NCBI RefSeq assembly: GCF_023556315.2
Contig: NZ_CP116221.1
Coordinates: 868,001-932,000 of the forward strand
Source: Psychroserpens ponticola
GTDB lineage: Bacteria > Bacteroidota > Bacteroidia > Flavobacteriales > Flavobacteriaceae
DNA: 64,000 nt
Reading direction: 5' to 3'
Within the stretch, counting starts at the first letter, position 1, and each line of letters starts with the position of its first letter. Shown one piece after another: positions 1 to 64,000 of this stretch. Under the pieces are notes generated by a model. That model had not been told where the DNA came from, did no database searches, and saw only the letters and a list, made by a program, of their open reading frames with translations. A program made the translations under genes and the position numbers.

Positions 1-1422
1 GTTTGGGTAGGCTTTTATGATTTTTATATCAACAAGTAATTTGGTTTTGTCAATTTCTTTTTTATTATAATTTTCATTTTGATGCATTCTATTTAAAGGT
101 TCATTAGTGCATCCTTCAATTTTAGCTAGAAAATTTGAACCAGCTTTTGCATGAAAACTAAAACTTTGATTACCTCTATAAGTAGCTTTTAAAAGTATTT
201 TATTTCCTGCTGAATATGTGACATTTGCATTGTTTTCAATTCTGCTATAAGAAGTTATGTTATTTGAAACTTCATTTAAAATTGTGTTTCCGCCATCAAT
301 AATAATTATAATATTCAAATTTTCTAAACACTCCTCTGGTGTAGTAAAACTCGCAATAGAACTCCAAATACCATATACGTCATTATCACAACGCGTTCTA
401 ACACGCCATTCATATGTTGTTTCATCTTGTAGATTGTTTAATGTAAATGTCGTGTCTAAGTTATTACTTGCGTCATTCCAATTGTTTGAACTACTTTGCT
501 TGTATTGTGAATGATATCCATTATTACCTGATACATCTGTCCAACTAATTTCTGCGCTGTTATAATAAATATTTGAACTTGTAAGTGTTGTAGGTGGATT
601 TAAATTACAAACTTCTTCTAAAGTTGAAAATGTTTCAGTTGCACTCCAATTGCCATATTCACCATTTGAGCATTTTGTTCTGATTCTGTAGAAATAAGAG
701 GTGTTATCTTGCAGGTTTGAAATATTGTAATTAGTTGCACCACTTGATAAACTAACAATTGTAGGAGTATTATTAGAGTTACTTACATTATAAAGAAGTG
801 TATAACCATTGTTACTAGAAACTGGATCCCAATTCAAGGAAGCGGAATTGATTGTTATATTAGATATTATTCTGTTTGTTGGAGGATCTAATAAACATGG
901 ATCAGGCACTGGACACCCACCATTCGAAGCTGGTCCTGCTTCATTTGGACAATTATCTTGATTATCTGGCACACCATCTCCATCACTATCTGTGTTTTCA
1001 TCTGTATAGACTTCAATGTTATAGTATCCGCTAGTGTGTTTAGACCCTCCAGAGGTCATGAATTCAGCGTACAATTTTCCTCCAGTTGGATTAAAATCAC
1101 TTGCATATAATGTGATATCTCTAGATGAAACGAAAAATGTAGTACCACTAAAAATTGTTTCAGTACCACCGCGTTGTATAGGGTTACTTGAACCGGTTTC
1201 TTTGGTGTATATTTTTAGAGTGCCTTCAAATCCATTTGGATTATCAACATTTACAGCAAATTGAATTCTAGAATTTTGACCTGATTCAATTTCAATAATG
1301 CCTCCTAATGGAATTATAGTTCCATTATCGTATTGCATACTATAGACTGTTACAGATTGAGCTATAGCATAGTTAGATATTAATAATATTAATGCAAATA
1401 AAAGTTTTTGAACATGCTTCAT
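1..1422 (-). CDS. Secreted FN3/TSP3-repeat protein, probable T9SS cargo (3' end cut by window edge)
   Basis: The reading frame is open from an ATG at 1422 to the left edge, 474 codons with no stop, so the C-terminus is missing. It begins with a signal peptide (MKHVQKLLFALILLI..., cleavage after SYAIAQ). About residue 135 there is a calcium-type thrombospondin-3 repeat (DSDGDGVPDNQDNCP). Two fibronectin type III-like domains follow, each with the YFYRIR or YEWRVR strand. Next is the beta-domain common before T9SS signals in this phylum (FHAKAGSNFLAKI). The last residues read KIIKAYPN, which looks like the opening of a type A sorting domain, so the missing part is probably only some 60-70 residues. 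It is the last of four minus-strand secreted-protein genes and probably encodes a cell-surface or released adhesin. The ligand is unknown. Confidence 0.85.
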   Translation of the reverse strand, partial: MKHVQKLLFALILLISNYAIAQSVTVYSMQYDNGTIIPLGGIIEIESGQNSRIQFAVNVDNPNGFEGTLKIYTKETGSSNPIQRGGTETIFSGTTFFVSSRDITLYASDFNPTGGKLYAEFMTSGGSKHTSGYYNIEVYTDENTDSDGDGVPDNQDNCPNEAGPASNGGCPVPDPCLLDPPTNRIISNITINSASLNWDPVSSNNGYTLLYNVSNSNNTPTIVSLSSGATNYNISNLQDNTSYFYRIRTKCSNGEYGNWSATETFSTLEEVCNLNPPTTLTSSNIYYNSAEISWTDVSGNNGYHSQYKQSSSNNWNDASNNLDTTFTLNNLQDETTYEWRVRTRCDNDVYGIWSSIASFTTPEECLENLNIIIIIDGGNTILNEVSNNITSYSRIENNANVTYSAGNKILLKATYRGNQSFSFHAKAGSNFLAKIEGCTNEPLNRMHQNENYNKKEIDKTKLLVDIKIIKAYPN

Positions 1423-1443
1423 AATAAATAGTATTTTAAACAA

Positions 1444-1471
1444 AAGCCAATTCAATAATTTGAATTGGCTT
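1444..1471 (-). terminator. Rho-independent terminator after the 1483-3702 gene
   Basis: A perfect 12-bp stem (AAGCCAATTCAA paired with TTGAATTGGCTT) with a 4-nt loop lies 12 bp past the stop codon. On the minus strand a short T-rich stretch follows. It separates this gene from the next one downstream. Confidence 0.8.
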
Positions 1472-1482
1472 ATTAGTTATTG

Positions 1483-3702
1483 TTATTTTAAGATTATTGT
1501 CTTGAATTCAATACTACCATCTTCTAAAGTGATTTTTAAAATATAATAGCCTCTTGAATGATTGTATACACTGAAAGAATATTTATAAGTATTAATATTT
1601 TCAAAGCTTTCTAGTTTATTTCCATAAATGTTTAGCAACTGTAAACTAAGTATTTTAGATTCTTTTGAAGTTATATTTAAAATATTGCTAGCAGGATTTG
1701 GATGAACTTTGATTTTATCTAAATCCTCGAATTTTTGCCCTATTCTTTGACTACTAGGAGGAATTATAGCTGGTTCACAAGGAATAATTCTTGCGATAAA
1801 ACTTCCTTGACCAGTTATGTTTTGTGCCTGAAATTCAGGGACAAGTCTTATTGAGTGACTAGCTTGATATAAAGATATTGCTCCATTTTCAACAGTATTG
1901 CTCGCAATAATATCAATATAGGAGTCATAATTTTCTGTGATACCATTTGGTATATTATCATCCGGACTTTCTAGAACAATTTCTGGAATGAAATTTTCAC
2001 AAGGAGCAGTTGGAATACAATCATTGAAGGTTACAAAGGGCGGATTATTCTCATCAGATCCATCTGCAATTAAACACCAATCTGTCCAATCTCCACAATT
2101 GGTTCGAATTCGCCATCTAAAACATTTTCCTCCCAAAGTATGAACAACATTAACTAAATCTATGCAATTAGCGCTTTGAGTATAGCTTACAAACGATGGG
2201 TTTGAACTTGAACCAGCACCATTTGGACATGTTTCTTGAGAAATGAACTCTATTTCATAATCATCATCTGAAATATCGTCCCAGCATAAATCAGTATTAT
2301 TAATAAACTCTCCAGTAACTATATCACAAGGGGCTGAACAATTATCAAAGTTTATTAATCCTCCAGATGCCGTAATCTGTGATAGGGTATTACAATTTGA
2401 ATCATTATTTAAAATTACATCGAACGAATATTGTCCAGATGGAGTAGCTCCAAAATCTGATAAATTGACATTAAAGCAATAATTATTTCCTGTTATAACA
2501 GGATTAACATAAGTGCTTATGGTATTTACAACTATGTCATCTCTGACATCTAAAGTAAGAGTGGTGAAATTTGTTCCTGTTGGCAATTCAAATGTGCCAC
2601 ATACTTCAATGTTTGAATCTGGACAATCAATATTAATAGGATCAATAATTAAATCTCCCCAGGTTGGAGAACATGAAACACCGCAAATATTGTCAATATA
2701 TACTGTGCTGAAATGACCTCGGTATTCACAATCAGAAACTGAAAATTCTAGTGTAACATCTCGACCAATAAGGTTAGATGTGTTTATTCTTTCACAAATC
2801 CAGTCTGGTGTATACGTTAAAGTATTATTACCATAAGTATTATCAGCTAGCTGTATAAATCTACAGTCGTTATTGATTGTTAAGAGGCAATTAGTAGATA
2901 AAATTTCTCCAGTAATATTATCAATTAATCGGTATCTGAAATACGCCCTATTATGTGAATTATTAGTATGACCAAGGTATAAAAAACTGAATTCAATTTG
3001 ATCTTCATTTATTATAAAATTTCTTGAAACGGATGTTCTATTTCCAATTTGAGAATCAGGGAAATCTATAGGTGTTGGATTTATTTTTAATGATCTAGAT
3101 CCAGAAAACACTCTATTTACTGAGATACCTAAACTAGCTAAAAGTGGCTCATCTCCAGGCGAAACTAGAGAGGCAAGTGCGTTAAAATTATCTAATCCTA
3201 CAGGTTGAAAAGCAACTAGGTTATCATCTGTTCCTGTACAACCTGGATTCAAATGATTAGTTGTATTTCTTTCAGTAAAAGTATAATTTGCATATCCACC
3301 TTCAAAATCACCATTTATGCATGATTGTCTAAATTCAATAGGTAATTCTAAGGGTTGAAAAAAGACCAAGTCATTCGGTTTATTTTGAAAATACTTTTGT
3401 TTAAGTTTTATCTTTTTTGCTTCTAGCAAAACGCTTTCTAAATCAATTCCTGTAATTGGTTTTGATGTGCCATCATGAATATTGTAAAGGTCATCTGCAA
3501 TGGTATTCTTTTCATTTTGGCTTAGTTCATAATTAGGTAGATTAGTTTTAATAAAGATGTCAATAAGCTTGTTTATTGAATCGGCTTTGGCTAAACGTAT
3601 TTCTTCTAATTCTATATAGTTTTTATTTTTTGCTTGCGCATTTATTGTTAAAGAATTAAATACAATTAAGGCGAGAGTGATTATGGGTATTGCAATTCTC
3701 AT
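1483..3702 (-). CDS. Secreted multidomain protein with T9SS type A sorting domain
   Basis: This 739-residue exported protein has a signal peptide (first ~24 residues, ending NAQA). A jelly-roll-like segment around residues 125-345 opens with NGDFEGG. A Cys-rich middle includes an FN3-like WRIRTNCGDWTDWC segment near residue 540. A beta-domain (residues ~590-660, ending GSFIARIIPC) is of the same kind as in the neighbouring 1-1422 gene. The C-terminal sorting signal starts at KVHPNPASN and ends FKTIILK. Proteins with this tail cross the outer membrane through the T9SS and are usually anchored or released after tail removal. No catalytic motif was recognised, so adhesion or ligand binding is more likely than enzymatic activity. 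It sits in a minus-strand row of secreted proteins opposite a two-component system. Confidence 0.85.
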   Translation of the reverse strand: MRIAIPIITLALIVFNSLTINAQAKNKNYIELEEIRLAKADSINKLIDIFIKTNLPNYELSQNEKNTIADDLYNIHDGTSKPITGIDLESVLLEAKKIKLKQKYFQNKPNDLVFFQPLELPIEFRQSCINGDFEGGYANYTFTERNTTNHLNPGCTGTDDNLVAFQPVGLDNFNALASLVSPGDEPLLASLGISVNRVFSGSRSLKINPTPIDFPDSQIGNRTSVSRNFIINEDQIEFSFLYLGHTNNSHNRAYFRYRLIDNITGEILSTNCLLTINNDCRFIQLADNTYGNNTLTYTPDWICERINTSNLIGRDVTLEFSVSDCEYRGHFSTVYIDNICGVSCSPTWGDLIIDPINIDCPDSNIEVCGTFELPTGTNFTTLTLDVRDDIVVNTISTYVNPVITGNNYCFNVNLSDFGATPSGQYSFDVILNNDSNCNTLSQITASGGLINFDNCSAPCDIVTGEFINNTDLCWDDISDDDYEIEFISQETCPNGAGSSSNPSFVSYTQSANCIDLVNVVHTLGGKCFRWRIRTNCGDWTDWCLIADGSDENNPPFVTFNDCIPTAPCENFIPEIVLESPDDNIPNGITENYDSYIDIIASNTVENGAISLYQASHSIRLVPEFQAQNITGQGSFIARIIPCEPAIIPPSSQRIGQKFEDLDKIKVHPNPASNILNITSKESKILSLQLLNIYGNKLESFENINTYKYSFSVYNHSRGYYILKITLEDGSIEFKTIILK

Positions 3703-3777
3703 AGTTTAGAATTTTATTAATTGGAGTATAGAAATAAGACTTACTTTTCTGTTTAAAAAAAGCAATGGAAATCCTAC

Positions 3778-3799
3778 CTTAAGCTTTATATAGCTTAAG
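3778..3799. promoter_or_regulatory. Inverted repeat upstream of the 1483-3702 gene
   Basis: Perfect 8-bp arms (CTTAAGCT and AGCTTAAG) flank a 6-nt spacer, 76 bp upstream of the start codon and beyond the preceding gene's terminator. No T-run follows, so an operator is more likely than a terminator. The binding factor is unknown. Confidence 0.4.
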
Positions 3800-3828
3800 T
3801 AAAAGGGTCGGAATTTAAATTTGAAATG

Positions 3829-3870
3829 AAAAGGCTGACAAATCAAATGAAATGTTAATCAGCCTTTTTT
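3829..3870 (-). terminator. Terminator after the 3908-4549 gene
   Basis: Arms AAAAGGCTGA and TCAGCCTTTT are separated by a 20-nt loop and T-rich on the minus-strand exit side. It lies about 40 bp downstream of the stop at 3908. Confidence 0.75.
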
Positions 3871-3907
3871 AAACGTGAGATAATTGATCTAATGAATAGA
3901 TCTAAGC

Positions 3908-4549
3908 TTAATTTTTTAACTCAGCTTCTAAAGCTTTGATTCGCTTTTCTTGCTCAATTGTATATAGCGTTAGTTCTTCAACCTTTTGCAATAGGATAGT
4001 AGTCATGTCCTTTAGTTGCATGCCGTTTTCTTTAACTTCTTCAGCTGAAGGTATTTCTGGTAAATGGTGATTTGCTTTCGTATATACTTCAATTTCTTCT
4101 AATGTAAGCATGTTGTAATCACTTTTTAACTCTGATACTCCAGTATAATACTTTTGAAACACATAATCAGGAAATACATTTTGAACAACTTCTATTTCTT
4201 CACATAAGATTTTACCTTCAACAAGCAATCGTGAATCACTATTATTTTGAGCGAAGTCAACAGTGCCAATACCAACTACACCATTTGATGTAATAGACAT
4301 GCTGGTATTCCAAGTGGTAGAATTATGTCTAGATTCAAAATTTAACAATGTCATTCCTCCTGGATCACCTGAAACAATTCTATGTCCAAATCCATTTCCC
4401 CATGGAGAAGTAGGCCATTCTATAAATCTATTTGGGCCTGAGTTCATATCAATTGATGCTATGGGATTAGAAGTGTTTGTTGGGAAAATTTGTGAGAATG
4501 CTAATGTGCAAATAAAAAATGTAGGAATAAAAAGCAGTAATTTTTTCAT
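3908..4549 (-). CDS. Exported tail-fibre/endosialidase-chaperone-like protein
   Basis: This 213-residue protein has a signal peptide (MKKLLLFIPTFFICTLAFSQ). The middle carries the short repeat style of phage-fibre-like Bacteroidetes proteins (VVGIGT then LLVEGKI). The C-terminal part, from FPDYVFQKYY through HHLPEIPSAEEVKENGM to a final coiled coil of about 40 residues (LLQKVEELTLYTIEQEKRI), is a well-recurring module in flavobacterial surface proteins. It resembles the self-trimerising endosialidase chaperone region but lacks an obvious Ser-Lys protease dyad. There is no T9SS tail. It is probably a trimeric periplasmic or surface structural protein. It is flanked by T9SS cargo genes on the same strand and has its own terminator. 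Confidence 0.7.
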   Translation of the reverse strand: MKKLLLFIPTFFICTLAFSQIFPTNTSNPIASIDMNSGPNRFIEWPTSPWGNGFGHRIVSGDPGGMTLLNFESRHNSTTWNTSMSITSNGVVGIGTVDFAQNNSDSRLLVEGKILCEEIEVVQNVFPDYVFQKYYTGVSELKSDYNMLTLEEIEVYTKANHHLPEIPSAEEVKENGMQLKDMTTILLQKVEELTLYTIEQEKRIKALEAELKN

Positions 4550-4582
4550 AATGTTAAAATTTTAAATTGTTTGTGAAATTGT

Positions 4583-5203
4583 TTATTGTTTAATGATATG
4601 TTTATTGATAACTTCTCCATTTTTACTGTATAATTTTAGGAGATGTAATCCAGAACTGAGTTGACTTAGATTTATACTATAATTATTAGATCCATCAAGA
4701 TCTTTTGTTACTAAAAGTCGCCCTTCAATGCTGTATACTTCGTAGCTATTTAAATTTGAGGCTGTATAAGTAATTGACAGTTTAGAAGATACTGGATTGG
4801 GATAAATCTTAAGATCACTAAGTAATACCTTTGTATTAACAAGGTTTGGATTTGAATATCTTCCTCCACCTACTGGTTTACCTCCAGTTCCTGATTTTGT
4901 TCGACCTCCAGCTCTACTTCCTTCAGTATTATCGTATGGTACAAGTCTAACTTTTGAATATCCAGGTATGTACTTTACCGAATTGTACCTAGAGTAAATT
5001 AAGCCATAAAAAATTGTGCCTTCTGGACCTTCAGATGAAGTGGATGTAACAATTATTGTTTCATCACATTCTTTATCTACTTCGCCAACACCATGAAAGT
5101 CTTCCTGACATTCTGCAATGGGTTGTTGAGAGTAAGAATTGTAATTAATGCCTATTGCAAATAAGAAAATGAGTTTGATAAAGTGTTTTTGTTGTTGTTT
5201 CAT
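4583..5203 (-). CDS. Small secreted protein with T9SS type A sorting domain
   Basis: This 206-residue protein has a signal peptide (first ~25 residues, ending NSYSQQ). A short central region of about 85 residues is unrecognised and ends in a Gly-rich GGRTKSGTGGKPVGGGRY linker. A full type A sorting domain follows from LKIYPNPVSSKL to INKHIIKQ, so over a third of the protein is the export tail. It is the first gene of the minus-strand secreted-protein row. Its start is 83 bp from the divergent histidine kinase gene, and a perfect palindrome lies between them. That layout suggests the adjacent two-component system controls it. The function of the mature part is unknown. Confidence 0.75.
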   Translation of the reverse strand: MKQQQKHFIKLIFLFAIGINYNSYSQQPIAECQEDFHGVGEVDKECDETIIVTSTSSEGPEGTIFYGLIYSRYNSVKYIPGYSKVRLVPYDNTEGSRAGGRTKSGTGGKPVGGGRYSNPNLVNTKVLLSDLKIYPNPVSSKLSITYTASNLNSYEVYSIEGRLLVTKDLDGSNNYSINLSQLSSGLHLLKLYSKNGEVINKHIIKQ

Positions 5204-5236
5204 AATAGCGTAAATTTAGTAGTATTGATAAAGCAA

Positions 5237-5262
5237 AAAAATACCATAATTATGGTATTTTT
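5237..5262. promoter_or_regulatory. Perfect 26-bp palindrome between divergent genes (candidate NarL/LuxR-type operator)
   Basis: Two 13-bp arms (AAAATACCATAAT...: left arm 5237-5249, right arm 5250-5262) are perfectly complementary with no spacer and are centred on AATT. The site lies 33 bp from the 4583-5203 start and 24 bp from the histidine kinase start. On the minus side it sits just upstream of a TTG/TAAATTTA promoter-like pair, the position expected of an activator. On the plus side it overlaps TATTTTTA, a possible -7 element. Confidence 0.55.
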
Positions 5263-5286
5263 ACAATTAGCCATAAATATATTAAA

Positions 5287-7170
5287 TTGATTAAAGTAAA
5301 ATTCATAGTCTTTATTTTTTGTTTTCAATTAATTACACCGTTGATTAATGCTCAAAGTGTAAAGGAAATCAATGAGTTAAATACTCTATTTGAAACAACT
5401 ATTTTTTACAATTTAAAAGGAGCTCAGGAATTAGCATCTCAAGCAGTTCAAAAAAGTGAAGTATTGCAGGATGAAGAACTTTTGCTGTCCTCATACACTA
5501 ATTTAAGCTTAATATATTTTCGTCAAAAACAAAACGATTCTTCATTGGTTTATGCTCAGAAGGCATTCGATTTATCAATTAAGTTACAAGATTTTCAGAA
5601 ACAAGCAATCCTTTATAATCGGATAGGTGCAGTAGAACGAAGAAAAGGAAATTATTCAGAGTCACATAAACACTTTGAAAAAGGATATCAAATCGCAAAG
5701 GATAAAAACTATGTTGAACAAATGTGTAGTATTCACATCAATTTAGCGTGGTTGTATAGAATAAGAGGAGATGAAAATAAATTTTTAGAAGAACTCGAAA
5801 ATTCTATAAAACTTAGTAAAGCAAATAATTTAAAAATTAGATTGGGTGATAGTTACAATTTAAAAGGGATTTCACTTTTTACTAAAAATAGAGATAGTTC
5901 AATTTATTATTATAAGAAAGCAATAGATTTATTTAAGGAAACAAGACAGAGACATTATGAAGGTCTGGTGTATGCTAATCTTGGAGATGTTTATTTAAAT
6001 GCTGGCCAATATGATTTAGCGTTAGAAAGTTTAGAGTTATGCGAATCAATTGCTTTAGAGGTTAATAACATGGCTTCTTTGTATTATGTCAATTTATCAT
6101 TAGGAATCTATAATTATAATTTGGATGATTTTAGTAAATGTGTTTCAAAATATGAGAAAGCTATTAATGAATATGGTAAATATGTGGATGAAAATGCAAT
6201 TTCATTAGGTTACTGGTATCTTTCAGAAGGTTATTATTTTAACAAACAGTTTAAAAAAGCGTTTGATGTTCAGGAGCAGTATATAGAATTAAATGAGAGA
6301 TTATTAAATGCTCAGAAAACTAAAGAATTTGACGAAATAAGAACAAAGTATGAAGTTGAAAAAAAGGATAGTCAGATTGAGTTGTTGGAAAAAGAAAAAG
6401 AACTTTCAGAAGCAAAGAGAAAAAGTATTTTAATTGGAGGCATATTAATTACGGTTGCATTAAGTCTATTGCTGTTGTATTATAGAAACAGGATTAAAAC
6501 TCAACGTATAATTAGAGAACAAGAAAGAGAACATGCAAAGAAAGAACAAGAAATAGTTCAAGTTAAGGCTTTAATTGAAGGACAAGATAAAGAACGCCAT
6601 CGCATAGCTAAAGAATTGCACGATGGTTTAGGAGGTCAATTAGCAAGTGTAAATTTGACACTTTCTGAAGTAAATTCAGAATTACAAAATCCAAGTATTA
6701 ATAATATCAGTGAAAAGGTCTCAGATATTTTTCGAGATTTAAGAGTTTTATCTCACAACTTAAGTGCTAACTATTTTGATGAAAAGGTCTTTGATGAATT
6801 ACTGGTAGAATTAAAACAGCAATATGAATCTTTAAATGCTTTTGAAATTACAATCTCTATTTTTCCTGAACAATGTTTAAATGATTTGGATGTAGACCTA
6901 AGACATAATTTATATAGAATTTTTCAAGAGTTATTTAATAATGCTCTGAAGCATTCTAATTGTAATGCTGTTGAGCTTTCAATAAATAAGCACAATGATT
7001 CAATCATAGTTATTTTTGAAGACGATGGCATTGGTTTTGATAGATATTTGGATAAGGAAGGAATTGGATTAGCAAATATAAATGAACGTTCAAAATCGAT
7101 TAATGGTCAATTGGTAATTGATTCACAAAAAGGAAAAGGAACACAAGTAACACTAGAAATCCCTATTTGA
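5287..7170 (+). CDS. TPR-containing sensor histidine kinase (HisKA_3 / NarX-DesK type)
   Basis: This 627-residue membrane kinase starts at TTG. No in-frame ATG is available, and the TTG gives an intact signal peptide ending INAQ. Residues ~25-350 form tetratricopeptide repeats in the periplasm. A coiled coil leads to one membrane helix (~378-396, IGGILITVALSLLLLYY), then a cytoplasmic coiled coil. The phospho-acceptor box is ERHRIAKELHDGLGG with His445. An HATPase_c domain follows (N box FQELFNNALKHS, G box DDGIGFD, and GKGTQVTLEIPI at the end). It phosphorylates the response regulator encoded 1 bp downstream. The periplasmic TPRs probably sense protein or peptide partners; the signal is unknown. 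Confidence 0.9.
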   Translation: MIKVKFIVFIFCFQLITPLINAQSVKEINELNTLFETTIFYNLKGAQELASQAVQKSEVLQDEELLLSSYTNLSLIYFRQKQNDSSLVYAQKAFDLSIKLQDFQKQAILYNRIGAVERRKGNYSESHKHFEKGYQIAKDKNYVEQMCSIHINLAWLYRIRGDENKFLEELENSIKLSKANNLKIRLGDSYNLKGISLFTKNRDSSIYYYKKAIDLFKETRQRHYEGLVYANLGDVYLNAGQYDLALESLELCESIALEVNNMASLYYVNLSLGIYNYNLDDFSKCVSKYEKAINEYGKYVDENAISLGYWYLSEGYYFNKQFKKAFDVQEQYIELNERLLNAQKTKEFDEIRTKYEVEKKDSQIELLEKEKELSEAKRKSILIGGILITVALSLLLLYYRNRIKTQRIIREQEREHAKKEQEIVQVKALIEGQDKERHRIAKELHDGLGGQLASVNLTLSEVNSELQNPSINNISEKVSDIFRDLRVLSHNLSANYFDEKVFDELLVELKQQYESLNAFEITISIFPEQCLNDLDVDLRHNLYRIFQELFNNALKHSNCNAVELSINKHNDSIIVIFEDDGIGFDRYLDKEGIGLANINERSKSINGQLVIDSQKGKGTQVTLEIPI

Positions 7171-7171
7171 T

Positions 7172-7777
7172 ATGCAAAACATAAATATTGTATTGGTTGA
7201 TGATCATAAGATGTTTCTTGAAGGCATTTCCTCTGTGCTTCAAAAGCAAAGTCATATTAATATTAAAGGTGTTTTTGATTCCGCTATATTAGCAATTGAA
7301 TTTATTGAAACAAATGATGTCGATTTATTAATTACAGATATTTCAATGCCAGAAATTAACGGACTAGAACTCATTAAAGCAGTTAAAAAAAATAAGCCAG
7401 ACTTGAAGATTCTTGTTATTAGTATGTTTAAACAAATTCAATCTTTTAATAATATTAATGGTTATTTATTAAAAGAAACAAGTCATGAAATATTATTAAA
7501 AGCAATTACGACCATTGTAATAGAAGAGAAATCGTATTACTATAAAGACTTTGTAAAAAGAACTGATGAATTAGAGTTTAAAAAGCATTTATTAACTAAA
7601 AGAGAAAAAGAGATTATTAAACTAATTGCAAATGAATATTCAACAGATGAGATTGCAAAACAGTTATTTTTAAGTAAACATACTGTTGAAGCTCATAAGA
7701 AAAATATTTTTTTAAAATTACAAGTTCATAATGCTGCTGGATTAGTTAAGAAAGCTGCTTATCTTGGATATTTATAA
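7172..7777 (+). CDS. NarL/FixJ-family response regulator
   Basis: The start codon follows the kinase stop by one base, so the pair is almost certainly co-translated. The receiver domain (~4-115) has the acidic pair DD at 10-11, the phospho-acceptor Asp56 in LLITDISMPEING, and the Lys of GYLLKE. The stretch between the SM strand and GYLLK is about five residues shorter than usual, so helix alpha-4 seems shortened. The C-terminal LuxR-type helix-turn-helix (~138-200) reads LTKREKEIIKLIANEYSTDE and SKHTVEAHKKNIF. It presumably binds inverted repeats; the perfect palindrome in front of the kinase gene is the obvious candidate. Confidence 0.9.
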   Translation: MQNINIVLVDDHKMFLEGISSVLQKQSHINIKGVFDSAILAIEFIETNDVDLLITDISMPEINGLELIKAVKKNKPDLKILVISMFKQIQSFNNINGYLLKETSHEILLKAITTIVIEEKSYYYKDFVKRTDELEFKKHLLTKREKEIIKLIANEYSTDEIAKQLFLSKHTVEAHKKNIFLKLQVHNAAGLVKKAAYLGYL

Positions 7778-7861
7778 TGTTCAAAAAAATCTTTTTCCGT
7801 ATCCGTTTTGTGATGAGTTTGATTATCTTAACATATTAAATAATTTGTTAATCACTCTTAA

Positions 7862-8503
7862 ATGAATTTCAATACATTTTTAAAATCAATATCAAAAATA
7901 AAAAATATAGAACTTCCAGGAGAAGCTTCTCAGATTAAAATGTCTCCTCCATATCGTTTGGAGCTAATGGAACGCAACAGGGAATTGATGAAAACAGCTA
8001 AACAAGCTGCAGTATTAGCCCTGTTTTATCCAAATGAGAATAATGAGACGTATCTCATTTTAATTTTAAGAAAAACCTATAAAGGCGTTCATTCGGCACA
8101 AGTAGGATTTCCTGGTGGGAAATTAGAAGAAAATGATTCAGATTTAAAGATGACCGCTCTGCGAGAAACCTATGAAGAGGTTGGTGTTCAAGTTGAAAAC
8201 GTAAAAGTGTTAAAACAAATGACACCAATGTATATTCCACCAAGTAATTTTACGGTACATCCTTTTTTTGGCATCACTCAAAGCACACCGAGTTTTATCA
8301 AACAAGACTCTGAAGTCGAAGATCTTATTGAAGTTTCGCTTTCTCATTTTTTAGATGAATCTATTGTTATTAAAACCTCTGTGCCTACATCTTATGAAGT
8401 AAATATTGAGGTGCCCGCTTTTAAACTTAATGATCATGTGGTTTGGGGAGCAACAGCAATGATGCTAAGTGAAGTAAAAGACTTGTTAAAAAAGGTGCTG
8501 TAA
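7862..8503 (+). CDS. CoA pyrophosphatase, Nudix family (NudL-like)
   Basis: This 213-residue enzyme is predicted to hydrolyse CoA and its derivatives to phosphopantetheine and 3',5'-ADP in the cytoplasm. The UPF0035 signature is clear: LILRKTYKGVHSAQVGFPGG runs directly into the Nudix box (GGKLEENDSDLKMTALRE then TYEEVGV). The residue spacing matches NudL rather than a strict GX5EX7RE box, as is typical of this subfamily. The RETYEE glutamates are the expected metal ligands. The acyltransferase downstream is on the same strand (48 bp gap), and both may belong to lipid/CoA housekeeping. No signal peptide is present. Confidence 0.88.
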   Translation: MNFNTFLKSISKIKNIELPGEASQIKMSPPYRLELMERNRELMKTAKQAAVLALFYPNENNETYLILILRKTYKGVHSAQVGFPGGKLEENDSDLKMTALRETYEEVGVQVENVKVLKQMTPMYIPPSNFTVHPFFGITQSTPSFIKQDSEVEDLIEVSLSHFLDESIVIKTSVPTSYEVNIEVPAFKLNDHVVWGATAMMLSEVKDLLKKVL

Positions 8504-8551
8504 GGTTGAGTTTTTTGTAAGTTTGTTTTTCCGCTTAATAACAATTACTTA

Positions 8552-9352
8552 ATGGGATTATTTAAAAGAAACCCTTTTGGGCATATACTTTTTGTAAAAA
8601 AATGGCTAATCAGAATCTTAGGAGCACTAACTCACCGAAGATTTAGAGGTTTTAATGAACTTCAAATTGAAGGTTCTGATGTTATTAAAAATCTTCCTGA
8701 CACTAATGTGCTTTTTATAGCCAATCATCAAACGTATTTTGCTGATGTAATTGCTATGTTTCATGTGTTTAATGCGAGTCTTAGCGGACGATTAGATAGC
8801 ATTAAAAATGTTGGTTATTTATGGAACCCTAAACTGAATTTGTACTACGTAGCTGCTAAAGAAACAATGAAATCAGGATTGTTACCTAAAATTTTAGCCT
8901 ATGTTGGTTCAATAAGTATAGAACGTACTTGGAGATCTGAAGGTAAAGATGTGAACCGTCAAGTTAAAATGAGCGATATTTCTAGTATAGGAAAAGCTTT
9001 AGACGATGGTTGGGTCATAACATTTCCGCAAGGCACAACTACACCATTTAAACCAATTCGTAAAGGAACTGCACATATTATTAAAAAGTATCAACCTATT
9101 GTGGTGCCTATTGTTATTGATGGTTTTAGGCGTTCATTCGATAAAAAAGGATTACGTGTTAAAAAGAAAAATGTCTACCAATCATTTGAAATAAAAGCAC
9201 CTTTACAAATCGATTATGAAAATGAAAGTATCGCAGATATCGTTGAGAAAATTGAGTATGCTATTGAGCAGCATCCATCGTTCCTAAAAGTAATTCCTCA
9301 AGAAGAACTATTAGAAAAAGAACGACTTAATCAAGAACTTCGCGATTGGTAA
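8552..9352 (+). CDS. 1-acyl-sn-glycerol-3-phosphate acyltransferase family protein (PlsC-like)
   Basis: This 266-residue peripheral or membrane-bound acyltransferase has the HX4D catalytic motif in NHQTYFADV (about residue 58). The substrate-binding motif is FPQGTT (about residue 159), where classical PlsC has FPEGTR. It most likely acylates lysophosphatidic acid or a related lysolipid during phospholipid synthesis. The family also contains lipid acyltransferases of other specificity, and the relaxed second motif leaves the substrate open. It ends one base from the convergent 9354-9995 gene with no room for an intergenic terminator. Confidence 0.82.
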   Translation: MGLFKRNPFGHILFVKKWLIRILGALTHRRFRGFNELQIEGSDVIKNLPDTNVLFIANHQTYFADVIAMFHVFNASLSGRLDSIKNVGYLWNPKLNLYYVAAKETMKSGLLPKILAYVGSISIERTWRSEGKDVNRQVKMSDISSIGKALDDGWVITFPQGTTTPFKPIRKGTAHIIKKYQPIVVPIVIDGFRRSFDKKGLRVKKKNVYQSFEIKAPLQIDYENESIADIVEKIEYAIEQHPSFLKVIPQEELLEKERLNQELRDW

Positions 9353-9353
9353 T

Positions 9354-9995
9354 TTAAACTTCTAGTTTTTTTAATTCGTAGTAATTTCTATTCAAACGTT
9401 TTAATAGTATACCATAAATAAGCCAATAAAATAAAAGCAATACGCTAATAGCGATTACTAATCCAATTATGGTTACTAAAGCAATACTTGCATAATACTT
9501 AAACAATTCACCATTAGCTTGAGCTGTTTCTAAAAGTACTCTAGAATCCTCGTCGCTTTTTAAAGCATATGGCATCATATAGGATACACCAATAACTAAT
9601 ACCAATAAATTAAAAAACACATATTGCTTTACAGTACGCCTTGTTTTTAAAATATTTTCCATTAGTACTTTTGCATTGTCAGTTGTATTAATGGTTTTGT
9701 AATTAATATAAAATCTGTAAAAGAAATAGGCTAAAATTGCATAGGAGAAAATTGATATGGCAATAAAACCAGCATTTTTTTCCATGCCATCAAGTTCTAA
9801 ATTAAATCCTGAGGCTTTCAACCCAAAGGAAATAAATACCCAAAACACAAATTCCAGGATACTTATTATAAATATCCATTTGACAATAGAAGACGATTTA
9901 CTAAGTATCATATTATAGATTTCCTTATATGATAATTTAGGATATACTTTGTCCTCGTTTTTCCAGTCTTTTTTTAATAATTCTAATTCATCCAT
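9354..9995 (-). CDS. Membrane protein linked to ECF sigma factor (possible anti-sigma partner)
   Basis: This 213-residue protein starts with a hydrophilic head (MDELELLKKDWKNEDKVYPK) of about 35 residues. Four membrane helices follow (near 38-58, 75-95, 125-145 and 170-195) with a short tail. It begins 4 bp after the ECF sigma factor gene and is clearly co-transcribed with it. In Flavobacteriaceae a gene of this architecture very often follows such a sigma factor. The cytosolic head could bind the sigma factor, but no known anti-sigma domain (zinc-finger or FecR type) is visible, so that role is inferred from position only. Confidence 0.7.
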   Translation of the reverse strand: MDELELLKKDWKNEDKVYPKLSYKEIYNMILSKSSSIVKWIFIISILEFVFWVFISFGLKASGFNLELDGMEKNAGFIAISIFSYAILAYFFYRFYINYKTINTTDNAKVLMENILKTRRTVKQYVFFNLLVLVIGVSYMMPYALKSDEDSRVLLETAQANGELFKYYASIALVTIIGLVIAISVLLLFYWLIYGILLKRLNRNYYELKKLEV

Positions 9996-9999
9996 ATTA

Positions 10000-10494
10000 T
10001 TACGGATTTAATATTGTTCTTAATTTTTTCTTTACCCTATTCATTTTTACACGAGCATTAACTTCTGTAATACCAAGGGTTTCACTTATTTCGCTATAAT
10101 TTTTGTCTTCGAGATATAAAAACACCAATGCTTTTTCAATGTCATTAAGTTGATGAACGGCTTTATATAACAGTTTTAATTGCTGTTCTTCAGTGTCGTC
10201 ATATGGTACAGATTTTATTTTAAACTGAACACTTTCAAATTCTTGTGTTTTTATGCTTCGTTTTGACTTTCGGTAGAGTGTAATTGCCGTATTTAAACCA
10301 ACACGATACATCCAAGTACTAAACTTAGCATCACCTCGAAACTTAGGATATGCTTTCCATAATTGTATAGTTATCTCTTGAAACAAATCATTGTGAGCAT
10401 CTTGATTATTAGTATATAATCTACAGACTTTATGCACAATGTTTTGGTGTTTTTCGAGTAATTCAACAAAACTATGTTCTAATGCTTTATCCAA
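10000..10494 (-). CDS. ECF-type RNA polymerase sigma-70 factor
   Basis: This 164-residue sigma factor has region 2 at ~20-90 (DLFQEITIQLWKAYPKF and FSTWMYRVGLNTAI) and region 4 at ~110-160 (LNDIEKALVFLYLEDKNYSE, then a helix-turn-helix ending NRVKKKLRTIL). Translation must start at TTG (10494): an in-frame stop lies just upstream, and the first internal Met (in STWMYR) would remove half of region 2. A weak TTG start suggests low basal output, as suits a regulator. The following membrane-protein gene is its likely partner. Target genes cannot be read from the window. Confidence 0.88.
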   Translation of the reverse strand: MDKALEHSFVELLEKHQNIVHKVCRLYTNNQDAHNDLFQEITIQLWKAYPKFRGDAKFSTWMYRVGLNTAITLYRKSKRSIKTQEFESVQFKIKSVPYDDTEEQQLKLLYKAVHQLNDIEKALVFLYLEDKNYSEISETLGITEVNARVKMNRVKKKLRTILNP

Positions 10495-10595
10495 ATTTTT
10501 ATCGGTTAGTTACCTATATGTAGGCTTTTGTTTTAAAATGTTACAATATGTATTAAGTAATACTTCAAAAGTAAGATTTTGGATGACCTAAATCG

Positions 10596-10603
10596 TATCT
10601 TTG
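10596..10603 (+). promoter_or_regulatory. -7 element of the ndh promoter
   Basis: TATCTTTG matches TAnnTTTG exactly, 25 bp before the start codon. A TTG at 10579 is only 14 bp away, so the -33 part is uncertain. Confidence 0.5.
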
Positions 10604-10627
10604 TAAGGATAGTTTTAATAAAAACTT

Positions 10628-11899
10628 ATGAATATCCCAGAATCAACTTTACCTCGAGTTGTAATCATAGGAGGTGGATTTGCAGGTGTTAGACTTGCAA
10701 AGTCTCTAGCAAATAAAAGTGTACAAGTCGTTCTTATTGACAAACGCAATTATCATACGTTTCAACCGCTTCTTTATCAGGTTTCTAGTTCAGGATTAGA
10801 ACCCGATTCGATAGCCTATCCGCTTCGAAAAATAATAAAAAAGCATAAAACTACGTTTTTTAGATTGGCAGAAGTTGAACACATTCAGCCAGAAAAAAAT
10901 AGGATAAAAACGTCCATTGGGAATCTCCAATTTGACTATCTGGTTATTGCTACTGGTACAATAACTAATTTCTTCGGAAATGATGCTATAAAAACACATA
11001 GTATGCCAATGAAAAGTGTTCCTCAAGCGCTTAATATTAGAAGTCTAATTCTACAAAATTTTGAGAAAGCTGCAATTGCTGATACCAGACAAGAACGAGA
11101 CGCTTTTTTGAATTTTGTCATTGTTGGTGGTGGACCAACAGGAGTAGAGCTTGCTGGAGCAATAGCAGAACTTAAAAACAATATTCTTCCTAGAGATTAT
11201 AAAGATTTAAATCCTCAAGATATGCACATTCATTTGCTTGAAGGCGCAAATCGAGTATTGCCTCCAATGAGTGAACATGCTTCTAAACAAGCTGAGAAAT
11301 TTTTAACGAATTTAGGAGTAAAAGTGCATTGCAATACGTTTGTTAAAAATTACGATGGCACACAAGTGACTACCAATTCGGATCTTGAGTTTCAATCCGA
11401 AACTTTAATTTGGGCTGCTGGTGTTACTGGAGCACCAATTCAAGGTTTAAATGCTAATGTTTTATTAGAGAAAATCAATCGCTATTCTGTAAATAGGTTC
11501 AATCAAATTGAAGGTTATGATACAATTTTTGCTGTTGGAGATATTGCTTTAATGACAACTGATGTATATCCTAAAGGTCATCCGCAAGTTGCCCAACCTG
11601 CCATACAGCAAGGTAAATTGTTAGGTGAGAATATTTTAAGGCTTATCAATAATAAACCAATGCAACCGTTTTCTTATAAAGACAAAGGCTCTATGGCTAC
11701 TATTGGTAGAAATAAAGCTGTTGTCGATTTAAAACACTTTAAGTTTGGAGGTTTTTTCGCGTGGTTTGTTTGGATGTTTATTCACCTAATGTCGTTGGTT
11801 GGTTTCAGAAATAGAGTTATAGTGTTCTTTAATTGGACCTATAACTATATCAATTTCGATAAAGCAGCTCGTTTAATTATTAGGCCTTTTAAAAAATAA
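10628..11899 (+). CDS. ndh: Type II NADH:quinone oxidoreductase
   Basis: This 423-residue flavoprotein oxidises NADH and reduces menaquinone at the inner face of the membrane without pumping protons. An FAD-binding Rossmann motif is at ~11-22 (VIIGGGFAGVRLAK), followed by KRNYHTFQPLLYQV, which is typical of this family. The NADH-binding fold is at ~165 (VIVGGGPTGVELAG), and a second FAD contact is IFAVGDIA. Near residues 375-400 an amphipathic or membrane helix (FFAWFVWMFIHLMSLVGF) should anchor it. The length is normal for Ndh-2. It is monocistronic with its own TATCTTTG element and is divergent from the ECF sigma gene. Confidence 0.9.
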   Translation: MNIPESTLPRVVIIGGGFAGVRLAKSLANKSVQVVLIDKRNYHTFQPLLYQVSSSGLEPDSIAYPLRKIIKKHKTTFFRLAEVEHIQPEKNRIKTSIGNLQFDYLVIATGTITNFFGNDAIKTHSMPMKSVPQALNIRSLILQNFEKAAIADTRQERDAFLNFVIVGGGPTGVELAGAIAELKNNILPRDYKDLNPQDMHIHLLEGANRVLPPMSEHASKQAEKFLTNLGVKVHCNTFVKNYDGTQVTTNSDLEFQSETLIWAAGVTGAPIQGLNANVLLEKINRYSVNRFNQIEGYDTIFAVGDIALMTTDVYPKGHPQVAQPAIQQGKLLGENILRLINNKPMQPFSYKDKGSMATIGRNKAVVDLKHFKFGGFFAWFVWMFIHLMSLVGFRNRVIVFFNWTYNYINFDKAARLIIRPFKK

Positions 11900-11901
11900 T
11901 T

Positions 11902-11975
11902 TTGGCGTTCCCTTCGGTCAGGCTGTCCACTATATCTTTTTTGTAAGCGACTTTCAATTCAGTCGAAAACCTTTT
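11902..11975. repeat. Degenerate intergenic repeat resembling a common flavobacterial element
   Basis: The stretch GGCGTTCCCTTCGGTCAGG followed by CTGTCCACTATATC and AGCGACTTTCAATTCAGTCG resembles repeated non-coding elements recalled from many Bacteroidetes intergenic regions. It has no reading frame. No second copy lies in this window, so the call rests on recall. Confidence 0.35.
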
Positions 11976-11987
11976 AATAAAACAAAA

Positions 11988-12008
11988 AAGGATGCCGTTT
12001 CCATCCTT
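11988..12008 (-). terminator. Terminator of the YhhN-family gene
   Basis: The 7-bp stem AAGGATG/CATCCTT starts inside the TAA stop codon of the minus-strand gene, has a 7-nt loop and is followed on the minus strand by six T. Confidence 0.8.
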
Positions 12009-12687
12009 AACGCGAATTTGAAGGTAGTTTCAAAATTCCGATAACGATACAATATTGTGCCAAAGCATAGGTTAGCATAATGCTAATCGAACTTAAAGTA
12101 AGTGGTTGGTAAAATTTATCTAAAGCTAGAATGCTATCAGAAATCATAAATAAAATAGCGCCAATAAACACCCAATTATAACTTATAGTATTATTTAACT
12201 TCTGTCTTAGATATGCAGAAGTAGACATGCTCAAAATAACAAACATATATACAATTACTGGTAGTAATAAATCTCCTAAACCATCTTTCAGTATATAAAA
12301 TAAAAGAGCAGCATAACCAAGCATTATAAGAATGAAGCCAAGCGGCTTTTTATGTGTATTCCTTTGTTTTAAAAAGACTAAAACATACATCACATGTGCT
12401 AATAAAAATGAAGCTAAACCAATTATAAAATATATTGGCTTTATCGCATCAAATAATAAAGCTACGTCACCAACTAATGAAAAAACAAGAGCTAATATCA
12501 TTAGTGTTTTTGTGGTTTTGTTTAAGTGTTGACTTTGAGTAACAAAAAACAGAAGAAGCGATATTACAATTAAAGGCTTTGTGAAATAATGTAAAGTTGC
12601 TAAGCTTTCAAAAGTACCACATATCAATTCGATACTGACAATAATGGCATAAATTCCAGTAAATCTTTGCTCGATTTTAGAGTACAT
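12007..12687 (-). CDS. YhhN/TMEM86 family membrane protein (lysoplasmalogenase-like)
   Basis: This 226-residue polytopic protein has about eight membrane helices covering most of its length. It carries the two conserved acidic motifs of the YhhN family: GDVAL in the third to fourth helix region (ALVFSLVGDVALLFD) and MISDSILALDKF near residue 190. In animals and some bacteria the family cleaves the vinyl-ether bond of lysoplasmalogens. Activity in Bacteroidetes is not established for this protein. It is a single gene with its own terminator, divergent from the TonB-receptor gene at 12824. Confidence 0.78.
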   Translation of the reverse strand: MYSKIEQRFTGIYAIIVSIELICGTFESLATLHYFTKPLIVISLLLFFVTQSQHLNKTTKTLMILALVFSLVGDVALLFDAIKPIYFIIGLASFLLAHVMYVLVFLKQRNTHKKPLGFILIMLGYAALLFYILKDGLGDLLLPVIVYMFVILSMSTSAYLRQKLNNTISYNWVFIGAILFMISDSILALDKFYQPLTLSSISIMLTYALAQYCIVIGILKLPSNSR

Positions 12688-12823
12688 TTAATCTTCGTTT
12701 TTGTAAAAATATGCAATTCATCATTCAATTTTAACAATTCGGTCAATTAGAATTTCAAAAACATAGCAAAAGCGTCAAGTTTGTACCATCAATTAATCAA
12801 CGAACAATTTAATACAATCAACC

Positions 12824-14977
12824 ATGAAAATTTCAACACTCATTTTAGCAGTCTTAATCACAACGTTGTCTTTTGCGCAAACTACAATTAGTGGTAAAGT
12901 AACCGATAATAAAAACCAACCAATCTTTGGAGCAAATGTGTATTTAGATGGTACTTATGATGGCGCAACAAGCAACGATGTAGGTGAATTTTCTTTTGAA
13001 ACTTCAGAAACAGGCACGCAAGCACTAATTATTTCCTATTTATCATATGAAACAAAAACAATAGCTGGAGATGTTTCTACACTTAATAATCTTCAAATTA
13101 AATTAAGAGAAGATGTTAATGCTTTAGATACAGTAGTAATTTCTGCAGGAACTTTTGAAGCTAATGATAATAGTAAAGTATCTGTTTTAAAGCCCTTAGA
13201 TGTCGTAACTACAGCAAGTGCAGTTGGAGATTTCGTTGGTGCATTGCAAACATTGCCTGGAACATCAACAGTTGCTGAAGATGGACGGTTATTTGTTAGA
13301 GGAGGAGATGCGAGTGAAACACAAATTTTTATCGATGGTATTCGCGTATTTACACCTTACTCACCAACCGCTAATAATATTCCAACACGAGGTCGTTACT
13401 CACCATTTTTGTTTGATGGAATTACTTTCTCTACTGGTGGCTATTCTGCCGAATATGGAAACGCATTATCTAGCGTATTATTATTAAGTACAATTGATGA
13501 GCCAGACCAAGAAAAAACAGATATTGGTATAATGAGTGTAGGTGGAAGCTTAGGTCATACTGAAAAATGGGAAAACACCTCTTTAAGTGTTAATGCATCC
13601 TATATTAATTTAGCGCCTTACATTGCTTTATTTCCAGATAGGAACGATTGGAAAAAGCCATATGAAGGTGCTCAAGGTGAAGCTGTTTTTCGCCAGAAAT
13701 TTGAAACAGGAATGCTTAAATTCTATGCTGCTTTTGATACATCTAGTTTTGATTTGATTCAAGAAGATATTAATGATTCAAATGGTGTGCGTTTTAATTT
13801 AAATAATAAAAATTTCTATACTAATGCGTCTTATCAAGGGGTTTTAGGAAATAATTGGTCCATGCAAACAGGTTTGAGTTATACTATTGCTAAAACTGAT
13901 ATTGGCATTAATAACATGCTTGATGTTGGCGATAGCGAAAATTCTGCACATGCAAAACTGAAACTTAAGAAACGTTTTAATAGTAGATTTAAATTGAGTT
14001 TTGGTCTGGAACATTTTACTACTGATTTTGATGAAGCCATAAAATCTGATGAGTTTACTGGTAGTTATGGATTTACAAATAATAATTCAGCAGCTTTTGT
14101 TGAATCGGATATCATCTTTAATAAAAATTTAGCGTTAAAAGTAGGCGTGAGAGCCGATAATTATGAGCTTTCAAAAGAATTTAATGTGGCTCCTAGAGCT
14201 TCTGTAGCATTAAAAACTTCAAAAAATGGACAACTATCTGTCGCTTATGGTGATTTCTATCAAAATGCGAATAATGGGATTTTAAAATTCAATTCAAAAG
14301 TTAAAACTCAGAATACAAAGCATTACATCATGAACTATCAATATGTAAATGATGGAAAATTATTTAGAGCTGAGTTGTATCGTAAAGATTATGATAATTT
14401 GGTAAAATTTGATACTGCTTCTGAAGGATTTGATTCTACATACGATAATTCAGGTTCTGGTTTTGCTCAAGGTCTGGACATTTTTTGGAGAGATAATAAA
14501 AGTATTAAAAATACGGACTATTGGATTAGTTACTCGTATTTAGATACCGAACGTGATTATAGAAATTATCCTATCCAAGCGCAACCTAGTTTTGCTAATA
14601 CTCATAATTTTTCAGCGGTTGCAAAATATTGGATCGATGATTGGAAAAGTCAAGTAGGTTTTTCATATTCATTTGCTTCAGGACGTCCTTATACCAATCC
14701 GAATACCAATGAGTTTTTAGGAGAGAAAACAAGTAGTTTTAACAGTGTGAGTTTAAATTGGGCCTATTTAATTAGTCCGCAAAAAATCATATATGCTTCT
14801 GTAAATAATGTTCTTGGTTTTAAAAATATAAATGGATACCAATATGCTAATACTCCTAATGTAAATGGAAACTTTGCGCGACGCTCATTACAGCCTGCTG
14901 CTGATCAGTTTTTCTTTGTAGGATTCTTTTGGACTATTAGCGAAAATGGAACGGATAATCAATTGGATAATTTATAA
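12824..14977 (+). CDS. TonB-dependent outer-membrane receptor with carboxypeptidase-regulatory domain
   Basis: This 717-residue protein has a signal peptide (ends LSFAQ). A CarboxypepD_reg-like beta domain follows (~20-100, TISGKVTDNKNQPIFGANVY). The plug (~120-225) contains GRLFVRGGDASETQIFIDG and FSTGGYSAEYGNALSS, and the rest forms the 22-strand barrel ending in an aromatic-rich FFFVGFFWTI strand near the C-terminus. It imports a substrate too large for porins, driven by TonB; the substrate is not evident and there is no adjacent SusD. It is followed after 91 bp by a dedicated TonB gene, and the two probably form one transcription unit. Confidence 0.88.
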   Translation: MKISTLILAVLITTLSFAQTTISGKVTDNKNQPIFGANVYLDGTYDGATSNDVGEFSFETSETGTQALIISYLSYETKTIAGDVSTLNNLQIKLREDVNALDTVVISAGTFEANDNSKVSVLKPLDVVTTASAVGDFVGALQTLPGTSTVAEDGRLFVRGGDASETQIFIDGIRVFTPYSPTANNIPTRGRYSPFLFDGITFSTGGYSAEYGNALSSVLLLSTIDEPDQEKTDIGIMSVGGSLGHTEKWENTSLSVNASYINLAPYIALFPDRNDWKKPYEGAQGEAVFRQKFETGMLKFYAAFDTSSFDLIQEDINDSNGVRFNLNNKNFYTNASYQGVLGNNWSMQTGLSYTIAKTDIGINNMLDVGDSENSAHAKLKLKKRFNSRFKLSFGLEHFTTDFDEAIKSDEFTGSYGFTNNNSAAFVESDIIFNKNLALKVGVRADNYELSKEFNVAPRASVALKTSKNGQLSVAYGDFYQNANNGILKFNSKVKTQNTKHYIMNYQYVNDGKLFRAELYRKDYDNLVKFDTASEGFDSTYDNSGSGFAQGLDIFWRDNKSIKNTDYWISYSYLDTERDYRNYPIQAQPSFANTHNFSAVAKYWIDDWKSQVGFSYSFASGRPYTNPNTNEFLGEKTSSFNSVSLNWAYLISPQKIIYASVNNVLGFKNINGYQYANTPNVNGNFARRSLQPAADQFFFVGFFWTISENGTDNQLDNL

Positions 14978-15003
14978 TATCTATTTCCGAAAGGTGCAAA
15001 CAG

Positions 15004-15024
15004 CATGATAATTGTCATGTTTTT
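15004..15024 (+). terminator. Weak hairpin with T-run between receptor and TonB genes
   Basis: CATGA and TCATG (6-nt loop) are followed by five T. The stem is too short to be strong. It may attenuate rather than end transcription, lowering TonB relative to the receptor. Confidence 0.3.
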
Positions 15025-15068
15025 CTCGGGTTTCTTGTTGTAACTTCATAGTATAAAATTTAAGAGTT

Positions 15069-15806
15069 ATGCAAGTCAAAAAGAATCCAAACGTAGACGT
15101 CGGACGAAATAGCAGTCTCTATTTTGCTGTCGGCTTGAATTTGATGTTATTAATCACTTACCTTATGTTTGAATACAAAACATATGAGAGTGATGAAATA
15201 TCAAGAGACATTGTACAAGTGGATAATTTCATTGAGGAAGACATTCCAATTGTCAATTTAGATGTGCCACCTCCACCACCTCCACCACCTCCAGCTTTGG
15301 TTCCAGATGATATCAAAGTGGTAGAAGATCAAGTTGAGGTTGAAGAAACTATTATTGAAAGTACTGAGATTGGACAAAATGATGCTATTGAAGAGCATAT
15401 TGCTAGTGTTGAAGATGTTGAAGTGGAAGAAGTGGAAGAAGATATTGAAGTGCCATTTGCTGTCATCGAAAATGTTCCTGTATTTCCAGGGTGTGAAGGA
15501 GGTTCTAGACAAGAACAAATTGACTGTTTTCAAACTAAAATGCAAGAACACGTCAATAAAAACTTTAAGTATCCTGAAAGAGCACTTGAGTTGGAGATGC
15601 AAGGTAAAGTATATGTGCTTTTTGTAATTGACAAGACTGGTAGAGTAGCAAAAATTAAAACAAGAGGTCCAGATAAAATTTTAGAAAATGAAGCTGAGCG
15701 TATTATTAGTTTACTACCCAAAATGATACCAGGTAAACAAAGAGGTAGAGCTGTAAATATGCCATACAGTATACCAATACATTTTAAGTTTAGAGAAGGA
15801 AATTAA
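15069..15806 (+). CDS. Energy transducer TonB
   Basis: This 245-residue protein has a cytoplasmic N-terminus, one membrane helix (~19-37, LYFAVGLNLMLLITYLMF), a nine-proline run at ~65-75, and then a very acidic Glu/Val-rich linker (~80-135). The TonB_C domain (~165-242) reads VNKNFKYPERALELEMQG, FVIDKTGRVAKIKTRGPD and MPYSIPIHFKF. The VFPGCEG segment before it is typical of Bacteroidetes TonB proteins. It spans the periplasm and passes the proton-motive-force energy of ExbBD to outer-membrane receptors. It is probably dedicated to the receptor encoded just upstream. A bidirectional terminator follows. Confidence 0.9.
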   Translation: MQVKKNPNVDVGRNSSLYFAVGLNLMLLITYLMFEYKTYESDEISRDIVQVDNFIEEDIPIVNLDVPPPPPPPPPALVPDDIKVVEDQVEVEETIIESTEIGQNDAIEEHIASVEDVEVEEVEEDIEVPFAVIENVPVFPGCEGGSRQEQIDCFQTKMQEHVNKNFKYPERALELEMQGKVYVLFVIDKTGRVAKIKTRGPDKILENEAERIISLLPKMIPGKQRGRAVNMPYSIPIHFKFREGN

Positions 15807-15840
15807 ACTTTAACTAACAGAGCAATATCCTTATTAAATA

Positions 15841-15870
15841 AAAAATCCATCAAATATTTGATGGATTTTT
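15841..15870. terminator. Bidirectional terminator between convergent genes
   Basis: A perfect 30-bp palindrome has arms AAAAATCCATCAAAT and ATTTGATGGATTTTT, with A-runs before and T-runs after on both strands. It serves the TonB gene on the plus strand and the redoxin gene region on the minus strand. Confidence 0.85.
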
Positions 15871-15896
15871 TATTATAAACAAGAAGGAATTCTATT

Positions 15897-16451
15897 TTAC
15901 TTCCATTTGATATTGCAGCCAATACTTGGTTTTTGGTTTGTGATTTGAATGGTTTTGTTTAGCATATTGTCAATAGCTAAACGTAAATCTTCTCCAGTAA
16001 CAGGAATTCCATTTCCTGGTCTAGAGCTATCTAATTGTCCACGATAGACTAACTTTAAGTCAGTATCAAATACATAAAAATCTGGTGTACATGCAGCATC
16101 ATAGGCTTTGGCAACGTCTTGATTTTCATCGTATAAATAAGGAAATATAAACCCTTGTTCTAGGGCATTCATTTTCATTTTACTTGGCGCATCTTCTGGG
16201 TAATTTACAGCATCATTACTAAAGATAGCAATGCAATTAATCCCTTTTGTAATATAATCTTTAGCTAATTGTGATAATTCTGAATTGATATGTTTTACAA
16301 ACGGACAATGATTACAGATAAACATGATCACAGTACCATGAAGTCCTTTTGCTTCTGATAAAGAAACCATTGAATCATCAATAGTGTTTATAAGATTGAA
16401 TTCTGGAGCTATCGTTCCTAATGGAAGCATATTTGAAGGTGTTAGTGCCAT
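15897..16451 (-). CDS. Cytoplasmic thioredoxin-like redoxin (AhpC/TSA-type)
   Basis: This 184-residue redoxin has a thioredoxin fold with the active site CNHCPFVKH at residues ~46-54 (CxxC) inside the VIMFICNHCPFV strand-helix unit. The substrate-side segment ends with TPDFYVFD and the cis-Pro region. There is no signal peptide, so it acts in the cytoplasm, probably as a thiol-disulfide reductase or peroxide-related redoxin. The C-terminal end SIGCNIKWK carries a further Cys that is conserved in relatives as far as I recall. It is divergent from csaA with only 20 bp between the starts. Confidence 0.8.
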   Translation of the reverse strand: MALTPSNMLPLGTIAPEFNLINTIDDSMVSLSEAKGLHGTVIMFICNHCPFVKHINSELSQLAKDYITKGINCIAIFSNDAVNYPEDAPSKMKMNALEQGFIFPYLYDENQDVAKAYDAACTPDFYVFDTDLKLVYRGQLDSSRPGNGIPVTGEDLRLAIDNMLNKTIQITNQKPSIGCNIKWK

Positions 16452-16471
16452 ATTTTTTATACTTTTAAATC

Positions 16472-16807
16472 ATGAATAATATAGTAACTTTTGAAGACTT
16501 TACAAAAGTCGATTTACGTGTTGGGACAATTATAGAGGTCAATGATTTTCCTGAAGCACGACAGCCTGCTTATCAGTTAACTATCGATTTTGGTGCTTTA
16601 GGAATTAAAAAAACCTCTGCTCAAATTACAACGCTTTATAAAAAGGAAGATTTACTTAACCGCCAAATTGTGGCTGTGGTTAACTTTCCAAAAAAGCAAA
16701 TTGCAAATTTCATGAGCGAATGCTTAGTTCTTGGTGCTGTTAATGGTAAAGATGTTATACTTTTAAATCCAGAACATCAGGTTGAAAACGGGAGTATAGT
16801 ATCTTGA
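16472..16807 (+). CDS. csaA: CsaA-like tRNA-binding domain protein
   Basis: This 111-residue protein consists of a single OB-fold tRNA-binding domain of the EMAP/Arc1 type. Signature stretches are DLRVGTIIEVNDFPEARQPA near the N-terminus, KKTSAQITTLY in the middle and AVVNFPKKQIANFMSECLVL toward the end. CsaA is described as a secretion-related chaperone in Bacillus and as a tRNA-binding protein by structure. It is usually a dimer. The length matches the family. It ends three bases before the stop of the convergent M14 peptidase. Confidence 0.88.
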   Translation: MNNIVTFEDFTKVDLRVGTIIEVNDFPEARQPAYQLTIDFGALGIKKTSAQITTLYKKEDLLNRQIVAVVNFPKKQIANFMSECLVLGAVNGKDVILLNPEHQVENGSIVS

Positions 16808-16810
16808 TTG

Positions 16811-19315
16811 TTACATTTCTTCTCTGAAAAAAATAGCGTTCATAAGTAATTTATTTGTTCCATACCAAAATGCTCTAAAGTTCGTGTTGTCAGTAAAAAC
16901 AATGATGTTTCCAGAGGAATAACGTTTCACTTTAAAAGGAACAGATAGTGCTAAACTATCTAAATTTCGTTGAGAAACATAACCGCTCAATAGTGGGTTT
17001 TTAGTATACTGCAACGGATTATTATAACTTTGTTTATCTGCATTTAAAAACATGGTGTTGTTTCTAAATAATGCAATTTTATCGTTTTTATAACCGAAAT
17101 TTATAGGATGAGATCGGTCTTGTTTAGCTTCAAAAATTGCGCCTCCAATAACTTGAGCGCCTCTAAAATCACCTCGTTCTTCATGAGAAATATTCTCAGC
17201 TACCAATTCAGATTTTTTAAATTTTAATTTTATTAATTCACTTCTATTAAGCCATTTCAATGCATTTCTGTAGGCAATTAGTGTTCCGCCATCTGCAGTC
17301 CATTTTTTCAAGCTTTCAGTTGCACCTGCATCAAGTGAGCCACTAGGCATAATTATCGTATTATACCGACTTAGATCTGTACGAGATAAATGTCGTGAAT
17401 CTAATTTGGTAATACGCATATCATAACGTTGGTCAAATACATGCCAGATTTCTCCAGCATCATAGCTTCTAATGCCATCGCCAACAATCATGGCAACTTT
17501 TGGTTGTGATAAAGCTCTAAATTTGTTACTTCCTAAATCAATCCCTTGCGTTAAACCTGTTGCTACAGCATCGATTTTTAGGTGACTGTCTTTAGCTACT
17601 TTTTGTAGAAATTTATATAATTCTTCAGCTGATTTATTCTGATTTTGAACAGGAATTAAAATGCTTCCATAGTCGTAAGTTTTACCATTGATAGTGAATT
17701 CTTTCATGCCTACTTTAGCTCTTAACCCGTTGGCAAGAATTGCGTTTAATGCTTTTGGAGCATAGTACTCATGCCATTCCATGATATAAGCATAATTGCT
17801 TTTTGCAGAGACTAAACCATTTTTCATTTGTAAGTCTTCAACTTTTGCACCTGCATTAGTTGTTGAAATATTTTCAGCATAATCTAATCCAAATGCCAAA
17901 GGAAAAGTCCAAGCCGAAACATCATAAAACAAACTGTCTTGAAACGTTGTGCGCTTTTCAAACATGGCATTAATCAAGCGTGTGTTTTTTTGATTTTTAG
18001 GAACGACATAACTGTATCCTTTTTTAAATTGTTTTCCATTGGTTTTAAAATCACTTTTGAGCTCATGAAATTCAATTTGATGACGCTTTAATATTTCAGC
18101 TAAATGATAGGTTTTAGCTGCATCTTTTTCATCACCAAAAATGATGGCTTTTCCATTTTCTTTACTCGCTTCAACTCTTGCATTTTTGTAAAAATCATGT
18201 TGGTATTGTAAAATCTCCTTACGCAGGTGTATTCCAGCTTCTAGAGTAGATAATGCTGCAGTAAATTGATTTCGAATTGTAAAAGGGAAAGTTATAATAC
18301 CATTCTCACTTTCCTGAACATGCCCACGAGAACTACCTTGTTCGAATAAGATACCAATACCACCATTAATATCAGGAAACGTAGACCCTTTTCCGTAGTA
18401 AAAGTCATCAAAGTTTTCTTCTGTATAATACAACGAACCAATTTTATCTAACGCTTTTGCATGATAATTTCCAATTGACTTAGTGAGTTTTTGATTGAGT
18501 TTTGGTGTTAGTGGATGCGTTCTAGAAGGTATTCCTGGTTGAAAAAAGAAGGTAGAATTGGTTCCCATTTCATGATGATCGGTTAGTATATTTGGTAACC
18601 ATTTATGAAAGCTTTCAATACGAACTCTAGATTCTGGTAATTGTACAGGTAGCCAATCTCTATTCATATCAAACCAATAATGATTTGTTCGTCCACCTGG
18701 CCAAATTTCATCATATTCACGATCGTTTGGATCTGGATTCAAGTTTTTACTTTTATTCGTATTTGCCCAATACGCAAAACGCTGTAAACCATCAGGATTA
18801 TAACAAGGGTCGAAAAGTATTACTGTATTATCTAGTAAATTAGTGACATCATCACTTTCAGCTGCAGCTAAATAATAAGCCACAAGCATCGCAGCATTTG
18901 AACCGCTAGCTTCGTTTCCGTGAATAGAAAACCCTTGATATACGACTATTGGCATATCATCTACATTTATGTTATTATTTTCTGTAGAGGCAATATGTGT
19001 AGTTCGTATGCTTTCAATGTTTGAATGGTTTTTTGGAGATGTTATGGTAAGAAGGAGTAGTGGTCTATCTTCAAAAGTTTCGCCTCTGTTTTCAATATGT
19101 ATTCTATCAGAGGACTCTGCTAAAACTTGCATGTATTGAACAAGTTTGTCATGCGTAATGTGCCATTCTCCTACCTGATGACCAATAACAGATTCTGGTG
19201 TTGGAATTTTAGAATTGTACGTCGTGTTTTGAGGAAGGTAATATGATAAATCCGTTGGAGTTTGTGAATGTATTGAAAAGCAAGTTAATGCGGTGACGAG
19301 TAAAATATATCTCAT
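16811..19315 (-). CDS. Secreted M14 family zinc carboxypeptidase
   Basis: This 834-residue protein has a signal peptide (MRYILLVTALTCFSIHSQ). The M14 domain (~50-400) shows the zinc ligands His132 and Glu135 in SIHGNEASGSN and a third His in ILTDHHEMG (247 or 248). Substrate-handling residues are in YNPDGLQRF and DMNRDW, and the probable catalytic Glu is in GILFEQGSSRG. The remaining ~430 residues contain a glutamine-amidotransferase-like fold (VAMIVGDGIRSYDAGEIWHV) found in large Bacteroidetes M14 proteins. It probably digests peptides in the periplasm; there is no T9SS tail. Confidence 0.87.
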   Translation of the reverse strand: MRYILLVTALTCFSIHSQTPTDLSYYLPQNTTYNSKIPTPESVIGHQVGEWHITHDKLVQYMQVLAESSDRIHIENRGETFEDRPLLLLTITSPKNHSNIESIRTTHIASTENNNINVDDMPIVVYQGFSIHGNEASGSNAAMLVAYYLAAAESDDVTNLLDNTVILFDPCYNPDGLQRFAYWANTNKSKNLNPDPNDREYDEIWPGGRTNHYWFDMNRDWLPVQLPESRVRIESFHKWLPNILTDHHEMGTNSTFFFQPGIPSRTHPLTPKLNQKLTKSIGNYHAKALDKIGSLYYTEENFDDFYYGKGSTFPDINGGIGILFEQGSSRGHVQESENGIITFPFTIRNQFTAALSTLEAGIHLRKEILQYQHDFYKNARVEASKENGKAIIFGDEKDAAKTYHLAEILKRHQIEFHELKSDFKTNGKQFKKGYSYVVPKNQKNTRLINAMFEKRTTFQDSLFYDVSAWTFPLAFGLDYAENISTTNAGAKVEDLQMKNGLVSAKSNYAYIMEWHEYYAPKALNAILANGLRAKVGMKEFTINGKTYDYGSILIPVQNQNKSAEELYKFLQKVAKDSHLKIDAVATGLTQGIDLGSNKFRALSQPKVAMIVGDGIRSYDAGEIWHVFDQRYDMRITKLDSRHLSRTDLSRYNTIIMPSGSLDAGATESLKKWTADGGTLIAYRNALKWLNRSELIKLKFKKSELVAENISHEERGDFRGAQVIGGAIFEAKQDRSHPINFGYKNDKIALFRNNTMFLNADKQSYNNPLQYTKNPLLSGYVSQRNLDSLALSVPFKVKRYSSGNIIVFTDNTNFRAFWYGTNKLLMNAIFFREEM

Positions 19316-19354
19316 AAAATTTTTAGTTGCAGTTAGAAACGTATAAAAATAAAA

Positions 19355-19379
19355 AAACCGCTACGAAATGTAACGGTTT
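19355..19379 (-). terminator. Terminator of the PUR-protein gene
   Basis: An imperfect 10-bp stem (AAACCGctac with gtaaCGGTTT, one mismatch) is followed on the minus strand by seven T. It lies 26 bp past the stop codon and just before the M14 gene start. Confidence 0.75.
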
Positions 19380-19404
19380 AAGTATGTTTTAACAAAAGAG
19401 TAAA

Positions 19405-19809
19405 TTATATGTCTTCAAAATTGATATCTGTAAACTTATCTGCAGAATCGGAATCACTGATAGATTCTCCGCCTTCAGCTATATCATCACTCGTTGTATT
19501 GTAATCTTCTTTTTTAAAATCTTTTTGATGTCTTTCACTAATCACTTCATTACCTTTTTCGGCAATGATATAATCGGTCATTTCTTTTAAAATCTCATTA
19601 AATTCACTAAAATCTTCTTTATAAAGATAGATTTTGTGTTTTTTATAATGAAAAGATCCGTCGTCATTTGTGAATTTCTTACTTTCTGTAATAGTTAAGT
19701 AGTAATCTCCAGCTTTAGTTGACCTTACATCAAAAAAGTAAGTTCGTCTTCCTGCTCTTAATACTTTTGAGAAAATTTCTTCTTTCTCCATCATTCCGTG
19801 ATCACTCAT
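19405..19809 (-). CDS. PUR-family DNA/RNA-binding protein (DUF3276)
   Basis: This 134-residue protein begins with MSDHGMMEKEEIFSK and has the PUR-alpha-like fold over residues 8-85: VLRAGRRTYFFDVRSTKAGD followed by YYLTITESKKF and HKIYLYKEDF. The tail of ~45 residues is acidic and probably disordered (ESISDSDSADKFTDINFEDI). Bacterial PUR-domain proteins such as Borrelia BpuR bind nucleic acid and can modulate expression. The role in Bacteroidetes is not established, but the gene is nearly universal there. It is downstream of the ABC exporter on the same strand and has its own terminator. Confidence 0.82.
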   Translation of the reverse strand: MSDHGMMEKEEIFSKVLRAGRRTYFFDVRSTKAGDYYLTITESKKFTNDDGSFHYKKHKIYLYKEDFSEFNEILKEMTDYIIAEKGNEVISERHQKDFKKEDYNTTSDDIAEGGESISDSDSADKFTDINFEDI

Positions 19810-19880
19810 AGCTAATTTTTGATTTTTGAGTTGTTAGTGCTTCAAAAATCTAAAAAAAAAGGATAGTAAGCAACAAATAT

Positions 19881-21635
19881 TTATAATTCTTTTGAGCTTA
19901 GCTGTTTTAAATAAAGTTCTTGGTAGTAACCGTCAACATTAATTAAGTTTTCATGTGTTCCGCTTTGAACAATTTTCCCCTCGTCAAGTACAATAATTTT
20001 ATCGGCATGTTTTGCAGAAGATACACGATGACTGACAATAATTGTAGTTTTTCCCTGTGATGCTTTTCTTAGGTTATTCAATATCTTTTCTTCAGTTTCA
20101 GTATCAACAGCAGAAAGACAATCATCAAATAACATGATTTCAGGCGCTTTTATTAATGCTCTCGCAATAGAAATACGTTGTTTTTGTCCACCAGAAAGCG
20201 TAATGCCTCGTTCTCCCAATTTAGTTTTGTAGCCATTAGTGAATTTCTTAATGTTTTTATGTACATAAGCATTTTTAGCAGCTTCAATCACTTCGGCTTC
20301 AGTAGCATCTTCTTTACCAAACATAATGTTATTTTCAATCGTGTCTGAAAACAGAAAAGCATCTTGAGGTACATAGCCAATACTGTCTCTTAAATCGTTA
20401 AGATTGAGTTGATCTATTGTTTTTCCGTCAATAGTGATATTACCTTCTTGAACATCGTAAAGTCTTCCAATCAAATCTAAAACGGTAGATTTTCCTGAAC
20501 CTGTTTTTCCTAAAACAGCTAAAGTTTCTCCTTTTTTCAAAGTGAAAGAAATTTGATTCAGAGCTTTAATATTGGTGTCAGGATAGATGAAGGTCACATT
20601 GTTAAAATCAATATTTCCTTCAATCTTAGTATGTTCTAAAGTGTTGTTTTTAATCTCGGGTTCTTGTTTTAAGAACTCATTAATACGTTTTTGAGATGCT
20701 TCAGCCTGTTGTACCAAATTGGTCACCCAACCAACAGTAGCTACTGGCCAAGTGAGCATATTAACATAAAATAGGAACTCAGCAATGGTACCAATATCTT
20801 TTATTTCTCCATTAATATATTGCATGCCACCAACATAAGCGACCAAAATATTACTGATTCCAATTAATAAAATCATTGATGGAAAAAATAAAGCCTGAAC
20901 TTTAGTCAAATCAATTTGTTTCTGTTTGCTTTCTTCAGAAAGGGCATTAAATGCTAGATTATTTTCGTTTTCAATACCATATGATTTAATAATAGATATG
21001 CCACTAAACGACTCCTGAGTATAGGATGAAAGTTTCGATAGATATTGCTGAACAATAGTACTTCTTTTGTTGATGATTTTACTTAATTTATAGATGATAA
21101 AAGACAAAAAAGGTAAAGGCAACATCGTGTACAGTGTGAGCTTAGGAGCAACACTTATCATATAAATTAGTGCCACAACAAATAACGTAACCATATTTAC
21201 CGTGTACATAATTGCTGGACCAGTGTACATTCTTACTTTAGTAACGTCTTCACTAATCCTGTTCATTAAATCTCCAGTTCTATTTGATTTATAAAAATTT
21301 AATGATAAACGTTGGTATTGTTGATACACTTCATTTTTTAAATCATACTCAATATGACGTGAGACATTAATAATGGTTTGACGCATTAAAAAAGTAAAAA
21401 AACCAGCAATGATAGCCGCTCCAATTAAATATATAATATGGGTAGTTAATTCTTGTTTAAAAACGTCATTACTAATTTCATTATTAAAACCTTTAGAAAT
21501 TGTGGTAATCGATTTCCCAATAAGCCTAGGTGTAAACACTGCAAAGATTTTTGCGAAAATTGTAATTAGAACACCAAATAGTAGACGATATCTATATTTG
21601 TAGAAGTATTTATTTATGTGTTTTAGTTCCTTCAT
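19881..21635 (-). CDS. ABC exporter half-transporter (ATP-binding and permease in one chain)
   Basis: This 584-residue protein has six membrane helices over residues ~18-310 and a nucleotide-binding domain at ~340-580. Walker A is GKTGSGKS (376-383), the signature is LSGGQKQR from 480, Walker B is IMLFDD (to 505) and the H-loop is IVSHR. The residue after the Walker B aspartate is Asp rather than the catalytic Glu, which is known from MdlA/YheI-type exporters that often work as heterodimers. No second half-transporter is nearby, so it may pair with a distant partner or hydrolyse slowly as a homodimer. The substrate is probably a lipid or hydrophobic drug; this is unproven. Confidence 0.87.
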   Translation of the reverse strand: MKELKHINKYFYKYRYRLLFGVLITIFAKIFAVFTPRLIGKSITTISKGFNNEISNDVFKQELTTHIIYLIGAAIIAGFFTFLMRQTIINVSRHIEYDLKNEVYQQYQRLSLNFYKSNRTGDLMNRISEDVTKVRMYTGPAIMYTVNMVTLFVVALIYMISVAPKLTLYTMLPLPFLSFIIYKLSKIINKRSTIVQQYLSKLSSYTQESFSGISIIKSYGIENENNLAFNALSEESKQKQIDLTKVQALFFPSMILLIGISNILVAYVGGMQYINGEIKDIGTIAEFLFYVNMLTWPVATVGWVTNLVQQAEASQKRINEFLKQEPEIKNNTLEHTKIEGNIDFNNVTFIYPDTNIKALNQISFTLKKGETLAVLGKTGSGKSTVLDLIGRLYDVQEGNITIDGKTIDQLNLNDLRDSIGYVPQDAFLFSDTIENNIMFGKEDATEAEVIEAAKNAYVHKNIKKFTNGYKTKLGERGITLSGGQKQRISIARALIKAPEIMLFDDCLSAVDTETEEKILNNLRKASQGKTTIIVSHRVSSAKHADKIIVLDEGKIVQSGTHENLINVDGYYQELYLKQLSSKEL

Positions 21636-21689
21636 TGAAAAAATGGAGCTTCAAGTTGTTAACAGATATATAAATTATCGTCTATATTT

Positions 21690-21720
21690 TTGTTAGTACT
21701 CTAATATTGATTTATTTTTG
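21690..21720 (+). promoter_or_regulatory. Promoter of the amino-acid dehydrogenase gene
   Basis: TTG (21690-21692), a 20-bp spacer and TATTTTTG (21713-21720) match the Bacteroidetes consensus. It rules out a TTG at 21718 as start codon, because that TTG is the end of the -7 element. Confidence 0.7.
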
Positions 21721-21768
21721 CTCGCTATTTTGTATAAACTGCAAAATAGACTTCAAACAAAAAATCGC

Positions 21769-22872
21769 ATGACATCAGATGTTATTAGTTCTAAAGAACT
21801 TCATAAAATAGACCCTGTTTTTGGGCAATTATCTTTTGATAATCACGAACAAATCGTTTTTTGCAACGACAAAGATACTGGTTTAAAAGCAATAATTGGT
21901 ATACATAGTACAGTTTTAGGACCTGCACTTGGAGGTACTAGAATGTGGAATTATAACAACGAATGGGAAGCACTTAACGATGTGTTGAGACTATCTCGTG
22001 GTATGACCTTTAAATCTGCTATTACTGGATTGAATTTAGGTGGTGGAAAAGCTGTAATTATTGGTGATGCTAAAACACAAAAAACTCCTGAACTTATGAA
22101 AAAGTTTGGTGAGTTTGTACATTCTTTAAACGGAAAGTATATCACAGCAGAAGATGTTGGAATGACTACAGCAGATATGGATTTAGTTCGTGAGGTGACG
22201 CCTTACGTTACTGGTATTTCTGAAAGTAAAGGTGGTGCAGGAAACCCTTCACCTATTACTGCATATGGTGTTTTTATGGGAATGAAAGCCGCTGCAAAAT
22301 TCAAATTTGGAAGTGATGTTTTAGAAGATAAATCAGTATTTGTTCAAGGCATTGGTCATGTTGGTGAAGCTTTAGTTGAACATTTGGTTAATGAAGGTGC
22401 TAGAGTTACAATAGCAGATATTAATCAAGAACGACTAGAAGCTGTAAAGTCTAAGTATGATGTTTCCATTTATAATGGTCAGGATATTTATTCTGAAGAT
22501 ATGGATATTTATGCACCTTGTGCTTTAGGAGCAACAATCAATGACGATACTATCTTTAAATTAAAAGCTCAGATCATTGCTGGAGCTGCTAATAATCAAT
22601 TGGCAATAGAAGATAAGCACAGTAGACAATTACAAGAACGGGGAATTGTTTATGCACCAGACTTTTTAATTAATGCAGGAGGTATTATCAATGTTTATGC
22701 AGAATTAGAAAATTATGATAAACAAGAAATTGTACGTAAAACAGAGAACATCTATAATACAACTTTAGAAATATTAGACAGAGCAAAAATGAGTCAAGTT
22801 TCTACAAATGTTGCTGCTTTAAGTATTGCAAACGAACGTATTGAAACTCGTAAGAGAGAACAGCAAAAATAA
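21769..22872 (+). CDS. Glu/Leu/Phe/Val dehydrogenase (leucine dehydrogenase type)
   Basis: This 367-residue NAD-dependent enzyme deaminates branched-chain (or related) amino acids to 2-oxo acids in the cytoplasm. The N-terminal catalytic domain has GGTRMW and GLNLGGGKAVI with the catalytic Lys. The Rossmann fold carries VQGIGHVGEALVEHL near residue 200, and a typical C-terminal part begins FLINAGGIINVYAE. The ATG at 21769 gives the usual family length and follows the promoter by about 48 bp. A longer frame from TTG at 21718 would start within the -7 element and is rejected. Its keto-acid products could feed the branched-chain acyl-CoA pathway that also involves the IcmF-type mutase at 55893. 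Confidence 0.88.
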   Translation: MTSDVISSKELHKIDPVFGQLSFDNHEQIVFCNDKDTGLKAIIGIHSTVLGPALGGTRMWNYNNEWEALNDVLRLSRGMTFKSAITGLNLGGGKAVIIGDAKTQKTPELMKKFGEFVHSLNGKYITAEDVGMTTADMDLVREVTPYVTGISESKGGAGNPSPITAYGVFMGMKAAAKFKFGSDVLEDKSVFVQGIGHVGEALVEHLVNEGARVTIADINQERLEAVKSKYDVSIYNGQDIYSEDMDIYAPCALGATINDDTIFKLKAQIIAGAANNQLAIEDKHSRQLQERGIVYAPDFLINAGGIINVYAELENYDKQEIVRKTENIYNTTLEILDRAKMSQVSTNVAALSIANERIETRKREQQK

Positions 22873-22904
22873 TTGTTCTAACTCTTAAAATTATAGTATT
22901 TTTG
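22873..22904 (+). promoter_or_regulatory. Promoter of nusB
   Basis: TTG (22873-22875), 21 bp, then TATTTTTG (22897-22904). A small hairpin (CGTTA/TAACG) lies in the leader just downstream. Confidence 0.65.
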
Positions 22905-22967
22905 CCACACGTTATTTGTAACGCCAAAACATATAATTTCTAAACGTTATTATTTAAAGTTCTTTAC

Positions 22968-23912
22968 ATGCTAAATAGAAGACATATACGAATTAAAGTC
23001 ATGCAAGCACTCTATGCTTTTAAAGGAAACGAGAGTGAAGATTTAAAAGTTACTGACAAATTCCTTAATAATAGTTTGAACAGTATGTATGATCTTTATC
23101 TTAGCATAGTGTCGTTAATTATTGAGGTTCATAAAAAGGCAGAAGATCATCAAGATAAGACTCAAAAAAAGTTTTTAGCAACTAAAGCTGAAAAAAATCC
23201 AAATCTAAAATTTATTAAGAATGAAGTTCTAATGATGCTTAGTGCAAATGAAGCGCTTAAAGCAGAACTAGAGCATCGTAAAGTAAATCCTTGGTATCTT
23301 GATTTTGAATATGTAGATCTTACATTTAAGGCCATAATGGAGAGTGATCTTTATAAAGATTACATGAAAACTTCAGTATCATCTTTTAAGGAAGATAAAA
23401 ACTTTGTGATTTCTATTTTTGAAGATGTCATTGCTCCAAATGACAAACTCTACGATTATTTTGAAGACAAGAAACTAACTTGGTTAGATGATATTCCAGT
23501 AGTAAATACTAGTGTTTTAAAGCTTTTAAAGAGGCTGAAACCATCGGCTTCAGAAAAACATTTTCTTCCAAAGCTATTTAAAGATGAAGATGACAGAGGT
23601 TTTGGCATTGACTTGCTTAAAAAAACCATTTTGAATCAAAGTGGTTTTAGTGCTGAAATAGCGAATAAAACTAAAAATTGGGATTCGGAAAGAATTACAC
23701 AAATAGATACAGTATTAATGCAAATGGCTATTTGTGAATTTCAAAAATTCCCATCCATACCAGTTAAAGTAACTATTAACGAGTATCTCGAAATTGCTAA
23801 AGAATATTCTACACCGAAAAGCAGCAATTTCATTAACGGAATTTTAGATAAGATAGTTAAAGAATATAAAGCCGAAAATAAATTCAATAAAGTAGGTAGA
23901 GGATTACTATAA
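22968..23912 (+). CDS. nusB: Transcription antitermination factor NusB (long form)
   Basis: The protein has 314 residues, about twice the length of enterobacterial NusB, as is usual in Bacteroidetes. It starts with the conserved MLNRRHIRIKVMQALYAFKG. A middle helical region is particular to this phylum. The NusB fold proper continues at ~205-305 (FGIDLLKKTILNQSGFSAEI and VKVTINEYLEIAKEYSTPKS, then FINGILDKI). NusB with NusE/S10 binds boxA RNA and supports rRNA transcription antitermination. DUF1573 and yajC follow on the same strand, a gene order kept in many Bacteroidetes. Confidence 0.93.
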   Translation: MLNRRHIRIKVMQALYAFKGNESEDLKVTDKFLNNSLNSMYDLYLSIVSLIIEVHKKAEDHQDKTQKKFLATKAEKNPNLKFIKNEVLMMLSANEALKAELEHRKVNPWYLDFEYVDLTFKAIMESDLYKDYMKTSVSSFKEDKNFVISIFEDVIAPNDKLYDYFEDKKLTWLDDIPVVNTSVLKLLKRLKPSASEKHFLPKLFKDEDDRGFGIDLLKKTILNQSGFSAEIANKTKNWDSERITQIDTVLMQMAICEFQKFPSIPVKVTINEYLEIAKEYSTPKSSNFINGILDKIVKEYKAENKFNKVGRGLL

Positions 23913-23972
23913 AATCCTTTAAAAATCTAGTGTTAAGGTTTGTTTATTCATCTAAAAAAATGCTAAAAAATT

Positions 23973-24001
23973 TTGATTCGTTGAAATAATTATTACTTTT
24001 A
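23973..24001 (+). promoter_or_regulatory. Candidate internal promoter before the DUF1573 gene
   Basis: TTG (23973-23975), an 18-bp spacer and TACTTTTA (one mismatch to TAnnTTTG) lie in the 137-bp gap after nusB, so the lipoprotein and yajC can be transcribed separately. Confidence 0.45.
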
Positions 24002-24049
24002 GGCCTTAATCAAAAAACATAAAAAAAAGTTTAATTAAAAATTATAGTA

Positions 24050-24550
24050 ATGAAAAAAGTAATATTAGGATTAAGTGCACTTTGTATGGTAGCTTTTACA
24101 TCTTGTAAAGAAGAAAATGCTGCAAGTAAAATTAATTCGGATAACGTAGCTGCTGCTGCAGAAAGAGATGCAACATCTAGTGATTTTCCAGTAATTACAT
24201 TTGCTGAAGCTGAACATGATTTTGGAACTATCGTTAATGGTACTCCAGTTGAAACTATATTTAAGTATACAAATACTGGTGATTCACCTTTAGTTGTAAG
24301 TAATATTAAAAGTACTTGTGGATGTACAGTGCCAACAGATTGGAATAAAGATCCAATTGCTCCTGGTGATTCTGCTGAGTTTACTGTGAAATTTAACGGT
24401 AAAGGTAACAACCAAGTAAGCAAAAGTATTACCTTAACAACAAACACTGAAAAAGGTTCAGAAGTTGTGAAAATTAAAGCGTTTATTGAGCCAGATCCAA
24501 ATGCACCAGCTAAAAAAGCAGGTTCAGCGGCAATCAAATCGGTTCAGTAA
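24050..24550 (+). CDS. DUF1573 domain lipoprotein
   Basis: This 166-residue lipoprotein has a signal with lipobox FTSCK (MKKVILGLSALCMVAFTSCK) and a low-complexity Ala-rich linker. The single Ig-like DUF1573 domain (~45-145) reads FAEAEHDFGTIVNGTPVE, FKYTNTGDSPLVVSNIKSTC, GCTVP and the FTVKFNGKG strand. The two Cys in STCGCTVP are characteristic of the family. It is anchored in a membrane facing the periplasm; its biochemical role is unknown. The steady position before yajC in Bacteroidetes suggests a link with envelope protein export. Confidence 0.88.
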   Translation: MKKVILGLSALCMVAFTSCKEENAASKINSDNVAAAAERDATSSDFPVITFAEAEHDFGTIVNGTPVETIFKYTNTGDSPLVVSNIKSTCGCTVPTDWNKDPIAPGDSAEFTVKFNGKGNNQVSKSITLTTNTEKGSEVVKIKAFIEPDPNAPAKKAGSAAIKSVQ

Positions 24551-24568
24551 TCCTAAAAGTTAAAACCT

Positions 24569-24850
24569 ATGATGGATATACTACCTTATCTGGCTATATT
24601 TGCTGTAGCGTATTTTTTCTTGTTAGCTCCTAATTTGAAAAGAGCTAAGCAGGAAAAAAAATTCGCAGCTGAATTGAAGCGAGGTGACAAGGTGATTACT
24701 AAAAGTGGTTTACACGGTAAAGTGAGTGACTTAAATGATAAAGATAACAGCTGTGTGATTGAAACTATGGCTGGAAAAATTAAGTTTGAACGTTCTGCTA
24801 TTTCTATGGAAATGAGTCAGAAATTAAACGCTCCTGTTGCTGTAAAATAA
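24569..24850 (+). CDS. yajC: Preprotein translocase subunit YajC
   Basis: This 93-residue inner-membrane protein has one N-terminal helix (~5-22, LPYLAIFAVAYFFLLAP) and the conserved NLKRAKQEKKFAAELKRGDK followed by VITKSGLHGKV. It joins SecDF to help Sec-dependent export. It starts 18 bp after the DUF1573 stop, so the two are co-transcribed. A strong terminator follows at 24871. Confidence 0.92.
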   Translation: MMDILPYLAIFAVAYFFLLAPNLKRAKQEKKFAAELKRGDKVITKSGLHGKVSDLNDKDNSCVIETMAGKIKFERSAISMEMSQKLNAPVAVK

Positions 24851-24870
24851 AACTTTAGTATTGAAGATAT

Positions 24871-24903
24871 AAAAAACTCCGAAAGTTACTTTCGGAGTTT
24901 TTT
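24871..24903 (+). terminator. Strong terminator after yajC
   Basis: The perfect stem ACTCCGAAAG/CTTTCGGAGT has a 3-nt loop, A-run before and seven T after. It ends the nusB-DUF1573-yajC unit. Confidence 0.92.
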
Positions 24904-24914
24904 TATGTGTTATT

Positions 24915-24990
24915 TGAAAGAGATTTTTCGATACGTTCTTAATGACAGTTTATGATATTTTCTCCTTCAGAAGGAGGACAAACTCATGAA
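24915..24990. repeat. Possible degenerate intergenic repeat
   Basis: GATTTTTCGATACGTTCTTA and a short inverted repeat (CTCCTT, then AAGGAG) occupy the gap between yajC and the convergent DUF1801 gene. It resembles worn copies of repeats seen in other flavobacteria, but no second copy is in the window. Confidence 0.25.
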
Positions 24991-25012
24991 TCTTTTCTTG
25001 AAGAAAGCTTTG

Positions 25013-25609
25013 CTAGCAGTTCTTATACTTGTCATGTAAGCCAACACCATTTAAGATCATTGGAATGATTTTCTCTATTCTAGTTTGCTTTGTAGCTTCG
25101 CGTTTAGCGTCTGAAATATAACTGCAATATTCTCTTTGTTTACCAGGTGTAAGTGCTTTAAAACAAGTATTAATATCAGATTGAGCTTTTAAAATTTGAT
25201 TTAACTCTTCTGGTATCACGACAGATTTAGTATTACGAACAGGTTTTATTTCTTTGCCTAATTTCTGATTTTCAATAGCTTCTTTTACATAAGCTAATAC
25301 TGTGTTTTTATTAATGTTATCAACAGTTTTAAAACGCATTTGACGTAAGGATTTTGTTTTTTCTTGAGCATTTACCAATAGTTTATGTTCATCTTTTAGA
25401 AATACACCATTAAAAAACCAAATTCCGAAATGATTTTTAAAAGCGCCAAGTCCAACGACATTTTTTCCATTTAAATCATAAACCGGAGCGTTCCATTTTA
25501 TAGATTCATTTAATTCTGTTGTATTGATGATATCTCTTAATAAATTCAACGCTTCGCCAAAATGCGAATTAGTTTCTATGTATTCTTCTACTGAATAAAC
25601 TTTTTTCAT
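25013..25609 (-). CDS. DUF1801 / YdeI-OmpD-associated-type protein
   Basis: This 198-residue cytoplasmic protein has an N-terminal DUF1801 (YdhG-like, iron-chaperone fold) domain over ~10-115 (LNESIKWNAPVYDLNGKNVV and HFGIWFFNGVFLKD). The C-terminal part has the YdeI/OmpD-associated helical signature near 160-190 (LTPGKQREYCSYISDAKREA, TKQTRIEKIIPMI). Proteins with these two parts are common in Bacteroidetes; none is well characterised. The annotation names come from frataxin-like fold similarity and a porin-linked E. coli gene, and no precise function should be read from them. Convergent with yajC. Confidence 0.8.
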   Translation of the reverse strand: MKKVYSVEEYIETNSHFGEALNLLRDIINTTELNESIKWNAPVYDLNGKNVVGLGAFKNHFGIWFFNGVFLKDEHKLLVNAQEKTKSLRQMRFKTVDNINKNTVLAYVKEAIENQKLGKEIKPVRNTKSVVIPEELNQILKAQSDINTCFKALTPGKQREYCSYISDAKREATKQTRIEKIIPMILNGVGLHDKYKNC

Positions 25610-25700
25610 TTTGAGATGTGTGCCTTGGTTTAGCTCTAAGTTAATAAAAGATAATGAACCTTATAGAAGTTAACTGAAATTTTTAGGTTCAACTTTAGTT

Positions 25701-26369
25701 TTATTCGTTAATTTTTTCCGAATGTGGTAGAAATGTTATCAAATTAAACAAGCGTTCAAAATATTCAGGTTGTTCGTCGTAAACAATTTTGGGCATGTGA
25801 GCTGTTAATGTATAAATATAGTCGTTGTTATAAATTTGATGATTTATAACGTGATTTAAATACTCTAAATCAGTACTTTTTACTAAAAAATCATAAGCAT
25901 GATTAGCTGAAATAATATTTCTAATATAGCTTTTATTGGCCTTATAATTTTGAATTTCAGAATTAAATTGTGTTTTAACAATAGTCTTTAATTCTGCATC
26001 TTGTTTGGTTTTATTGTCAAGATAAAATTCCCAGGCATTTTTAGAATGCTTTAATTCAGTTTTTGGCTCAACAACAACGATTGAAAACGTAAGCGCAAGT
26101 TCTGGGTCATTCCCACGAAAAATGCTATGTTTTGCAGTTCCAAAATCAATTTCCCAATGGTCAGGAGCGTCGATTGAAATTAGATACTTATAGTTTGAGT
26201 AGATGTTGGTTAATGAATCAAAATGTTCTGAATGTTTAGAAAGAGATTCATCACTTTTTTGCTCTTTATAAGATTCTTTTAGGTATTTCTCTTCTTTAGT
26301 GGTTTTTTTGCTTTCATTACAGGAAGCCAAAATCAGTAGAAAGGCGAGTGTTATATATTTAATTTTCAA
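25701..26369 (-). CDS. Hypothetical lipoprotein
   Basis: This 222-residue protein has a lipoprotein signal (MKIKYITLAFLLILASC, lipobox LASC). A charged stretch rich in Lys, Glu and Ser (~20-45) leads to a mixed alpha/beta domain from ~55 to the end, with YLISIDAPDHWEIDFGTAKH and FRGNDPELALTFSIVVVE. The overall pattern vaguely recalls PsbP/DcrB-like periplasmic domains, but I do not recognise the family. The start codon overlaps the stop of the upstream 67-residue membrane protein by 4 bp, so the two are translationally coupled and probably act together. Confidence 0.65.
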   Translation of the reverse strand: MKIKYITLAFLLILASCNESKKTTKEEKYLKESYKEQKSDESLSKHSEHFDSLTNIYSNYKYLISIDAPDHWEIDFGTAKHSIFRGNDPELALTFSIVVVEPKTELKHSKNAWEFYLDNKTKQDAELKTIVKTQFNSEIQNYKANKSYIRNIISANHAYDFLVKSTDLEYLNHVINHQIYNNDYIYTLTAHMPKIVYDEQPEYFERLFNLITFLPHSEKINE

Positions 26370-26569
26370 TTCTTTTTTTGCTTTTTCTTGAAAATTGGAT
26401 AAATCAAAATCAATCCGAAGAGTATTCCGAATATGCTAGAGGTATTATTTATTGGTTCTTTTACAAATCCTAAAAGATTTACTAATGCAAAAATTATAAA
26501 TAATAATCCGATAATTGATATTATTAGACTCGGAATAGGTTTCTCTGACCAACTTTGTTTCTCTTTCAT
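26366..26569 (-). CDS. Small two-helix membrane protein
   Basis: This 67-residue protein has two predicted membrane helices (~14-33, LIISIIGLLFIIFALVNLLG, and ~43-59, SSIFGILFGLILIYPIF) and a Lys-rich C-terminus (KKKQKKN). The ends favour both termini in the cytoplasm. It overlaps the following lipoprotein gene by 4 bp. No family was recognised. Confidence 0.6.
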   Translation of the reverse strand: MKEKQSWSEKPIPSLIISIIGLLFIIFALVNLLGFVKEPINNTSSIFGILFGLILIYPIFKKKQKKN

Positions 26570-26617
26570 TTTATGAATTTTTTTTAATGATTTCCAGTTA
26601 GAATTACGTGTCGAAAA

Positions 26618-27859
26618 TTATCGATTTTTTTCAGCAGTCAACTCTACAATTTTACAAATCACTTCAGTAGCTTTTATCATACTTTCTACAGGCACATATT
26701 CATAACGTCCATGAAAATTATGTCCACCAGCAAAAATGTTAGGACAAGGCAATCCCATATAACTTAATTGAGAACCATCAGTTCCGCCACGAATAGGTTT
26801 AATTAAGGGTTCAATACCTAATAACTTCATTGCATCTTCAGCAATATCAACAATATGCATCACAGGTTCTACCTTTTCTTTCATATTGAAATACTGATCT
26901 TTTATCTCAATAGTAATCACTTCTCGACCATATTCAGAATTGATATCATTTGCTAGTTTGCTAAGCATTTCTTTACGTGCCTCAAAATGATTTTTATCGT
27001 GATCTCTTATGATATATTGAAGTATGGTTTCATCTACTTTACCGTCAATACTATACAAGTGAAAGAATCCTTGATAATCTTCAGTGTGTTCTGGTGTTTC
27101 AAGTCTTGGTAACGCGTTTATAAATTCGGTTGCAATATACATAGAGTTGACCATTTTTCCTTTGGCATAACCTGGATGTACAATTTTTCCTTTGACATGT
27201 ATTTTTGCGCCAGCAGCATTAAAATTCTCGTATTCTAATTCGCCTATCTGACTACCATCCATCGTATAAGCCCAATCTGCTCCAAATTGTTCTACATCAA
27301 AATGATGAGCACCTCGACCTATTTCTTCATCTGGAGTGAAGCCAATTCTAATATTACCATGTTTAATTTCTGGATGTTGAATTAAGTATTCCATAGCAGA
27401 AACAATTTCAGTAATTCCAGCTTTATCATCTGCACCTAATAGCGTGGTTCCATCAGTAACAATTAATGTGTTCCCTTTATAAAGCAATAAATCTTCAAAA
27501 TAATCTGGTGACAGAATAATGTTTTCAGATTCATTTAAGGTAATGTCTTTTCCATCATAATCCTCAATAATTCTCGGATTTACATTCGCACCTGTGAAGT
27601 CTGGAGTTGTGTCAAAATGAGAAATGAAACCTATGGTTGGTACATCGTGATCTACATTACTTGGTAAGGTTGCCATGATATATGCCTTATCATCAATGGT
27701 CACATCACTCAAGCCAATCGTTTTAAGTTCTTCTGCCAATTTATTAGCTAAATCCCATTGTTTAGCTGTACTTGGAGTCGTGTTGCTTTCTGGATCTGAT
27801 TCCGTATCGATAGTGACGTAACTTATAAATCTATCGATAAGGTGTTGTTTGTTTATCAT
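26618..27859 (-). CDS. pepT: Peptidase T (tripeptide aminopeptidase)
   Basis: This 413-residue cytoplasmic M20 metallopeptidase releases N-terminal residues from tripeptides. Zinc-site motifs are [12 protein letters not shown] (first His/Asp), [16 protein letters not shown] (bridging Asp), [15 protein letters not shown] (catalytic and binding Glu) and [17 protein letters not shown]. The C-terminal [18 protein letters not shown] and [19 protein letters not shown] supply the last His ligand. A lid/dimerisation domain lies between about residues 210 and 320. The length agrees with E. coli PepT. Monocistronic, followed at 48 bp by the small membrane protein gene. Confidence 0.93.
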
Positions 27860-27930
27860 GGTTGATGTTTTTTCAAAAATAAAAATTCAAATGCTAATTA
27901 GTATTGTAATGGTTATAAATTTACGATATA

Positions 27931-27965
27931 AAAAAGCACCTTAAAATAAATCAAGGTGCTTTTTT
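27931..27965 (-). terminator. Terminator of the universal stress protein gene
   Basis: The perfect stem AAAAAGCACCTT/AAGGTGCTTTTT with a 10-nt loop sits between the Usp stop (27981) and the pepT start. T-runs occur on both strands; the minus strand is the relevant one. Confidence 0.88.
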
Positions 27966-27980
27966 TAGAGTATTTTAATC

Positions 27981-28811
27981 TTACTTTTTAAAAGTAAATA
28001 CTGGTAATGTAGAATGATTAACTAAATCTTCAGAAATACTTCCGCCAAATAAATGACTTAAACCAGTTCGGCCTTCAGTAATCATTCCAATAGCATCCAT
28101 ATTATGTTTATCTGCATATCCTAATATCGCTTCTTCAACATTATAGTCTGAAATTAAAACAATACCATCTTTCAGATTTTCAAGATTTGTTTCTTTTAAG
28201 AACTTAGATGCCTTTTCTTCAATTTCATCTGTACTTAAAAAATGAGCATTAGGAAGGTTAATATGTAATAATGTTATTTTTTTGCTAAGATCACTAAGTA
28301 ATTTTATAGCAACTTTGGCTGCAGACGCACTATCTGCAGAAAAATCTGTAGCAATTACGATGTTTTCAAAGTCAATAGTTTCTGGCTTGGATTTAACTAC
28401 CAGAAGAGGGATTTCACTATGACGCACAACTTTCTCGGTATTTGATCCAAGTAGTACACCATCATAATCATTGTGACCTCTAGATCCCATAACGATTAAA
28501 TCTACATCAATTTCTTTTGCAATTTCATCTACTTCTTTTAAAACTTTATGATTTTTAATCATTGGAGTAACAGTGATGCCTTCTAAATAAGGTTTGTCTA
28601 AAAAACTTTCAAATTTCTTATTAGTAACCAATAGCATAAATGCAGTTTCTTCATTTTTATCTGAACTTGAAGATGAAAATATTGATTCTGAAAGCTCCAA
28701 CATATGCATTACTATTAGTTCTGAATTATGTTTTTTAGCAAGAGCTGCAGCTGTTTCTAGAGCGTATTCTGATTGCTGTGAAAAATCGACAGGAATTATG
28801 ATTTTTTTCAT
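27981..28811 (-). CDS. Tandem universal stress protein (UspA family)
   Basis: This 276-residue protein has two Usp domains. The first (~1-140) begins MKKIIIPVDFSQQSEYALE and has the nucleotide-binding IVMGSRGHNDYDGVLLGSNT followed by EKVVRHSEIPLLVVK. The second (~147-276) begins FENIVIATDFSADSASAAK and ends MITEGRTGLSHLFGGSISED then LVNHSTLPVFTFKK. The G-2x-G-9x-G(S/T) ATP motif is clear in the first and present in looser form in the second. It acts in the cytoplasm in stress tolerance; the partner is unknown. Monocistronic, divergent from pyrD. Confidence 0.9.
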   Translation of the reverse strand: MKKIIIPVDFSQQSEYALETAAALAKKHNSELIVMHMLELSESIFSSSSSDKNEETAFMLLVTNKKFESFLDKPYLEGITVTPMIKNHKVLKEVDEIAKEIDVDLIVMGSRGHNDYDGVLLGSNTEKVVRHSEIPLLVVKSKPETIDFENIVIATDFSADSASAAKVAIKLLSDLSKKITLLHINLPNAHFLSTDEIEEKASKFLKETNLENLKDGIVLISDYNVEEAILGYADKHNMDAIGMITEGRTGLSHLFGGSISEDLVNHSTLPVFTFKK

Positions 28812-28892
28812 GATTTTTAATTTAATTTATATTCAAAAATAGAGAAACTATTGCATATAAAATATGATAATTGGCATATTTTAAATCTATTA

Positions 28893-28925
28893 TTGACCTT
28901 TAAAAAAATTAGATTCTTATTTTTG
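28893..28925 (+). promoter_or_regulatory. Promoter of pyrD
   Basis: TTG (28893-28895), a 22-bp spacer and TATTTTTG (28918-28925) match the consensus and lie 19 bp before the start codon, leaving a very short leader. Confidence 0.65.
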
Positions 28926-28943
28926 TAGCATAAATAGCACCAC

Positions 28944-29984
28944 ATGTATAAACTGTTTTTAAGACCGATTTTATTCCTTTTTGATCCTGAAAAAATTCAT
29001 CATTTTACATTCTCGTTAATACGCTTTTCTTGTAAAATACCTGGAATAAAATCACTATTTAAAAGCATCTATATGGTTGAAAATAAGTTCTTAGAACGAG
29101 ATGTTTTAGGATTGCATTTTAAAAACCCTGTTGGATTAGCTGCAGGATTTGATAAAAATGCTGTGTTATATAATGAACTTGCAAATTTTGGTTTCGGTTT
29201 TATTGAAATTGGAACAGTAACTCCAAAAGGACAGGTTGGAAATCCTAAGAAAAGATTATTTAGATTGAAAGATGATGAAGGGATTATAAATCGAATGGGT
29301 TTTAATAACGAAGGATTAGAAGCTGCAATTATTCAATTAAAAAAGAATAAAGGACAGCTTGTTATAGGAGGGAATATTGGTAAAAACACTGCAACTAAGC
29401 CTGAAGATTACACCAATGATTACTTGGAGTGTTTTAACGGATTGCATCCATATGTAGATTATTTTGTACTTAATGTGAGTTGTCCAAATGTTGGCAGTCA
29501 TGCAAAACTTAATGATAAAGATTATCTATTAGAACTTATTTCTGAAGTGCAAAAAGCAAATTCAAATTTTGAAAAGCAGAAGCCTATTGTTTTGAAAATA
29601 GCTCCAGATTTGAATACAAATCAATTAGATGAAATTATAGATCTTGTTAAAGAAACACATTTAGATGGTGTAATTGCGAGTAACACATCAACAGATAGAA
29701 TAGGGTTAAAGGCTTCGGAAGAACGTCTTGCTGAAATTGGAAATGGTGGATTAAGTGGACAACCAATAAAACAAAAGTCAACACGTGTTATTCAATACCT
29801 TTCAGATAAAAGCAACAAAGCGTTTCCTATTATTGGAGTAGGAGGAATTCATTCTGCAAAAGACGCACTTGATAAAATTGAAGCTGGAGCAGATTTGGTT
29901 CAAATTTATACTGGCTTTATTTATGAAGGTCCAAAATTGATTAAGCAAATAAATAAAGCGCTTATAAAAAAAGCGAATCAATAA
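28944..29984 (+). CDS. pyrD: Dihydroorotate dehydrogenase (quinone), class 2
   Basis: This 346-residue FMN enzyme oxidises dihydroorotate to orotate in pyrimidine synthesis and passes electrons to menaquinone. The N-terminal amphipathic helices (~1-40, [20 protein letters not shown]) form the quinone-access membrane module of class 2. FMN and substrate motifs include [33 protein letters not shown] (class 2 catalytic Ser in the SCPN loop), SNTSTDR and [20 protein letters not shown] then LVQIYTGF. The last codons contain a hairpin that terminates the convergent protease gene. Confidence 0.94.
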
Positions 29985-29999
29985 ACTACGGATTCGCTT
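29971..29999 (-). terminator. Terminator of the M43 protease gene inside the 3' end of pyrD
   Basis: The perfect stem AAGCGAATC/GATTCGCTT has an 11-nt loop containing the pyrD stop codon region. The minus strand has seven T immediately after the stem (the pyrD Lys codons), while the plus strand has only a weak T-rich exit. Confidence 0.8.
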
Positions 30000-30019
30000 C
30001 TATTATTTAAGTAATAAGA

Positions 30020-31768
30020 CTAGTTTTTTACAAACTGAATAGTGATTGTATTACTGTCTTTTTTGAGTTTAATAAAATACATTCCATCACTAAAGTCAGC
30101 AACATTTATAGTTAAATCGGAAATCTGTGAAATAGATTCCGTTTTTACAATTTGACCAAGCATATTATAAATTGAAAAGCTATCAGGCAAATTGTTAGTA
30201 TTTGACAATTTAATGTTTAAAGTTGTCGTTGCTGGATTTGGATAAATGGATAGGTCATTATTTGAAAAATAATCATCGACACTTAAAACATTATTAGACA
30301 TGTATGTTGTTTCTCCATCGTTATAAGCTCCACCTACAGCAAATACATTTCCTTCTGCTGTTTCAAGACTATAATAACCATTTCCAGAGCCACAACAGAT
30401 ACCATCACCAAAACTGTCATTAATTTCAAAAGTGTAACATTCGTTTACTACCACATCAAAAAATTCTGTAAATACTTGTAAGTTATCTGTACTATTAGAA
30501 TAGGTTGGGTTCGAATATAGTACTGTACCAGCAGTGTTTTTCAAGGACCAAGATATGTCTTCCGGAAAGTCATCTGTCGATAAAGTTAATATGATTTGAT
30601 TCGTATTAATATCAATTCCTCCAACAGATATGTAATTTTGAAACACTTTTGTTATTGATTCGGAACCATTTGATACTGTTAGTGTTACATCATATACTCC
30701 ATTAGAAGCATAGGTGTGTGATGGATTTTGTGTTGTATAATCAATATTATCATCTCCATTAATATCCCATAACCAAGACGTAGCACCAATACTATTGTCT
30801 GTGAAATTAACTGTTGGGTTAGCATCACAACTGCTGATGTAATCTGAAGCAATATCAATATTGAAACTAGGACAGGTTAGTGCAGATCTAGAAGCCTGAT
30901 AAGTTCCATAAATTCTTGCATATTGTTGTGGCGAAAATTGAATTCGGCAATCTTTACGAGAGTAAGACATGATATTAAATGGGTCAGGATTAAAGAATTG
31001 ATTGTTTGCATCAATATCGTTCCCTACGTATGTGCAAACAGTGGTAACATTACTATTACTTAATTGTGGATCAGCAGGAGTATCACAAATAAAATCTCCA
31101 GTAGTACTACAATTAGATCCATCTACCAATTCTGAAGTTAGTGTTCCATTAATATTTCCATGTGTATGAGAAAGTGCAAAAAAATGCCCCATTTCATGAG
31201 ATAAAGTACTGCCATTTGTAGCACAAGAATTATTCATTAAGATTACTTCTGGACCACCAGGAAAATAGGCGTAACCACATAATCCATTTCCGGACGAAGA
31301 GCTAGTTACCGTATTTGCGAAGTAAATATTAATAACATTATTAACATTATGAGTTGCTGTCATTGCATCTTGTTCGTCGGTTTCGAAGTTGAATAAGTTG
31401 GTGTCATCAATATAATTTATACCATCACATAAAAAGAATTCTATATATGCATTAGCATAAAAATCATTCATAATTGACATTGCGGCATTAAATTGATTTA
31501 GTAAAAGTCCACCAGTTCCTGCATCAGTTCTAATGATGTGAGCTTTAATTGGTACTGAACTTATTGCTGTTGATGAACGACTAAGAGCTATTTGATTAAA
31601 TTCTTCTTCAAATTGTTGAATTTGAGGTAGAAGTTGTTCGAAATAAGCTTGAGATTCTGGACTTACAATAGTGCCACATTGCGGTTCTACTTGAGCGTTG
31701 CTAAAAACGAATAAGTTTAAAAACACGACAGTAATAATTGCGTTTTTCAATAATTTTACTTTTTTCAT
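30020..31768 (-). CDS. Secreted M43 (pappalysin-type) zinc metalloprotease with PKD domain and T9SS tail
   Basis: This 582-residue protein has a signal peptide (ends VFSNAQ). The M43 catalytic domain (~60-300) has the zinc motif HEMGHFFALSHTH, followed by CDTPADPQL and the Met-turn FNIMSYSRKDC. A PKD domain is at ~305-385 (WLWDINGDDNIDY, PSHTYASNGVYDVTLTVSNG). An unassigned beta domain of ~100 residues follows, then the type A sorting domain (LSIYPNPATTTLNI to ITIQFVKN). It is exported through the T9SS and digests extracellular proteins. The domain order is the standard one for flavobacterial M43 proteases. Confidence 0.93.
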   Translation of the reverse strand: MKKVKLLKNAIITVVFLNLFVFSNAQVEPQCGTIVSPESQAYFEQLLPQIQQFEEEFNQIALSRSSTAISSVPIKAHIIRTDAGTGGLLLNQFNAAMSIMNDFYANAYIEFFLCDGINYIDDTNLFNFETDEQDAMTATHNVNNVINIYFANTVTSSSSGNGLCGYAYFPGGPEVILMNNSCATNGSTLSHEMGHFFALSHTHGNINGTLTSELVDGSNCSTTGDFICDTPADPQLSNSNVTTVCTYVGNDIDANNQFFNPDPFNIMSYSRKDCRIQFSPQQYARIYGTYQASRSALTCPSFNIDIASDYISSCDANPTVNFTDNSIGATSWLWDINGDDNIDYTTQNPSHTYASNGVYDVTLTVSNGSESITKVFQNYISVGGIDINTNQIILTLSTDDFPEDISWSLKNTAGTVLYSNPTYSNSTDNLQVFTEFFDVVVNECYTFEINDSFGDGICCGSGNGYYSLETAEGNVFAVGGAYNDGETTYMSNNVLSVDDYFSNNDLSIYPNPATTTLNIKLSNTNNLPDSFSIYNMLGQIVKTESISQISDLTINVADFSDGMYFIKLKKDSNTITIQFVKN

Positions 31769-31856
31769 AATTAAATTTCTGGGCTAAACTGGATACAGTA
31801 AAAATAACTAAAAACTGACTATAGATATAATTTAATCATTGAAACGCGAGCTCTTT

Positions 31857-32810
31857 TTAGTTTAAAACTAGTCTTTTTGTAATAAAAGCACCATCTTGAA
31901 GTTCAAATTTAACTAGATAAATACCTTTATTTAAGGCTGTCAAATCTAATTTTAATGAAGAATCTAGATCTTTATTATTCATCTTAACGACTTGTTTTCC
32001 TAAGACATCAAATACTAAAGTCTCTTTCATTATGTTAGAATTCGATGTGCTGATTTTAATCAAACCATTAGATGGATTTGGAGACACAAGAACTTTAGTT
32101 ATCTCTTGATCTGGGAGACTTAAGACTTCATTTAAAGAGATTGTAATTGTCCCAATAGGCTTGGCGTTAAAAGGTGCTTGATTTATTAATGCTGAAATTG
32201 GCTCAGGATTAGGTACTGTTGGCAAGTTTGCAGATGCATACATAGATCCACTGTCTGTTCCAGCATCATAAGGAAATAAAGGAATTATTATTTCATTATT
32301 CCATGTGCCACCAGTTCTTAAGTTTATGCCATTAATAGCGATCATCCAATCTGGACTAGGAGCAATCATAGATACTAAACTTAATAATGGGAAATCTGAA
32401 TTTACTATAACATCACTAAGTGTTGCAGAGCTTATATTATTAAAAGGAGACATAGGTTCTTGTAACCATTGGTTTACATTGCCTGTGTTATTAATTTCGT
32501 TCAAAACTTCAATCATAAGAGCATCATTATTACCAGTTTCTGCTACATTTTTAACACCTGTAGTGGCTAAAGTTCCCATTTCAACTAATTTGTAATTACT
32601 GTTATGTGTTGCGCCAACAAGATTTGACCAATGTGCATTTCCTGGAATTGTTGCTGTACTATTTCCGTTTTCAGGATCAACAATTTCATTTTCCCAAACA
32701 CTAGAAAATGTAATATTATAACTTGCAATAGACTGTGAAAACGAAACTCCTGTTTGTAAAACAATGATAAATATGAGTAGAGATTTAATAGATAAAGTAA
32801 AGTTTTTCAT
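31857..32810 (-). CDS. Spondin_N domain protein with T9SS type A sorting domain
   Basis: This 317-residue protein has a signal peptide (ends GVSFSQS). The Spondin_N domain (~28-225) shows the family's key stretches: YNITFSSVWENE, HWSNLVGATHNSNYKLVEMG, SLVSMIAPSPDWMIAINGIN and FPYDAGTDSGSMYASAN. A sorting domain (VLVSPNPSNGLIKI to FITKRLVLN) follows. In animals the spondin N domain binds lipid and matrix components and is calcium-dependent; in bacteria it is an extracellular adhesion module. It probably mediates binding to surfaces or polymer after T9SS export. It lies next to another T9SS protein on the same strand. Confidence 0.88.
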   Translation of the reverse strand: MKNFTLSIKSLLIFIIVLQTGVSFSQSIASYNITFSSVWENEIVDPENGNSTATIPGNAHWSNLVGATHNSNYKLVEMGTLATTGVKNVAETGNNDALMIEVLNEINNTGNVNQWLQEPMSPFNNISSATLSDVIVNSDFPLLSLVSMIAPSPDWMIAINGINLRTGGTWNNEIIIPLFPYDAGTDSGSMYASANLPTVPNPEPISALINQAPFNAKPIGTITISLNEVLSLPDQEITKVLVSPNPSNGLIKISTSNSNIMKETLVFDVLGKQVVKMNNKDLDSSLKLDLTALNKGIYLVKFELQDGAFITKRLVLN

Positions 32811-32851
32811 GTGATTACAGTTTAATTATAAATGTATTCAGTCGTAAATAC

Positions 32852-33538
32852 ATGTTAATTACTTACAGTAATTTTGTTTTTTTAATATTATTTTTACTAA
32901 AACTAAACACACTGAATTACGATCTTCTTTTTTCATTTGTTATTGCAACGTCTGTATTAGCAATTTCTCCAGGACCAGATAATATATACGTGCTTATGCA
33001 AAGTATCGTAAATGGAAAGAAATTTGGTCTAGCGACTGTTGCTGGTTTGATTTCTGGTTGTTTGATACATACTTCATTGGTCGCTTTTGGAGTGTCTGCA
33101 ATTATAAAGGAAAATGATTCACTCTTTTTTATAATCAAACTTTTTGGAGCATTGTATTTACTTTATTTAGCATACAAGGTATTTAGAGCTAAAGCTGAAT
33201 TGAGTCTAACTTCAGGAGATATTCCCAAGAAAAGCATGACACAATTGTTTAAACAAGGCTTTATTATGAATGTGTTAAATCCGAAAGTGTCTATTTTCTT
33301 TTTAGCATTTTTTCCCGGATTTTTATTTAATGATTCGATGAGTACTGTGCTTCAGTTTTATGTTTTAGGATTGCTATTTATGAGTGTTTCTGCATTCATT
33401 TTTTCAACTATTGCTATTCTAGCTGGCTCAATTTCAGAATATATTATGCAACATAAGCGTACTGGATTGTATCTAAAATGGCTCCAAATAATTGTGTTTA
33501 TAGGTATTGCGATCTTAATTTTTACTTCTAAAAAATAG
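32852..33538 (+). CDS. LysE-family translocator
   Basis: This 228-residue inner-membrane exporter has six helices and the family signature ISPGPDNIYVLMQSIVNGKK near residue 40. Further typical stretches are FKQGFIMNVLNPKVSIFFLA and the C-terminal helix IIVFIGIAILIF. It exports an amino acid or related small molecule (LysE/RhtB superfamily). The start is uncertain: the ATG at 32852 gives an extra hydrophobic lead of about 20 residues before DLLFSFVIATSVLAISPGPD, where most relatives begin. A CTG at 32912 is the only other plausible start, so the ATG is kept. Confidence 0.85.
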   Translation: MLITYSNFVFLILFLLKLNTLNYDLLFSFVIATSVLAISPGPDNIYVLMQSIVNGKKFGLATVAGLISGCLIHTSLVAFGVSAIIKENDSLFFIIKLFGALYLLYLAYKVFRAKAELSLTSGDIPKKSMTQLFKQGFIMNVLNPKVSIFFLAFFPGFLFNDSMSTVLQFYVLGLLFMSVSAFIFSTIAILAGSISEYIMQHKRTGLYLKWLQIIVFIGIAILIFTSKK

Positions 33539-33562
33539 ATTTAAAAACAGAATCATAATCAC

Positions 33563-33570
33563 TATCTTTG
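33563..33570 (+). promoter_or_regulatory. -7 element before the HMG-CoA lyase gene
   Basis: TATCTTTG matches TAnnTTTG exactly and ends seven bases before the start codon, so the transcript may be nearly leaderless. No clear -33 TTG. Confidence 0.45.
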
Positions 33571-33576
33571 GGCTAA

Positions 33577-34440
33577 ATGAATAAAACACTTAAAATAATT
33601 GAATGTCCACGAGATGCTATGCAAGGCATTAAGGATTTTATTCCTACTGATAAAAAGGTACAGTACATTCAATCGCTTTTAAGAGTTGGATTTGATACCA
33701 TAGACTTCGGAAGCTTTGTCTCTCCAAAAGCCATTCCGCAAATGGTTGACACTGCTGAAGTATTATCAAAGCTCGATTTGAGTACAACTACAAGTAAACT
33801 TTTAGCAATTATAGCTAATACACGTGGCGCAAATGATGCTTGTCAACATCCAGAAATTGATTATTTAGGATATCCATTTTCAATATCTGAAAACTTTCAA
33901 ATGCGTAATACACATAAAACTATTGCGCAATCTGTCGTCACACTTTCTGAAATTTTAGAATTAGCAAATGCACATAATAAAGAAGTCGTGGTTTATATTT
34001 CTATGGGATTTGGAAACCCTTATGGAGATCCTTGGGATGTTGATATTGTTGGAGAATGGACAGAACGTCTGAGTAAAATGGGAGTAAGGATTTTGTCTTT
34101 AAGTGATACTATTGGAAGCTCTGATCCTGAAAATATTGATTATTTGTTTTCTAATTTAATTCCGCAATATTCTAATATTGAATTTGGAGCACATTTACAT
34201 ACAACACCAACGACTTGGTTTGAAAAAGTAGATTCAGCATATAAAGCAGGATGTATGCGATTTGATGGCGCAATTCAGGGTTTTGGTGGTTGCCCAATGG
34301 CGAAAGATGAACTCACAGGAAATATGCCAACCGAAAAACTACTATCCTATTTTACTTCAAATAAAAATAATAATCTTAATGCGATGAGTTTCGAAAGTTC
34401 TTATAACGAAGCAACTAAGATTTTTACTCAATATCATTAA
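33577..34440 (+). CDS. Hydroxymethylglutaryl-CoA lyase
   Basis: This 287-residue TIM-barrel enzyme cleaves HMG-CoA to acetyl-CoA and acetoacetate, the last step of leucine breakdown. The N-terminal IIECPRDAMQGIKDFIPTDK matches the xxECPRD(A/E) start of the family. Metal and catalytic residues lie in FGSFVSPKAIPQM, GAHLHTTPTTW and the Cys loop FGGCPMAKDELTGN. The branched-chain amino-acid dehydrogenase at 21769 and IcmF-type mutase at 55893 fit a cell that degrades such amino acids. A bidirectional terminator follows. Confidence 0.9.
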   Translation: MNKTLKIIECPRDAMQGIKDFIPTDKKVQYIQSLLRVGFDTIDFGSFVSPKAIPQMVDTAEVLSKLDLSTTTSKLLAIIANTRGANDACQHPEIDYLGYPFSISENFQMRNTHKTIAQSVVTLSEILELANAHNKEVVVYISMGFGNPYGDPWDVDIVGEWTERLSKMGVRILSLSDTIGSSDPENIDYLFSNLIPQYSNIEFGAHLHTTPTTWFEKVDSAYKAGCMRFDGAIQGFGGCPMAKDELTGNMPTEKLLSYFTSNKNNNLNAMSFESSYNEATKIFTQYH

Positions 34441-34444
34441 AACG

Positions 34445-34476
34445 AGAAAACCCTCTCATGATAGAAAGGGTTTTCT
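34445..34476. terminator. Bidirectional terminator between HMG-CoA lyase and HmuY genes
   Basis: The 10-bp stem AGAAAACCCT/AGGGTTTTCT with a 12-nt loop is between the two convergent stop codons, with T-rich flanks on both sides. Confidence 0.8.
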
Positions 34477-34497
34477 TAAGAATTATTTCTTTATAAT

Positions 34498-35595
34498 TTA
34501 TTGTAATAAGCTATATACAAATTCAGGATATCCTCGAACACCTTCAGAATTCGTTAAAGCTAAAAACTGTAACTTATATAAGTTTCCATCTGTGTCATTA
34601 ACGATATAAAACACATTGTCCTTTAAAGAAGGTGCAGTGCCAGGTCCACCACCATTTCTCCAAGAACTACCAATAGCACGTCTGTCAGTAGAGAAATTGA
34701 AAGCATCAACATCTAATAATGTAAAGTTATCATATGATAATTCTGTGTTTTCTTCTGTGTCAATCATATAAATACCAACATTTTCAAGATTATTACTCGA
34801 TACAAAATCAGCATAAATATAAGCACCATAGCTGTCTGGTCCAGCAAAAACTTCATCAGTAAAAACACTAAAGTTTAAATCCCACTTTGTAGCTAAAGGT
34901 TCAACGTTTACAATAGATTCAGTATTAAAACTGAAGAATGTAAAATTATAGTTTGCACTTTTTGAAATTGTTACTTCGTTATGAGTTGTAGCATCTAAAT
35001 CGGCATATTGTAAGATATAATTATTACCCTCTTTTAGTATGCGTACTTTTATCCATCCTCTTTCCTCTCCATCTAAGGAAACACCTGTTGCAGGAATATC
35101 AGTACCTACTTCATTACCTAGGTTTACTAAGTAGACACTGTTTTCAGAATCAATATCAGATATTTGTTCAATTGCAGTTCCATTAATATTACCATCGAAA
35201 GTATCAACATAGGCTAAGTTACTGCTATCAAAAGTTCCAACCTTAACTTGAGGTTGTAAATCTATAACCTCTTGCGTTGAAGACGTAATTGCATCTATAT
35301 CAGTTGTATAAAGTTCAGTAGTTGCCATAGCTATAGAGCCATTGATAACAACTCTAAAATCGTTTCCAGAATAAAATCCTAAATCCCATGAGTCTCTTTG
35401 AACGCTAGTAGTTGTATTAGTGCTTAAATCAATATAAACTTGATTTTGTTGGTTTGGACCACCAATTTCTGGAGCAATCGCTGCGCCATCAATTATAATG
35501 TTTAATGGTTCTTGAGGATTGTCATCATCACTGCTACAACTTGTAAAAGCAATAACACATAAGCACAAAGCTGTTTTGAATAATTTGTTTATCAT
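34498..35595 (-). CDS. HmuY-family haem-binding-like lipoprotein
   Basis: This 365-residue lipoprotein (MINKLFKTALCLCVIAFTSC, lipobox FTSC, then SSDDD, a surface-export-type acidic signal) carries a HmuY domain from ~50 onward: QRDSWDLGFYSGNDFRVVIN near the start, YADFVSSNNLENVG mid-way and the C-terminal WRNGGGPGTAPSLKDNVFYI then VNDTDGNLYKLQFLAL. HmuY of Porphyromonas captures haem from host proteins and passes it to the receptor HmuR. In environmental flavobacteria the ligand is less certain. It is 12 bp downstream of a TonB-dependent receptor gene and is co-transcribed with it, as in hmuYR. Confidence 0.88.
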   Translation of the reverse strand: MINKLFKTALCLCVIAFTSCSSDDDNPQEPLNIIIDGAAIAPEIGGPNQQNQVYIDLSTNTTTSVQRDSWDLGFYSGNDFRVVINGSIAMATTELYTTDIDAITSSTQEVIDLQPQVKVGTFDSSNLAYVDTFDGNINGTAIEQISDIDSENSVYLVNLGNEVGTDIPATGVSLDGEERGWIKVRILKEGNNYILQYADLDATTHNEVTISKSANYNFTFFSFNTESIVNVEPLATKWDLNFSVFTDEVFAGPDSYGAYIYADFVSSNNLENVGIYMIDTEENTELSYDNFTLLDVDAFNFSTDRRAIGSSWRNGGGPGTAPSLKDNVFYIVNDTDGNLYKLQFLALTNSEGVRGYPEFVYSLLQ

Positions 35596-35607
35596 AATAA
35601 ATAGTGT

Positions 35608-37749
35608 TTAAAAATTTAAATTATATAATAGTTTTAAGTAATATGAACGTCCATAGCCCAAAAGAAGAGCGCTGTTGTTTGCTGAATGTGTACCACCAGT
35701 ATTAGTACTACTCACATTTACGTTTGTAATGTCAAGTATATTTCTACTACCTAGTGTCACATCAACTTTGTTTTTGAAAAATGATTTTTTTATGGAAGCA
35801 TCAAGCCAGCTATAAGCTTCTGTTGTTGCTTTTGTGAATAGAGAATTGCCATTAGTATCTGTTCCATCAGCGATATAATTCTCTTGTTGACCATTATATT
35901 TGAGCAGCATAGTAAATGAAGTATTCCATTTTTGATAGAAATAGGAAGCACTCGTATTAATTTGAAAATTATATAGAAATCTATCTTCTCCATTAACCTC
36001 GTCTTCATTGATTCTTGAAATGCCTTGGAAGGTTGCTCCTAAATTGAAGGATAATCCACCAGTTTTAAACGTATTATCTAGCGTGATTCCGATGAGTTTA
36101 AAACTATCAATATTAATATATTGATATTGTAAAGGCGTAGAGTTTACAATTGCTAAATCAATTTTATTTGATAGATCTATATAGCTGAATTTTAAATTGT
36201 TAATTAAAGATGAATTTTTAAACCAACTTCTTTTCTTTAGATTTACAAAGGCTGAGAATCCGTTTTCAGGATCAAGATTTTCATTGCCTCGAACATCGTG
36301 ATTTGAGTCTACAAAATAATAGTACAGTTCCTCGAAGTTTGGAACTCTGTATGAACTTCCAATGTTTCCACGAAGTTCAAATCCGTTTTTAAGTAAATAT
36401 CTTGCACTCAAAGAGCCTAAAAACTTTGAATTAAATAGAGAATTATGTTCATATCTAACTCCTGGTCTAAATGAGAAATTTTCAGATAGTTTAACTTCCG
36501 CAGAACCAAACAGAGCCATATTGTTTTGTGTATTGGTTTTGTCAACCTGTGTTATATCTCCTGAAGCTTGTGTGTCGAAACCTTCTATATATCTTGCTTC
36601 ATAGCCTAATTGAAAGTTGTATAGGTCACTTTTTACAAGATTATCAATGGTTCCTTTTGAGAATAATACTTTACTTGATTGATAAACTTCATCGGTTTCG
36701 CTACTTCTATTTTGTGTTAAAATAAAGTAATTGAATTCGTTTAATTTACGTTTTTGTTGTTGATAAGATATTGAAACATTATAGTTTGCACCTGAGTTTA
36801 AATGACCATCAATATTAAGGTTGTTTACCCATCTATTGGTTCTAAAAACTCGATCTGTAGCAGAAGGGTTACTAGTTTGGTTATCGATGTCTATATTAGC
36901 CCTTACAGCAGCATCGTAATAGTTTATTTCTTCATTGAAATATTCAAATTTGTAAAATAATCTAAAATTTTTAGTTGTGTAATTAAGTAAAGCATTTGTA
37001 ACTATTTGATGTTTAGGTAGCCATTCGTATCCTCTTAAACCATCATTTTGATAGTAACTTTCACCTTGTCGATTATTAAAAAAACCTGCAAAATCATTTC
37101 TATTAAAGCCAATTTTGGCAAACCATTTATCACTTATGTTATGTGACACATTAATAGACTGTATATGTCTACCTTCATCAAACCATGCATATTCATCGCT
37201 AACAGTTTCTTCTTGTAGATAGGCCTGAATTTCCCAATCATTATGAATTGATTTTTTAGTAATTATATTGATGACTCCTGATACTGCATTAGCTCCAAAT
37301 TCAACACCCATTGCGCCTTCTACAATTTCAATACGTTCAACATCATCAAGGTTTACTTGTGTTAAATCGATATTATTTCCTAAACCATTATCACTAACCA
37401 ATGGTATGTTATCTATTAATATGTTGAAGTATTGTGCATCTAATCCGAAAAATGAAATAGTCGATTTTCCTGATTGAGAATTTGGTATAATATTCAGATT
37501 AAGATTGAAGTTTAATAAATCTGCAAGGTTGTTTGCAGCTTGTTGTTCGATTTGTTTTCTATTAATTACAATGACGTTGTGTACGGATTTCTTAATAGAC
37601 TGTGGATTGTATTGTCCAGTGATAACAACTTCCTCTAATGTTTCAACTTTAGTAGAATCTTTAGCTATCTCGCTGGTTGTCTGCGAGAAAGATAAACTGA
37701 CTGAAAAAAGTAAAAAATAAATACAAAAAAAATTTTTATTTAGACTCAT
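35608..37749 (-). CDS. TonB-dependent receptor (HmuR-like, haem/iron)
   Basis: This 713-residue outer-membrane protein has a signal peptide (ends LSFSQ), a TonB box-like LEEVVITGQYNPQSIKKS and a plug at ~45-165 (LADLLNFNLNLNIIPNSQSG, VERIEIVEGAMGVEFGANA, SGVINIITKKS). The 22-strand barrel ends in YGRSYYLKLLYNLNF. It lacks the N-terminal carboxypeptidase-regulatory domain seen in the receptor at 12824. With the HmuY lipoprotein downstream it should import haem or an iron complex, with energy from TonB-ExbBD. Its promoter overlaps an inverted repeat at 37780-37804, which fits iron-dependent repression. Confidence 0.88.
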   Translation of the reverse strand: MSLNKNFFCIYFLLFSVSLSFSQTTSEIAKDSTKVETLEEVVITGQYNPQSIKKSVHNVIVINRKQIEQQAANNLADLLNFNLNLNIIPNSQSGKSTISFFGLDAQYFNILIDNIPLVSDNGLGNNIDLTQVNLDDVERIEIVEGAMGVEFGANAVSGVINIITKKSIHNDWEIQAYLQEETVSDEYAWFDEGRHIQSINVSHNISDKWFAKIGFNRNDFAGFFNNRQGESYYQNDGLRGYEWLPKHQIVTNALLNYTTKNFRLFYKFEYFNEEINYYDAAVRANIDIDNQTSNPSATDRVFRTNRWVNNLNIDGHLNSGANYNVSISYQQQKRKLNEFNYFILTQNRSSETDEVYQSSKVLFSKGTIDNLVKSDLYNFQLGYEARYIEGFDTQASGDITQVDKTNTQNNMALFGSAEVKLSENFSFRPGVRYEHNSLFNSKFLGSLSARYLLKNGFELRGNIGSSYRVPNFEELYYYFVDSNHDVRGNENLDPENGFSAFVNLKKRSWFKNSSLINNLKFSYIDLSNKIDLAIVNSTPLQYQYINIDSFKLIGITLDNTFKTGGLSFNLGATFQGISRINEDEVNGEDRFLYNFQINTSASYFYQKWNTSFTMLLKYNGQQENYIADGTDTNGNSLFTKATTEAYSWLDASIKKSFFKNKVDVTLGSRNILDITNVNVSSTNTGGTHSANNSALLLGYGRSYYLKLLYNLNF

Positions 37750-37767
37750 TCTTGATTAGTTTTGTCG

Positions 37768-37794
37768 CAAATATATACACTTATTTTAATTCAA
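37768..37794 (-). promoter_or_regulatory. Promoter of the HmuR-like receptor operon
   Basis: Read on the minus strand, TTG (37794-37792), a 16-bp spacer and TATATTTG (37775-37768) fit the Bacteroidetes consensus, with the spacer one base short of the usual range. Confidence 0.55.
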
Positions 37795-37804
37795 TCTAAA
37801 TAAG
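37780..37804. promoter_or_regulatory. Inverted repeat in the divergent iron-gene promoter (candidate Fur-type operator)
   Basis: The arms CTTATTT and AAATAAG are separated by 11 bp. It covers the spacer and -33 element of the receptor promoter and lies 50 bp before the divergent operon. AT-rich inverted repeats of this kind are expected of Fur operators, but the identity is inferred from context. Confidence 0.4.
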
Positions 37805-37853
37805 AATAAGTAATTTTAAACTTTTTTTAATCATAAAAAATAAACGCTTAAAA

Positions 37854-38759
37854 ATGAAACAAATAGCAGGTTTACTAGTATTAATTTTTACATTTTCATT
37901 AGTAGGAAATGCTCAAAACAAGAAAGAACAAGACAAAAAAGCCATTAAAAAAATGTGTGGTTGCTATGAAGTGACTTTCAATTTTGCAGAGACGTTTTCC
38001 TATAGTGAAGATTCATTATATACGCCTTCTAAAACCAAAGTTGATAAAGGTTTAGAGTGGGCTGAATTAATTGAAGATGATGATAACAAGCTATCTATTC
38101 AGCATTTATTACAAGTCGGAAATCCTGAGCAACCACATATTGTGAAGCATTGGAGACAAGATTGGTTATTTGAAAATAGTGAATTTTATATGTTTAATGG
38201 CGATAATGCTTGGCTTTCTGAAAAAAAGAATGCTGAAGAGGTTAAAGGTCAATGGACACAAAAAGTATATCAAGTAGATGATAGTCCGCGTTATGAAGGG
38301 TCTTCAACTTGGGTTCATGTAGATGGGAAAAGTTATTGGGAAAATACTACAACTGCTCCATTACCAAGAAGAGAATATACCAAACGAAGTGATTACAATG
38401 TCACACTAAGGGGTAATAGACATGAAATCACAAATTATGGTTGGTTGCATGATCAAGATAACGATAAAATTATTCGTGAAGATGGGAAAGACGACGTAAT
38501 CTTAGCAAAAGAAAAAGGATATAATACCTATGTTAAGGTTGTCGATAGTAGATGTCAGGCAGCTGCAAACTGGTGGAAAGCGCATCAAGAAAAATGGGCT
38601 TTAGTTAGAAACAAATGGAATGAAGTTTACGGAAGACACCAAAATTTGTCATTAGAATCTAAAGTTGATCACAAAGTCTTATATAAATATTTATTTGATG
38701 ATGAAGTAAATGACGAAAAACAAATTAATAAGGTTATAGAATCTTTTGTGAAAAAATAA
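37854..38759 (+). CDS. DUF6607-like exported protein of the haem/iron operon
   Basis: This 301-residue protein has a signal peptide (ends LVGNAQ). An N-terminal CGCYEV(T)FNFAETF segment is followed by a Trp-rich middle (VKHWRQDWLFENSEFYMFNG, STWVHVDGKSYWENTTTAPL, PRREYTKRSDYNVTLRGNRH) and a second Trp cluster near 230 (NWWKAHQEKWALVRNKW). These features match what I recall as DUF6607, a Bacteroidetes family of unknown function that recurs beside haem/iron receptors. It is the first gene of the plus-strand operon and the next start is only one base away. A periplasmic role in handling the imported ligand is an inference from context. Confidence 0.75.
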   Translation: MKQIAGLLVLIFTFSLVGNAQNKKEQDKKAIKKMCGCYEVTFNFAETFSYSEDSLYTPSKTKVDKGLEWAELIEDDDNKLSIQHLLQVGNPEQPHIVKHWRQDWLFENSEFYMFNGDNAWLSEKKNAEEVKGQWTQKVYQVDDSPRYEGSSTWVHVDGKSYWENTTTAPLPRREYTKRSDYNVTLRGNRHEITNYGWLHDQDNDKIIREDGKDDVILAKEKGYNTYVKVVDSRCQAAANWWKAHQEKWALVRNKWNEVYGRHQNLSLESKVDHKVLYKYLFDDEVNDEKQINKVIESFVKK

Positions 38760-38760
38760 T

Positions 38761-40239
38761 ATGAAACAGTATAAAAAAATTATAACCTTAGTTACACTTT
38801 TAATGAGTGTCTATGGTTTTTCTCAAGAAAATATCTTTTTAAGTAGAGATTATTGGAGTACTAATCCTTCAATTAAAGATATAGATTCAAAAATTAAAGA
38901 AGGACACAATATCGCTCAAGCCAATAGTAATAATTTTGATGCTGTAGTGTATGCAATTCTTCAAAATGCACCAAATAAAACTATTGAGTGCATTCAATCT
39001 AAAAAAGGAAATGATGTCAATAAACTAACTCATGATGGGAGAACTTACATCTTTTGGGCAGCTTACAAAGGCAATGTTGAGTTTATGGACTATTTACTTA
39101 AGAAAGGGGCTAAAACAGATCTTACAGATGATAAAGGGAATACCATTCTAAATTTTGCAGCATCGTCAGGTCAGCAAAACACTAAAGTCTATGATTTATG
39201 CATAGCAAATGGAGCTGACCTAAAAATAGATTTGAATCCTAATGGCGCAAACGCTTTATTGTTAGCGGCACCAAGTGATGAAGATTTTAAATTGATTAAT
39301 TATTTTCAGTCTAAAGGATTAGATATTAAAAGTGTTGATAGCAAAGGCAATGGTGTTTTTAATTATGTTGCGAAAACTGGAAACATAAAACTCATGAATG
39401 CTTTACTCGATAAAGGAGTTAAAGGGAATGATCAGGCTTTTTTGTTTGCAGCTTACGGAACACGAGGGACTACAAATGGAGTAGAGGTTTATAAGTATTT
39501 AGAAAGTCAAGGATTAAATCCTAATACTTTTAATGAAGAAGATGTGTCTCCATTACATATCGTTGCATCTAGAAGTAAAGATATTGAGTTGATATACTAT
39601 TTATTAGAAAAAGGATTAGATGTCAATACTAAAGATGCTAAAGGAAATAATGCAGTAATGAATGCAGCTTCTAGAAACACCTTAGAGGTCGTTAAGATTT
39701 TTATTGAAAACTTAAAAACGATCAATGACACCAATAAAAAAGGACAATCAGCTTTGTCATTAGCAGTACAAGGAAATACGCCTGATGTTGTTGAGTTTTT
39801 AATTAAAAAAGGATATGATACAACTATCATTGATGCTAAAGGAAACAATCTAGCCTATTACTTAGCCAATTCGTATTCAATTAAAAATGTATTGGTATTT
39901 AATGAAAAAATGGAATTATTTAAACGTAATAAATTGGATTTAGCTGCTGTTCAAAAAAACGGTAACACCTGGTTTCATTTTGCTGTTAAAAAAAATAGCA
40001 TCACTTTATTAAAGTTAGCTTTAGAAATGGATCAAGACATTAATGTAAAAAACAATGAAGGTAATACAGCCTTGCTTTTAGCAGCTATGACAGCCGAAAA
40101 TACAGAGGTCTTAAAATTTCTTATGGATCAAGGAGCAGATAAGACTATAACTACCGATTTTGAAGAGACTGCATACGATTTAGCTAAAGAAAATGAGTTG
40201 CTTAAAAAGAATAAGGTTTCAATAGAATTTTTAAAATAG
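38761..40239 (+). CDS. Exported ankyrin-repeat protein
   Basis: This 492-residue protein has a signal peptide (MKQYKKIITLVTLLMSVYGFSQ). About ten ankyrin repeats cover ~40-490; clear units are DGRTYIFWAAYKGNVEFMDY, DVSPLHIVASRSKDIELIYY, GQSALSLAVQGNTPDVVEFL and GNTALLLAAMTAENTEVLKF. The GNT/GNN starts and LLxKGAD ends are well kept. Ankyrin arrays bind proteins; here in the periplasm it may scaffold the receptor, HmuY or the redox fusion. The gene follows DUF6607 by one base and precedes DUF2271 by 11 bp. Confidence 0.88.
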   Translation: MKQYKKIITLVTLLMSVYGFSQENIFLSRDYWSTNPSIKDIDSKIKEGHNIAQANSNNFDAVVYAILQNAPNKTIECIQSKKGNDVNKLTHDGRTYIFWAAYKGNVEFMDYLLKKGAKTDLTDDKGNTILNFAASSGQQNTKVYDLCIANGADLKIDLNPNGANALLLAAPSDEDFKLINYFQSKGLDIKSVDSKGNGVFNYVAKTGNIKLMNALLDKGVKGNDQAFLFAAYGTRGTTNGVEVYKYLESQGLNPNTFNEEDVSPLHIVASRSKDIELIYYLLEKGLDVNTKDAKGNNAVMNAASRNTLEVVKIFIENLKTINDTNKKGQSALSLAVQGNTPDVVEFLIKKGYDTTIIDAKGNNLAYYLANSYSIKNVLVFNEKMELFKRNKLDLAAVQKNGNTWFHFAVKKNSITLLKLALEMDQDINVKNNEGNTALLLAAMTAENTEVLKFLMDQGADKTITTDFEETAYDLAKENELLKKNKVSIEFLK

Positions 40240-40250
40240 TATAGATTTTT

Positions 40251-40736
40251 ATGAAGAATATACGCATAATATTGCCTTTGCTAATTTTGGTTTTAGGTTT
40301 AATGTCCTTCAAGACTTTAACCGAATCAACTAAATACAAATGCATGATTCAAATGACGAATTATACTGGTGAAGGTGCATACATCGTCATTTCATTACTC
40401 AACCCTAAAGGTGAATACGAAAAAACACTATATGTAAAAGGTGATGATGACGAGTGGTATAATACGGTTGAATCTTGGTGGAGCTTCTACGGAAAAAAAC
40501 GAACAGATATCGATGCCATCACAGGAGCAACCATAAGTGGAGGTGAACGTGCTGTCAATGTGATAAAAATTGATGATGACAAGCTAGACAAAGGCTACAA
40601 ACTTAGATTTGAAACAGCAGTTGAAGATCAAGAATATCACACAAGTGATGTCGAGTTTGAACTCACCTCTGAAAACGTAAAAAGTAAAATTGAAGGCAAA
40701 GGTTTTATTAGATACATTAGAATGATGCCTCAATAA
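40251..40736 (+). CDS. DUF2271 family periplasmic protein
   Basis: This 161-residue protein has an N-terminal export/anchor helix (MKNIRIILPLLILVLGLMSF). The DUF2271 domain reads YKCMIQMTNYTGEGAYIVIS, YVKGDDDEWYNTVESWWSFY and the characteristic DAITGATISGGERAV. DAxTGATxS is also the flavinylation-type motif of FMN-binding proteins, although here it may be only structural. Genes of this family accompany PepSY membrane proteins in many genomes. The next gene is a PepSY-flavodoxin-reductase fusion 10 bp away, which suggests that the two cooperate in periplasmic electron transfer or haem release. Confidence 0.82.
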   Translation: MKNIRIILPLLILVLGLMSFKTLTESTKYKCMIQMTNYTGEGAYIVISLLNPKGEYEKTLYVKGDDDEWYNTVESWWSFYGKKRTDIDAITGATISGGERAVNVIKIDDDKLDKGYKLRFETAVEDQEYHTSDVEFELTSENVKSKIEGKGFIRYIRMMPQ

Positions 40737-40746
40737 ATCCATTAAA

Positions 40747-42942
40747 ATGACCATTTCTATCTGGAGATTTAGTCACCTTATTCTGGCTTTAGTTTCTTCT
40801 GTATTTATAATTTTAGCTTCGGTTACTGGAATGATTTTGGCTTTTGAGCCCATTTCTAATCAGATGCAATCATATGGTTTTAATGAAGACACAACAGTTG
40901 CAGCAACAGTAAAAAGTTTAAGCAAACGCTATGATGAAATCATCACTGTCGAAATCGATGAGAATGATTTTGTTATAGCTTCTGTGATTACAAATGAAGG
41001 TAAAAGTGATACCTTTTACATCAACCCTGAAACAGGTGAAAAGCTAGGAAGCTTAATCGAAAAAGCACCTATTTTTAGTTTTGCAATCAATTTACATCGC
41101 TCACTATTTTTAAAATCTACAGGACGCTTTATTGTAGGTTTGGTGTCTTTCTTTTTAATTTTAATGGCGTTTTCTGGAATGATTTTAATAGCCAAAAGGC
41201 AAGGAGGTATTCGTCGATATTTTTCTAAAGTTATTAATGAAAACTTCGAACAATATTATCACGTCGTTCTTGGTCGTTGGATTTTAATTCCGATTGTGAT
41301 TGTGGCATTTACAGGTGTATATTTGTCTTTAGAAAAATTTTCATTGCTTCCTGAAACCAAGATTAGTCATGAGTATCCTGAGCTTTCAACTTTAGAACTT
41401 GATAAAATTCCAATTTCAGATTTCGAAGTTTTTAAAAGCTTAAAGTTAACAGATGTAAAACGCTTAGAGTTTCCATTTTCTGAAGATGTAGAAGATTATT
41501 TCTTCATTAAGTTGAAAGACAAAGAACTTCTAGTCAATCAATATTCAGGAGTAATAGTAAGTGAGCAAAAATATCCATTAGTGCAATTAGTTTCACAGTG
41601 GAGTTTGTTTTTGCATACTGGTCAAGGTACCATTTTATGGTCTATTGTGTTGTTTTTAGTTTGTGTGACGTTATTGTTTTTTATCTATTCCGGATTTGCA
41701 ATGACTTTAAAACGTAGAAAAAACACCAATATTCCAAAGAATAAATTTACTCAAGACACTTCAGAAATTATTATTCTTGTGGGTTCAGAAACAGGAAGTA
41801 CGTTTCGTTTTGCGAGTTTGTTTTATGAAGCACTAATTACTCAAGGTAAATCCGTTTTTATTTCTGAAATGAATTCGTACACCAACTATCAACAAGCTAA
41901 ACAGATTCTCATTTTTACATCCACTTATGGTGAAGGTGATGCGCCAATTAATGCGAATAGATTTAAACACTTAGTAACAACAATTCCTCAAAATAAAACT
42001 ATAGATTATGCTATTGTAGGTTATGGATCTTTACTCTATCCTGACTATTGTAAATTTGCTGAAACTGTTGATGATGTATTGAAATCACATCAAGGTTTTC
42101 AGCAAAGCTCAGAAGTATTCAAAATCAATAATCAGTCCTTTGAAACTTTTCAAATTTGGGTGAATCAATGGAGTACAATTAATAATGTACAACTTCAGGT
42201 TAAGCAACCTTCTGTTAAATTGAATTCAAAAAATACAAGAGAATTTAAAGTGGTAAAACGCACAGACCTAAATTGTGATCAAACGTTTATATTACAATTA
42301 AAACCGAATAAAAAGGAGACATTTCATTCAGGAGATTTATTAGCATTTAGACCAGATGATAATCAAGCTGTTCGATATTATTCTGTAGCAAAAATAGGTG
42401 ATGATGTATTGTTAAGTATCAAAAAGCATGAAAAAGGCTTGTGTTCTTCATATTTAAGTACACTTAAGGTTAATGACTTAGTTTCAGCAACTGTTAAACC
42501 TAATTCAGTGTTTCATGTTCCGAAGTCCTCAAAAGCTGTTGTTATGATTGCCAACGGAACTGGAATTGCACCTTTTTTAGGAATGATTGGTAGCAATTTA
42601 TTACAAAAGGAAATTCATCTATTCTTAGGGTTACGTACTAAAACGTCTTTTGAACTTTATTCCACTTTAATTGAAAACGCATTGAATCAAAGTCAATTAA
42701 AAACTTGCCAAGTAGCTTATTCGCAAGAGCAAAAAGAAAAAATATATGTTCAGGATTTGATAGCTCAACAAGCTGATTTTATAGCAACACATTTAAAAAA
42801 TGAAGGTGTTATAATGATTTGCGGATCCATAGTAATGCAAAATCAGGTCTTAAAACAATTAAGAGATATAACAAGCAGCAAACTTAATGTGTTATTGAGC
42901 GAATTTGAAGCCAATTCGCAAATTAAAATGGATTGCTATTAA
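40747..42942 (+). CDS. PepSY membrane protein fused to flavodoxin and ferredoxin-reductase domains
   Basis: This 731-residue inner-membrane redox protein has PepSY_TM helices at ~8-32, ~130-152, ~175-198 and ~298-322. The PepSY segments lie on the periplasmic side (around 40-115 and 205-290; HRSLFLKSTGR and LHTGQG hold candidate haem-ligand His). A flavodoxin domain is at ~335-475 (IIILVGSETGSTFRFASLF, TSTYGEGDAP). A reductase domain is at ~490-731 (RYYSVAKIGDD, FAD-type, and VVMIANGTGIAPFLGMIG, NAD(P)H-type). The architecture resembles sulfite-reductase flavoproteins joined to a membrane cytochrome-like core. It could move electrons from NADPH across the membrane to ferric iron or haem. This is inferred; the partner is probably DUF2271. 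Confidence 0.86.
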   Translation: MTISIWRFSHLILALVSSVFIILASVTGMILAFEPISNQMQSYGFNEDTTVAATVKSLSKRYDEIITVEIDENDFVIASVITNEGKSDTFYINPETGEKLGSLIEKAPIFSFAINLHRSLFLKSTGRFIVGLVSFFLILMAFSGMILIAKRQGGIRRYFSKVINENFEQYYHVVLGRWILIPIVIVAFTGVYLSLEKFSLLPETKISHEYPELSTLELDKIPISDFEVFKSLKLTDVKRLEFPFSEDVEDYFFIKLKDKELLVNQYSGVIVSEQKYPLVQLVSQWSLFLHTGQGTILWSIVLFLVCVTLLFFIYSGFAMTLKRRKNTNIPKNKFTQDTSEIIILVGSETGSTFRFASLFYEALITQGKSVFISEMNSYTNYQQAKQILIFTSTYGEGDAPINANRFKHLVTTIPQNKTIDYAIVGYGSLLYPDYCKFAETVDDVLKSHQGFQQSSEVFKINNQSFETFQIWVNQWSTINNVQLQVKQPSVKLNSKNTREFKVVKRTDLNCDQTFILQLKPNKKETFHSGDLLAFRPDDNQAVRYYSVAKIGDDVLLSIKKHEKGLCSSYLSTLKVNDLVSATVKPNSVFHVPKSSKAVVMIANGTGIAPFLGMIGSNLLQKEIHLFLGLRTKTSFELYSTLIENALNQSQLKTCQVAYSQEQKEKIYVQDLIAQQADFIATHLKNEGVIMICGSIVMQNQVLKQLRDITSSKLNVLLSEFEANSQIKMDCY

Positions 42943-42953
42943 AACTAAAGTGT

Positions 42954-43307
42954 ATGTGTCATAGTGTGAAAGTATTATCAAAAGTGAGTCATGGTGAACT
43001 ATCAATTTGTAACGAATGTAAGTTGTACCATTTAGAATTCAATAATGTCTATTTTGAATTTACTACGGCACAATTTAAAAGGTTTAAAAACTTTATTCTG
43101 ACACTCGATGAAGCGTATTGGGAAACTAAATATGCAAACGCAAAAGTTAGCCGAAAAATTCCTATTCCTTCAAAGCAAACCAATTTGGTATTGATGTTCA
43201 ATAGGTATGAAATTAGAGAGTTAAAACAGTTGTTTAAATTTGCATCAACTAATTGTTCATGGTATTTGTCAGTTGACGATATTGACTATAAATTAGTTTT
43301 GAATTGA
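42954..43307 (+). CDS. DUF6686-like small protein
   Basis: The protein has 117 residues from the ATG at 42954. A TTG at 42933 would extend it into the upstream gene, and the ATG with an 11-bp gap is preferred. The N-terminal part has CHSVKVLSKVSHGELSICNE followed by CKLYHLEFNN, with CxxC (CNEC) and an earlier Cys that could bind metal. The rest (FEFTTAQFKRFKNF, DEAYWETKYANAKVSRKIPI, TNLVLMFNRYEIREL) fits what I recall as DUF6686, a Bacteroidetes family without known function. It is the last gene of the iron/haem operon and has no export signal. Confidence 0.75.
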   Translation: MCHSVKVLSKVSHGELSICNECKLYHLEFNNVYFEFTTAQFKRFKNFILTLDEAYWETKYANAKVSRKIPIPSKQTNLVLMFNRYEIRELKQLFKFASTNCSWYLSVDDIDYKLVLN

Positions 43308-43357
43308 TTAGATTCTAAGCTGCTAACGTAGCTCTTTTAATCGTATAGATATTTGCG

Positions 43358-43381
43358 GTTAAGATTTAATCTGCTCTTAAC
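43358..43381. promoter_or_regulatory. Inverted repeat upstream of the guaB -7 element
   Basis: Perfect 7-bp arms GTTAAGA and TCTTAAC with a 10-bp spacer end 20 bp before the -7 element, in the -33 area. It could be an operator, or with the following TTTT a weak terminator for the iron operon. Confidence 0.35.
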
Positions 43382-43401
43382 AGTTTTCCTGATAATAGTT
43401 G

Positions 43402-43409
43402 TATCTTTG
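43402..43409 (+). promoter_or_regulatory. -7 element of guaB
   Basis: TATCTTTG is an exact match to TAnnTTTG, 26 bp before the guaB start. The -33 element is unclear. Confidence 0.5.
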
Positions 43410-43410
43410 C

Positions 43411-43434
43411 ATGCAATTATAACTGTAATTGCAT
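43411..43434. promoter_or_regulatory. Inverted repeat covering the guaB leader
   Basis: Perfect 9-bp arms ATGCAATTA and TAATTGCAT with a 6-nt spacer end one base before the guaB start codon. As DNA it spans the transcription start; as RNA it would fold against the start codon. Confidence 0.45.
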
Positions 43435-43435
43435 C

Positions 43436-44908
43436 ATGACAGCACACGAAAATAAAATTGTAGGAGAAGGTCTAACTTATGACGACGTACTCTTAGTTCC
43501 AGCATTTTCTGAAGTCTTACCTAGAGAAGTCAATATTCAAACCAAATTCACGCGTAACATTACAATAAATATTCCTGTAGTTTCTGCTGCAATGGATACG
43601 GTTACCGAAAGCAAAATGGCAATTGCCATGGCTCAAGAAGGAGGTATTGGAGTACTTCATAAAAATATGACTATCGATCAACAAGCCGAAAAAGTACGAA
43701 AAGTAAAACGTGCTGAAAGCGGTATGATTATAGACCCAGTTACTTTACCTTTAACTGCAAAAGTTTTAGATGCTAAACAAAATATGGCTGAACATAGCAT
43801 TGGTGGAATTCCTATTGTGGATGATAATGGAACTTTAAAAGGTATCGTAACAAATCGTGATTTGCGTTTTGAGCATGAAAACGATAAAGCCATTATTGAT
43901 GTGATGACCAGTAAAAACCTAGTGACTGCCTCAGTTGGAACGTCATTAAAAGATGCAGAGCTTATTCTTCAGCAAAATAAAATTGAAAAACTACTTATCG
44001 TTGATGATCACTATAAGTTAAAAGGTCTTATCACATTTAGAGACATTACTAAAGTGACTCAAAAACCTAATGCTAATAAAGATAGCTATGGTAGATTACG
44101 TGTTGCAGCAGCAATTGGCGTTACAGGAGATGCAGTAGATAGAACGGTTGCCTTAGTTAAAGCAGGAGTTGACGCTGTAATTATTGATACTGCTCATGGT
44201 CATACCAAAGGTGTTGTTATGGTATTAAAAGATATAAAAAAGAAATTTCCATCACTTGAAGTTATTGTTGGTAATATCGCTACTGGTGAAGCTGCAAAAT
44301 ATTTAGTCGACGCTGGAGCAGATGCTGTGAAAGTTGGAATAGGTCCTGGTTCAATTTGTACTACTCGTGTGGTTGCAGGTGTTGGTTTTCCACAATTTTC
44401 GGCTGTTTTAGAAGTGGCTGCAGCGATTAAAGGTTCTGGTGTTCCTGTAATTGCTGATGGTGGAATTCGTTATACTGGAGATATTCCTAAAGCCATTGCT
44501 GCTGGAGCTGATACTGTAATGTTAGGTTCTTTATTGGCTGGTACAAAAGAAAGTCCAGGTGAAACCATTATTTACGAAGGACGAAAATTTAAATCATATC
44601 GCGGAATGGGTTCTGTTGAAGCCATGAAACAAGGAAGTAAAGATCGTTATTTTCAAGATGTTGAAGACGATATTAAAAAATTAGTTCCTGAAGGTATTGT
44701 TGGTCGTGTGCCATATAAAGGTGAATTGGAAGAAAGTATTCATCAATTTATTGGTGGACTTAGAGCTGGAATGGGGTATTGTGGAGCAAAAGATGTGGAA
44801 ACCTTAAAAGAAACTGGACGCTTTGTGAAAATTACGAGTTCAGGAATTAATGAAAGTCATCCTCATGATGTGACTATTACTAAAGAAGCTCCTAATTATT
44901 CAAGGTAA
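43436..44908 (+). CDS. guaB: IMP dehydrogenase
   Basis: This 490-residue enzyme oxidises IMP to XMP with NAD, the committed step of GMP synthesis. The catalytic barrel starts [20 protein letters not shown]. Tandem CBS domains are at ~95-210 ([41 protein letters not shown]). Catalytic Cys loop: [18 protein letters not shown]. The flap contains [20 protein letters not shown]. The length and domain order are standard. It has its own promoter and leader with two inverted repeats, suggesting purine-responsive control. Confidence 0.96.
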
Positions 44909-45017
44909 TTTATTGTTAGATTTTTTACTGACAAGATGCGTTTGGAGGAATTAACTAAAATTTAGCAATTCAAAAAATCCAATAACTGTATCTTTACGTT
45001 TCAATAGAATTGTATTT

Positions 45018-46619
45018 ATGCCAACCGACTGTATACCGTTTAGAGAGACCAATTATTTTTCGTCATTAATATGTGATTATTTAGATGAAAATGAACCTTT
45101 AAAACCGTTTTATAATCGCTTCCCAAAACTAGAAAACTTTAAAGCGCAGATTGAAGAAAAGCAATCCAGTTTTACTGATGAGTCTAGAACAGTTTTAGTT
45201 AAATCTCTTAATAAACAGTATCAAAATAGTGAGGTTTCAGACCTTACGCAAACCAATATCAATTTACTTCAAAACACGAATACGTTTACAGTTGTTACTG
45301 GTCATCAATTGAATTTATTTACAGGACCATTATACTTTTTTTACAAGATCATTTCTACGATAAATTTATGTAAAGAATTGAAAGTTCAATATCCTGAATA
45401 CGACTTTGTACCTATCTATTGGATGGCTACTGAAGATCATGATTTTGAAGAAATTAATTATTTCAATTTTAAAGGAAAAAAAGTACAGTGGAGTAGAGAT
45501 GCTTCAGGAGCTGTTGGTGAGTTAAATCTTAAAAGTTTAGACCTCGTTTTTGAAGTTTTTAGTGCTCAATTAAATGGAACAACGAATGCTTCAGAATTAA
45601 AAAAACGTTTTAAAGATGCTTATCTCAATCATTCTAATTTAGCGGAAGCCATGCATCAGCTTGTGAATGATTTATTTAAGGATTTCGGTTTAGTAATTGT
45701 TGATGGGAATGATAAAACTTTGAAACAACAATTCATTCCTTATGTTGAAGAGGAACTTGTAAAACAAACGTCTTTCTCAAAAGTTTCTGAAGCCAATGAA
45801 AACTTAAACGCCTTAGACGGAAACTATAAAATTCAAGTTAATCCAAGAGAAATAAACCTATTCTATATCACTGAAAATGTTAGAGAGCGCATTGTTGAAA
45901 AAGATACTATTTTTTATGTCAATAACACTGATGTTTCTTGGGATAAGAGTGAGATACTAAAAGAAGTCTATGACTTCCCAGAACGGTTTTCACCAAATGT
46001 GATTTTACGACCTTTATTTCAAGAAGTTGTCTTGCCTAATCTCTGTTACATTGGAGGAGGTGGAGAACTCGCTTATTGGTTGGAATTAAAATCTAATTTC
46101 GAAAGTCAAAATGTTGTGTTTCCAATGTTGTTGCTTCGTAATTCAGTAGTATTAATTACTGAAAAACAAAAACAAAAGCTAGATAAATTGCATGTTGAAG
46201 TTTCAGATTTATTCTTAAATCAAGAGGCACTAAAAACTAAAATAACGAAGCAGATTTCAGCAATAGATATTGATTTTTCATCGCAAGTACAACATTTGAA
46301 ACAACAGTTTGAGGCATTATATGATTTAGCTGAAAAGACTGATGGTTCATTTATTGGTGCTGTTGCTGCTCAAGAACAAAAGCAAGTCAAAGGTTTAGAA
46401 AACTTAGAAAAACGACTTTTAAAGGCTCAAAAACGAAAATTATCTGATCATATTAGACGTGTTGTAGAGCTTCAAAATGAATTATTTCCTAATCAGAGTT
46501 TGCAAGAACGTTATATGAATTTTTCTGAGTTTTATTTAGACTATGGTTCTGAATTCATTCCGAAATTAATAGATAGTTTAAAACCATTAAAAGGTGAGTT
46601 TTCAATAGTTCAAGTGTAA
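45018..46619 (+). CDS. bshC: Bacillithiol biosynthesis cysteine-adding enzyme
   Basis: This 533-residue ligase joins cysteine to GlcN-malate, the last step of bacillithiol synthesis. It starts MPTDCIPFRETNYFSSLICD and carries the family's VVTGHQLNLFTGPLYFFYKI and IYWMATEDHDFEEINYF motifs. The SFIGAVAAQEQKQ coiled coil and the C-terminal RRVVELQNELFPNQSLQERY are also present. The length is typical. It shows that the organism uses bacillithiol as its low-molecular-weight thiol, like other Bacteroidetes. A BtuF-like gene follows after 6 bp and is co-transcribed. Confidence 0.94.
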   Translation: MPTDCIPFRETNYFSSLICDYLDENEPLKPFYNRFPKLENFKAQIEEKQSSFTDESRTVLVKSLNKQYQNSEVSDLTQTNINLLQNTNTFTVVTGHQLNLFTGPLYFFYKIISTINLCKELKVQYPEYDFVPIYWMATEDHDFEEINYFNFKGKKVQWSRDASGAVGELNLKSLDLVFEVFSAQLNGTTNASELKKRFKDAYLNHSNLAEAMHQLVNDLFKDFGLVIVDGNDKTLKQQFIPYVEEELVKQTSFSKVSEANENLNALDGNYKIQVNPREINLFYITENVRERIVEKDTIFYVNNTDVSWDKSEILKEVYDFPERFSPNVILRPLFQEVVLPNLCYIGGGGELAYWLELKSNFESQNVVFPMLLLRNSVVLITEKQKQKLDKLHVEVSDLFLNQEALKTKITKQISAIDIDFSSQVQHLKQQFEALYDLAEKTDGSFIGAVAAQEQKQVKGLENLEKRLLKAQKRKLSDHIRRVVELQNELFPNQSLQERYMNFSEFYLDYGSEFIPKLIDSLKPLKGEFSIVQV

Positions 46620-46625
46620 TGTTTT

Positions 46626-47414
46626 ATGTTTTTAAAAGATCAACTCAATCGTAAACTTCAAATAAATGGAATTCCAGAACGCATTGTGAGTTTGGTGCCT
46701 TCTCAAACCGAGTTGTTAGTTGATTTAGGTTTAGAAGATGCCATTGTTGGTGTTACAAAATTCTGCATTCACCCTAAACATCTTCAAAAAGGAAAAACTA
46801 TTGTTGGAGGAACTAAACAGGTTCATTTAGAGAAGATAAAAAAGCTCAATCCAGATGTGATTCTCTGTAATATGGAAGAAAACACTAAAGAAATGATTTC
46901 CGTATTAGAGAGCATTGCTCCAGTTCATATAAGTGATATTTATACAATTGATGATTGTTTGGAGCTTATAAAAATGTATGGTATTTTGTTTCATAAAATT
47001 GAAAAAGCAGAATCTATCGTTGCCGAAATCAAATTAAAAAGGAACGCTTTTGAATTGTTAATCTCAAATCGACCTAAACTAAATGTTGCTTATTTTATTT
47101 GGAAAAAACCTTGGATGGTTGCAGCAAATCAAACATTTATTAATGAAATGCTTTCAATTAATAATTTTAGAAATGTCTATCAAGATGTGAATCGTTATCC
47201 TGAAATCGGACTTCTAGAATTAAAAGAAAAACTACCAGATGTTATTTTATTATCGAGCGAGCCTTATCCGTTTAAAGACAGTGATATTGTTGGAATTAAA
47301 TCGATGCTACCAGAAACAGAGGTTATAATTGTTGATGGAGAAGCGTTTTCTTGGTATGGCTCTCGACTGATAAAAGCCTTTGATTACTTTAAGGAATTAC
47401 AAAATACGATATAG
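46626..47414 (+). CDS. Cytoplasmic helical-backbone metal-receptor protein (BtuF-like)
   Basis: This 262-residue protein has the periplasmic-binding-protein type III fold: RIVSLVPSQTELLVDLGLED at ~19-38, a long backbone helix near the middle (~118-145) and a second lobe to the end (KLPDVILLSSEPYPFKDSDI, GEAFSWYGSRLIKAFDY). BtuF and ferrichrome receptors share this fold, but this protein has no signal peptide or lipobox, so it should stay in the cytoplasm. No permease gene is adjacent. It may bind cobalamin, a corrinoid or metal as an internal carrier. It is co-transcribed with bshC (6-bp gap). Confidence 0.82.
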   Translation: MFLKDQLNRKLQINGIPERIVSLVPSQTELLVDLGLEDAIVGVTKFCIHPKHLQKGKTIVGGTKQVHLEKIKKLNPDVILCNMEENTKEMISVLESIAPVHISDIYTIDDCLELIKMYGILFHKIEKAESIVAEIKLKRNAFELLISNRPKLNVAYFIWKKPWMVAANQTFINEMLSINNFRNVYQDVNRYPEIGLLELKEKLPDVILLSSEPYPFKDSDIVGIKSMLPETEVIIVDGEAFSWYGSRLIKAFDYFKELQNTI

Positions 47415-47435
47415 GTTTTGTGTTTACGTATGAGA

Positions 47436-47645
47436 TTAGTTTTGTTGAACAGGATTAAAATCTCTTGCTAAAAACTTAAGCTTATTCATTTTGTGTAGTA
47501 GCTTAATCGCTTTATATTCCGAAAAATCACTAAGCGCACCATCTGTTTGTCTTAAATTATAAGCCTGCTCAACTAGAGTTTTATAACGTGTTAGTAACCT
47601 ACTCTGATTATCTATGATTTTTTTTGCATCCTTCATTGCTAGCAT
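47436..47645 (-). CDS. Small Lacal_2735/DUF6435-like protein
   Basis: This 69-residue (or 66-residue, from the second Met) helical protein has the core RLLTRYKTLVEQAYNLRQTD followed by LSDFSEYKAIKLLHKMNKL. The pattern of a YKxLxxEAYxL helix, then SD, then a second helix, resembles the small Lacal_2735 family common in Flavobacteriaceae. Function unknown. Its own promoter (TTG-N20-TACATTTA) is at 47656-47686. It is convergent with the bshC unit. Confidence 0.6.
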   Translation of the reverse strand: MLAMKDAKKIIDNQSRLLTRYKTLVEQAYNLRQTDGALSDFSEYKAIKLLHKMNKLKFLARDFNPVQQN

Positions 47646-47655
47646 ATTAAGCTAT

Positions 47656-47686
47656 TAAATGTAGATAAAAAATTATTAAAGAGCAA
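47656..47686 (-). promoter_or_regulatory. Promoter of the 47436-47645 gene
   Basis: On the minus strand: TTG (47686-47684), a 20-bp spacer and TACATTTA (47663-47656; last base differs from the consensus G), just before the start codon. Confidence 0.5.
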
Positions 47687-47700
47687 GAAAAATAGAGCAC

Positions 47701-47787
47701 AAAAAAAATCGGTCTTAAGACAGAGACCGATTTTTTAACTAACTTTTCTAATTCAAATAAAAGATTGAAGATAACTTCTCCTCTAAC
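47701..47787 (-). ncRNA. Candidate small RNA ending in an intrinsic terminator
   Basis: A promoter-like pair (minus strand TTG, 17 bp, CATCTTTG) at 47820-47793 would start a transcript near 47787 that ends after the hairpin 47736-47703 and its eight-T tail, about 87 nt in all. There is no start codon or frame inside. The neighbouring small gene has a separate promoter downstream of this terminator, so this is unlikely to be its leader. Not matched to any known RNA family. Confidence 0.35.
47703..47736. terminator. Strong hairpin with A-run and T-run (two-way terminator)
   Basis: Stem ATCGGTCT/AGACCGAT, extended by A:T pairs to 13 bp, with an 8-nt loop. Eight T follow on the minus strand and six on the plus strand. 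No protein gene ends here on the minus strand. Confidence 0.8.
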
Positions 47788-47792
47788 TGGTA

Positions 47793-47820
47793 CAAAGATG
47801 TCACAAAATGAGGACACCAA
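47793..47820 (-). promoter_or_regulatory. Promoter-like pair for the candidate small RNA
   Basis: On the minus strand: TTG (47820-47818), a 17-bp spacer and CATCTTTG (47800-47793; first base differs from TAnnTTTG). Confidence 0.35.
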
Positions 47821-47933
47821 CGTTAAGTTAGTATTAGCTTTGTATTAAGAATTTTTTTTGTGCCAATGTGAGAATTAACTAATTATTTATTGAAACGCTA
47901 TTATGAAGTTTTAATTTTTATGTGTTTATTGCA

Positions 47934-47962
47934 AATTCTAATTTAAACAAGTCAAATTCTAA
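47934..47962 (+). promoter_or_regulatory. Direct repeats upstream of the kinase gene (candidate LytTR binding site)
   Basis: AATTCTAA occurs at 47934-47941 and 47955-47962, exactly 21 bp apart, within the longer repeat CAAATTCTAATT. The second copy begins 37 bp before the TATATTTG element. Two copies two helical turns apart is the arrangement LytTR-domain regulators bind. Confidence 0.6.
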
Positions 47963-47991
47963 TTCTCTACCTATTCTTTATTCTAACATAG

Positions 47992-47999
47992 TATATTTG
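47992..47999 (+). promoter_or_regulatory. -7 element of the LytS-type kinase gene
   Basis: TATATTTG matches TAnnTTTG exactly, 22 bp before the TTG start. No TTG is found at the -33 position, consistent with an activator-dependent promoter. Confidence 0.6.
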
Positions 48000-48020
48000 A
48001 TTAATAAACCTCATTAAGTT

Positions 48021-49973
48021 TTGAATAAAGTATTTCTCTTTTGCTTACTTATATTTAGTTGTTTTAAGATTCAATCTCAAAGCAAGGTTGCAGATAGTTT
48101 AATTATCATTGTGTCTCAAACAACCGATAAAGTTGACAAACTTCAACTTTTCAATCAAATTTCTAATGTTTATAAAACAAGTAGCGGAGAACAAGTAATT
48201 TTTTTTGGTGAAAAAGCACTTCAGCTTGCTAAAGAGCTAAACCTTAAACAAGAAGAAGGGTATGCTTATGTAAACTTAGGGAATGGTAATATTATAATAG
48301 GAAATTACGATAAAGCTGTTGATTGCTTTTTTAAAGCTAAAACACTATTTGAAATTGTATTAGAAAAAAATCCAACGGAAGACGTAAAGAAAAGTCTGGC
48401 CAGAGCATATGGAAGTATAGGAATTGTCTCTTCTGAGCAAAGTAATTACTCAAGAGCATTTCAATATTATTTAAAATCTATTAAGATTTATGAAGAGGTC
48501 AACGATGTAAATATGTTGTCACGTTTATATAATAACGTTGGTGTTGCATATAGATCACAAAAAGAATTTAGTAAAGCACTTCAGTATTTTGAAAAAGCTA
48601 AAGTCATTCAGCAACAATTAAATGATAGTAATATAGGCATTACATTAACAAATATTGCTAATTGCTATTTAGAGCTTAACACATATACTGAAGCGTATTC
48701 GTACTATAAAGAAGCAGGAAATGCCGTAAAAACCAATCCACGAGCACTGGGAGAATGGCATAATAGTATGGGATTATATTATAAAAAAACTAATAATATT
48801 GAAGCAGCTGTAGAACATTGGGATAAAGCTATTTTAGCGTTTAATAGTATAAATGATAAATTCGGAATTGCAGATACATACCTATTTAAAGGGCAATTGT
48901 TTTTAGAACAAAAACAATACAAAAAAGCCTTAGAAAATGCTTCAAAAGCCTTGAGTTTAGCAACCGAAACTAATGTGTTAGAACAAATAATACTTGCAGA
49001 AAAAGTGTTAAGTGCGGCAAACGAAAAGCAAAATAATTTATTTGAAGCTTTAAGACATTATAAATTATACGCAACATTTCAGGATTCCCTATTAAATGAC
49101 CAGAGTATAAGGAAAGGTGTTCAAGCAGAAATGAATTTTGAATATGAGAAAAAGGAAAGTTTAGAAAAATTAGAACGTGAAAAGCAACAATTAATTATAG
49201 TAGAGGAAGCAAAACAAAGCAGATTGAGATTGATTTTCATTAGTGTTGCTGCTTTATTACTGTGTGGTTTTATCTTTTTGTATTTCAATAAAATGCAACT
49301 AAAAAAGCGTTTAACCTTGCAAAATGAATTAATTGCTTACGAGCAAAAAGCATTGCATTTACAAATGAATCCGCATTTTATTTTTAATTGTTTAGGCGCA
49401 ATTTCAGGATTTATTATAAATAACGGAACAGATCATGCCATTAAGTATTTGGCAAAATTTTCTAAGTTAATGCGCTTAACATTAGAGTATTCTAAGGAAG
49501 CACTTATTCCTATTGAAAAAGAAATTGAAAGTCTTCAGAATTATTTGGAGCTTGAACAATTACGTTTTAATAATGTTTTTGATTTCAATATTACAAAGAG
49601 TAATACAATCGAAGATGCGGTTGCAATTTCTCCTTTATTAATTCAGCCTTTAGTGGAAAATGGCATCATTCACGGTCTGGTTGCTAAAAAAGAAAAAGGA
49701 AAAATAACTATAGATTTTTCTACAAAACAGAATATGATTATTTGTACAATACAAGATAATGGTATTGGTATAGACAATTCAGTTAGGCTAAAGGAAGATT
49801 CAGTGCAAATACATAAATCAATGGCGTTAAAGATTATCGAGAAACGTTTAAAAATGATTTCTAAAATAGCAAATACACAAGCGAGTTTAGATTGTCATCA
49901 AATTAATGATGCCAATGGTAACAGTTTGGGCACAAAAGTAATTATTAGCATACCAATTCAATACATAGACTAA
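48021..49973 (+). CDS. TPR-containing LytS-type sensor histidine kinase
   Basis: This 650-residue kinase starts at TTG. An in-frame stop lies 6 bp upstream, and this start preserves the signal peptide (ends KIQSQS). Tetratricopeptide repeats fill ~30-370 in the periplasm (RLYNNVGVAYRSQKEFSKAL, ALQYFEKAKVI). A coiled coil and one membrane helix (~401-420, LRLIFISVAALLLCGFIFLY) follow. The His_kinase domain has LQMNPHFIFNCLGAISGFII with His452, and the HATPase has PLLIQPLVENGIIHGL and DNGIGIDNS. It phosphorylates the LytTR regulator encoded one base downstream. The stimulus is unknown. Confidence 0.92.
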   Translation: MNKVFLFCLLIFSCFKIQSQSKVADSLIIIVSQTTDKVDKLQLFNQISNVYKTSSGEQVIFFGEKALQLAKELNLKQEEGYAYVNLGNGNIIIGNYDKAVDCFFKAKTLFEIVLEKNPTEDVKKSLARAYGSIGIVSSEQSNYSRAFQYYLKSIKIYEEVNDVNMLSRLYNNVGVAYRSQKEFSKALQYFEKAKVIQQQLNDSNIGITLTNIANCYLELNTYTEAYSYYKEAGNAVKTNPRALGEWHNSMGLYYKKTNNIEAAVEHWDKAILAFNSINDKFGIADTYLFKGQLFLEQKQYKKALENASKALSLATETNVLEQIILAEKVLSAANEKQNNLFEALRHYKLYATFQDSLLNDQSIRKGVQAEMNFEYEKKESLEKLEREKQQLIIVEEAKQSRLRLIFISVAALLLCGFIFLYFNKMQLKKRLTLQNELIAYEQKALHLQMNPHFIFNCLGAISGFIINNGTDHAIKYLAKFSKLMRLTLEYSKEALIPIEKEIESLQNYLELEQLRFNNVFDFNITKSNTIEDAVAISPLLIQPLVENGIIHGLVAKKEKGKITIDFSTKQNMIICTIQDNGIGIDNSVRLKEDSVQIHKSMALKIIEKRLKMISKIANTQASLDCHQINDANGNSLGTKVIISIPIQYID

Positions 49974-49974
49974 A

Positions 49975-50736
49975 ATGATAACAGCAATAATAATAGATGA
50001 TGATATTAATTTGCGTAATGGTATGAAGGGCTTGCTTCAACGTTATGCGCCAGAAATTGACGTAATAGGTGAGGCAGACGATGTTCAAAATGGTGCTGCT
50101 GAAATTCTAACCAAGAAGCCTCAGGTTGTATTTTTAGATATACAATTAATTAATGGTACTGGCTTTGACATTTTAGAACACATAATTAAAGTAGAAGGCA
50201 AGATAAATACAAATATTGTATTTATCACTGCACATGAAAAATATGCAATAAAAGCATTTCGTTTTTCAGCGTTAGACTTTTTGTTAAAACCAGTGGATCC
50301 AGATGAATTAAAACAAGTCGTTAACAAAATAAAGAACAGTATTGAACGCGCCTCCAGTTTTTCTAATATAGATTTATTGTTAGAAAATATCAGTAAGAAA
50401 GTGGATACGTTTAAACGTATTGCTTTATCGACTTCCGAAGGTATTCATCTTTTTGAAATTGGAAATATTATAAGGTGCGAAAGTGAAGACAATTATACCA
50501 AGTTTTATATAAAAAATCAAAAACCAGTTCTAATTTCAAAAACATTAAAAGAATATGATGAGTTGTTAAGTGAACACGGTTTTGAACGCATACATCAAAG
50601 TCATCTTATTAATATAATGTATTTAAAAACGTATATAAAAAAAGATGGTGGTTATATCATAATGGAAGATGGTTCTCAGTTACCAGTGTCACAACGCAAA
50701 CGTGATCGTTTAAAGGAATTACTAAACACCATGTAA
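49975..50736 (+). CDS. LytTR-family response regulator
   Basis: The start follows the kinase stop by one base. The receiver domain (~1-120) has DDD at 8-10, the phospho-acceptor Asp55 in VVFLDIQLINGTG and the Lys in FLLKPVDPDE. The LytTR DNA-binding domain (~145-253) has RIALSTSEGIHLFEIGNIIR, EDNYTKFY, GFERIHQSHLINIMYLKTYI and the terminal LPVSQRKRDRLKELL. Such proteins bind pairs of direct repeats about two helical turns apart. Two identical pairs flank this operon: in front of the kinase gene and in front of the next gene, pointing to autoregulation plus one target. Confidence 0.92.
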   Translation: MITAIIIDDDINLRNGMKGLLQRYAPEIDVIGEADDVQNGAAEILTKKPQVVFLDIQLINGTGFDILEHIIKVEGKINTNIVFITAHEKYAIKAFRFSALDFLLKPVDPDELKQVVNKIKNSIERASSFSNIDLLLENISKKVDTFKRIALSTSEGIHLFEIGNIIRCESEDNYTKFYIKNQKPVLISKTLKEYDELLSEHGFERIHQSHLINIMYLKTYIKKDGGYIIMEDGSQLPVSQRKRDRLKELLNTM

Positions 50737-50739
50737 TCG

Positions 50740-50768
50740 AATTCTAAATGAAAAGTGTCAAATTCTAA
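50740..50768 (+). promoter_or_regulatory. Direct repeats upstream of the repeat-protein gene (candidate LytTR binding site)
   Basis: AATTCTAA at 50740-50747 and 50761-50768, 21 bp apart, the same sequence and spacing as at 47934. The second copy begins 38 bp before TAACTTTA. Both sites are followed within a few bases by ACCTATT. Confidence 0.6.
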
Positions 50769-50798
50769 ATAACCTATTGATAACTTAAGTTGTTGGGT

Positions 50799-50806
50799 TA
50801 ACTTTA
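50799..50806 (+). promoter_or_regulatory. -7-like element of the T9SS repeat-protein gene
   Basis: TAACTTTA differs from TAnnTTTG only in the last base, 23 bp before the start codon. Confidence 0.4.
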
Positions 50807-50828
50807 AATAATAAATAAAATAATTGCT

Positions 50829-53800
50829 ATGAAAAGTATAACATCTATATCCTTTCTATTTTTAATGTTTCTATCAAGCTCTGCTTTTGCTCAAATAGTT
50901 GATATACCTGATGCTAATTTTAAGAATGCTTTACTAACTACAAATTGTGTTGATACAAATGGAAACGGTTATGGTAACATTGATGCAGATTTGAATGACG
51001 ATGGTGAAATTCAAGTCACTGAAGCTGAGGCTGTTTTGGGCCTGGTACTTAATAGTCAAAATATTGTTTCTTTAGAAGGGATTGCCGCTTTTATAAATCT
51101 TGAGAGCCTTAATTGTAGTTTTAATAATATAGTGACCTTAGAAGGTATTTCTAATTTGGCCAATTTACATAGTTTGGATTGCAGTTATAATGACATTACC
51201 GAATTAGATATGAACTTCATGACAGAAGTAGTGGAATTTGATTGTTCTAGTAATGACTTTACAAGTCTTAATTGGTCAGCATTAACGAATATTAGTGTTG
51301 GTTTTACATGCACAAATACCAACTTTTTAACATCTGTGGATTTAAGTAATTTGGTACACGCCAATTATATTTCTTTTCAAGATAATGGAGCGCTTACGAG
51401 TCTTAATTTAGACAGTTTAGCATCGGCTGGATCATTTCGGTTTGTGCAAAACAACGATATGCTCAATTTAGATGTAAGTAGTTTACTTAGTGCGAATAGC
51501 TTGAGAATTACCTTTAATGATGATTTAATTACAGTTGATTTAAGTGGATTGCAAACAGTTTCAGAGCTCTTAAGATTGAGCGATATGGATGTGAATCTTA
51601 CGACCGTAGACTTAAGTAGTTTAACCTCTGTTGGAGGGTTTTTGTGCTCAAATGCGAGTGCTTTAAGTACACTCAATTTGAATAATTTGCAAACGGTTTT
51701 AGATTTTACCACAACAACTAATGTTGGTAGTGGCGATTTTGTGTTAGTCAATGCATCTAGTATAACTAATTTGGAATTAGGGAACTTGGAAAGTGTTTTT
51801 AATGATTTTAATATTTCAGGAAGTTTTGGTGATCTAAACCTGAGCACTTTAACATTTGTTGGACATGATGTGACAATTCAAGGACCTATACAGACAACAG
51901 ATCTGAGTGGATTAATAAATATTGGGAACGATTTTGAATATGGTAGCAGTATTCCTGGAGTTATAGATTTGTCTAGTTTGGTTTCTGTACAAGATATAAT
52001 TGCCAATGATGCAGACCTAACAGCTATTGACTTAACTAGTTTAACTAACATGGCAGATTTAGAGTTAGATGGAAACTCATTAACTAGTTTAGATTTAAGT
52101 AGCTTATTAGATGCAAATGATATTAATGTTAGTGGTAATGATTTAACGAGTATTAATGTAGATAATCTTATTAATGTTCAATCTAATTTTGACGCTACTG
52201 AAAATCAACTTTCATCTCTAGATGTAACGAGTGCTACCTATATAGGGATTTTAGACTTAGGTCTTAATCCAATTGTGAATATCGATTTTGGAAATTTAAC
52301 AATGTTCATTTTTAAACTCTCGTTTGGAAGTCAAATCCAAAGTTTAGATTTAAATAATGTTGATGTTACGAGCTATATTAACGTTCAAAGTAATCCGCAA
52401 TTAGAATATTTATTTGTGAAAAATGGAACAGATTCGAATAACCTTTATTTGGCAGGACTACCTAATCTTCGCTATATCTGTGTAGATGATGATGAAATTG
52501 ATCAGGTACAAACAGTTATAGACGATTTAGGCTATACTAATTGTAATTTAAATACCTATTGCTCATTTGTTCCTGGAGGTGATTACAATACCATTACTGG
52601 AAATATAGCATTTGATAACGATAATAATGGCTGTGATAGTAATGATGATGCGTTTCCGTTTATTAAAATAAATATAAATGATGGTGTAAACGATGGAGCG
52701 ACATTTACAACTAACACAGGAGAATACTTTTTTTATACTGATGATGGAACGTTCACAGTCACACCAGATATTGAAAATCCAACATTTTTTAATTTGGCAC
52801 CAATTGATGCAACTATTAATTTTCCTGATATAAATAATAATATAGAGCTACAAGATTTTTGCATAACGCCTAATGGCATTCATCCAGATATTGAGATTGT
52901 AATTGCGCCTAGCATTCCAGCAAGACCTGGTTTTGATGCAGAATACGTTATTACTTATAAGAATAAGGGGAATCAAACCGTTTCAGGAGATGTTCTAGTA
53001 AATTATAATGATGCAGTTCTGGATTATGTAAGTAGTACAGAGATTCCCACAACTCAAGCAGTGGGTGCACTTAGTTGGGATTATGCCAATTTATTACCAT
53101 TTGAAAGTCGAAGTATTTACCTCATCCTAAATGTTAATGATCCTACAGAAACACCAGCTGTTAATATTGACGATGAATTAGAATTTACAGCAACTGTAAG
53201 TCCAATAGCAGGAGACGATTTGCCTTCAGACAATGTTTTTAATTTTAATCAAATTGTCGTAGGTTCTTTTGATCCAAATGATATTAATTGTGTGGAAGGT
53301 GACCTGGTTGGAGCTACAGAAATAGGAAACTATTTGCATTATATAGTTCGTTTTGAAAATACAGGTAATGCTCCTGCAGAAAATGTTGTTGTAAAAATAG
53401 AAGTAGATCCAACACAATTTGACATTAACTCATTACGATTACTCAGTAGTTCTCATGATGTAGATGTCAAGGTGACAAATAACACTTTAGAATTAATTTT
53501 CGAATCTATTTATTTAGAAGCTACTGGAGGTCACGGAAACATTTTATTAAGAATGAGAACCAAACAGGATTTAGTAACTAATGATACCGTTACTAAAGAT
53601 GCTGAGATTTTCTTTGATTATAATTTTCCAATAGAAACCAATGATGCTAATACCACATTTGCAGCATTAAGTAATCCCGATTATGCGATAGACAATACTA
53701 TAAACCTTTACCCTAATCCAGTAAAAAACATGCTAAACATTAAGGCAAAGAATACGATTGAGACTATTTCATTATTTGATGTTCAAGGTAGGTTGTTGCA

Positions 53801-53921
53801 AACTAAAATAGATTCTAATACAGAAATAGAATTAGATATGTCAACACGTAGCAACGGAATCTATTTTGTGAAAATACTAACAGATAAAGGCGTTTACGTA
53901 GAGAAAATCATTAAAGAATAG
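50829..53921 (+). CDS. Large secreted leucine-rich/beta-helix protein with DUF7619-like domain and T9SS tail
   Basis: This 1030-residue protein has a signal peptide (ends SSAFAQ). A short N-terminal region (VDIPDANFKNALLTTNCVDT) is followed by leucine-rich units (~75-150). About 17 irregular repeats of ~20-24 residues follow with DLSSL/NLNNL cores (~150-550), resembling receptor-L or BspA-like beta-helix surfaces. A carboxypeptidase-regulatory-like segment lies near 590-650 (ITGNIAFDNDNNGCDSNDDA). A DUF7619-like beta domain is at ~690-950 (GSFDPNDINCVEGDLVG, YIVRFENTGNAPAENVVVKI). The type A sorting domain runs from LYPNPVKNML to VEKIIKE. It is probably an adhesin; the LytTR system upstream probably controls it. 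Confidence 0.88.
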   Translation: MKSITSISFLFLMFLSSSAFAQIVDIPDANFKNALLTTNCVDTNGNGYGNIDADLNDDGEIQVTEAEAVLGLVLNSQNIVSLEGIAAFINLESLNCSFNNIVTLEGISNLANLHSLDCSYNDITELDMNFMTEVVEFDCSSNDFTSLNWSALTNISVGFTCTNTNFLTSVDLSNLVHANYISFQDNGALTSLNLDSLASAGSFRFVQNNDMLNLDVSSLLSANSLRITFNDDLITVDLSGLQTVSELLRLSDMDVNLTTVDLSSLTSVGGFLCSNASALSTLNLNNLQTVLDFTTTTNVGSGDFVLVNASSITNLELGNLESVFNDFNISGSFGDLNLSTLTFVGHDVTIQGPIQTTDLSGLINIGNDFEYGSSIPGVIDLSSLVSVQDIIANDADLTAIDLTSLTNMADLELDGNSLTSLDLSSLLDANDINVSGNDLTSINVDNLINVQSNFDATENQLSSLDVTSATYIGILDLGLNPIVNIDFGNLTMFIFKLSFGSQIQSLDLNNVDVTSYINVQSNPQLEYLFVKNGTDSNNLYLAGLPNLRYICVDDDEIDQVQTVIDDLGYTNCNLNTYCSFVPGGDYNTITGNIAFDNDNNGCDSNDDAFPFIKININDGVNDGATFTTNTGEYFFYTDDGTFTVTPDIENPTFFNLAPIDATINFPDINNNIELQDFCITPNGIHPDIEIVIAPSIPARPGFDAEYVITYKNKGNQTVSGDVLVNYNDAVLDYVSSTEIPTTQAVGALSWDYANLLPFESRSIYLILNVNDPTETPAVNIDDELEFTATVSPIAGDDLPSDNVFNFNQIVVGSFDPNDINCVEGDLVGATEIGNYLHYIVRFENTGNAPAENVVVKIEVDPTQFDINSLRLLSSSHDVDVKVTNNTLELIFESIYLEATGGHGNILLRMRTKQDLVTNDTVTKDAEIFFDYNFPIETNDANTTFAALSNPDYAIDNTINLYPNPVKNMLNIKAKNTIETISLFDVQGRLLQTKIDSNTEIELDMSTRSNGIYFVKILTDKGVYVEKIIKE

Positions 53922-53938
53922 ATAATGAACTAAGAGGT

Positions 53939-54059
53939 TGTCTAAAAAGTGATTAATGATGTCATTCAGAGCAAAGCGATGAATCTTAATTTTTTTAAAA
54001 TCAAATCATTATGATTTCAAGAGATTTTTCATTTTATTTAGAAGGACACTTTTTAGACA
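53939..54059. mobile_element. MITE-like element with 13-bp terminal inverted repeats
   Basis: TGTCTAAAAAGTG (53939-53951) and its perfect complement (54047-54059) enclose about 95 bp that contain GTCATTCAGAGCAAAGCGAT (the core of a repeat recalled from many Bacteroidetes) and a palindrome AAATCAT-T-ATGATTT. There is no reading frame. It fills the gap between two convergent genes and may also stop transcription both ways. Confidence 0.5.
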
Positions 54060-54071
54060 GTATCTTTATTA

Positions 54072-54782
54072 TTAATCTTGCAACGCAAAAACCTTACGAA
54101 GTAAGTCTGTAGTTCTTGATGATACTTTATTACGAATCTCTTTTTCTTCAACAGCAATCATTGTGTAAACACCTTTTAAGGCTTCACCTGTAACGTAGTC
54201 TGTTAAATCTGGATTTACATTATTGGTTAATGGGATTGCATTGTATTTATTAATAAGATTAGCCCAAATTTGATCAGCTCCAACCTTGCTAAAGCTAGTA
54301 TTGATCACAGGTTTAAATTTATTATATAACTCCGTTTGTGTTTTACCTGTTAAGTATTGTGTTGCAGCATTATCATTTCCTAATAAAATGTTTTTAGCAT
54401 CATTAAAAGTGATGTCTTTTACTGCACTAACAAAAATTGGTGTAGCTTCTTTTACAGCGTCTTCTGCTGCTCTATTTAGCACTTTAAGACCTTCATCAGC
54501 TAAATTCCCTAAACCGATGTCACGTAAACCTTTGTCAATTTTTTGTAATTCTTCAGGTAATAAGATTTTAACCAATTCATTTTTAAAAAAACCGTTCTTA
54601 AGAGTAAGTTTGCTAACCTGTTTGTCAATTCCTAAATCTAAGGCTTGGCGTAAACCTGCAGCCATATCTGCATTACTCAATATAGATCCAGTTTGTTGAG
54701 GTAATTGGTCAACAACACTTTGTAATTCTGCACATGCAGTAAGATTCAAAATAAGTACAAAAGCTAATAATTTACGCATCAT
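54072..54782 (-). CDS. DUF4197 domain lipoprotein
   Basis: This 236-residue lipoprotein (MMRKLLAFVLILNLTAC, lipobox LTAC) has an all-helical DUF4197 domain over ~35-230: DMAAGLRQALDLGIDKQVSK, LADEGLKVLNRAAEDAVKEA, FNDAKNILLGNDNAATQYLT and a VTGEALKGVYTMIAVEEKEI end. The family is widespread in proteobacteria and Bacteroidetes and has no known function. It sits in a membrane facing the periplasm. Either of two adjacent ATG codons can start it. The MITE-like element lies just after its stop. Confidence 0.87.
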   Translation of the reverse strand: MMRKLLAFVLILNLTACAELQSVVDQLPQQTGSILSNADMAAGLRQALDLGIDKQVSKLTLKNGFFKNELVKILLPEELQKIDKGLRDIGLGNLADEGLKVLNRAAEDAVKEATPIFVSAVKDITFNDAKNILLGNDNAATQYLTGKTQTELYNKFKPVINTSFSKVGADQIWANLINKYNAIPLTNNVNPDLTDYVTGEALKGVYTMIAVEEKEIRNKVSSRTTDLLRKVFALQD

Positions 54783-54898
54783 GATTTATTGATTTTAAGT
54801 TTACAAATATAAGTGTTTAATTGAATTTGTAGTACATAAATATTAAGAGACATTTTTTTTAAATTGGTCACTTTAAATAGTTTAAAATTAGTTGAGCC

Positions 54899-55747
54899 TT
54901 AATAGAAAATAATAGTTTTGTTATTATAAACCATTACTTTTCTATTGATATGATGTTTAATGGCTGTCGCTAAAACTATTTTTTCTAAATCTCGTCCTTT
55001 TGTGATTAAATCGTCTATAGAGTGTGTATGCGTTACTCTGGCTACATCTTGTTCTATAATAGGACCTGCATCTAATTCTTCTGTAATATAATGGCTGGTA
55101 GCTCCAATGATTTTCACACCTCGCTTTAAAGCAGAATGATAAGGTTTTGCGCCAACAAATGCAGGTAGGAAAGAATGATGGATATTGATAATTTTATTTT
55201 GAAATTGGTCTATTAATTTTCTTGAAACAATTTGCATATATCGAGCTAAAACTATAAAATCAATATTATGAGAATTTAATAAATCTAGCTGTTTGTTTTC
55301 AGCATCTTGTTTAGTGCTTTTTGAAACTGGAATATGATAAAATGGAATGTTAAAATTTTGTGCTATATATTCTAAATCTTGGTGATTGCTCACAATAAAA
55401 GGTATTTCGCAATGTAATTCTCCTGAATTATATCTGCTTAAAATATCATAAAGACAGTGGTCATACTTCGAAACAAAAATGGCCATTTTGGGTTTGTCTT
55501 TAGCATCATAAATACGCCATTTCATTTTAAATTTTGAAGCCAAAACAGTAATAAATTCAGTTTTAAATGTGTCAATTGAAAATGAATTGAACTCACTTTC
55601 TAATCGCATAAAAAATATGTTTTGTTCTCGATCGACGTGCTGATCAATATATACGATATTTCCACTCTTATTCGCAATAAAGCTTGTAACAGATGCAATG
55701 ATACCAGATTGGTCTTTACAATGAATTTGAATTGTAATTTTTTTCAC
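54899..55747 (-). CDS. purU: Formyltetrahydrofolate deformylase
   Basis: This 282-residue enzyme hydrolyses 10-formyl-THF to formate and THF, supplying formate for PurT and balancing one-carbon units. The N-terminal ACT domain (~1-80, TIQIHCKDQSGIIASVTSFI) binds effectors. The formyltransferase-like domain has MAIFVSKYDHCLYDIL, the catalytic Asn-His in INIHHSFLPAFVGAKPY and Asp in GATSHYITEELDAGPIIEQ. The length is typical. It is divergent from the icmF gene. Confidence 0.92.
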   Translation of the reverse strand: MKKITIQIHCKDQSGIIASVTSFIANKSGNIVYIDQHVDREQNIFFMRLESEFNSFSIDTFKTEFITVLASKFKMKWRIYDAKDKPKMAIFVSKYDHCLYDILSRYNSGELHCEIPFIVSNHQDLEYIAQNFNIPFYHIPVSKSTKQDAENKQLDLLNSHNIDFIVLARYMQIVSRKLIDQFQNKIINIHHSFLPAFVGAKPYHSALKRGVKIIGATSHYITEELDAGPIIEQDVARVTHTHSIDDLITKGRDLEKIVLATAIKHHINRKVMVYNNKTIIFY

Positions 55748-55857
55748 TTAATCTTCCTTTTTAATCAAACTAAGGTAGTATAAATTCAGTATGAGCCTTA
55801 TCAAAATTAAACTTTTAGATATTTTATTATAAACCCTTATGTTTTTTGAATATTCCG

Positions 55858-55865
55858 TAAATTTG
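55858..55865 (+). promoter_or_regulatory. -7 element of the icmF gene
   Basis: TAAATTTG matches TAnnTTTG, 27 bp before the start codon. No good -33 TTG at the right distance. Confidence 0.45.
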
Positions 55866-55892
55866 TAACCTTTAAAACACATAATTTTACGA

Positions 55893-58800
55893 ATGAAGCA
55901 AGTCGCACCATACAACCCGAAATATAAAGTTAGAATAGTTACTGCAGCATCATTGTTTGATGGTCACGACGCATCAATAAATATCATGCGGAGAATCATT
56001 CAAGCTACTGGTGTTGAAGTCATACACTTAGGTCATGATAGAAGTGTTGAAGAAGTAGTAAACACTGCGATTCAAGAAGATGTGAATGCTATTTGTTTAA
56101 CGTCATATCAAGGTGGTCATAATGAGTATTTTAAATATATGTATGATCTTTTGAAAGAAAGAGGAGCTGATCATATTAAAATCTTTGGAGGTGGAGGAGG
56201 CGTCATTCTTCCTTCGGAAATTAAAGAACTTATGGATTATGGTATTGCACGAATTTATTCTCCAGATGATGGAAGAGAAATGGGATTGCAAGGTATGATT
56301 AACGATTTGGTTCAGCAATCAGATTTTGCAATTGGTGACACTTTAAATAGTGAAATTGACAACCTTCCTAAGAAAAATCCTAAAGCGATTGCTAGAGTGA
56401 TTTCTTCTGCTGAAAATTTTCCAGAAGTCGCTAAAGACACGTTAGATAAAATTCATACTAAAAATAAAAATTCTATTACACCAGTGCTCGGTATTACAGG
56501 AACAGGTGGTGCAGGGAAGTCAAGTTTAGTTGATGAACTTGTGCGTCGTTTCTTGATTGATTTTCCAGAAAAAACAATTGGCATTGTTTCCGTTGACCCT
56601 TCGAAACGAAAAACAGGAGGTGCACTTTTAGGTGATCGTATTCGCATGAATGCTATCAATTCTCCTAGAGTTTATATGAGAAGTTTAGCAACACGACAAT
56701 CTAATTTAGCATTGTCTAAATATGTAAATGAAGCTGTTCAAGTTTTAAAAGCATCAGAATTTGATTTAATCATATTAGAAACCTCAGGTATCGGACAATC
56801 AGATACCGAAATCATAGAGCATAGTGATGTGTCACTTTACGTCATGACTCCAGAATTTGGAGCAGCAACTCAGCTTGAGAAAATTGATATGCTTGATTTT
56901 GCAGATTTGGTTGCCATTAATAAGTTTGATAAACGTGGTTCTTTAGATGCATTAAGAGATGTAAAGAAACAGTATATGCGAAACAATAATCTTTGGGATA
57001 CACCTCAAGATGAGTTACCTGTTTTTGGTACTATTGCCTCTCAGTTTAATGATCCAGGAATGAATACGCTTTACAAAGCTATTATGGATAAGCTTGTTGA
57101 GAAAACGAAGACCGATTTACAATCAACTTTCCTTATCTCTGATGAGATGAGCGAGAAGATCTTTGTGATTCCTCCTGCAAGAACACGTTATTTGTCTGAG
57201 ATAGCTGAAAATAATCGTGCCTACGATAAAACAGCAAATAATCAAATTGAAGTAGCTCAAAAGCTTTATGGGATTTATAAAACCATTGAATCTGTTGCTG
57301 GAAATGCACCACAATTAGATAAAGCAGGAATTGAAAGTGAGTCTGTCAATCCGATTATAGTCGAGAACAAAGCCTTCATTAAGCTACTTGTTGGAGAATT
57401 CGATAGAGTAAAACTCAACCTAGACCCATATAACTGGGAAGTGATTACTGGTTGGGACGAAAAAGTAAACAAGTATAAAAATCCTATCTATTCCTTTAAA
57501 GTGAGAGATAAGGAGATTAAAATTGAAACTCAGACAGAGTCATTGTCTCATACGAAAATTCCTAAAGTCGCTCTGCCTAAGTATCAAGCTTGGGGAGATA
57601 TTTTAAGATGGACTCTACAAGAAAATGTACCAGGAGAATTTCCATTTACAGCAGGATTATATCCTTTTAAACGCACAGGTGAAGATCCTGCTCGAATGTT
57701 TGCTGGCGAAGGTGGTCCAGAACGTACCAATCGTCGTTTTCATTATGTGAGTATGGGATTGCCTGCAAAGCGTTTGTCTACAGCATTTGACAGTGTAACA
57801 CTCTACGGAAATGATCCAGATCACAGACCAGATATCTACGGAAAAATAGGTAATGCTGGTGTGTCAATCTGCTGTTTAGACGATGCTAAGAAACTATATT
57901 CTGGTTTTGATTTGGCAAATGTAATGACCTCAGTTAGTATGACGATTAATGGTCCTGCTCCAATGTTGTTAGGCTTTTTTATGAATGCTGCAATAGACCA
58001 ACAATGTGAGCTTTATATCAAAGAAAATAACTTAGAGAAAGAGGTTGAAACTAAAATAACTAAGCTTTATAAAGACAAAGAACGTCCATCTTATAATGGC
58101 GAATTGCCAAAAGGGAATAACGGTTTAGGTTTAATGCTACTTGGAGTTACAGGTGACCAAGTGTTGCCAATAGACATTTATTTAGATATTAAAACAAAAA
58201 CAATTGCTCAAGTTAGAGGAACGGTTCAAGCAGATATTTTAAAAGAAGATCAAGCACAAAACACTTGTATTTTTTCTACGGAATTTGCATTGCGTTTAAT
58301 GGGAGACGTTCAAGAGTACTTCATTGATAATAATGTGCGTAACTTCTATAGTGTGTCTATTTCAGGATATCATATAGCTGAAGCTGGAGCAAATCCAATT
58401 TCACAATTGGCATTTACATTATCAAACGGATTTACTTACGTTGAATACTACTTGTCGAGAGGTATGGATATCAATAAATTTGGACCTAACTTATCGTTCT
58501 TTTTCTCAAACGGAATAGATCCAGAATACGCAGTCATTGGTCGTGTAGCTCGTAAGATTTGGTCTAAAGCTATGAAGCATAAGTATGGTGCAAATTCAAG
58601 AGCCCAAATGTTGAAATACCATATTCAAACGTCTGGTAGAAGTTTACATGCTCAAGAAATCGATTTTAATGATATTCGAACAACGCTTCAAGCTTTATAT
58701 GCAATTTATGACAACTGTAACTCATTGCATACTAATGCGTATGATGAAGCTATTACAACACCAACTGAAGAATCGGTTCGTCGTGCGATGGCTATTCAGT

Positions 58801-59309
58801 TGATTATTAATAAAGAATTAGGTTTAAATAAAAATGAAAACCCAATTCAAGGGGCTTTTATTATCGAAGAACTAACAGATTTAGTTGAAGAAGCTGTGCT
58901 TTTAGAATTTGATCGTATCACAGAACGTGGTGGTGTTTTAGGAGCTATGGAAACCATGTATCAACGTTCTAAAATTCAAGAAGAAAGCTTGTATTATGAA
59001 ACGCTTAAGCATAATGGTGATTTTCCAATTATTGGAGTAAATACATTTTTGAGTAGTACAGGATCTCCAACGGTTTTACCTGCGGAAGTGATTCGTGCCA
59101 CTGAAGAAGAAAAGCAATTCCAGATAAAAACTTTAGAGAATCTTCATAAAGCGAATGATACAACTCAATTACTGAAAGATTTACAACTTAAAGCCGTTAA
59201 TAACGAAAACATATTTGAAGCTTTAATGGATGTATGTAAAGTGTGTTCTTTAGGAGAAATTACTTCAGCTTTGTTTGAAGTAGGCGGTCAGTATCGCAGA
59301 AATATGTAA
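55893..59309 (+). CDS. icmF: Fused B12-dependent isobutyryl-CoA mutase (IcmF-type)
   Basis: This 1138-residue protein joins three parts of acyl-CoA mutases. The B12-binding domain (~10-145) has the cobalamin ligand His25 in [14 protein letters not shown] and [14 protein letters not shown] MeaB-type GTPase chaperone is at ~170-420 ([38 protein letters not shown]). The mutase barrel (~560-1138) has [20 protein letters not shown] and [20 protein letters not shown]. The order and the PFTAGxYPF substrate segment distinguish IcmF (isobutyryl/n-butyryl or isovaleryl/pivalyl-CoA interconversion) from methylmalonyl-CoA mutase, which has a Tyr there. It fits branched-chain amino-acid or fatty-acid metabolism. 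The exact substrate is not proven. Confidence 0.88.
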
Positions 59310-59342
59310 TTTTATATAAACCATTTAGATTTAAAAACAATT

Positions 59343-59834
59343 ATGAAGTACTTTAAGATTATTGCCATATTATTATTTAGTTCAGTCATTTCTTTCTATA
59401 GCTGTAATGACACTACTAAAGCACCAAAAGAAGACAGTACAAAACCATTGGAAGTTGAAAATTTAAAAACAGAACCAACTACAGCAACTCCAACGACTAA
59501 AGAGCCTGCTCAAAATACAGCAGGAGTTTGGCATTATACCTGCAGAATAGGTTGCCCTGGAGGTGCAGGAAAAGCTGATAAATGTGGAACATGTGGAAAT
59601 GTTTTAGCGCATAATACAACTTATCATGACAAAGCAAATAGTGCAACAACAGCTCCTTTTGCTGCTCCTGTTGCTTCTAAAACTGTTACACAAGATAAGA
59701 AGCCTGAGCCTGCTCAAAACTCAGCTGGAGTATGGCATTATACATGTTCAAAAGGCTGTGCAGGTGGTTCTGGAGCTGCAGGCTCTTGTAGTACTTGTAA
59801 AGGCGCTTTAGCTCATAACTCTGCATATCATTAG
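59343..59834 (+). CDS. Lipoprotein with duplicated Cys/His metal-binding-like domain
   Basis: This 163-residue protein has a lipoprotein signal (MKYFKIIAILLFSSVISFYSC). A Thr/Pro/Lys-rich linker leads to two copies of one ~40-residue unit at ~58-96 and ~124-163. Each reads AGVWHYTC, then GC(P/A)GG, then C..C, then LAHN and YH; so each has four Cys plus His residues at fixed positions. The pattern recalls the heavy-metal-binding HMBD zinc-ribbon (YTCPMHP...CPxCGM) but with GCxGG instead of the MHP. It may bind zinc or copper at the envelope. It follows icmF by 33 bp. Confidence 0.75.
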   Translation: MKYFKIIAILLFSSVISFYSCNDTTKAPKEDSTKPLEVENLKTEPTTATPTTKEPAQNTAGVWHYTCRIGCPGGAGKADKCGTCGNVLAHNTTYHDKANSATTAPFAAPVASKTVTQDKKPEPAQNSAGVWHYTCSKGCAGGSGAAGSCSTCKGALAHNSAYH

Positions 59835-59985
59835 TAACTGTAAAGTGTTGTTATGAAAACAGTTTAATCATAACTCGTACTTGGAATTTCTTAGCGAATT
59901 CACCTTAAAGATTTCTTTTTTACTAATTTTTTTAGCAGGAAAACACTGCCAAATTTGAGCATGTTGTCATGCATTAAACAGACCA

Positions 59986-60474
59986 ATGATTCATTTAATA
60001 GTCGGAAATACAGGCTCAGGAAAAACAACATATTCTAAGGAATTGAAAAGAAAAACAAACGGGATTGTTTTTTCAATTGACAAATGGAATAATACATTAT
60101 TTCTTGCAGATAAAACTCCTGATGACGGATTAGAATGGTTTCTGGAACGAATTGATAGAGCCGAATTATTGATTATGGAGTTAATAGATCAATTAGAAAA
60201 CTCTAATACAGATTCTATTCTCGATTTAGGATTATCGAAATTTGAGCACAGAGAAAAATTTAGAACATTCGCTAAATTAAAAGGCTATGAGTTAAAGTTT
60301 CATTTTTTAGACATTTCAAAGGAAATTCGTTTTGAAAGAGTCATGAAACGAAATCATGAAAAAGGAGTAACATTTGAATTTGAAGTCAGTAAAGAAAACT
60401 TTGACTTTATGGAAACCTGGTTTGAAAGACCTAACAAGGATGAACTTATTGGTGGATTTATAATTTCAGAATAG
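59986..60474 (+). CDS. P-loop AAA/zeta-toxin-like kinase
   Basis: This 162-residue cytoplasmic protein begins with Walker A (MIHLIVGNTGSGKTTYSKEL). An Asp after strand 2 (FSIDKW) and a Walker B-like DSILDLGLSKF follow, with a lid near ~105-125 (FERVMKRNHEKGV). The size and layout are those of small AAA_33/zeta-toxin-like kinases that phosphorylate small molecules or antibiotics. The substrate is unknown and no antitoxin gene is adjacent, so a toxin role is not supported. A 151-bp gap with no clear promoter lies upstream. Confidence 0.75.
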   Translation: MIHLIVGNTGSGKTTYSKELKRKTNGIVFSIDKWNNTLFLADKTPDDGLEWFLERIDRAELLIMELIDQLENSNTDSILDLGLSKFEHREKFRTFAKLKGYELKFHFLDISKEIRFERVMKRNHEKGVTFEFEVSKENFDFMETWFERPNKDELIGGFIISE

Positions 60475-60612
60475 AAGATGTTTATTAAACCGATCTAATT
60501 AATTCGGTATTCTCAAAAAAAACTTATTTCAGCGATTTTGAGACTGAATAGCTGTTCTGTTTGATTCGTGTTTTTTACTTTAGTAACCTCAAAAACAATT
60601 TAAAAAATTAGG

Positions 60613-61332
60613 ATGACACAATTGAAAAATAAAAAGGCAATCATAACTGGAGGAGGAAGAGGACTAGGGAAAGCGACAGCAATAGCCTTTGCAAAAGAAG
60701 GAATTGATGTTGCTATTACAGGAAGAAATGAAACTGTTTTAAAAGCAACCGTTTCAGAATTGGAAGCATTTGGCGTTAAAGCTATATATTCAGTATTTGA
60801 TGTTAGTGATTATGAGGCTGTTCAAAAAGGTATAAAAGATATAATCAATTCTTTGGGTTCTATTGATATTTTGGTAAACAATGCTGGAATTGCTGCTTTT
60901 GGAACGTTGAATGACATGGACGTAAACCAATGGAGTCAAATCATTCAAACCAATCTTATGGGAATGTATTATGTAACTAAAGAAGTGTTGCCATATTTAA
61001 TTAATCAAAATGAAGGTGAAATTATTAATGTATCATCTACAGCAGGTTTAAACGGAAATGCGAGTACATCAGCTTATTCTGCATCTAAATTTGCAGTTAT
61101 TGGAATGTCTGAATCTCTAATGAAAGAAGTTCGTAAGAATAACATTAGAGTTTGTACCTTAACACCAAGTACAATAGCTTCAGATATGTCAATTGACTTA
61201 GGTATTGCAGATAGCGAGTCTCAAGATAGCGTTTTACAGCCTGAAGATTTTGCAGAATTAATACTTGCAGGTTTAAAACTCCCAAAGAGAGCAATGCTTA
61301 AAAGTGCATCTTTGTGGTCTACTAATCCTTAA
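60613..61332 (+). CDS. Short-chain dehydrogenase (FabG-like 3-ketoacyl reductase family)
   Basis: This 239-residue NAD(P)-dependent reductase has the coenzyme motif TGGGRGLGKA (12-21), DVSDYEAV, and NNAGIAAFG near residue 91. The catalytic triad is Ser (NVSSTAGLNG) and Tyr/Lys (TSAYSASKFAV). It is often annotated as 3-oxoacyl-ACP reductase, but isolated SDRs like this one act on many alcohols and ketones, and no fatty-acid genes are adjacent. It precedes the cysteine-rich peptide gene by 88 bp on the same strand. Confidence 0.87.
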   Translation: MTQLKNKKAIITGGGRGLGKATAIAFAKEGIDVAITGRNETVLKATVSELEAFGVKAIYSVFDVSDYEAVQKGIKDIINSLGSIDILVNNAGIAAFGTLNDMDVNQWSQIIQTNLMGMYYVTKEVLPYLINQNEGEIINVSSTAGLNGNASTSAYSASKFAVIGMSESLMKEVRKNNIRVCTLTPSTIASDMSIDLGIADSESQDSVLQPEDFAELILAGLKLPKRAMLKSASLWSTNP

Positions 61333-61420
61333 TCTAGATTTCTGTTTAAAAATAAATACAGCGAAATGCATCTTTTTTAATCTTTTATCGTCTATAATAT
61401 GAACTTTAAAAATAGAGATT

Positions 61421-61522
61421 ATGAAAAATTCAAATTGTACCTGCGACTGTAAAGGTTGTAATGATGGAAATTGTAAAAACTGTACGTGTGATAATTGTTC
61501 ATGTAACAATTGTAACTGTTAA
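61421..61522 (+). CDS. 33-residue cysteine-rich metallothionein-like peptide
   Basis: ATG at 61421 opens 33 codons ending at TAA 61520-61522: MKNSNCTCDCKGCNDGNCKN followed by CTCDNCSCNNCNC. Eleven residues are Cys (positions 6, 8, 10, 13, 18, 21, 23, 26, 28, 31, 33), arranged as CxC and CxxC pairs; the remainder is nearly all Asn, Asp, Lys, Ser and Gly. That is the composition of a metallothionein, and no known bacterial class (SmtA/BmtA has His and a longer chain) matches exactly. It lies 81 bp before sigZ, whose product also has a Cys-rich tail. Metal or thiol stress is the natural guess. It is easily missed because of its length. Confidence 0.7.
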   Translation: MKNSNCTCDCKGCNDGNCKNCTCDNCSCNNCNC

Positions 61523-61603
61523 GTTATATTAAAATTATAAGCTAATAATGTCTGTTTTGGTAACTTTATATCGAAATAGACATTGTTTTATTTTTTCAAT
61601 AGT

Positions 61604-62152
61604 ATGACGACAACAAAAGACATTTGGAACCTATACGCTGATGATATCAAACACTTTATTTTGAGTAAAGTTAAAGATGTAACAGTAGCTGATGATTTAT
61701 TGCAAGAAACATTTATAAAAGTTCATACCAAACATAATACTCTTAAAGATATTAATAAGCTGAAATCTTGGTTGTTTTCTATAGCTAGATATACGGTTAT
61801 GGATTATTTTAGACAACGCGATCTTGTTTATGAAATGACTGATGAGGATTTTGTTTTTGAAGATCTAAAACTAGAGCACTCTGAAATTGATTGTTTGCGA
61901 GGTATTATTAAAAATTTACCAAAAAAATATAGAGATCCATTGTTTTTGAGTGATGTAAAAGGAATGAAGCAAGCTCAAATATCAGAACAATTGCATTTGC
62001 CGTTGCCAACAGTGAAATCTCAAATACAACGCGGAAGAAAACTCATCGCTCAAGGTTTTATTGATTGTTGTGATTTTAAAGTCAATGATAATGGTTTTTT
62101 GGTTGGAGAACTTAAAGAAAAGGCAGATTGCAAAGTTTGCACATCTACTTAA
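61604..62152 (+). CDS. sigZ: RNA polymerase sigma factor SigZ (ECF)
   Basis: This 182-residue protein starts at ATG 61604; a TTG at 61583 would add seven residues and is less likely. Region 2: LLQETFIKVHTKHNTLKDIN and SWLFSIARYTVMDYFRQRD. Region 4: LPKKYRDPLFLSDVKGMKQA and LPTVKSQIQRGRKLIAQG. A SigZ-type C-terminal extension follows with DCCDFKVNDNG and ADCKVCTST, whose four Cys could sense metal or redox state. Direct targets are unknown; the peptide gene just upstream is a plausible one. Its stop overlaps the convergent gene's stop by 3 bp. Confidence 0.88.
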   Translation: MTTTKDIWNLYADDIKHFILSKVKDVTVADDLLQETFIKVHTKHNTLKDINKLKSWLFSIARYTVMDYFRQRDLVYEMTDEDFVFEDLKLEHSEIDCLRGIIKNLPKKYRDPLFLSDVKGMKQAQISEQLHLPLPTVKSQIQRGRKLIAQGFIDCCDFKVNDNGFLVGELKEKADCKVCTST

Positions 62153-62544
62153 AGTGTCATCATCCAATGACGCTGTAAACGCTTGAATTTTTTCAATTCA
62201 CTTTGTAGGATCGGTAAATAATCTTTACCATTACTATTGCAATGTTGCAAGCGGTTGCAATTTAAATGTAAACGATGTACTAATCGTTCTAAAGACATAA
62301 AGTGTTTGTGTTTCTTATCAGAACAATATTCAGCTTGCGCTTTTTCAATTTCTGGAGCTAAAGATTCTGATTGTTGAATGATATCACCAGAAAAGTATAT
62401 GTGAGTGTCTTCAGTACCATCTGATCTTAAATATGATAAATCCTGACCAATGTATGTCGAAATATTTCGCGACAGAACAATGATATCTATAGCCTTTTGA
62501 TATATAGGCAGTTCAGAGAGGTGAGATGGGATATTATAATTCAT
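62149..62544 (-). CDS. Hypothetical helical protein beside sigZ
   Basis: The protein has 131 residues from the ATG at 62544 (a longer frame from TTG at 62577 adds only a hydrophobic lead and is not preferred). The sequence is mostly helical: ELPIYQKAIDIIVLSRNIST, then QSESLAPEIEKAQAEYCSDK and MSLERLVHRLHLNCNRLQHC. The layout recalls small four-helix bundle proteins, but no family was recognised. Its 3' end overlaps the end of sigZ on the other strand, so one transcript is antisense to the other. Confidence 0.6.
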   Translation of the reverse strand: MNYNIPSHLSELPIYQKAIDIIVLSRNISTYIGQDLSYLRSDGTEDTHIYFSGDIIQQSESLAPEIEKAQAEYCSDKKHKHFMSLERLVHRLHLNCNRLQHCNSNGKDYLPILQSELKKFKRLQRHWMMTL

Positions 62545-62588
62545 TTTCAATAGCAATCGTAACAAAATTAGTGACAAGTATTGATATT

Positions 62589-62622
62589 TTGCTTTAGATA
62601 TTAAAGTAAAATTGTATATTTG
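62589..62622 (+). promoter_or_regulatory. Promoter and operator-like repeat of the Lrp-type regulator
   Basis: TTG (62589-62591), a 23-bp spacer and TATATTTG (62615-62622). An inverted repeat CTTTA-GATAT-TAAAG (62592-62606) overlaps the -33 side, a typical place for autoregulation by an Lrp protein. Confidence 0.5.
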
Positions 62623-62658
62623 ATTTAATTATTAATGTAGATTGTAAAAATACTTTAA

Positions 62659-63102
62659 ATGGATATTGATAGCCTAAATTGGAAGATTTTGAAATGCTTA
62701 CAAACTAACGCTCGAGAGTCTAATGCTGAAATTGGTCGTCAAGTTGGTATTAGTTCGCCTGCAGTTTCAGAGCGAATTAAAAAAATGGAGGATGCTGGAA
62801 TTATTCAGAGTTATAATACTTTAGTAAGTCCGTTTGAAGTTGGTTATCAATTAAAAGCATTAATTACTTTACGTGCTTTTATGGGCATGTTGAAACCCTT
62901 TTTAGAAAAAGTGAAAACCTATAATGAAGTAATTAATTGTTATCGTATAACTGGTAATGAAAATATTGTAATGGAAGTCGTTTTAAAAAACCAAAAACAC
63001 TTAGAATCTTTTATTGATCAACTAATTGTTTATGGTGAAACAAAAACACAAATTGTATTATCACACGTTATAAAACATAATGAGGTTAAACCTTTGAAAT
63101 AA
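62659..63102 (+). CDS. Lrp/AsnC-family transcriptional regulator
   Basis: This 147-residue protein has an N-terminal winged helix-turn-helix (MDIDSLNWKILKCLQTNARE and SNAEIGRQVGISSPAVSERI) and a C-terminal RAM ligand-binding domain (~65-145, KALITLRAFMGMLKPFLEKV, CYRITGNENIVMEVVLKNQK). It should form octamers and respond to an amino acid. Its own promoter has an inverted repeat. The convergent DJ-1-like gene ends one base away. Targets are unknown. Confidence 0.9.
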   Translation: MDIDSLNWKILKCLQTNARESNAEIGRQVGISSPAVSERIKKMEDAGIIQSYNTLVSPFEVGYQLKALITLRAFMGMLKPFLEKVKTYNEVINCYRITGNENIVMEVVLKNQKHLESFIDQLIVYGETKTQIVLSHVIKHNEVKPLK

Positions 63103-63103
63103 A

Positions 63104-63865
63104 TTATCTTTCAATTATAGTATGCGGAATAGTTTCTAAGTTCCAATCAATCACTAAGCCACCAGCTAAACTTTCTGCGATATCTTTGCCGTAGAGAAAT
63201 TCGCATAAATACAAAGCTGCTTCAAAAGATTTTGCACCTCCTGCTGAGGTTATGTATTTTCCGTCGTGAACAAATAACACATCTTTTCTAATATCTAGAT
63301 TAGGAAAACGCTCTCGCATGGTATCAATATCACCTGGAAACGTTGTCGATACTGAATTATCAAGCAATCCAGCTTGCGCTAAAACAAAAGCACCATCACA
63401 ATGAGATGTTATAAACTGAGCTTGTGCATCAATTTTTCTTACAAATTTTATCATTGCTTCATCTTCTAAATCTGTATCCAAATGATGTTCGGCACTTGGC
63501 ACAACGAGAATATCAATTTTTGGTAAGTTGTCTTTCAGATAATTGAAATCGGGAATGATTCGCATGCCTTCAAATGTAACAATAGGTTCATCAGTATTAG
63601 CAACAGTAAAAACATTCATAGGTTTAATGCTATCTCTAAAAATAGTGTGCTGAAAGATATCAAAAGGTGCCGTTAATTCAGTATTAAAAACACCATCCAT
63701 AATAAGAAAAGCTACATTGTATCTGTTGGGTTCAAGCTTTGGAAATTCTTTTTCCTTCTGCTGAGCTTGTTTCAGTAGCTCATTATTTGAGTTCTTGTTT
63801 TTATCTTCGGACGTATTACAACTTATAAAGATTACTATGCTAAATATTAAGAGTATGTTTTTCAT
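63104..63865 (-). CDS. DJ-1/PfpI-family lipoprotein
   Basis: This 253-residue protein has a lipoprotein signal (MKNILLIFSIVIFISC, lipobox FISC) and a Lys/Glu-rich linker. The DJ-1/PfpI domain (~48-245) reads YNVAFLIMDGVFNTELTAPF and FDIFQHTI, the nucleophile elbow FITSHCDGAFVLAQAGLL with the probable active Cys, and TSAGGAKSFEAALYLCEFL. The domain is closest in style to the N-terminal part of AraC-type regulators and isonitrile hydratase-like proteins, which are cytoplasmic. Export as a lipoprotein is unusual. The activity (glyoxalase, chaperone or other) cannot be told. Confidence 0.83.
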   Translation of the reverse strand: MKNILLIFSIVIFISCNTSEDKNKNSNNELLKQAQQKEKEFPKLEPNRYNVAFLIMDGVFNTELTAPFDIFQHTIFRDSIKPMNVFTVANTDEPIVTFEGMRIIPDFNYLKDNLPKIDILVVPSAEHHLDTDLEDEAMIKFVRKIDAQAQFITSHCDGAFVLAQAGLLDNSVSTTFPGDIDTMRERFPNLDIRKDVLFVHDGKYITSAGGAKSFEAALYLCEFLYGKDIAESLAGGLVIDWNLETIPHTIIER

Positions 63866-63878
63866 AGTCTATAAATTA

Positions 63879-63909
63879 AACCTACAAGGTATTTAAAACC
63901 TTGCAGGTT
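63879..63909 (-). terminator. Hairpin terminator of a common flavobacterial type
   Basis: Arms AACCTACAAGGT and ACCTTGCAGGTT (one wobble pair) with a 7-nt loop lie between the VOC gene stop and the lipoprotein gene start on the minus strand. The same hairpin sequence is recalled from many Bacteroidetes intergenic regions, so it may be a dispersed repeat as well. Confidence 0.6.
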
Positions 63910-63919
63910 GAGTGGTATT

Positions 63920-64000
63920 TTATTTGATTCGCCAAGGCGGATTTGTTCTGTTTTTTCCAGCATTGAATAAAATGATATGGTTGCCATCTAAATCGTTTAA
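63920..64000 (-). CDS. VOC-family (glyoxalase/bleomycin-resistance-type) protein, C-terminal fragment
   Basis: The frame enters from the right edge and ends at the stop 63920-63922. It has 26 residues: LNDLDGNHIILFNAGKNRTN then PPWRIK. The D(L/P)DGNxIxL strand near the C-terminus is the usual signature of the vicinal-oxygen-chelate fold. The rest is outside the window, so the substrate cannot be judged. It is followed by the hairpin at 63879-63909. Confidence 0.6.
   Translation of the reverse strand, partial: LNDLDGNHIILFNAGKNRTNPPWRIK

Follow-up and report, generated by a model that had tools for sequence, protein, structure and literature searches.

A conserved direct-repeat pair as the probable operator of a flavobacterial LytTR two-component system and its adjacent T9SS surface-protein gene

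A pair of direct repeats with a 21-bp period was found upstream of a kinase-regulator operon and again upstream of the adjacent gene for a T9SS surface protein, and it is very probable from the sequence comparisons below that this pair is the binding site of the system's own regulator. We propose with good confidence that the regulator binds the repeats and activates both its own operon and the DUF7619/T9SS surface protein. The window, the whole stretch of 64,000 nucleotides analyzed here, covers positions 868001-932000 of the 4.03-Mb Psychroserpens ponticola genome (G000). The order of genes and sites is repeat pair K, kinase, regulator, repeat pair T and T9SS protein (Table 1). A first-pass annotation had placed repeats 21 bp apart at 47934/47955 and 50740/50761 and promoter-like sequences 37 and 38 bp from the second repeat. 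The coordinates confirmed the repeats and also these sequences, the -7 boxes TATATTTG at 47992 and TAACTTTA at 50799. Transcription is predicted to start near 48004 for the operon and near 50811 for the T9SS gene. Site T begins 4 bp past the final base of the regulator stop codon, and the gap between the kinase and regulator genes is 1 bp. A possible third half-site upstream of site K shows two mismatches when paired with repeat 1. The sequence ACCTATT, which had also been pointed out, is indeed present after both sites here, 6 bp past repeat 2 at site K and 3 bp past it at site T, but it is not conserved in the orthologs and is therefore incidental; it was rejected as a part of the site.

Table 1. 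Sites, promoter boxes and genes of the locus, in window coordinates
Feature	Positions	Strand	Details
Possible third, weak half-site AATTTTTA	47913..47920	+	21 bp upstream of site K repeat 1
Direct-repeat site K, upstream of kinase-regulator operon	47934..47962	+	AATTCTAA at 47934-47941 and 47955-47962
-7 box TATATTTG, operon promoter	47992..47999	+	37 bp from repeat 2 start
LytS-type sensor kinase, 650 aa, TTG start	48021..49973	+	Pfam: TPR, His_kinase, weak HATPase_c
Response regulator, 253 aa	49975..50736	+	Receiver + LytTR DNA-binding domain (Pfam)
Direct-repeat site T	50740..50768	+	AATTCTAA at 50740-50747 and 50761-50768
-7 box TAACTTTA, T9SS gene promoter	50799..50806	+	38 bp from repeat 2 start
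T9SS cargo surface protein, 1030 aa	50829..53921	+	LRR_4, DUF7619, Por_Secre_tail, weak DUF11 (Pfam)

The kinase matched the PF06580 His_kinase family (E 1.5e-21) and lies in the same operon as the regulator, in which PF00072 and PF04397 were both above cut-off. A signal peptide and one membrane helix were read by eye in the kinase. The distance from where the site starts to its TTG start is 87 bp, comparable to the ATG starts of L118-L120 (86-87 bp). A Pfam scan of the kinase found no 5TM or 7TM domain of a multi-span LytS-type input and found TPR repeats instead. Regarding the class of the system, we claim no more than the pairing of a His_kinase-family kinase with a LytTR regulator. The T9SS protein ends in a Por_Secre_tail (E 6.4e-15), and its N-terminus looked like a signal peptide by eye. 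An AlphaFold model of the regulator had a mean pLDDT of 79.5 and a pTM of 0.50, with a poor linker and an unreliable domain orientation; its best match among solved structures was full-length ComE.

Relatives of the regulator were found in 8 of 397 family genomes at E values up to 1e-80, the window's own included. Three others were found among 23 same-genus genomes (68-72% identity), and the genus to which G148 belongs gave 10 matches, in nine of its 61 genomes. Relatives on named contigs made up 13 loci, seven of them close. Copies of the same locus were removed (L104 and L111 for L031, L105 and L112 for L037, L168 for L034), as was L035, a near-copy of L034 that likewise has both sites. This left 23 non-duplicate orthologous loci, with the distant relatives L038-L043 (25-33% identity) kept outside the site tally. 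Conservation at such loci had been put forward as a check by the first-pass annotation, and the site was present with fixed geometry in all 23. Upstream of each kinase was a repeat pair with the 21-bp period, of the AATTCTAA type in 20 loci (some with one to four changes) and of the AATAATAA type in three, and in every case repeat 2 started 37-38 bp before a -7 box with at least five of six bases.

A T9SS-type gene was next downstream in 22 of the 23 loci, the exception being L037, which has none. This type was assigned from the Pfam tail in the window and five relatives and by eye in the rest; the gene of L169 is cut by the contig end. All five relatives' downstream genes that were scanned (L031-L034 and L036) contained both DUF7619 and Por_Secre_tail. 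A second site was found upstream of the T9SS-type gene in 16/16 loci where the gap before it was at least 84 bp and in 0/6 where the gap was 51 bp or less, and all 16 of these second sites had a box at 37-39 bp.

All 39 promoters taken together have a box with at least 5/6 bases at 37-39 bp, compared to 2.85% of random positions, and box spacing played no part in picking the sites. The search behind this count covered 30-47 bp, with ties broken towards 38. When it was widened to 20-60 bp with ties towards 37, the best box was at 37-39 bp in 19 of 20 sites; the kinase site of L120 had a better box at 55 bp. Since the matrix for scoring was trained on 20 sites picked by likeness to AATTCTAA, conservation of the core is partly by choice. 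The flanking TC, the spacer TSAAA and the -7 box were conserved though unused in picking these sites. Training sites scored 31-49 on the matrix, or 17-47 with their own locus left out. The weakest sites of the AATTCTAA type were the kinase site of L165 (14.1) and the T9SS site of L170 (11.3); L114, L165 and L170 have degenerate sites with three to four changes from the core.

The AATAATAA-type loci, L116, L162 and L163, were designated class B. Both half-sites are AATAATAA, with L163 combining AATAATAA and AATAATAG, and the -7 box is at 37 bp. Class B sites scored 1.4-12.5 on the matrix and were recognized through their repeats. Since the three form one clade with a support of 100/100, they represent a single evolutionary event. 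Thirteen regulator columns separate class B from the other 20 regulators, and eight of them are outside the LytTR domain. Those within it are S170A, D172 to A/I/G, R241S, R245K and L250I, with position 245 being Q in one of the 20 class A regulators. By our own counting, R241 aligns with R233 of AgrA in a profile alignment and Y174 aligns with H169, D172 being two residues before Y174. H169 and R233 of AgrA are described as making sequence-specific contacts and N201 a minor-groove contact (PMC12482169, PMC11039898), and the R233A mutant as having undetectable DNA binding (PMC4227749). Class B loses a G:C pair inside the half-site along with the arginine at the AgrA R233 position. This joint change of half-site and contact residue points to this regulator as the binder, as does G429, in which a class A and a class B regulator occur together and each goes with its own kind of site. 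The earlier proposal of the regulator's own operon and one surface protein as candidate targets draws support from the conservation and from the joint change. Two cases argue against a simple recognition code: a G265 paralog retains a AATTCTAA site although its residue 241 is Q and R stands at 240; a G000 paralog (L122) has R241 and no site was found before it.

Another possible explanation, which we consider rather unlikely, is a shared regulon, with another LytTR regulator present in the cell as the main or an additional binder of the site, for example the paralog at G000:C1:3869962. There are 23 LytTR matches in G000, and this paralog's own locus has ACGAATTCTAT-N10-ACGAATTCTAG with TACATTTG at 38 bp, a related site that sits before a 240-aa gene further upstream. 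Related regulators elsewhere also adjoin AATTCTAA pairs. In G265 (about 38% identity), G339 and G060, another LytTR regulator lies beside divergent pairs with both boxes at 38 bp, one pair facing the kinase-regulator operon and its partner facing an operon that encodes a T9SS-tail protein, the tail being Pfam-confirmed in G265 only. Further LytTR systems (L171-L174) likewise combine this core with a box at 38 bp. We count all these systems, the G000 paralog included, also in favor of the main model. However, the flanks differ, with mostly TCR before the core here compared to ACG at the paralog, the class B sites changed along with the regulator of that class, whose gene lies in the operon, and each class has its own kind of site where the two share a cell. 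We favor the system's own regulator as the probable binder; cross-talk may occur, since a second LytTR system of G000 has a site with a similar core.

Eighteen further places with the exact pair were examined as a partial pick from the family-wide match list. Seven were intragenic, none of which had a LytTR gene within about 5 kb. Among the 11 intergenic places, a LytTR gene was near in six and a box was at 37-38 bp in seven. The idea of a self-contained regulon fared partly well: G000 has two sites and both are at this locus, but unlinked sites occur in relatives and the paralog has its related site. A strictly local regulon was therefore rejected as a rule. It holds in G000 by pattern, but an unlinked site precedes a DUF7619/T9SS gene in G014 (L129), and a probable one in G097 (L128) precedes the gene for a protein of 841 aa that has a weak match to MG2 and a match to Plug. 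DUF7619 was also rejected as a marker of the regulon. Eight genes in G000 are above its cut-off, but with just two sites in the genome, none except the linked gene can have one.

In 19 other LytTR operons of G000, a scan for the motif covered 300 bp ahead of the gene predicted to come first in the operon. All scored -4.0 or lower, and the scan missed the related site at 3869962, which overturned the view that the motif is absent from all the other LytTR operons of this genome. Two of the scanned regions (L139 and L149) gave no gene model, and three (L135, L137 and L151) gave a shortened regulator. Repeats matching at 8/9 bases occurred at offset 21 in five of the 19 operons, compared to a mean of 0.24 over 49 other offsets, and a looser rule found offset 21 in 10/19, whereas other offsets averaged 1.31 and reached 4 at most. 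These thresholds were set after the outcome of the motif scan was seen; offset 21 was top or level in six settings. The other LytTR operons of G000 favor different repeats with the same 21-bp period. One of the five repeats, L145, looked intragenic by eye. None of the five clear operons had a -7 box (5/6) at 37-39 bp and, thus, only the AATTCTAA groups show the -7 spacing.

The Bacteroidota -7 box is placed at -12 to -5 relative to the start site in PMC9723704, and from this the repeat pair would span about -71 to -43, with its center near -57. In the stretch from repeat 2 to the box, the only columns above 0.6 bits were three right after the repeat, and there is therefore no sign of a -33 element. 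By our own count, the last base of the box is A in 13/16 T9SS promoters and G in 20/23 kinase promoters, which suggests that the T9SS promoter is weaker and more activator-dependent than the kinase promoter. The regulator could instead repress, with the operator blocking the promoters until a signal releases it. We consider this improbable since the sites are upstream of the promoter and centered near -57, as reported for AgrA activation (PMC4227749), and the lack of conservation in the -33 region fits dependence on an activator.

It is very improbable that the second site has no function of its own and is a passive remnant of a duplicated operon promoter. The core, the spacing and the distance to the -7 box are alike at the two promoters, as a copy would have them, but the two promoters differ in the sequence that separates and flanks the repeats, and the second site was present or absent according to the length of the gap before the T9SS-type gene.

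AATTCTAA alone is unremarkable, with 18 occurrences in the window compared to 11.9 expected. The exact pair, AATTCTAA-N13-AATTCTAA, matched twice in the whole genome, both times at this locus, and its backwards-read control gave no match in G000. The short pair pattern with two mismatches gave 63 matches in G000 and 45 for the control and is, therefore, uninformative. An extended pattern, TCRAATTCTAANTSAAAN7AATTCTMATT with up to three mismatches, matched these two sites alone in G000 with none for the control, and over 15 searched genomes it gave 23 matches compared to one control match in all. A search with a spacer of 12 bp in place of 13 bp, taken as a further control only, gave one match and one control match in 11 genomes. 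The genome-wide scan that had been suggested at the outset thus returned no further exact or extended site in G000. Two extended-pattern matches elsewhere were less clear: the one in G393 (L130) has no clear box at the right distance for its best register, and the one in G148 (L131) has a low matrix score. Across the family, the exact short pair occurred in 42/397 genomes and a control match in 20/397 (own count), so many lone exact matches elsewhere are due to chance. For the two sites in the window, coincidence in AT-rich DNA is a negligible explanation, common as AATTCTAA and lone pairs are, because both exact pairs of the genome fall at this locus and the site is found in 23/23 orthologous loci.

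Two-component control is connected with T9SS through PorX/PorY and SigP. PorX acts on the secretion machinery and is not known to be a LytTR protein, whereas here one cargo gene is the proposed target. YpdB and BtsR of E. coli are likewise LytTR regulators paired with LytS-type kinases, and their targets are transporters; their motif is unrelated to AATTCTAA and the sensing part of the kinase differs. In the yhjX oligonucleotide, two copies of the YpdB repeat GGCATTTCAT lie at a period of 21 bases (PMC4847170). Staphylococcus aureus AgrA, with its P2/P3 operators, also combines a LytTR regulator with two direct repeats before its own operon and a target. Its repeats are centered near -60 (PMC4227749) compared to -57 here, and the equivalent of its R233 is present as R241. 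The half-site is ACAGTTAAG, the classic form, for AgrA (PMC11039898) and AATTCTAA here. This locus also differs from AgrA in having a -7-box promoter of Bacteroidota and a kinase with a TPR input. In LRS such as Streptococcus mutans HdrRM, direct repeats mostly 12 bp apart (11-13) lie upstream of the operon, positive autoregulation by HdrR was shown, and repeat sequences are poorly conserved between systems, according to PMC6193735. An LRS consists of a LytTR regulator and a membrane inhibitor, with no kinase, and the regulator is held back by the membrane protein; this locus has a kinase and a receiver-domain regulator and falls outside that group.

Under the activation that we propose, an envelope signal sensed by the TPR kinase would lead to phosphorylation of the regulator. 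Two regulator molecules, each on one AATTCTAA half-site, would then sit on the same face of the DNA at a distance of two helical turns and may recruit RNA polymerase to a promoter with a -7 box and without a conserved -33 element. Switching on the kinase-regulator operon would provide positive feedback, and the adjacent DUF7619/T9SS gene would be switched on likewise.

The kind of system is already known. An open-licence full-text search of the literature, limited in its coverage, found no operator for a flavobacterial LytTR regulator. As far as such searches reach, neither the operator with its T9SS target nor the natural change of DNA word has been described. We also suggest, tentatively and with confidence a little short of even, that flavobacterial LytTR operators share one 21-bp frame in which the repeat word is private to each regulator group and set by a few contact residues, with the Flavobacterium clade that lost the arginine at the R233 position being a natural change of specificity. 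If the geometry is fixed, LytTR operators would be readable from sequence and the targets of the regulators easier to assign. The locus would tie a two-component system to one T9SS surface protein, and the natural occurrence, within a single cell, of two LytTR regulators whose DNA words differ would make base reading by the beta-fold directly testable.

The genome of Psychroserpens ponticola (G000) carries a second LytTR system with a related site. Downstream of this site lie a 240-aa gene and the genes for a 988-aa kinase and for a regulator of the LytTR type. Further direct repeats with a 21-bp period were seen upstream of other LytTR operons of this genome, at loci L133, L136, L144 and L146. 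The repeat sequence is different in each (e.g. TGTRTAGTTGGT in L136), and the -7 box at 37-39 bp was absent for all four.

Repeat pairs outside the window (box distances run from the start of the second repeat to the -7 box)
Feature	Location	Context
Related site, ACGAATTCTAT-N10-ACGAATTCTAG with TACATTTG at 38 bp	L141:559-590 (= G000:C1:3865964-3865995)	Second LytTR system, same genome as the window
Divergent AATTCTAA pairs	L125:5014-5096; also L126, L127	Kinase/LytTR operon on one side, operon with T9SS-tail protein on the other
AATTCTAA-type pairs, both strands	L121:6051-6128 (genome G393)	Intergenic
357-359-aa proteins	L173:5128-6201, L174:3809-4888, L176:3801-4874	Upstream CGAATTCTAA pairs, box at 38 bp

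By eye, one of the G393 pairs had TACCTTTG downstream, and no LytTR gene was noticed near these pairs. Pattern scans also have a source of artefacts: tandem arrays of an AATTCTA-like 7-base unit (G374:C59, G400:C11, G095:C11 and G395:C47) mimic the exact spaced pair.

The C-termini of the 357-359-aa proteins appeared similar by eye, and the two that were scanned gave no Pfam match. A LytTR gene was found within about 5 kb at two of these three loci.

At the divergent loci, one promoter had a TAnnTTGY-type box and the other TAnnTTTG; the L125 kinase is of the 7TMR-DISM type. In three same-genus relatives with an orthologous regulator (L118, L119 and L120), the regulator is followed by two or three tandem T9SS-type genes, compared to one in the window, and the site was found upstream of the first gene only.
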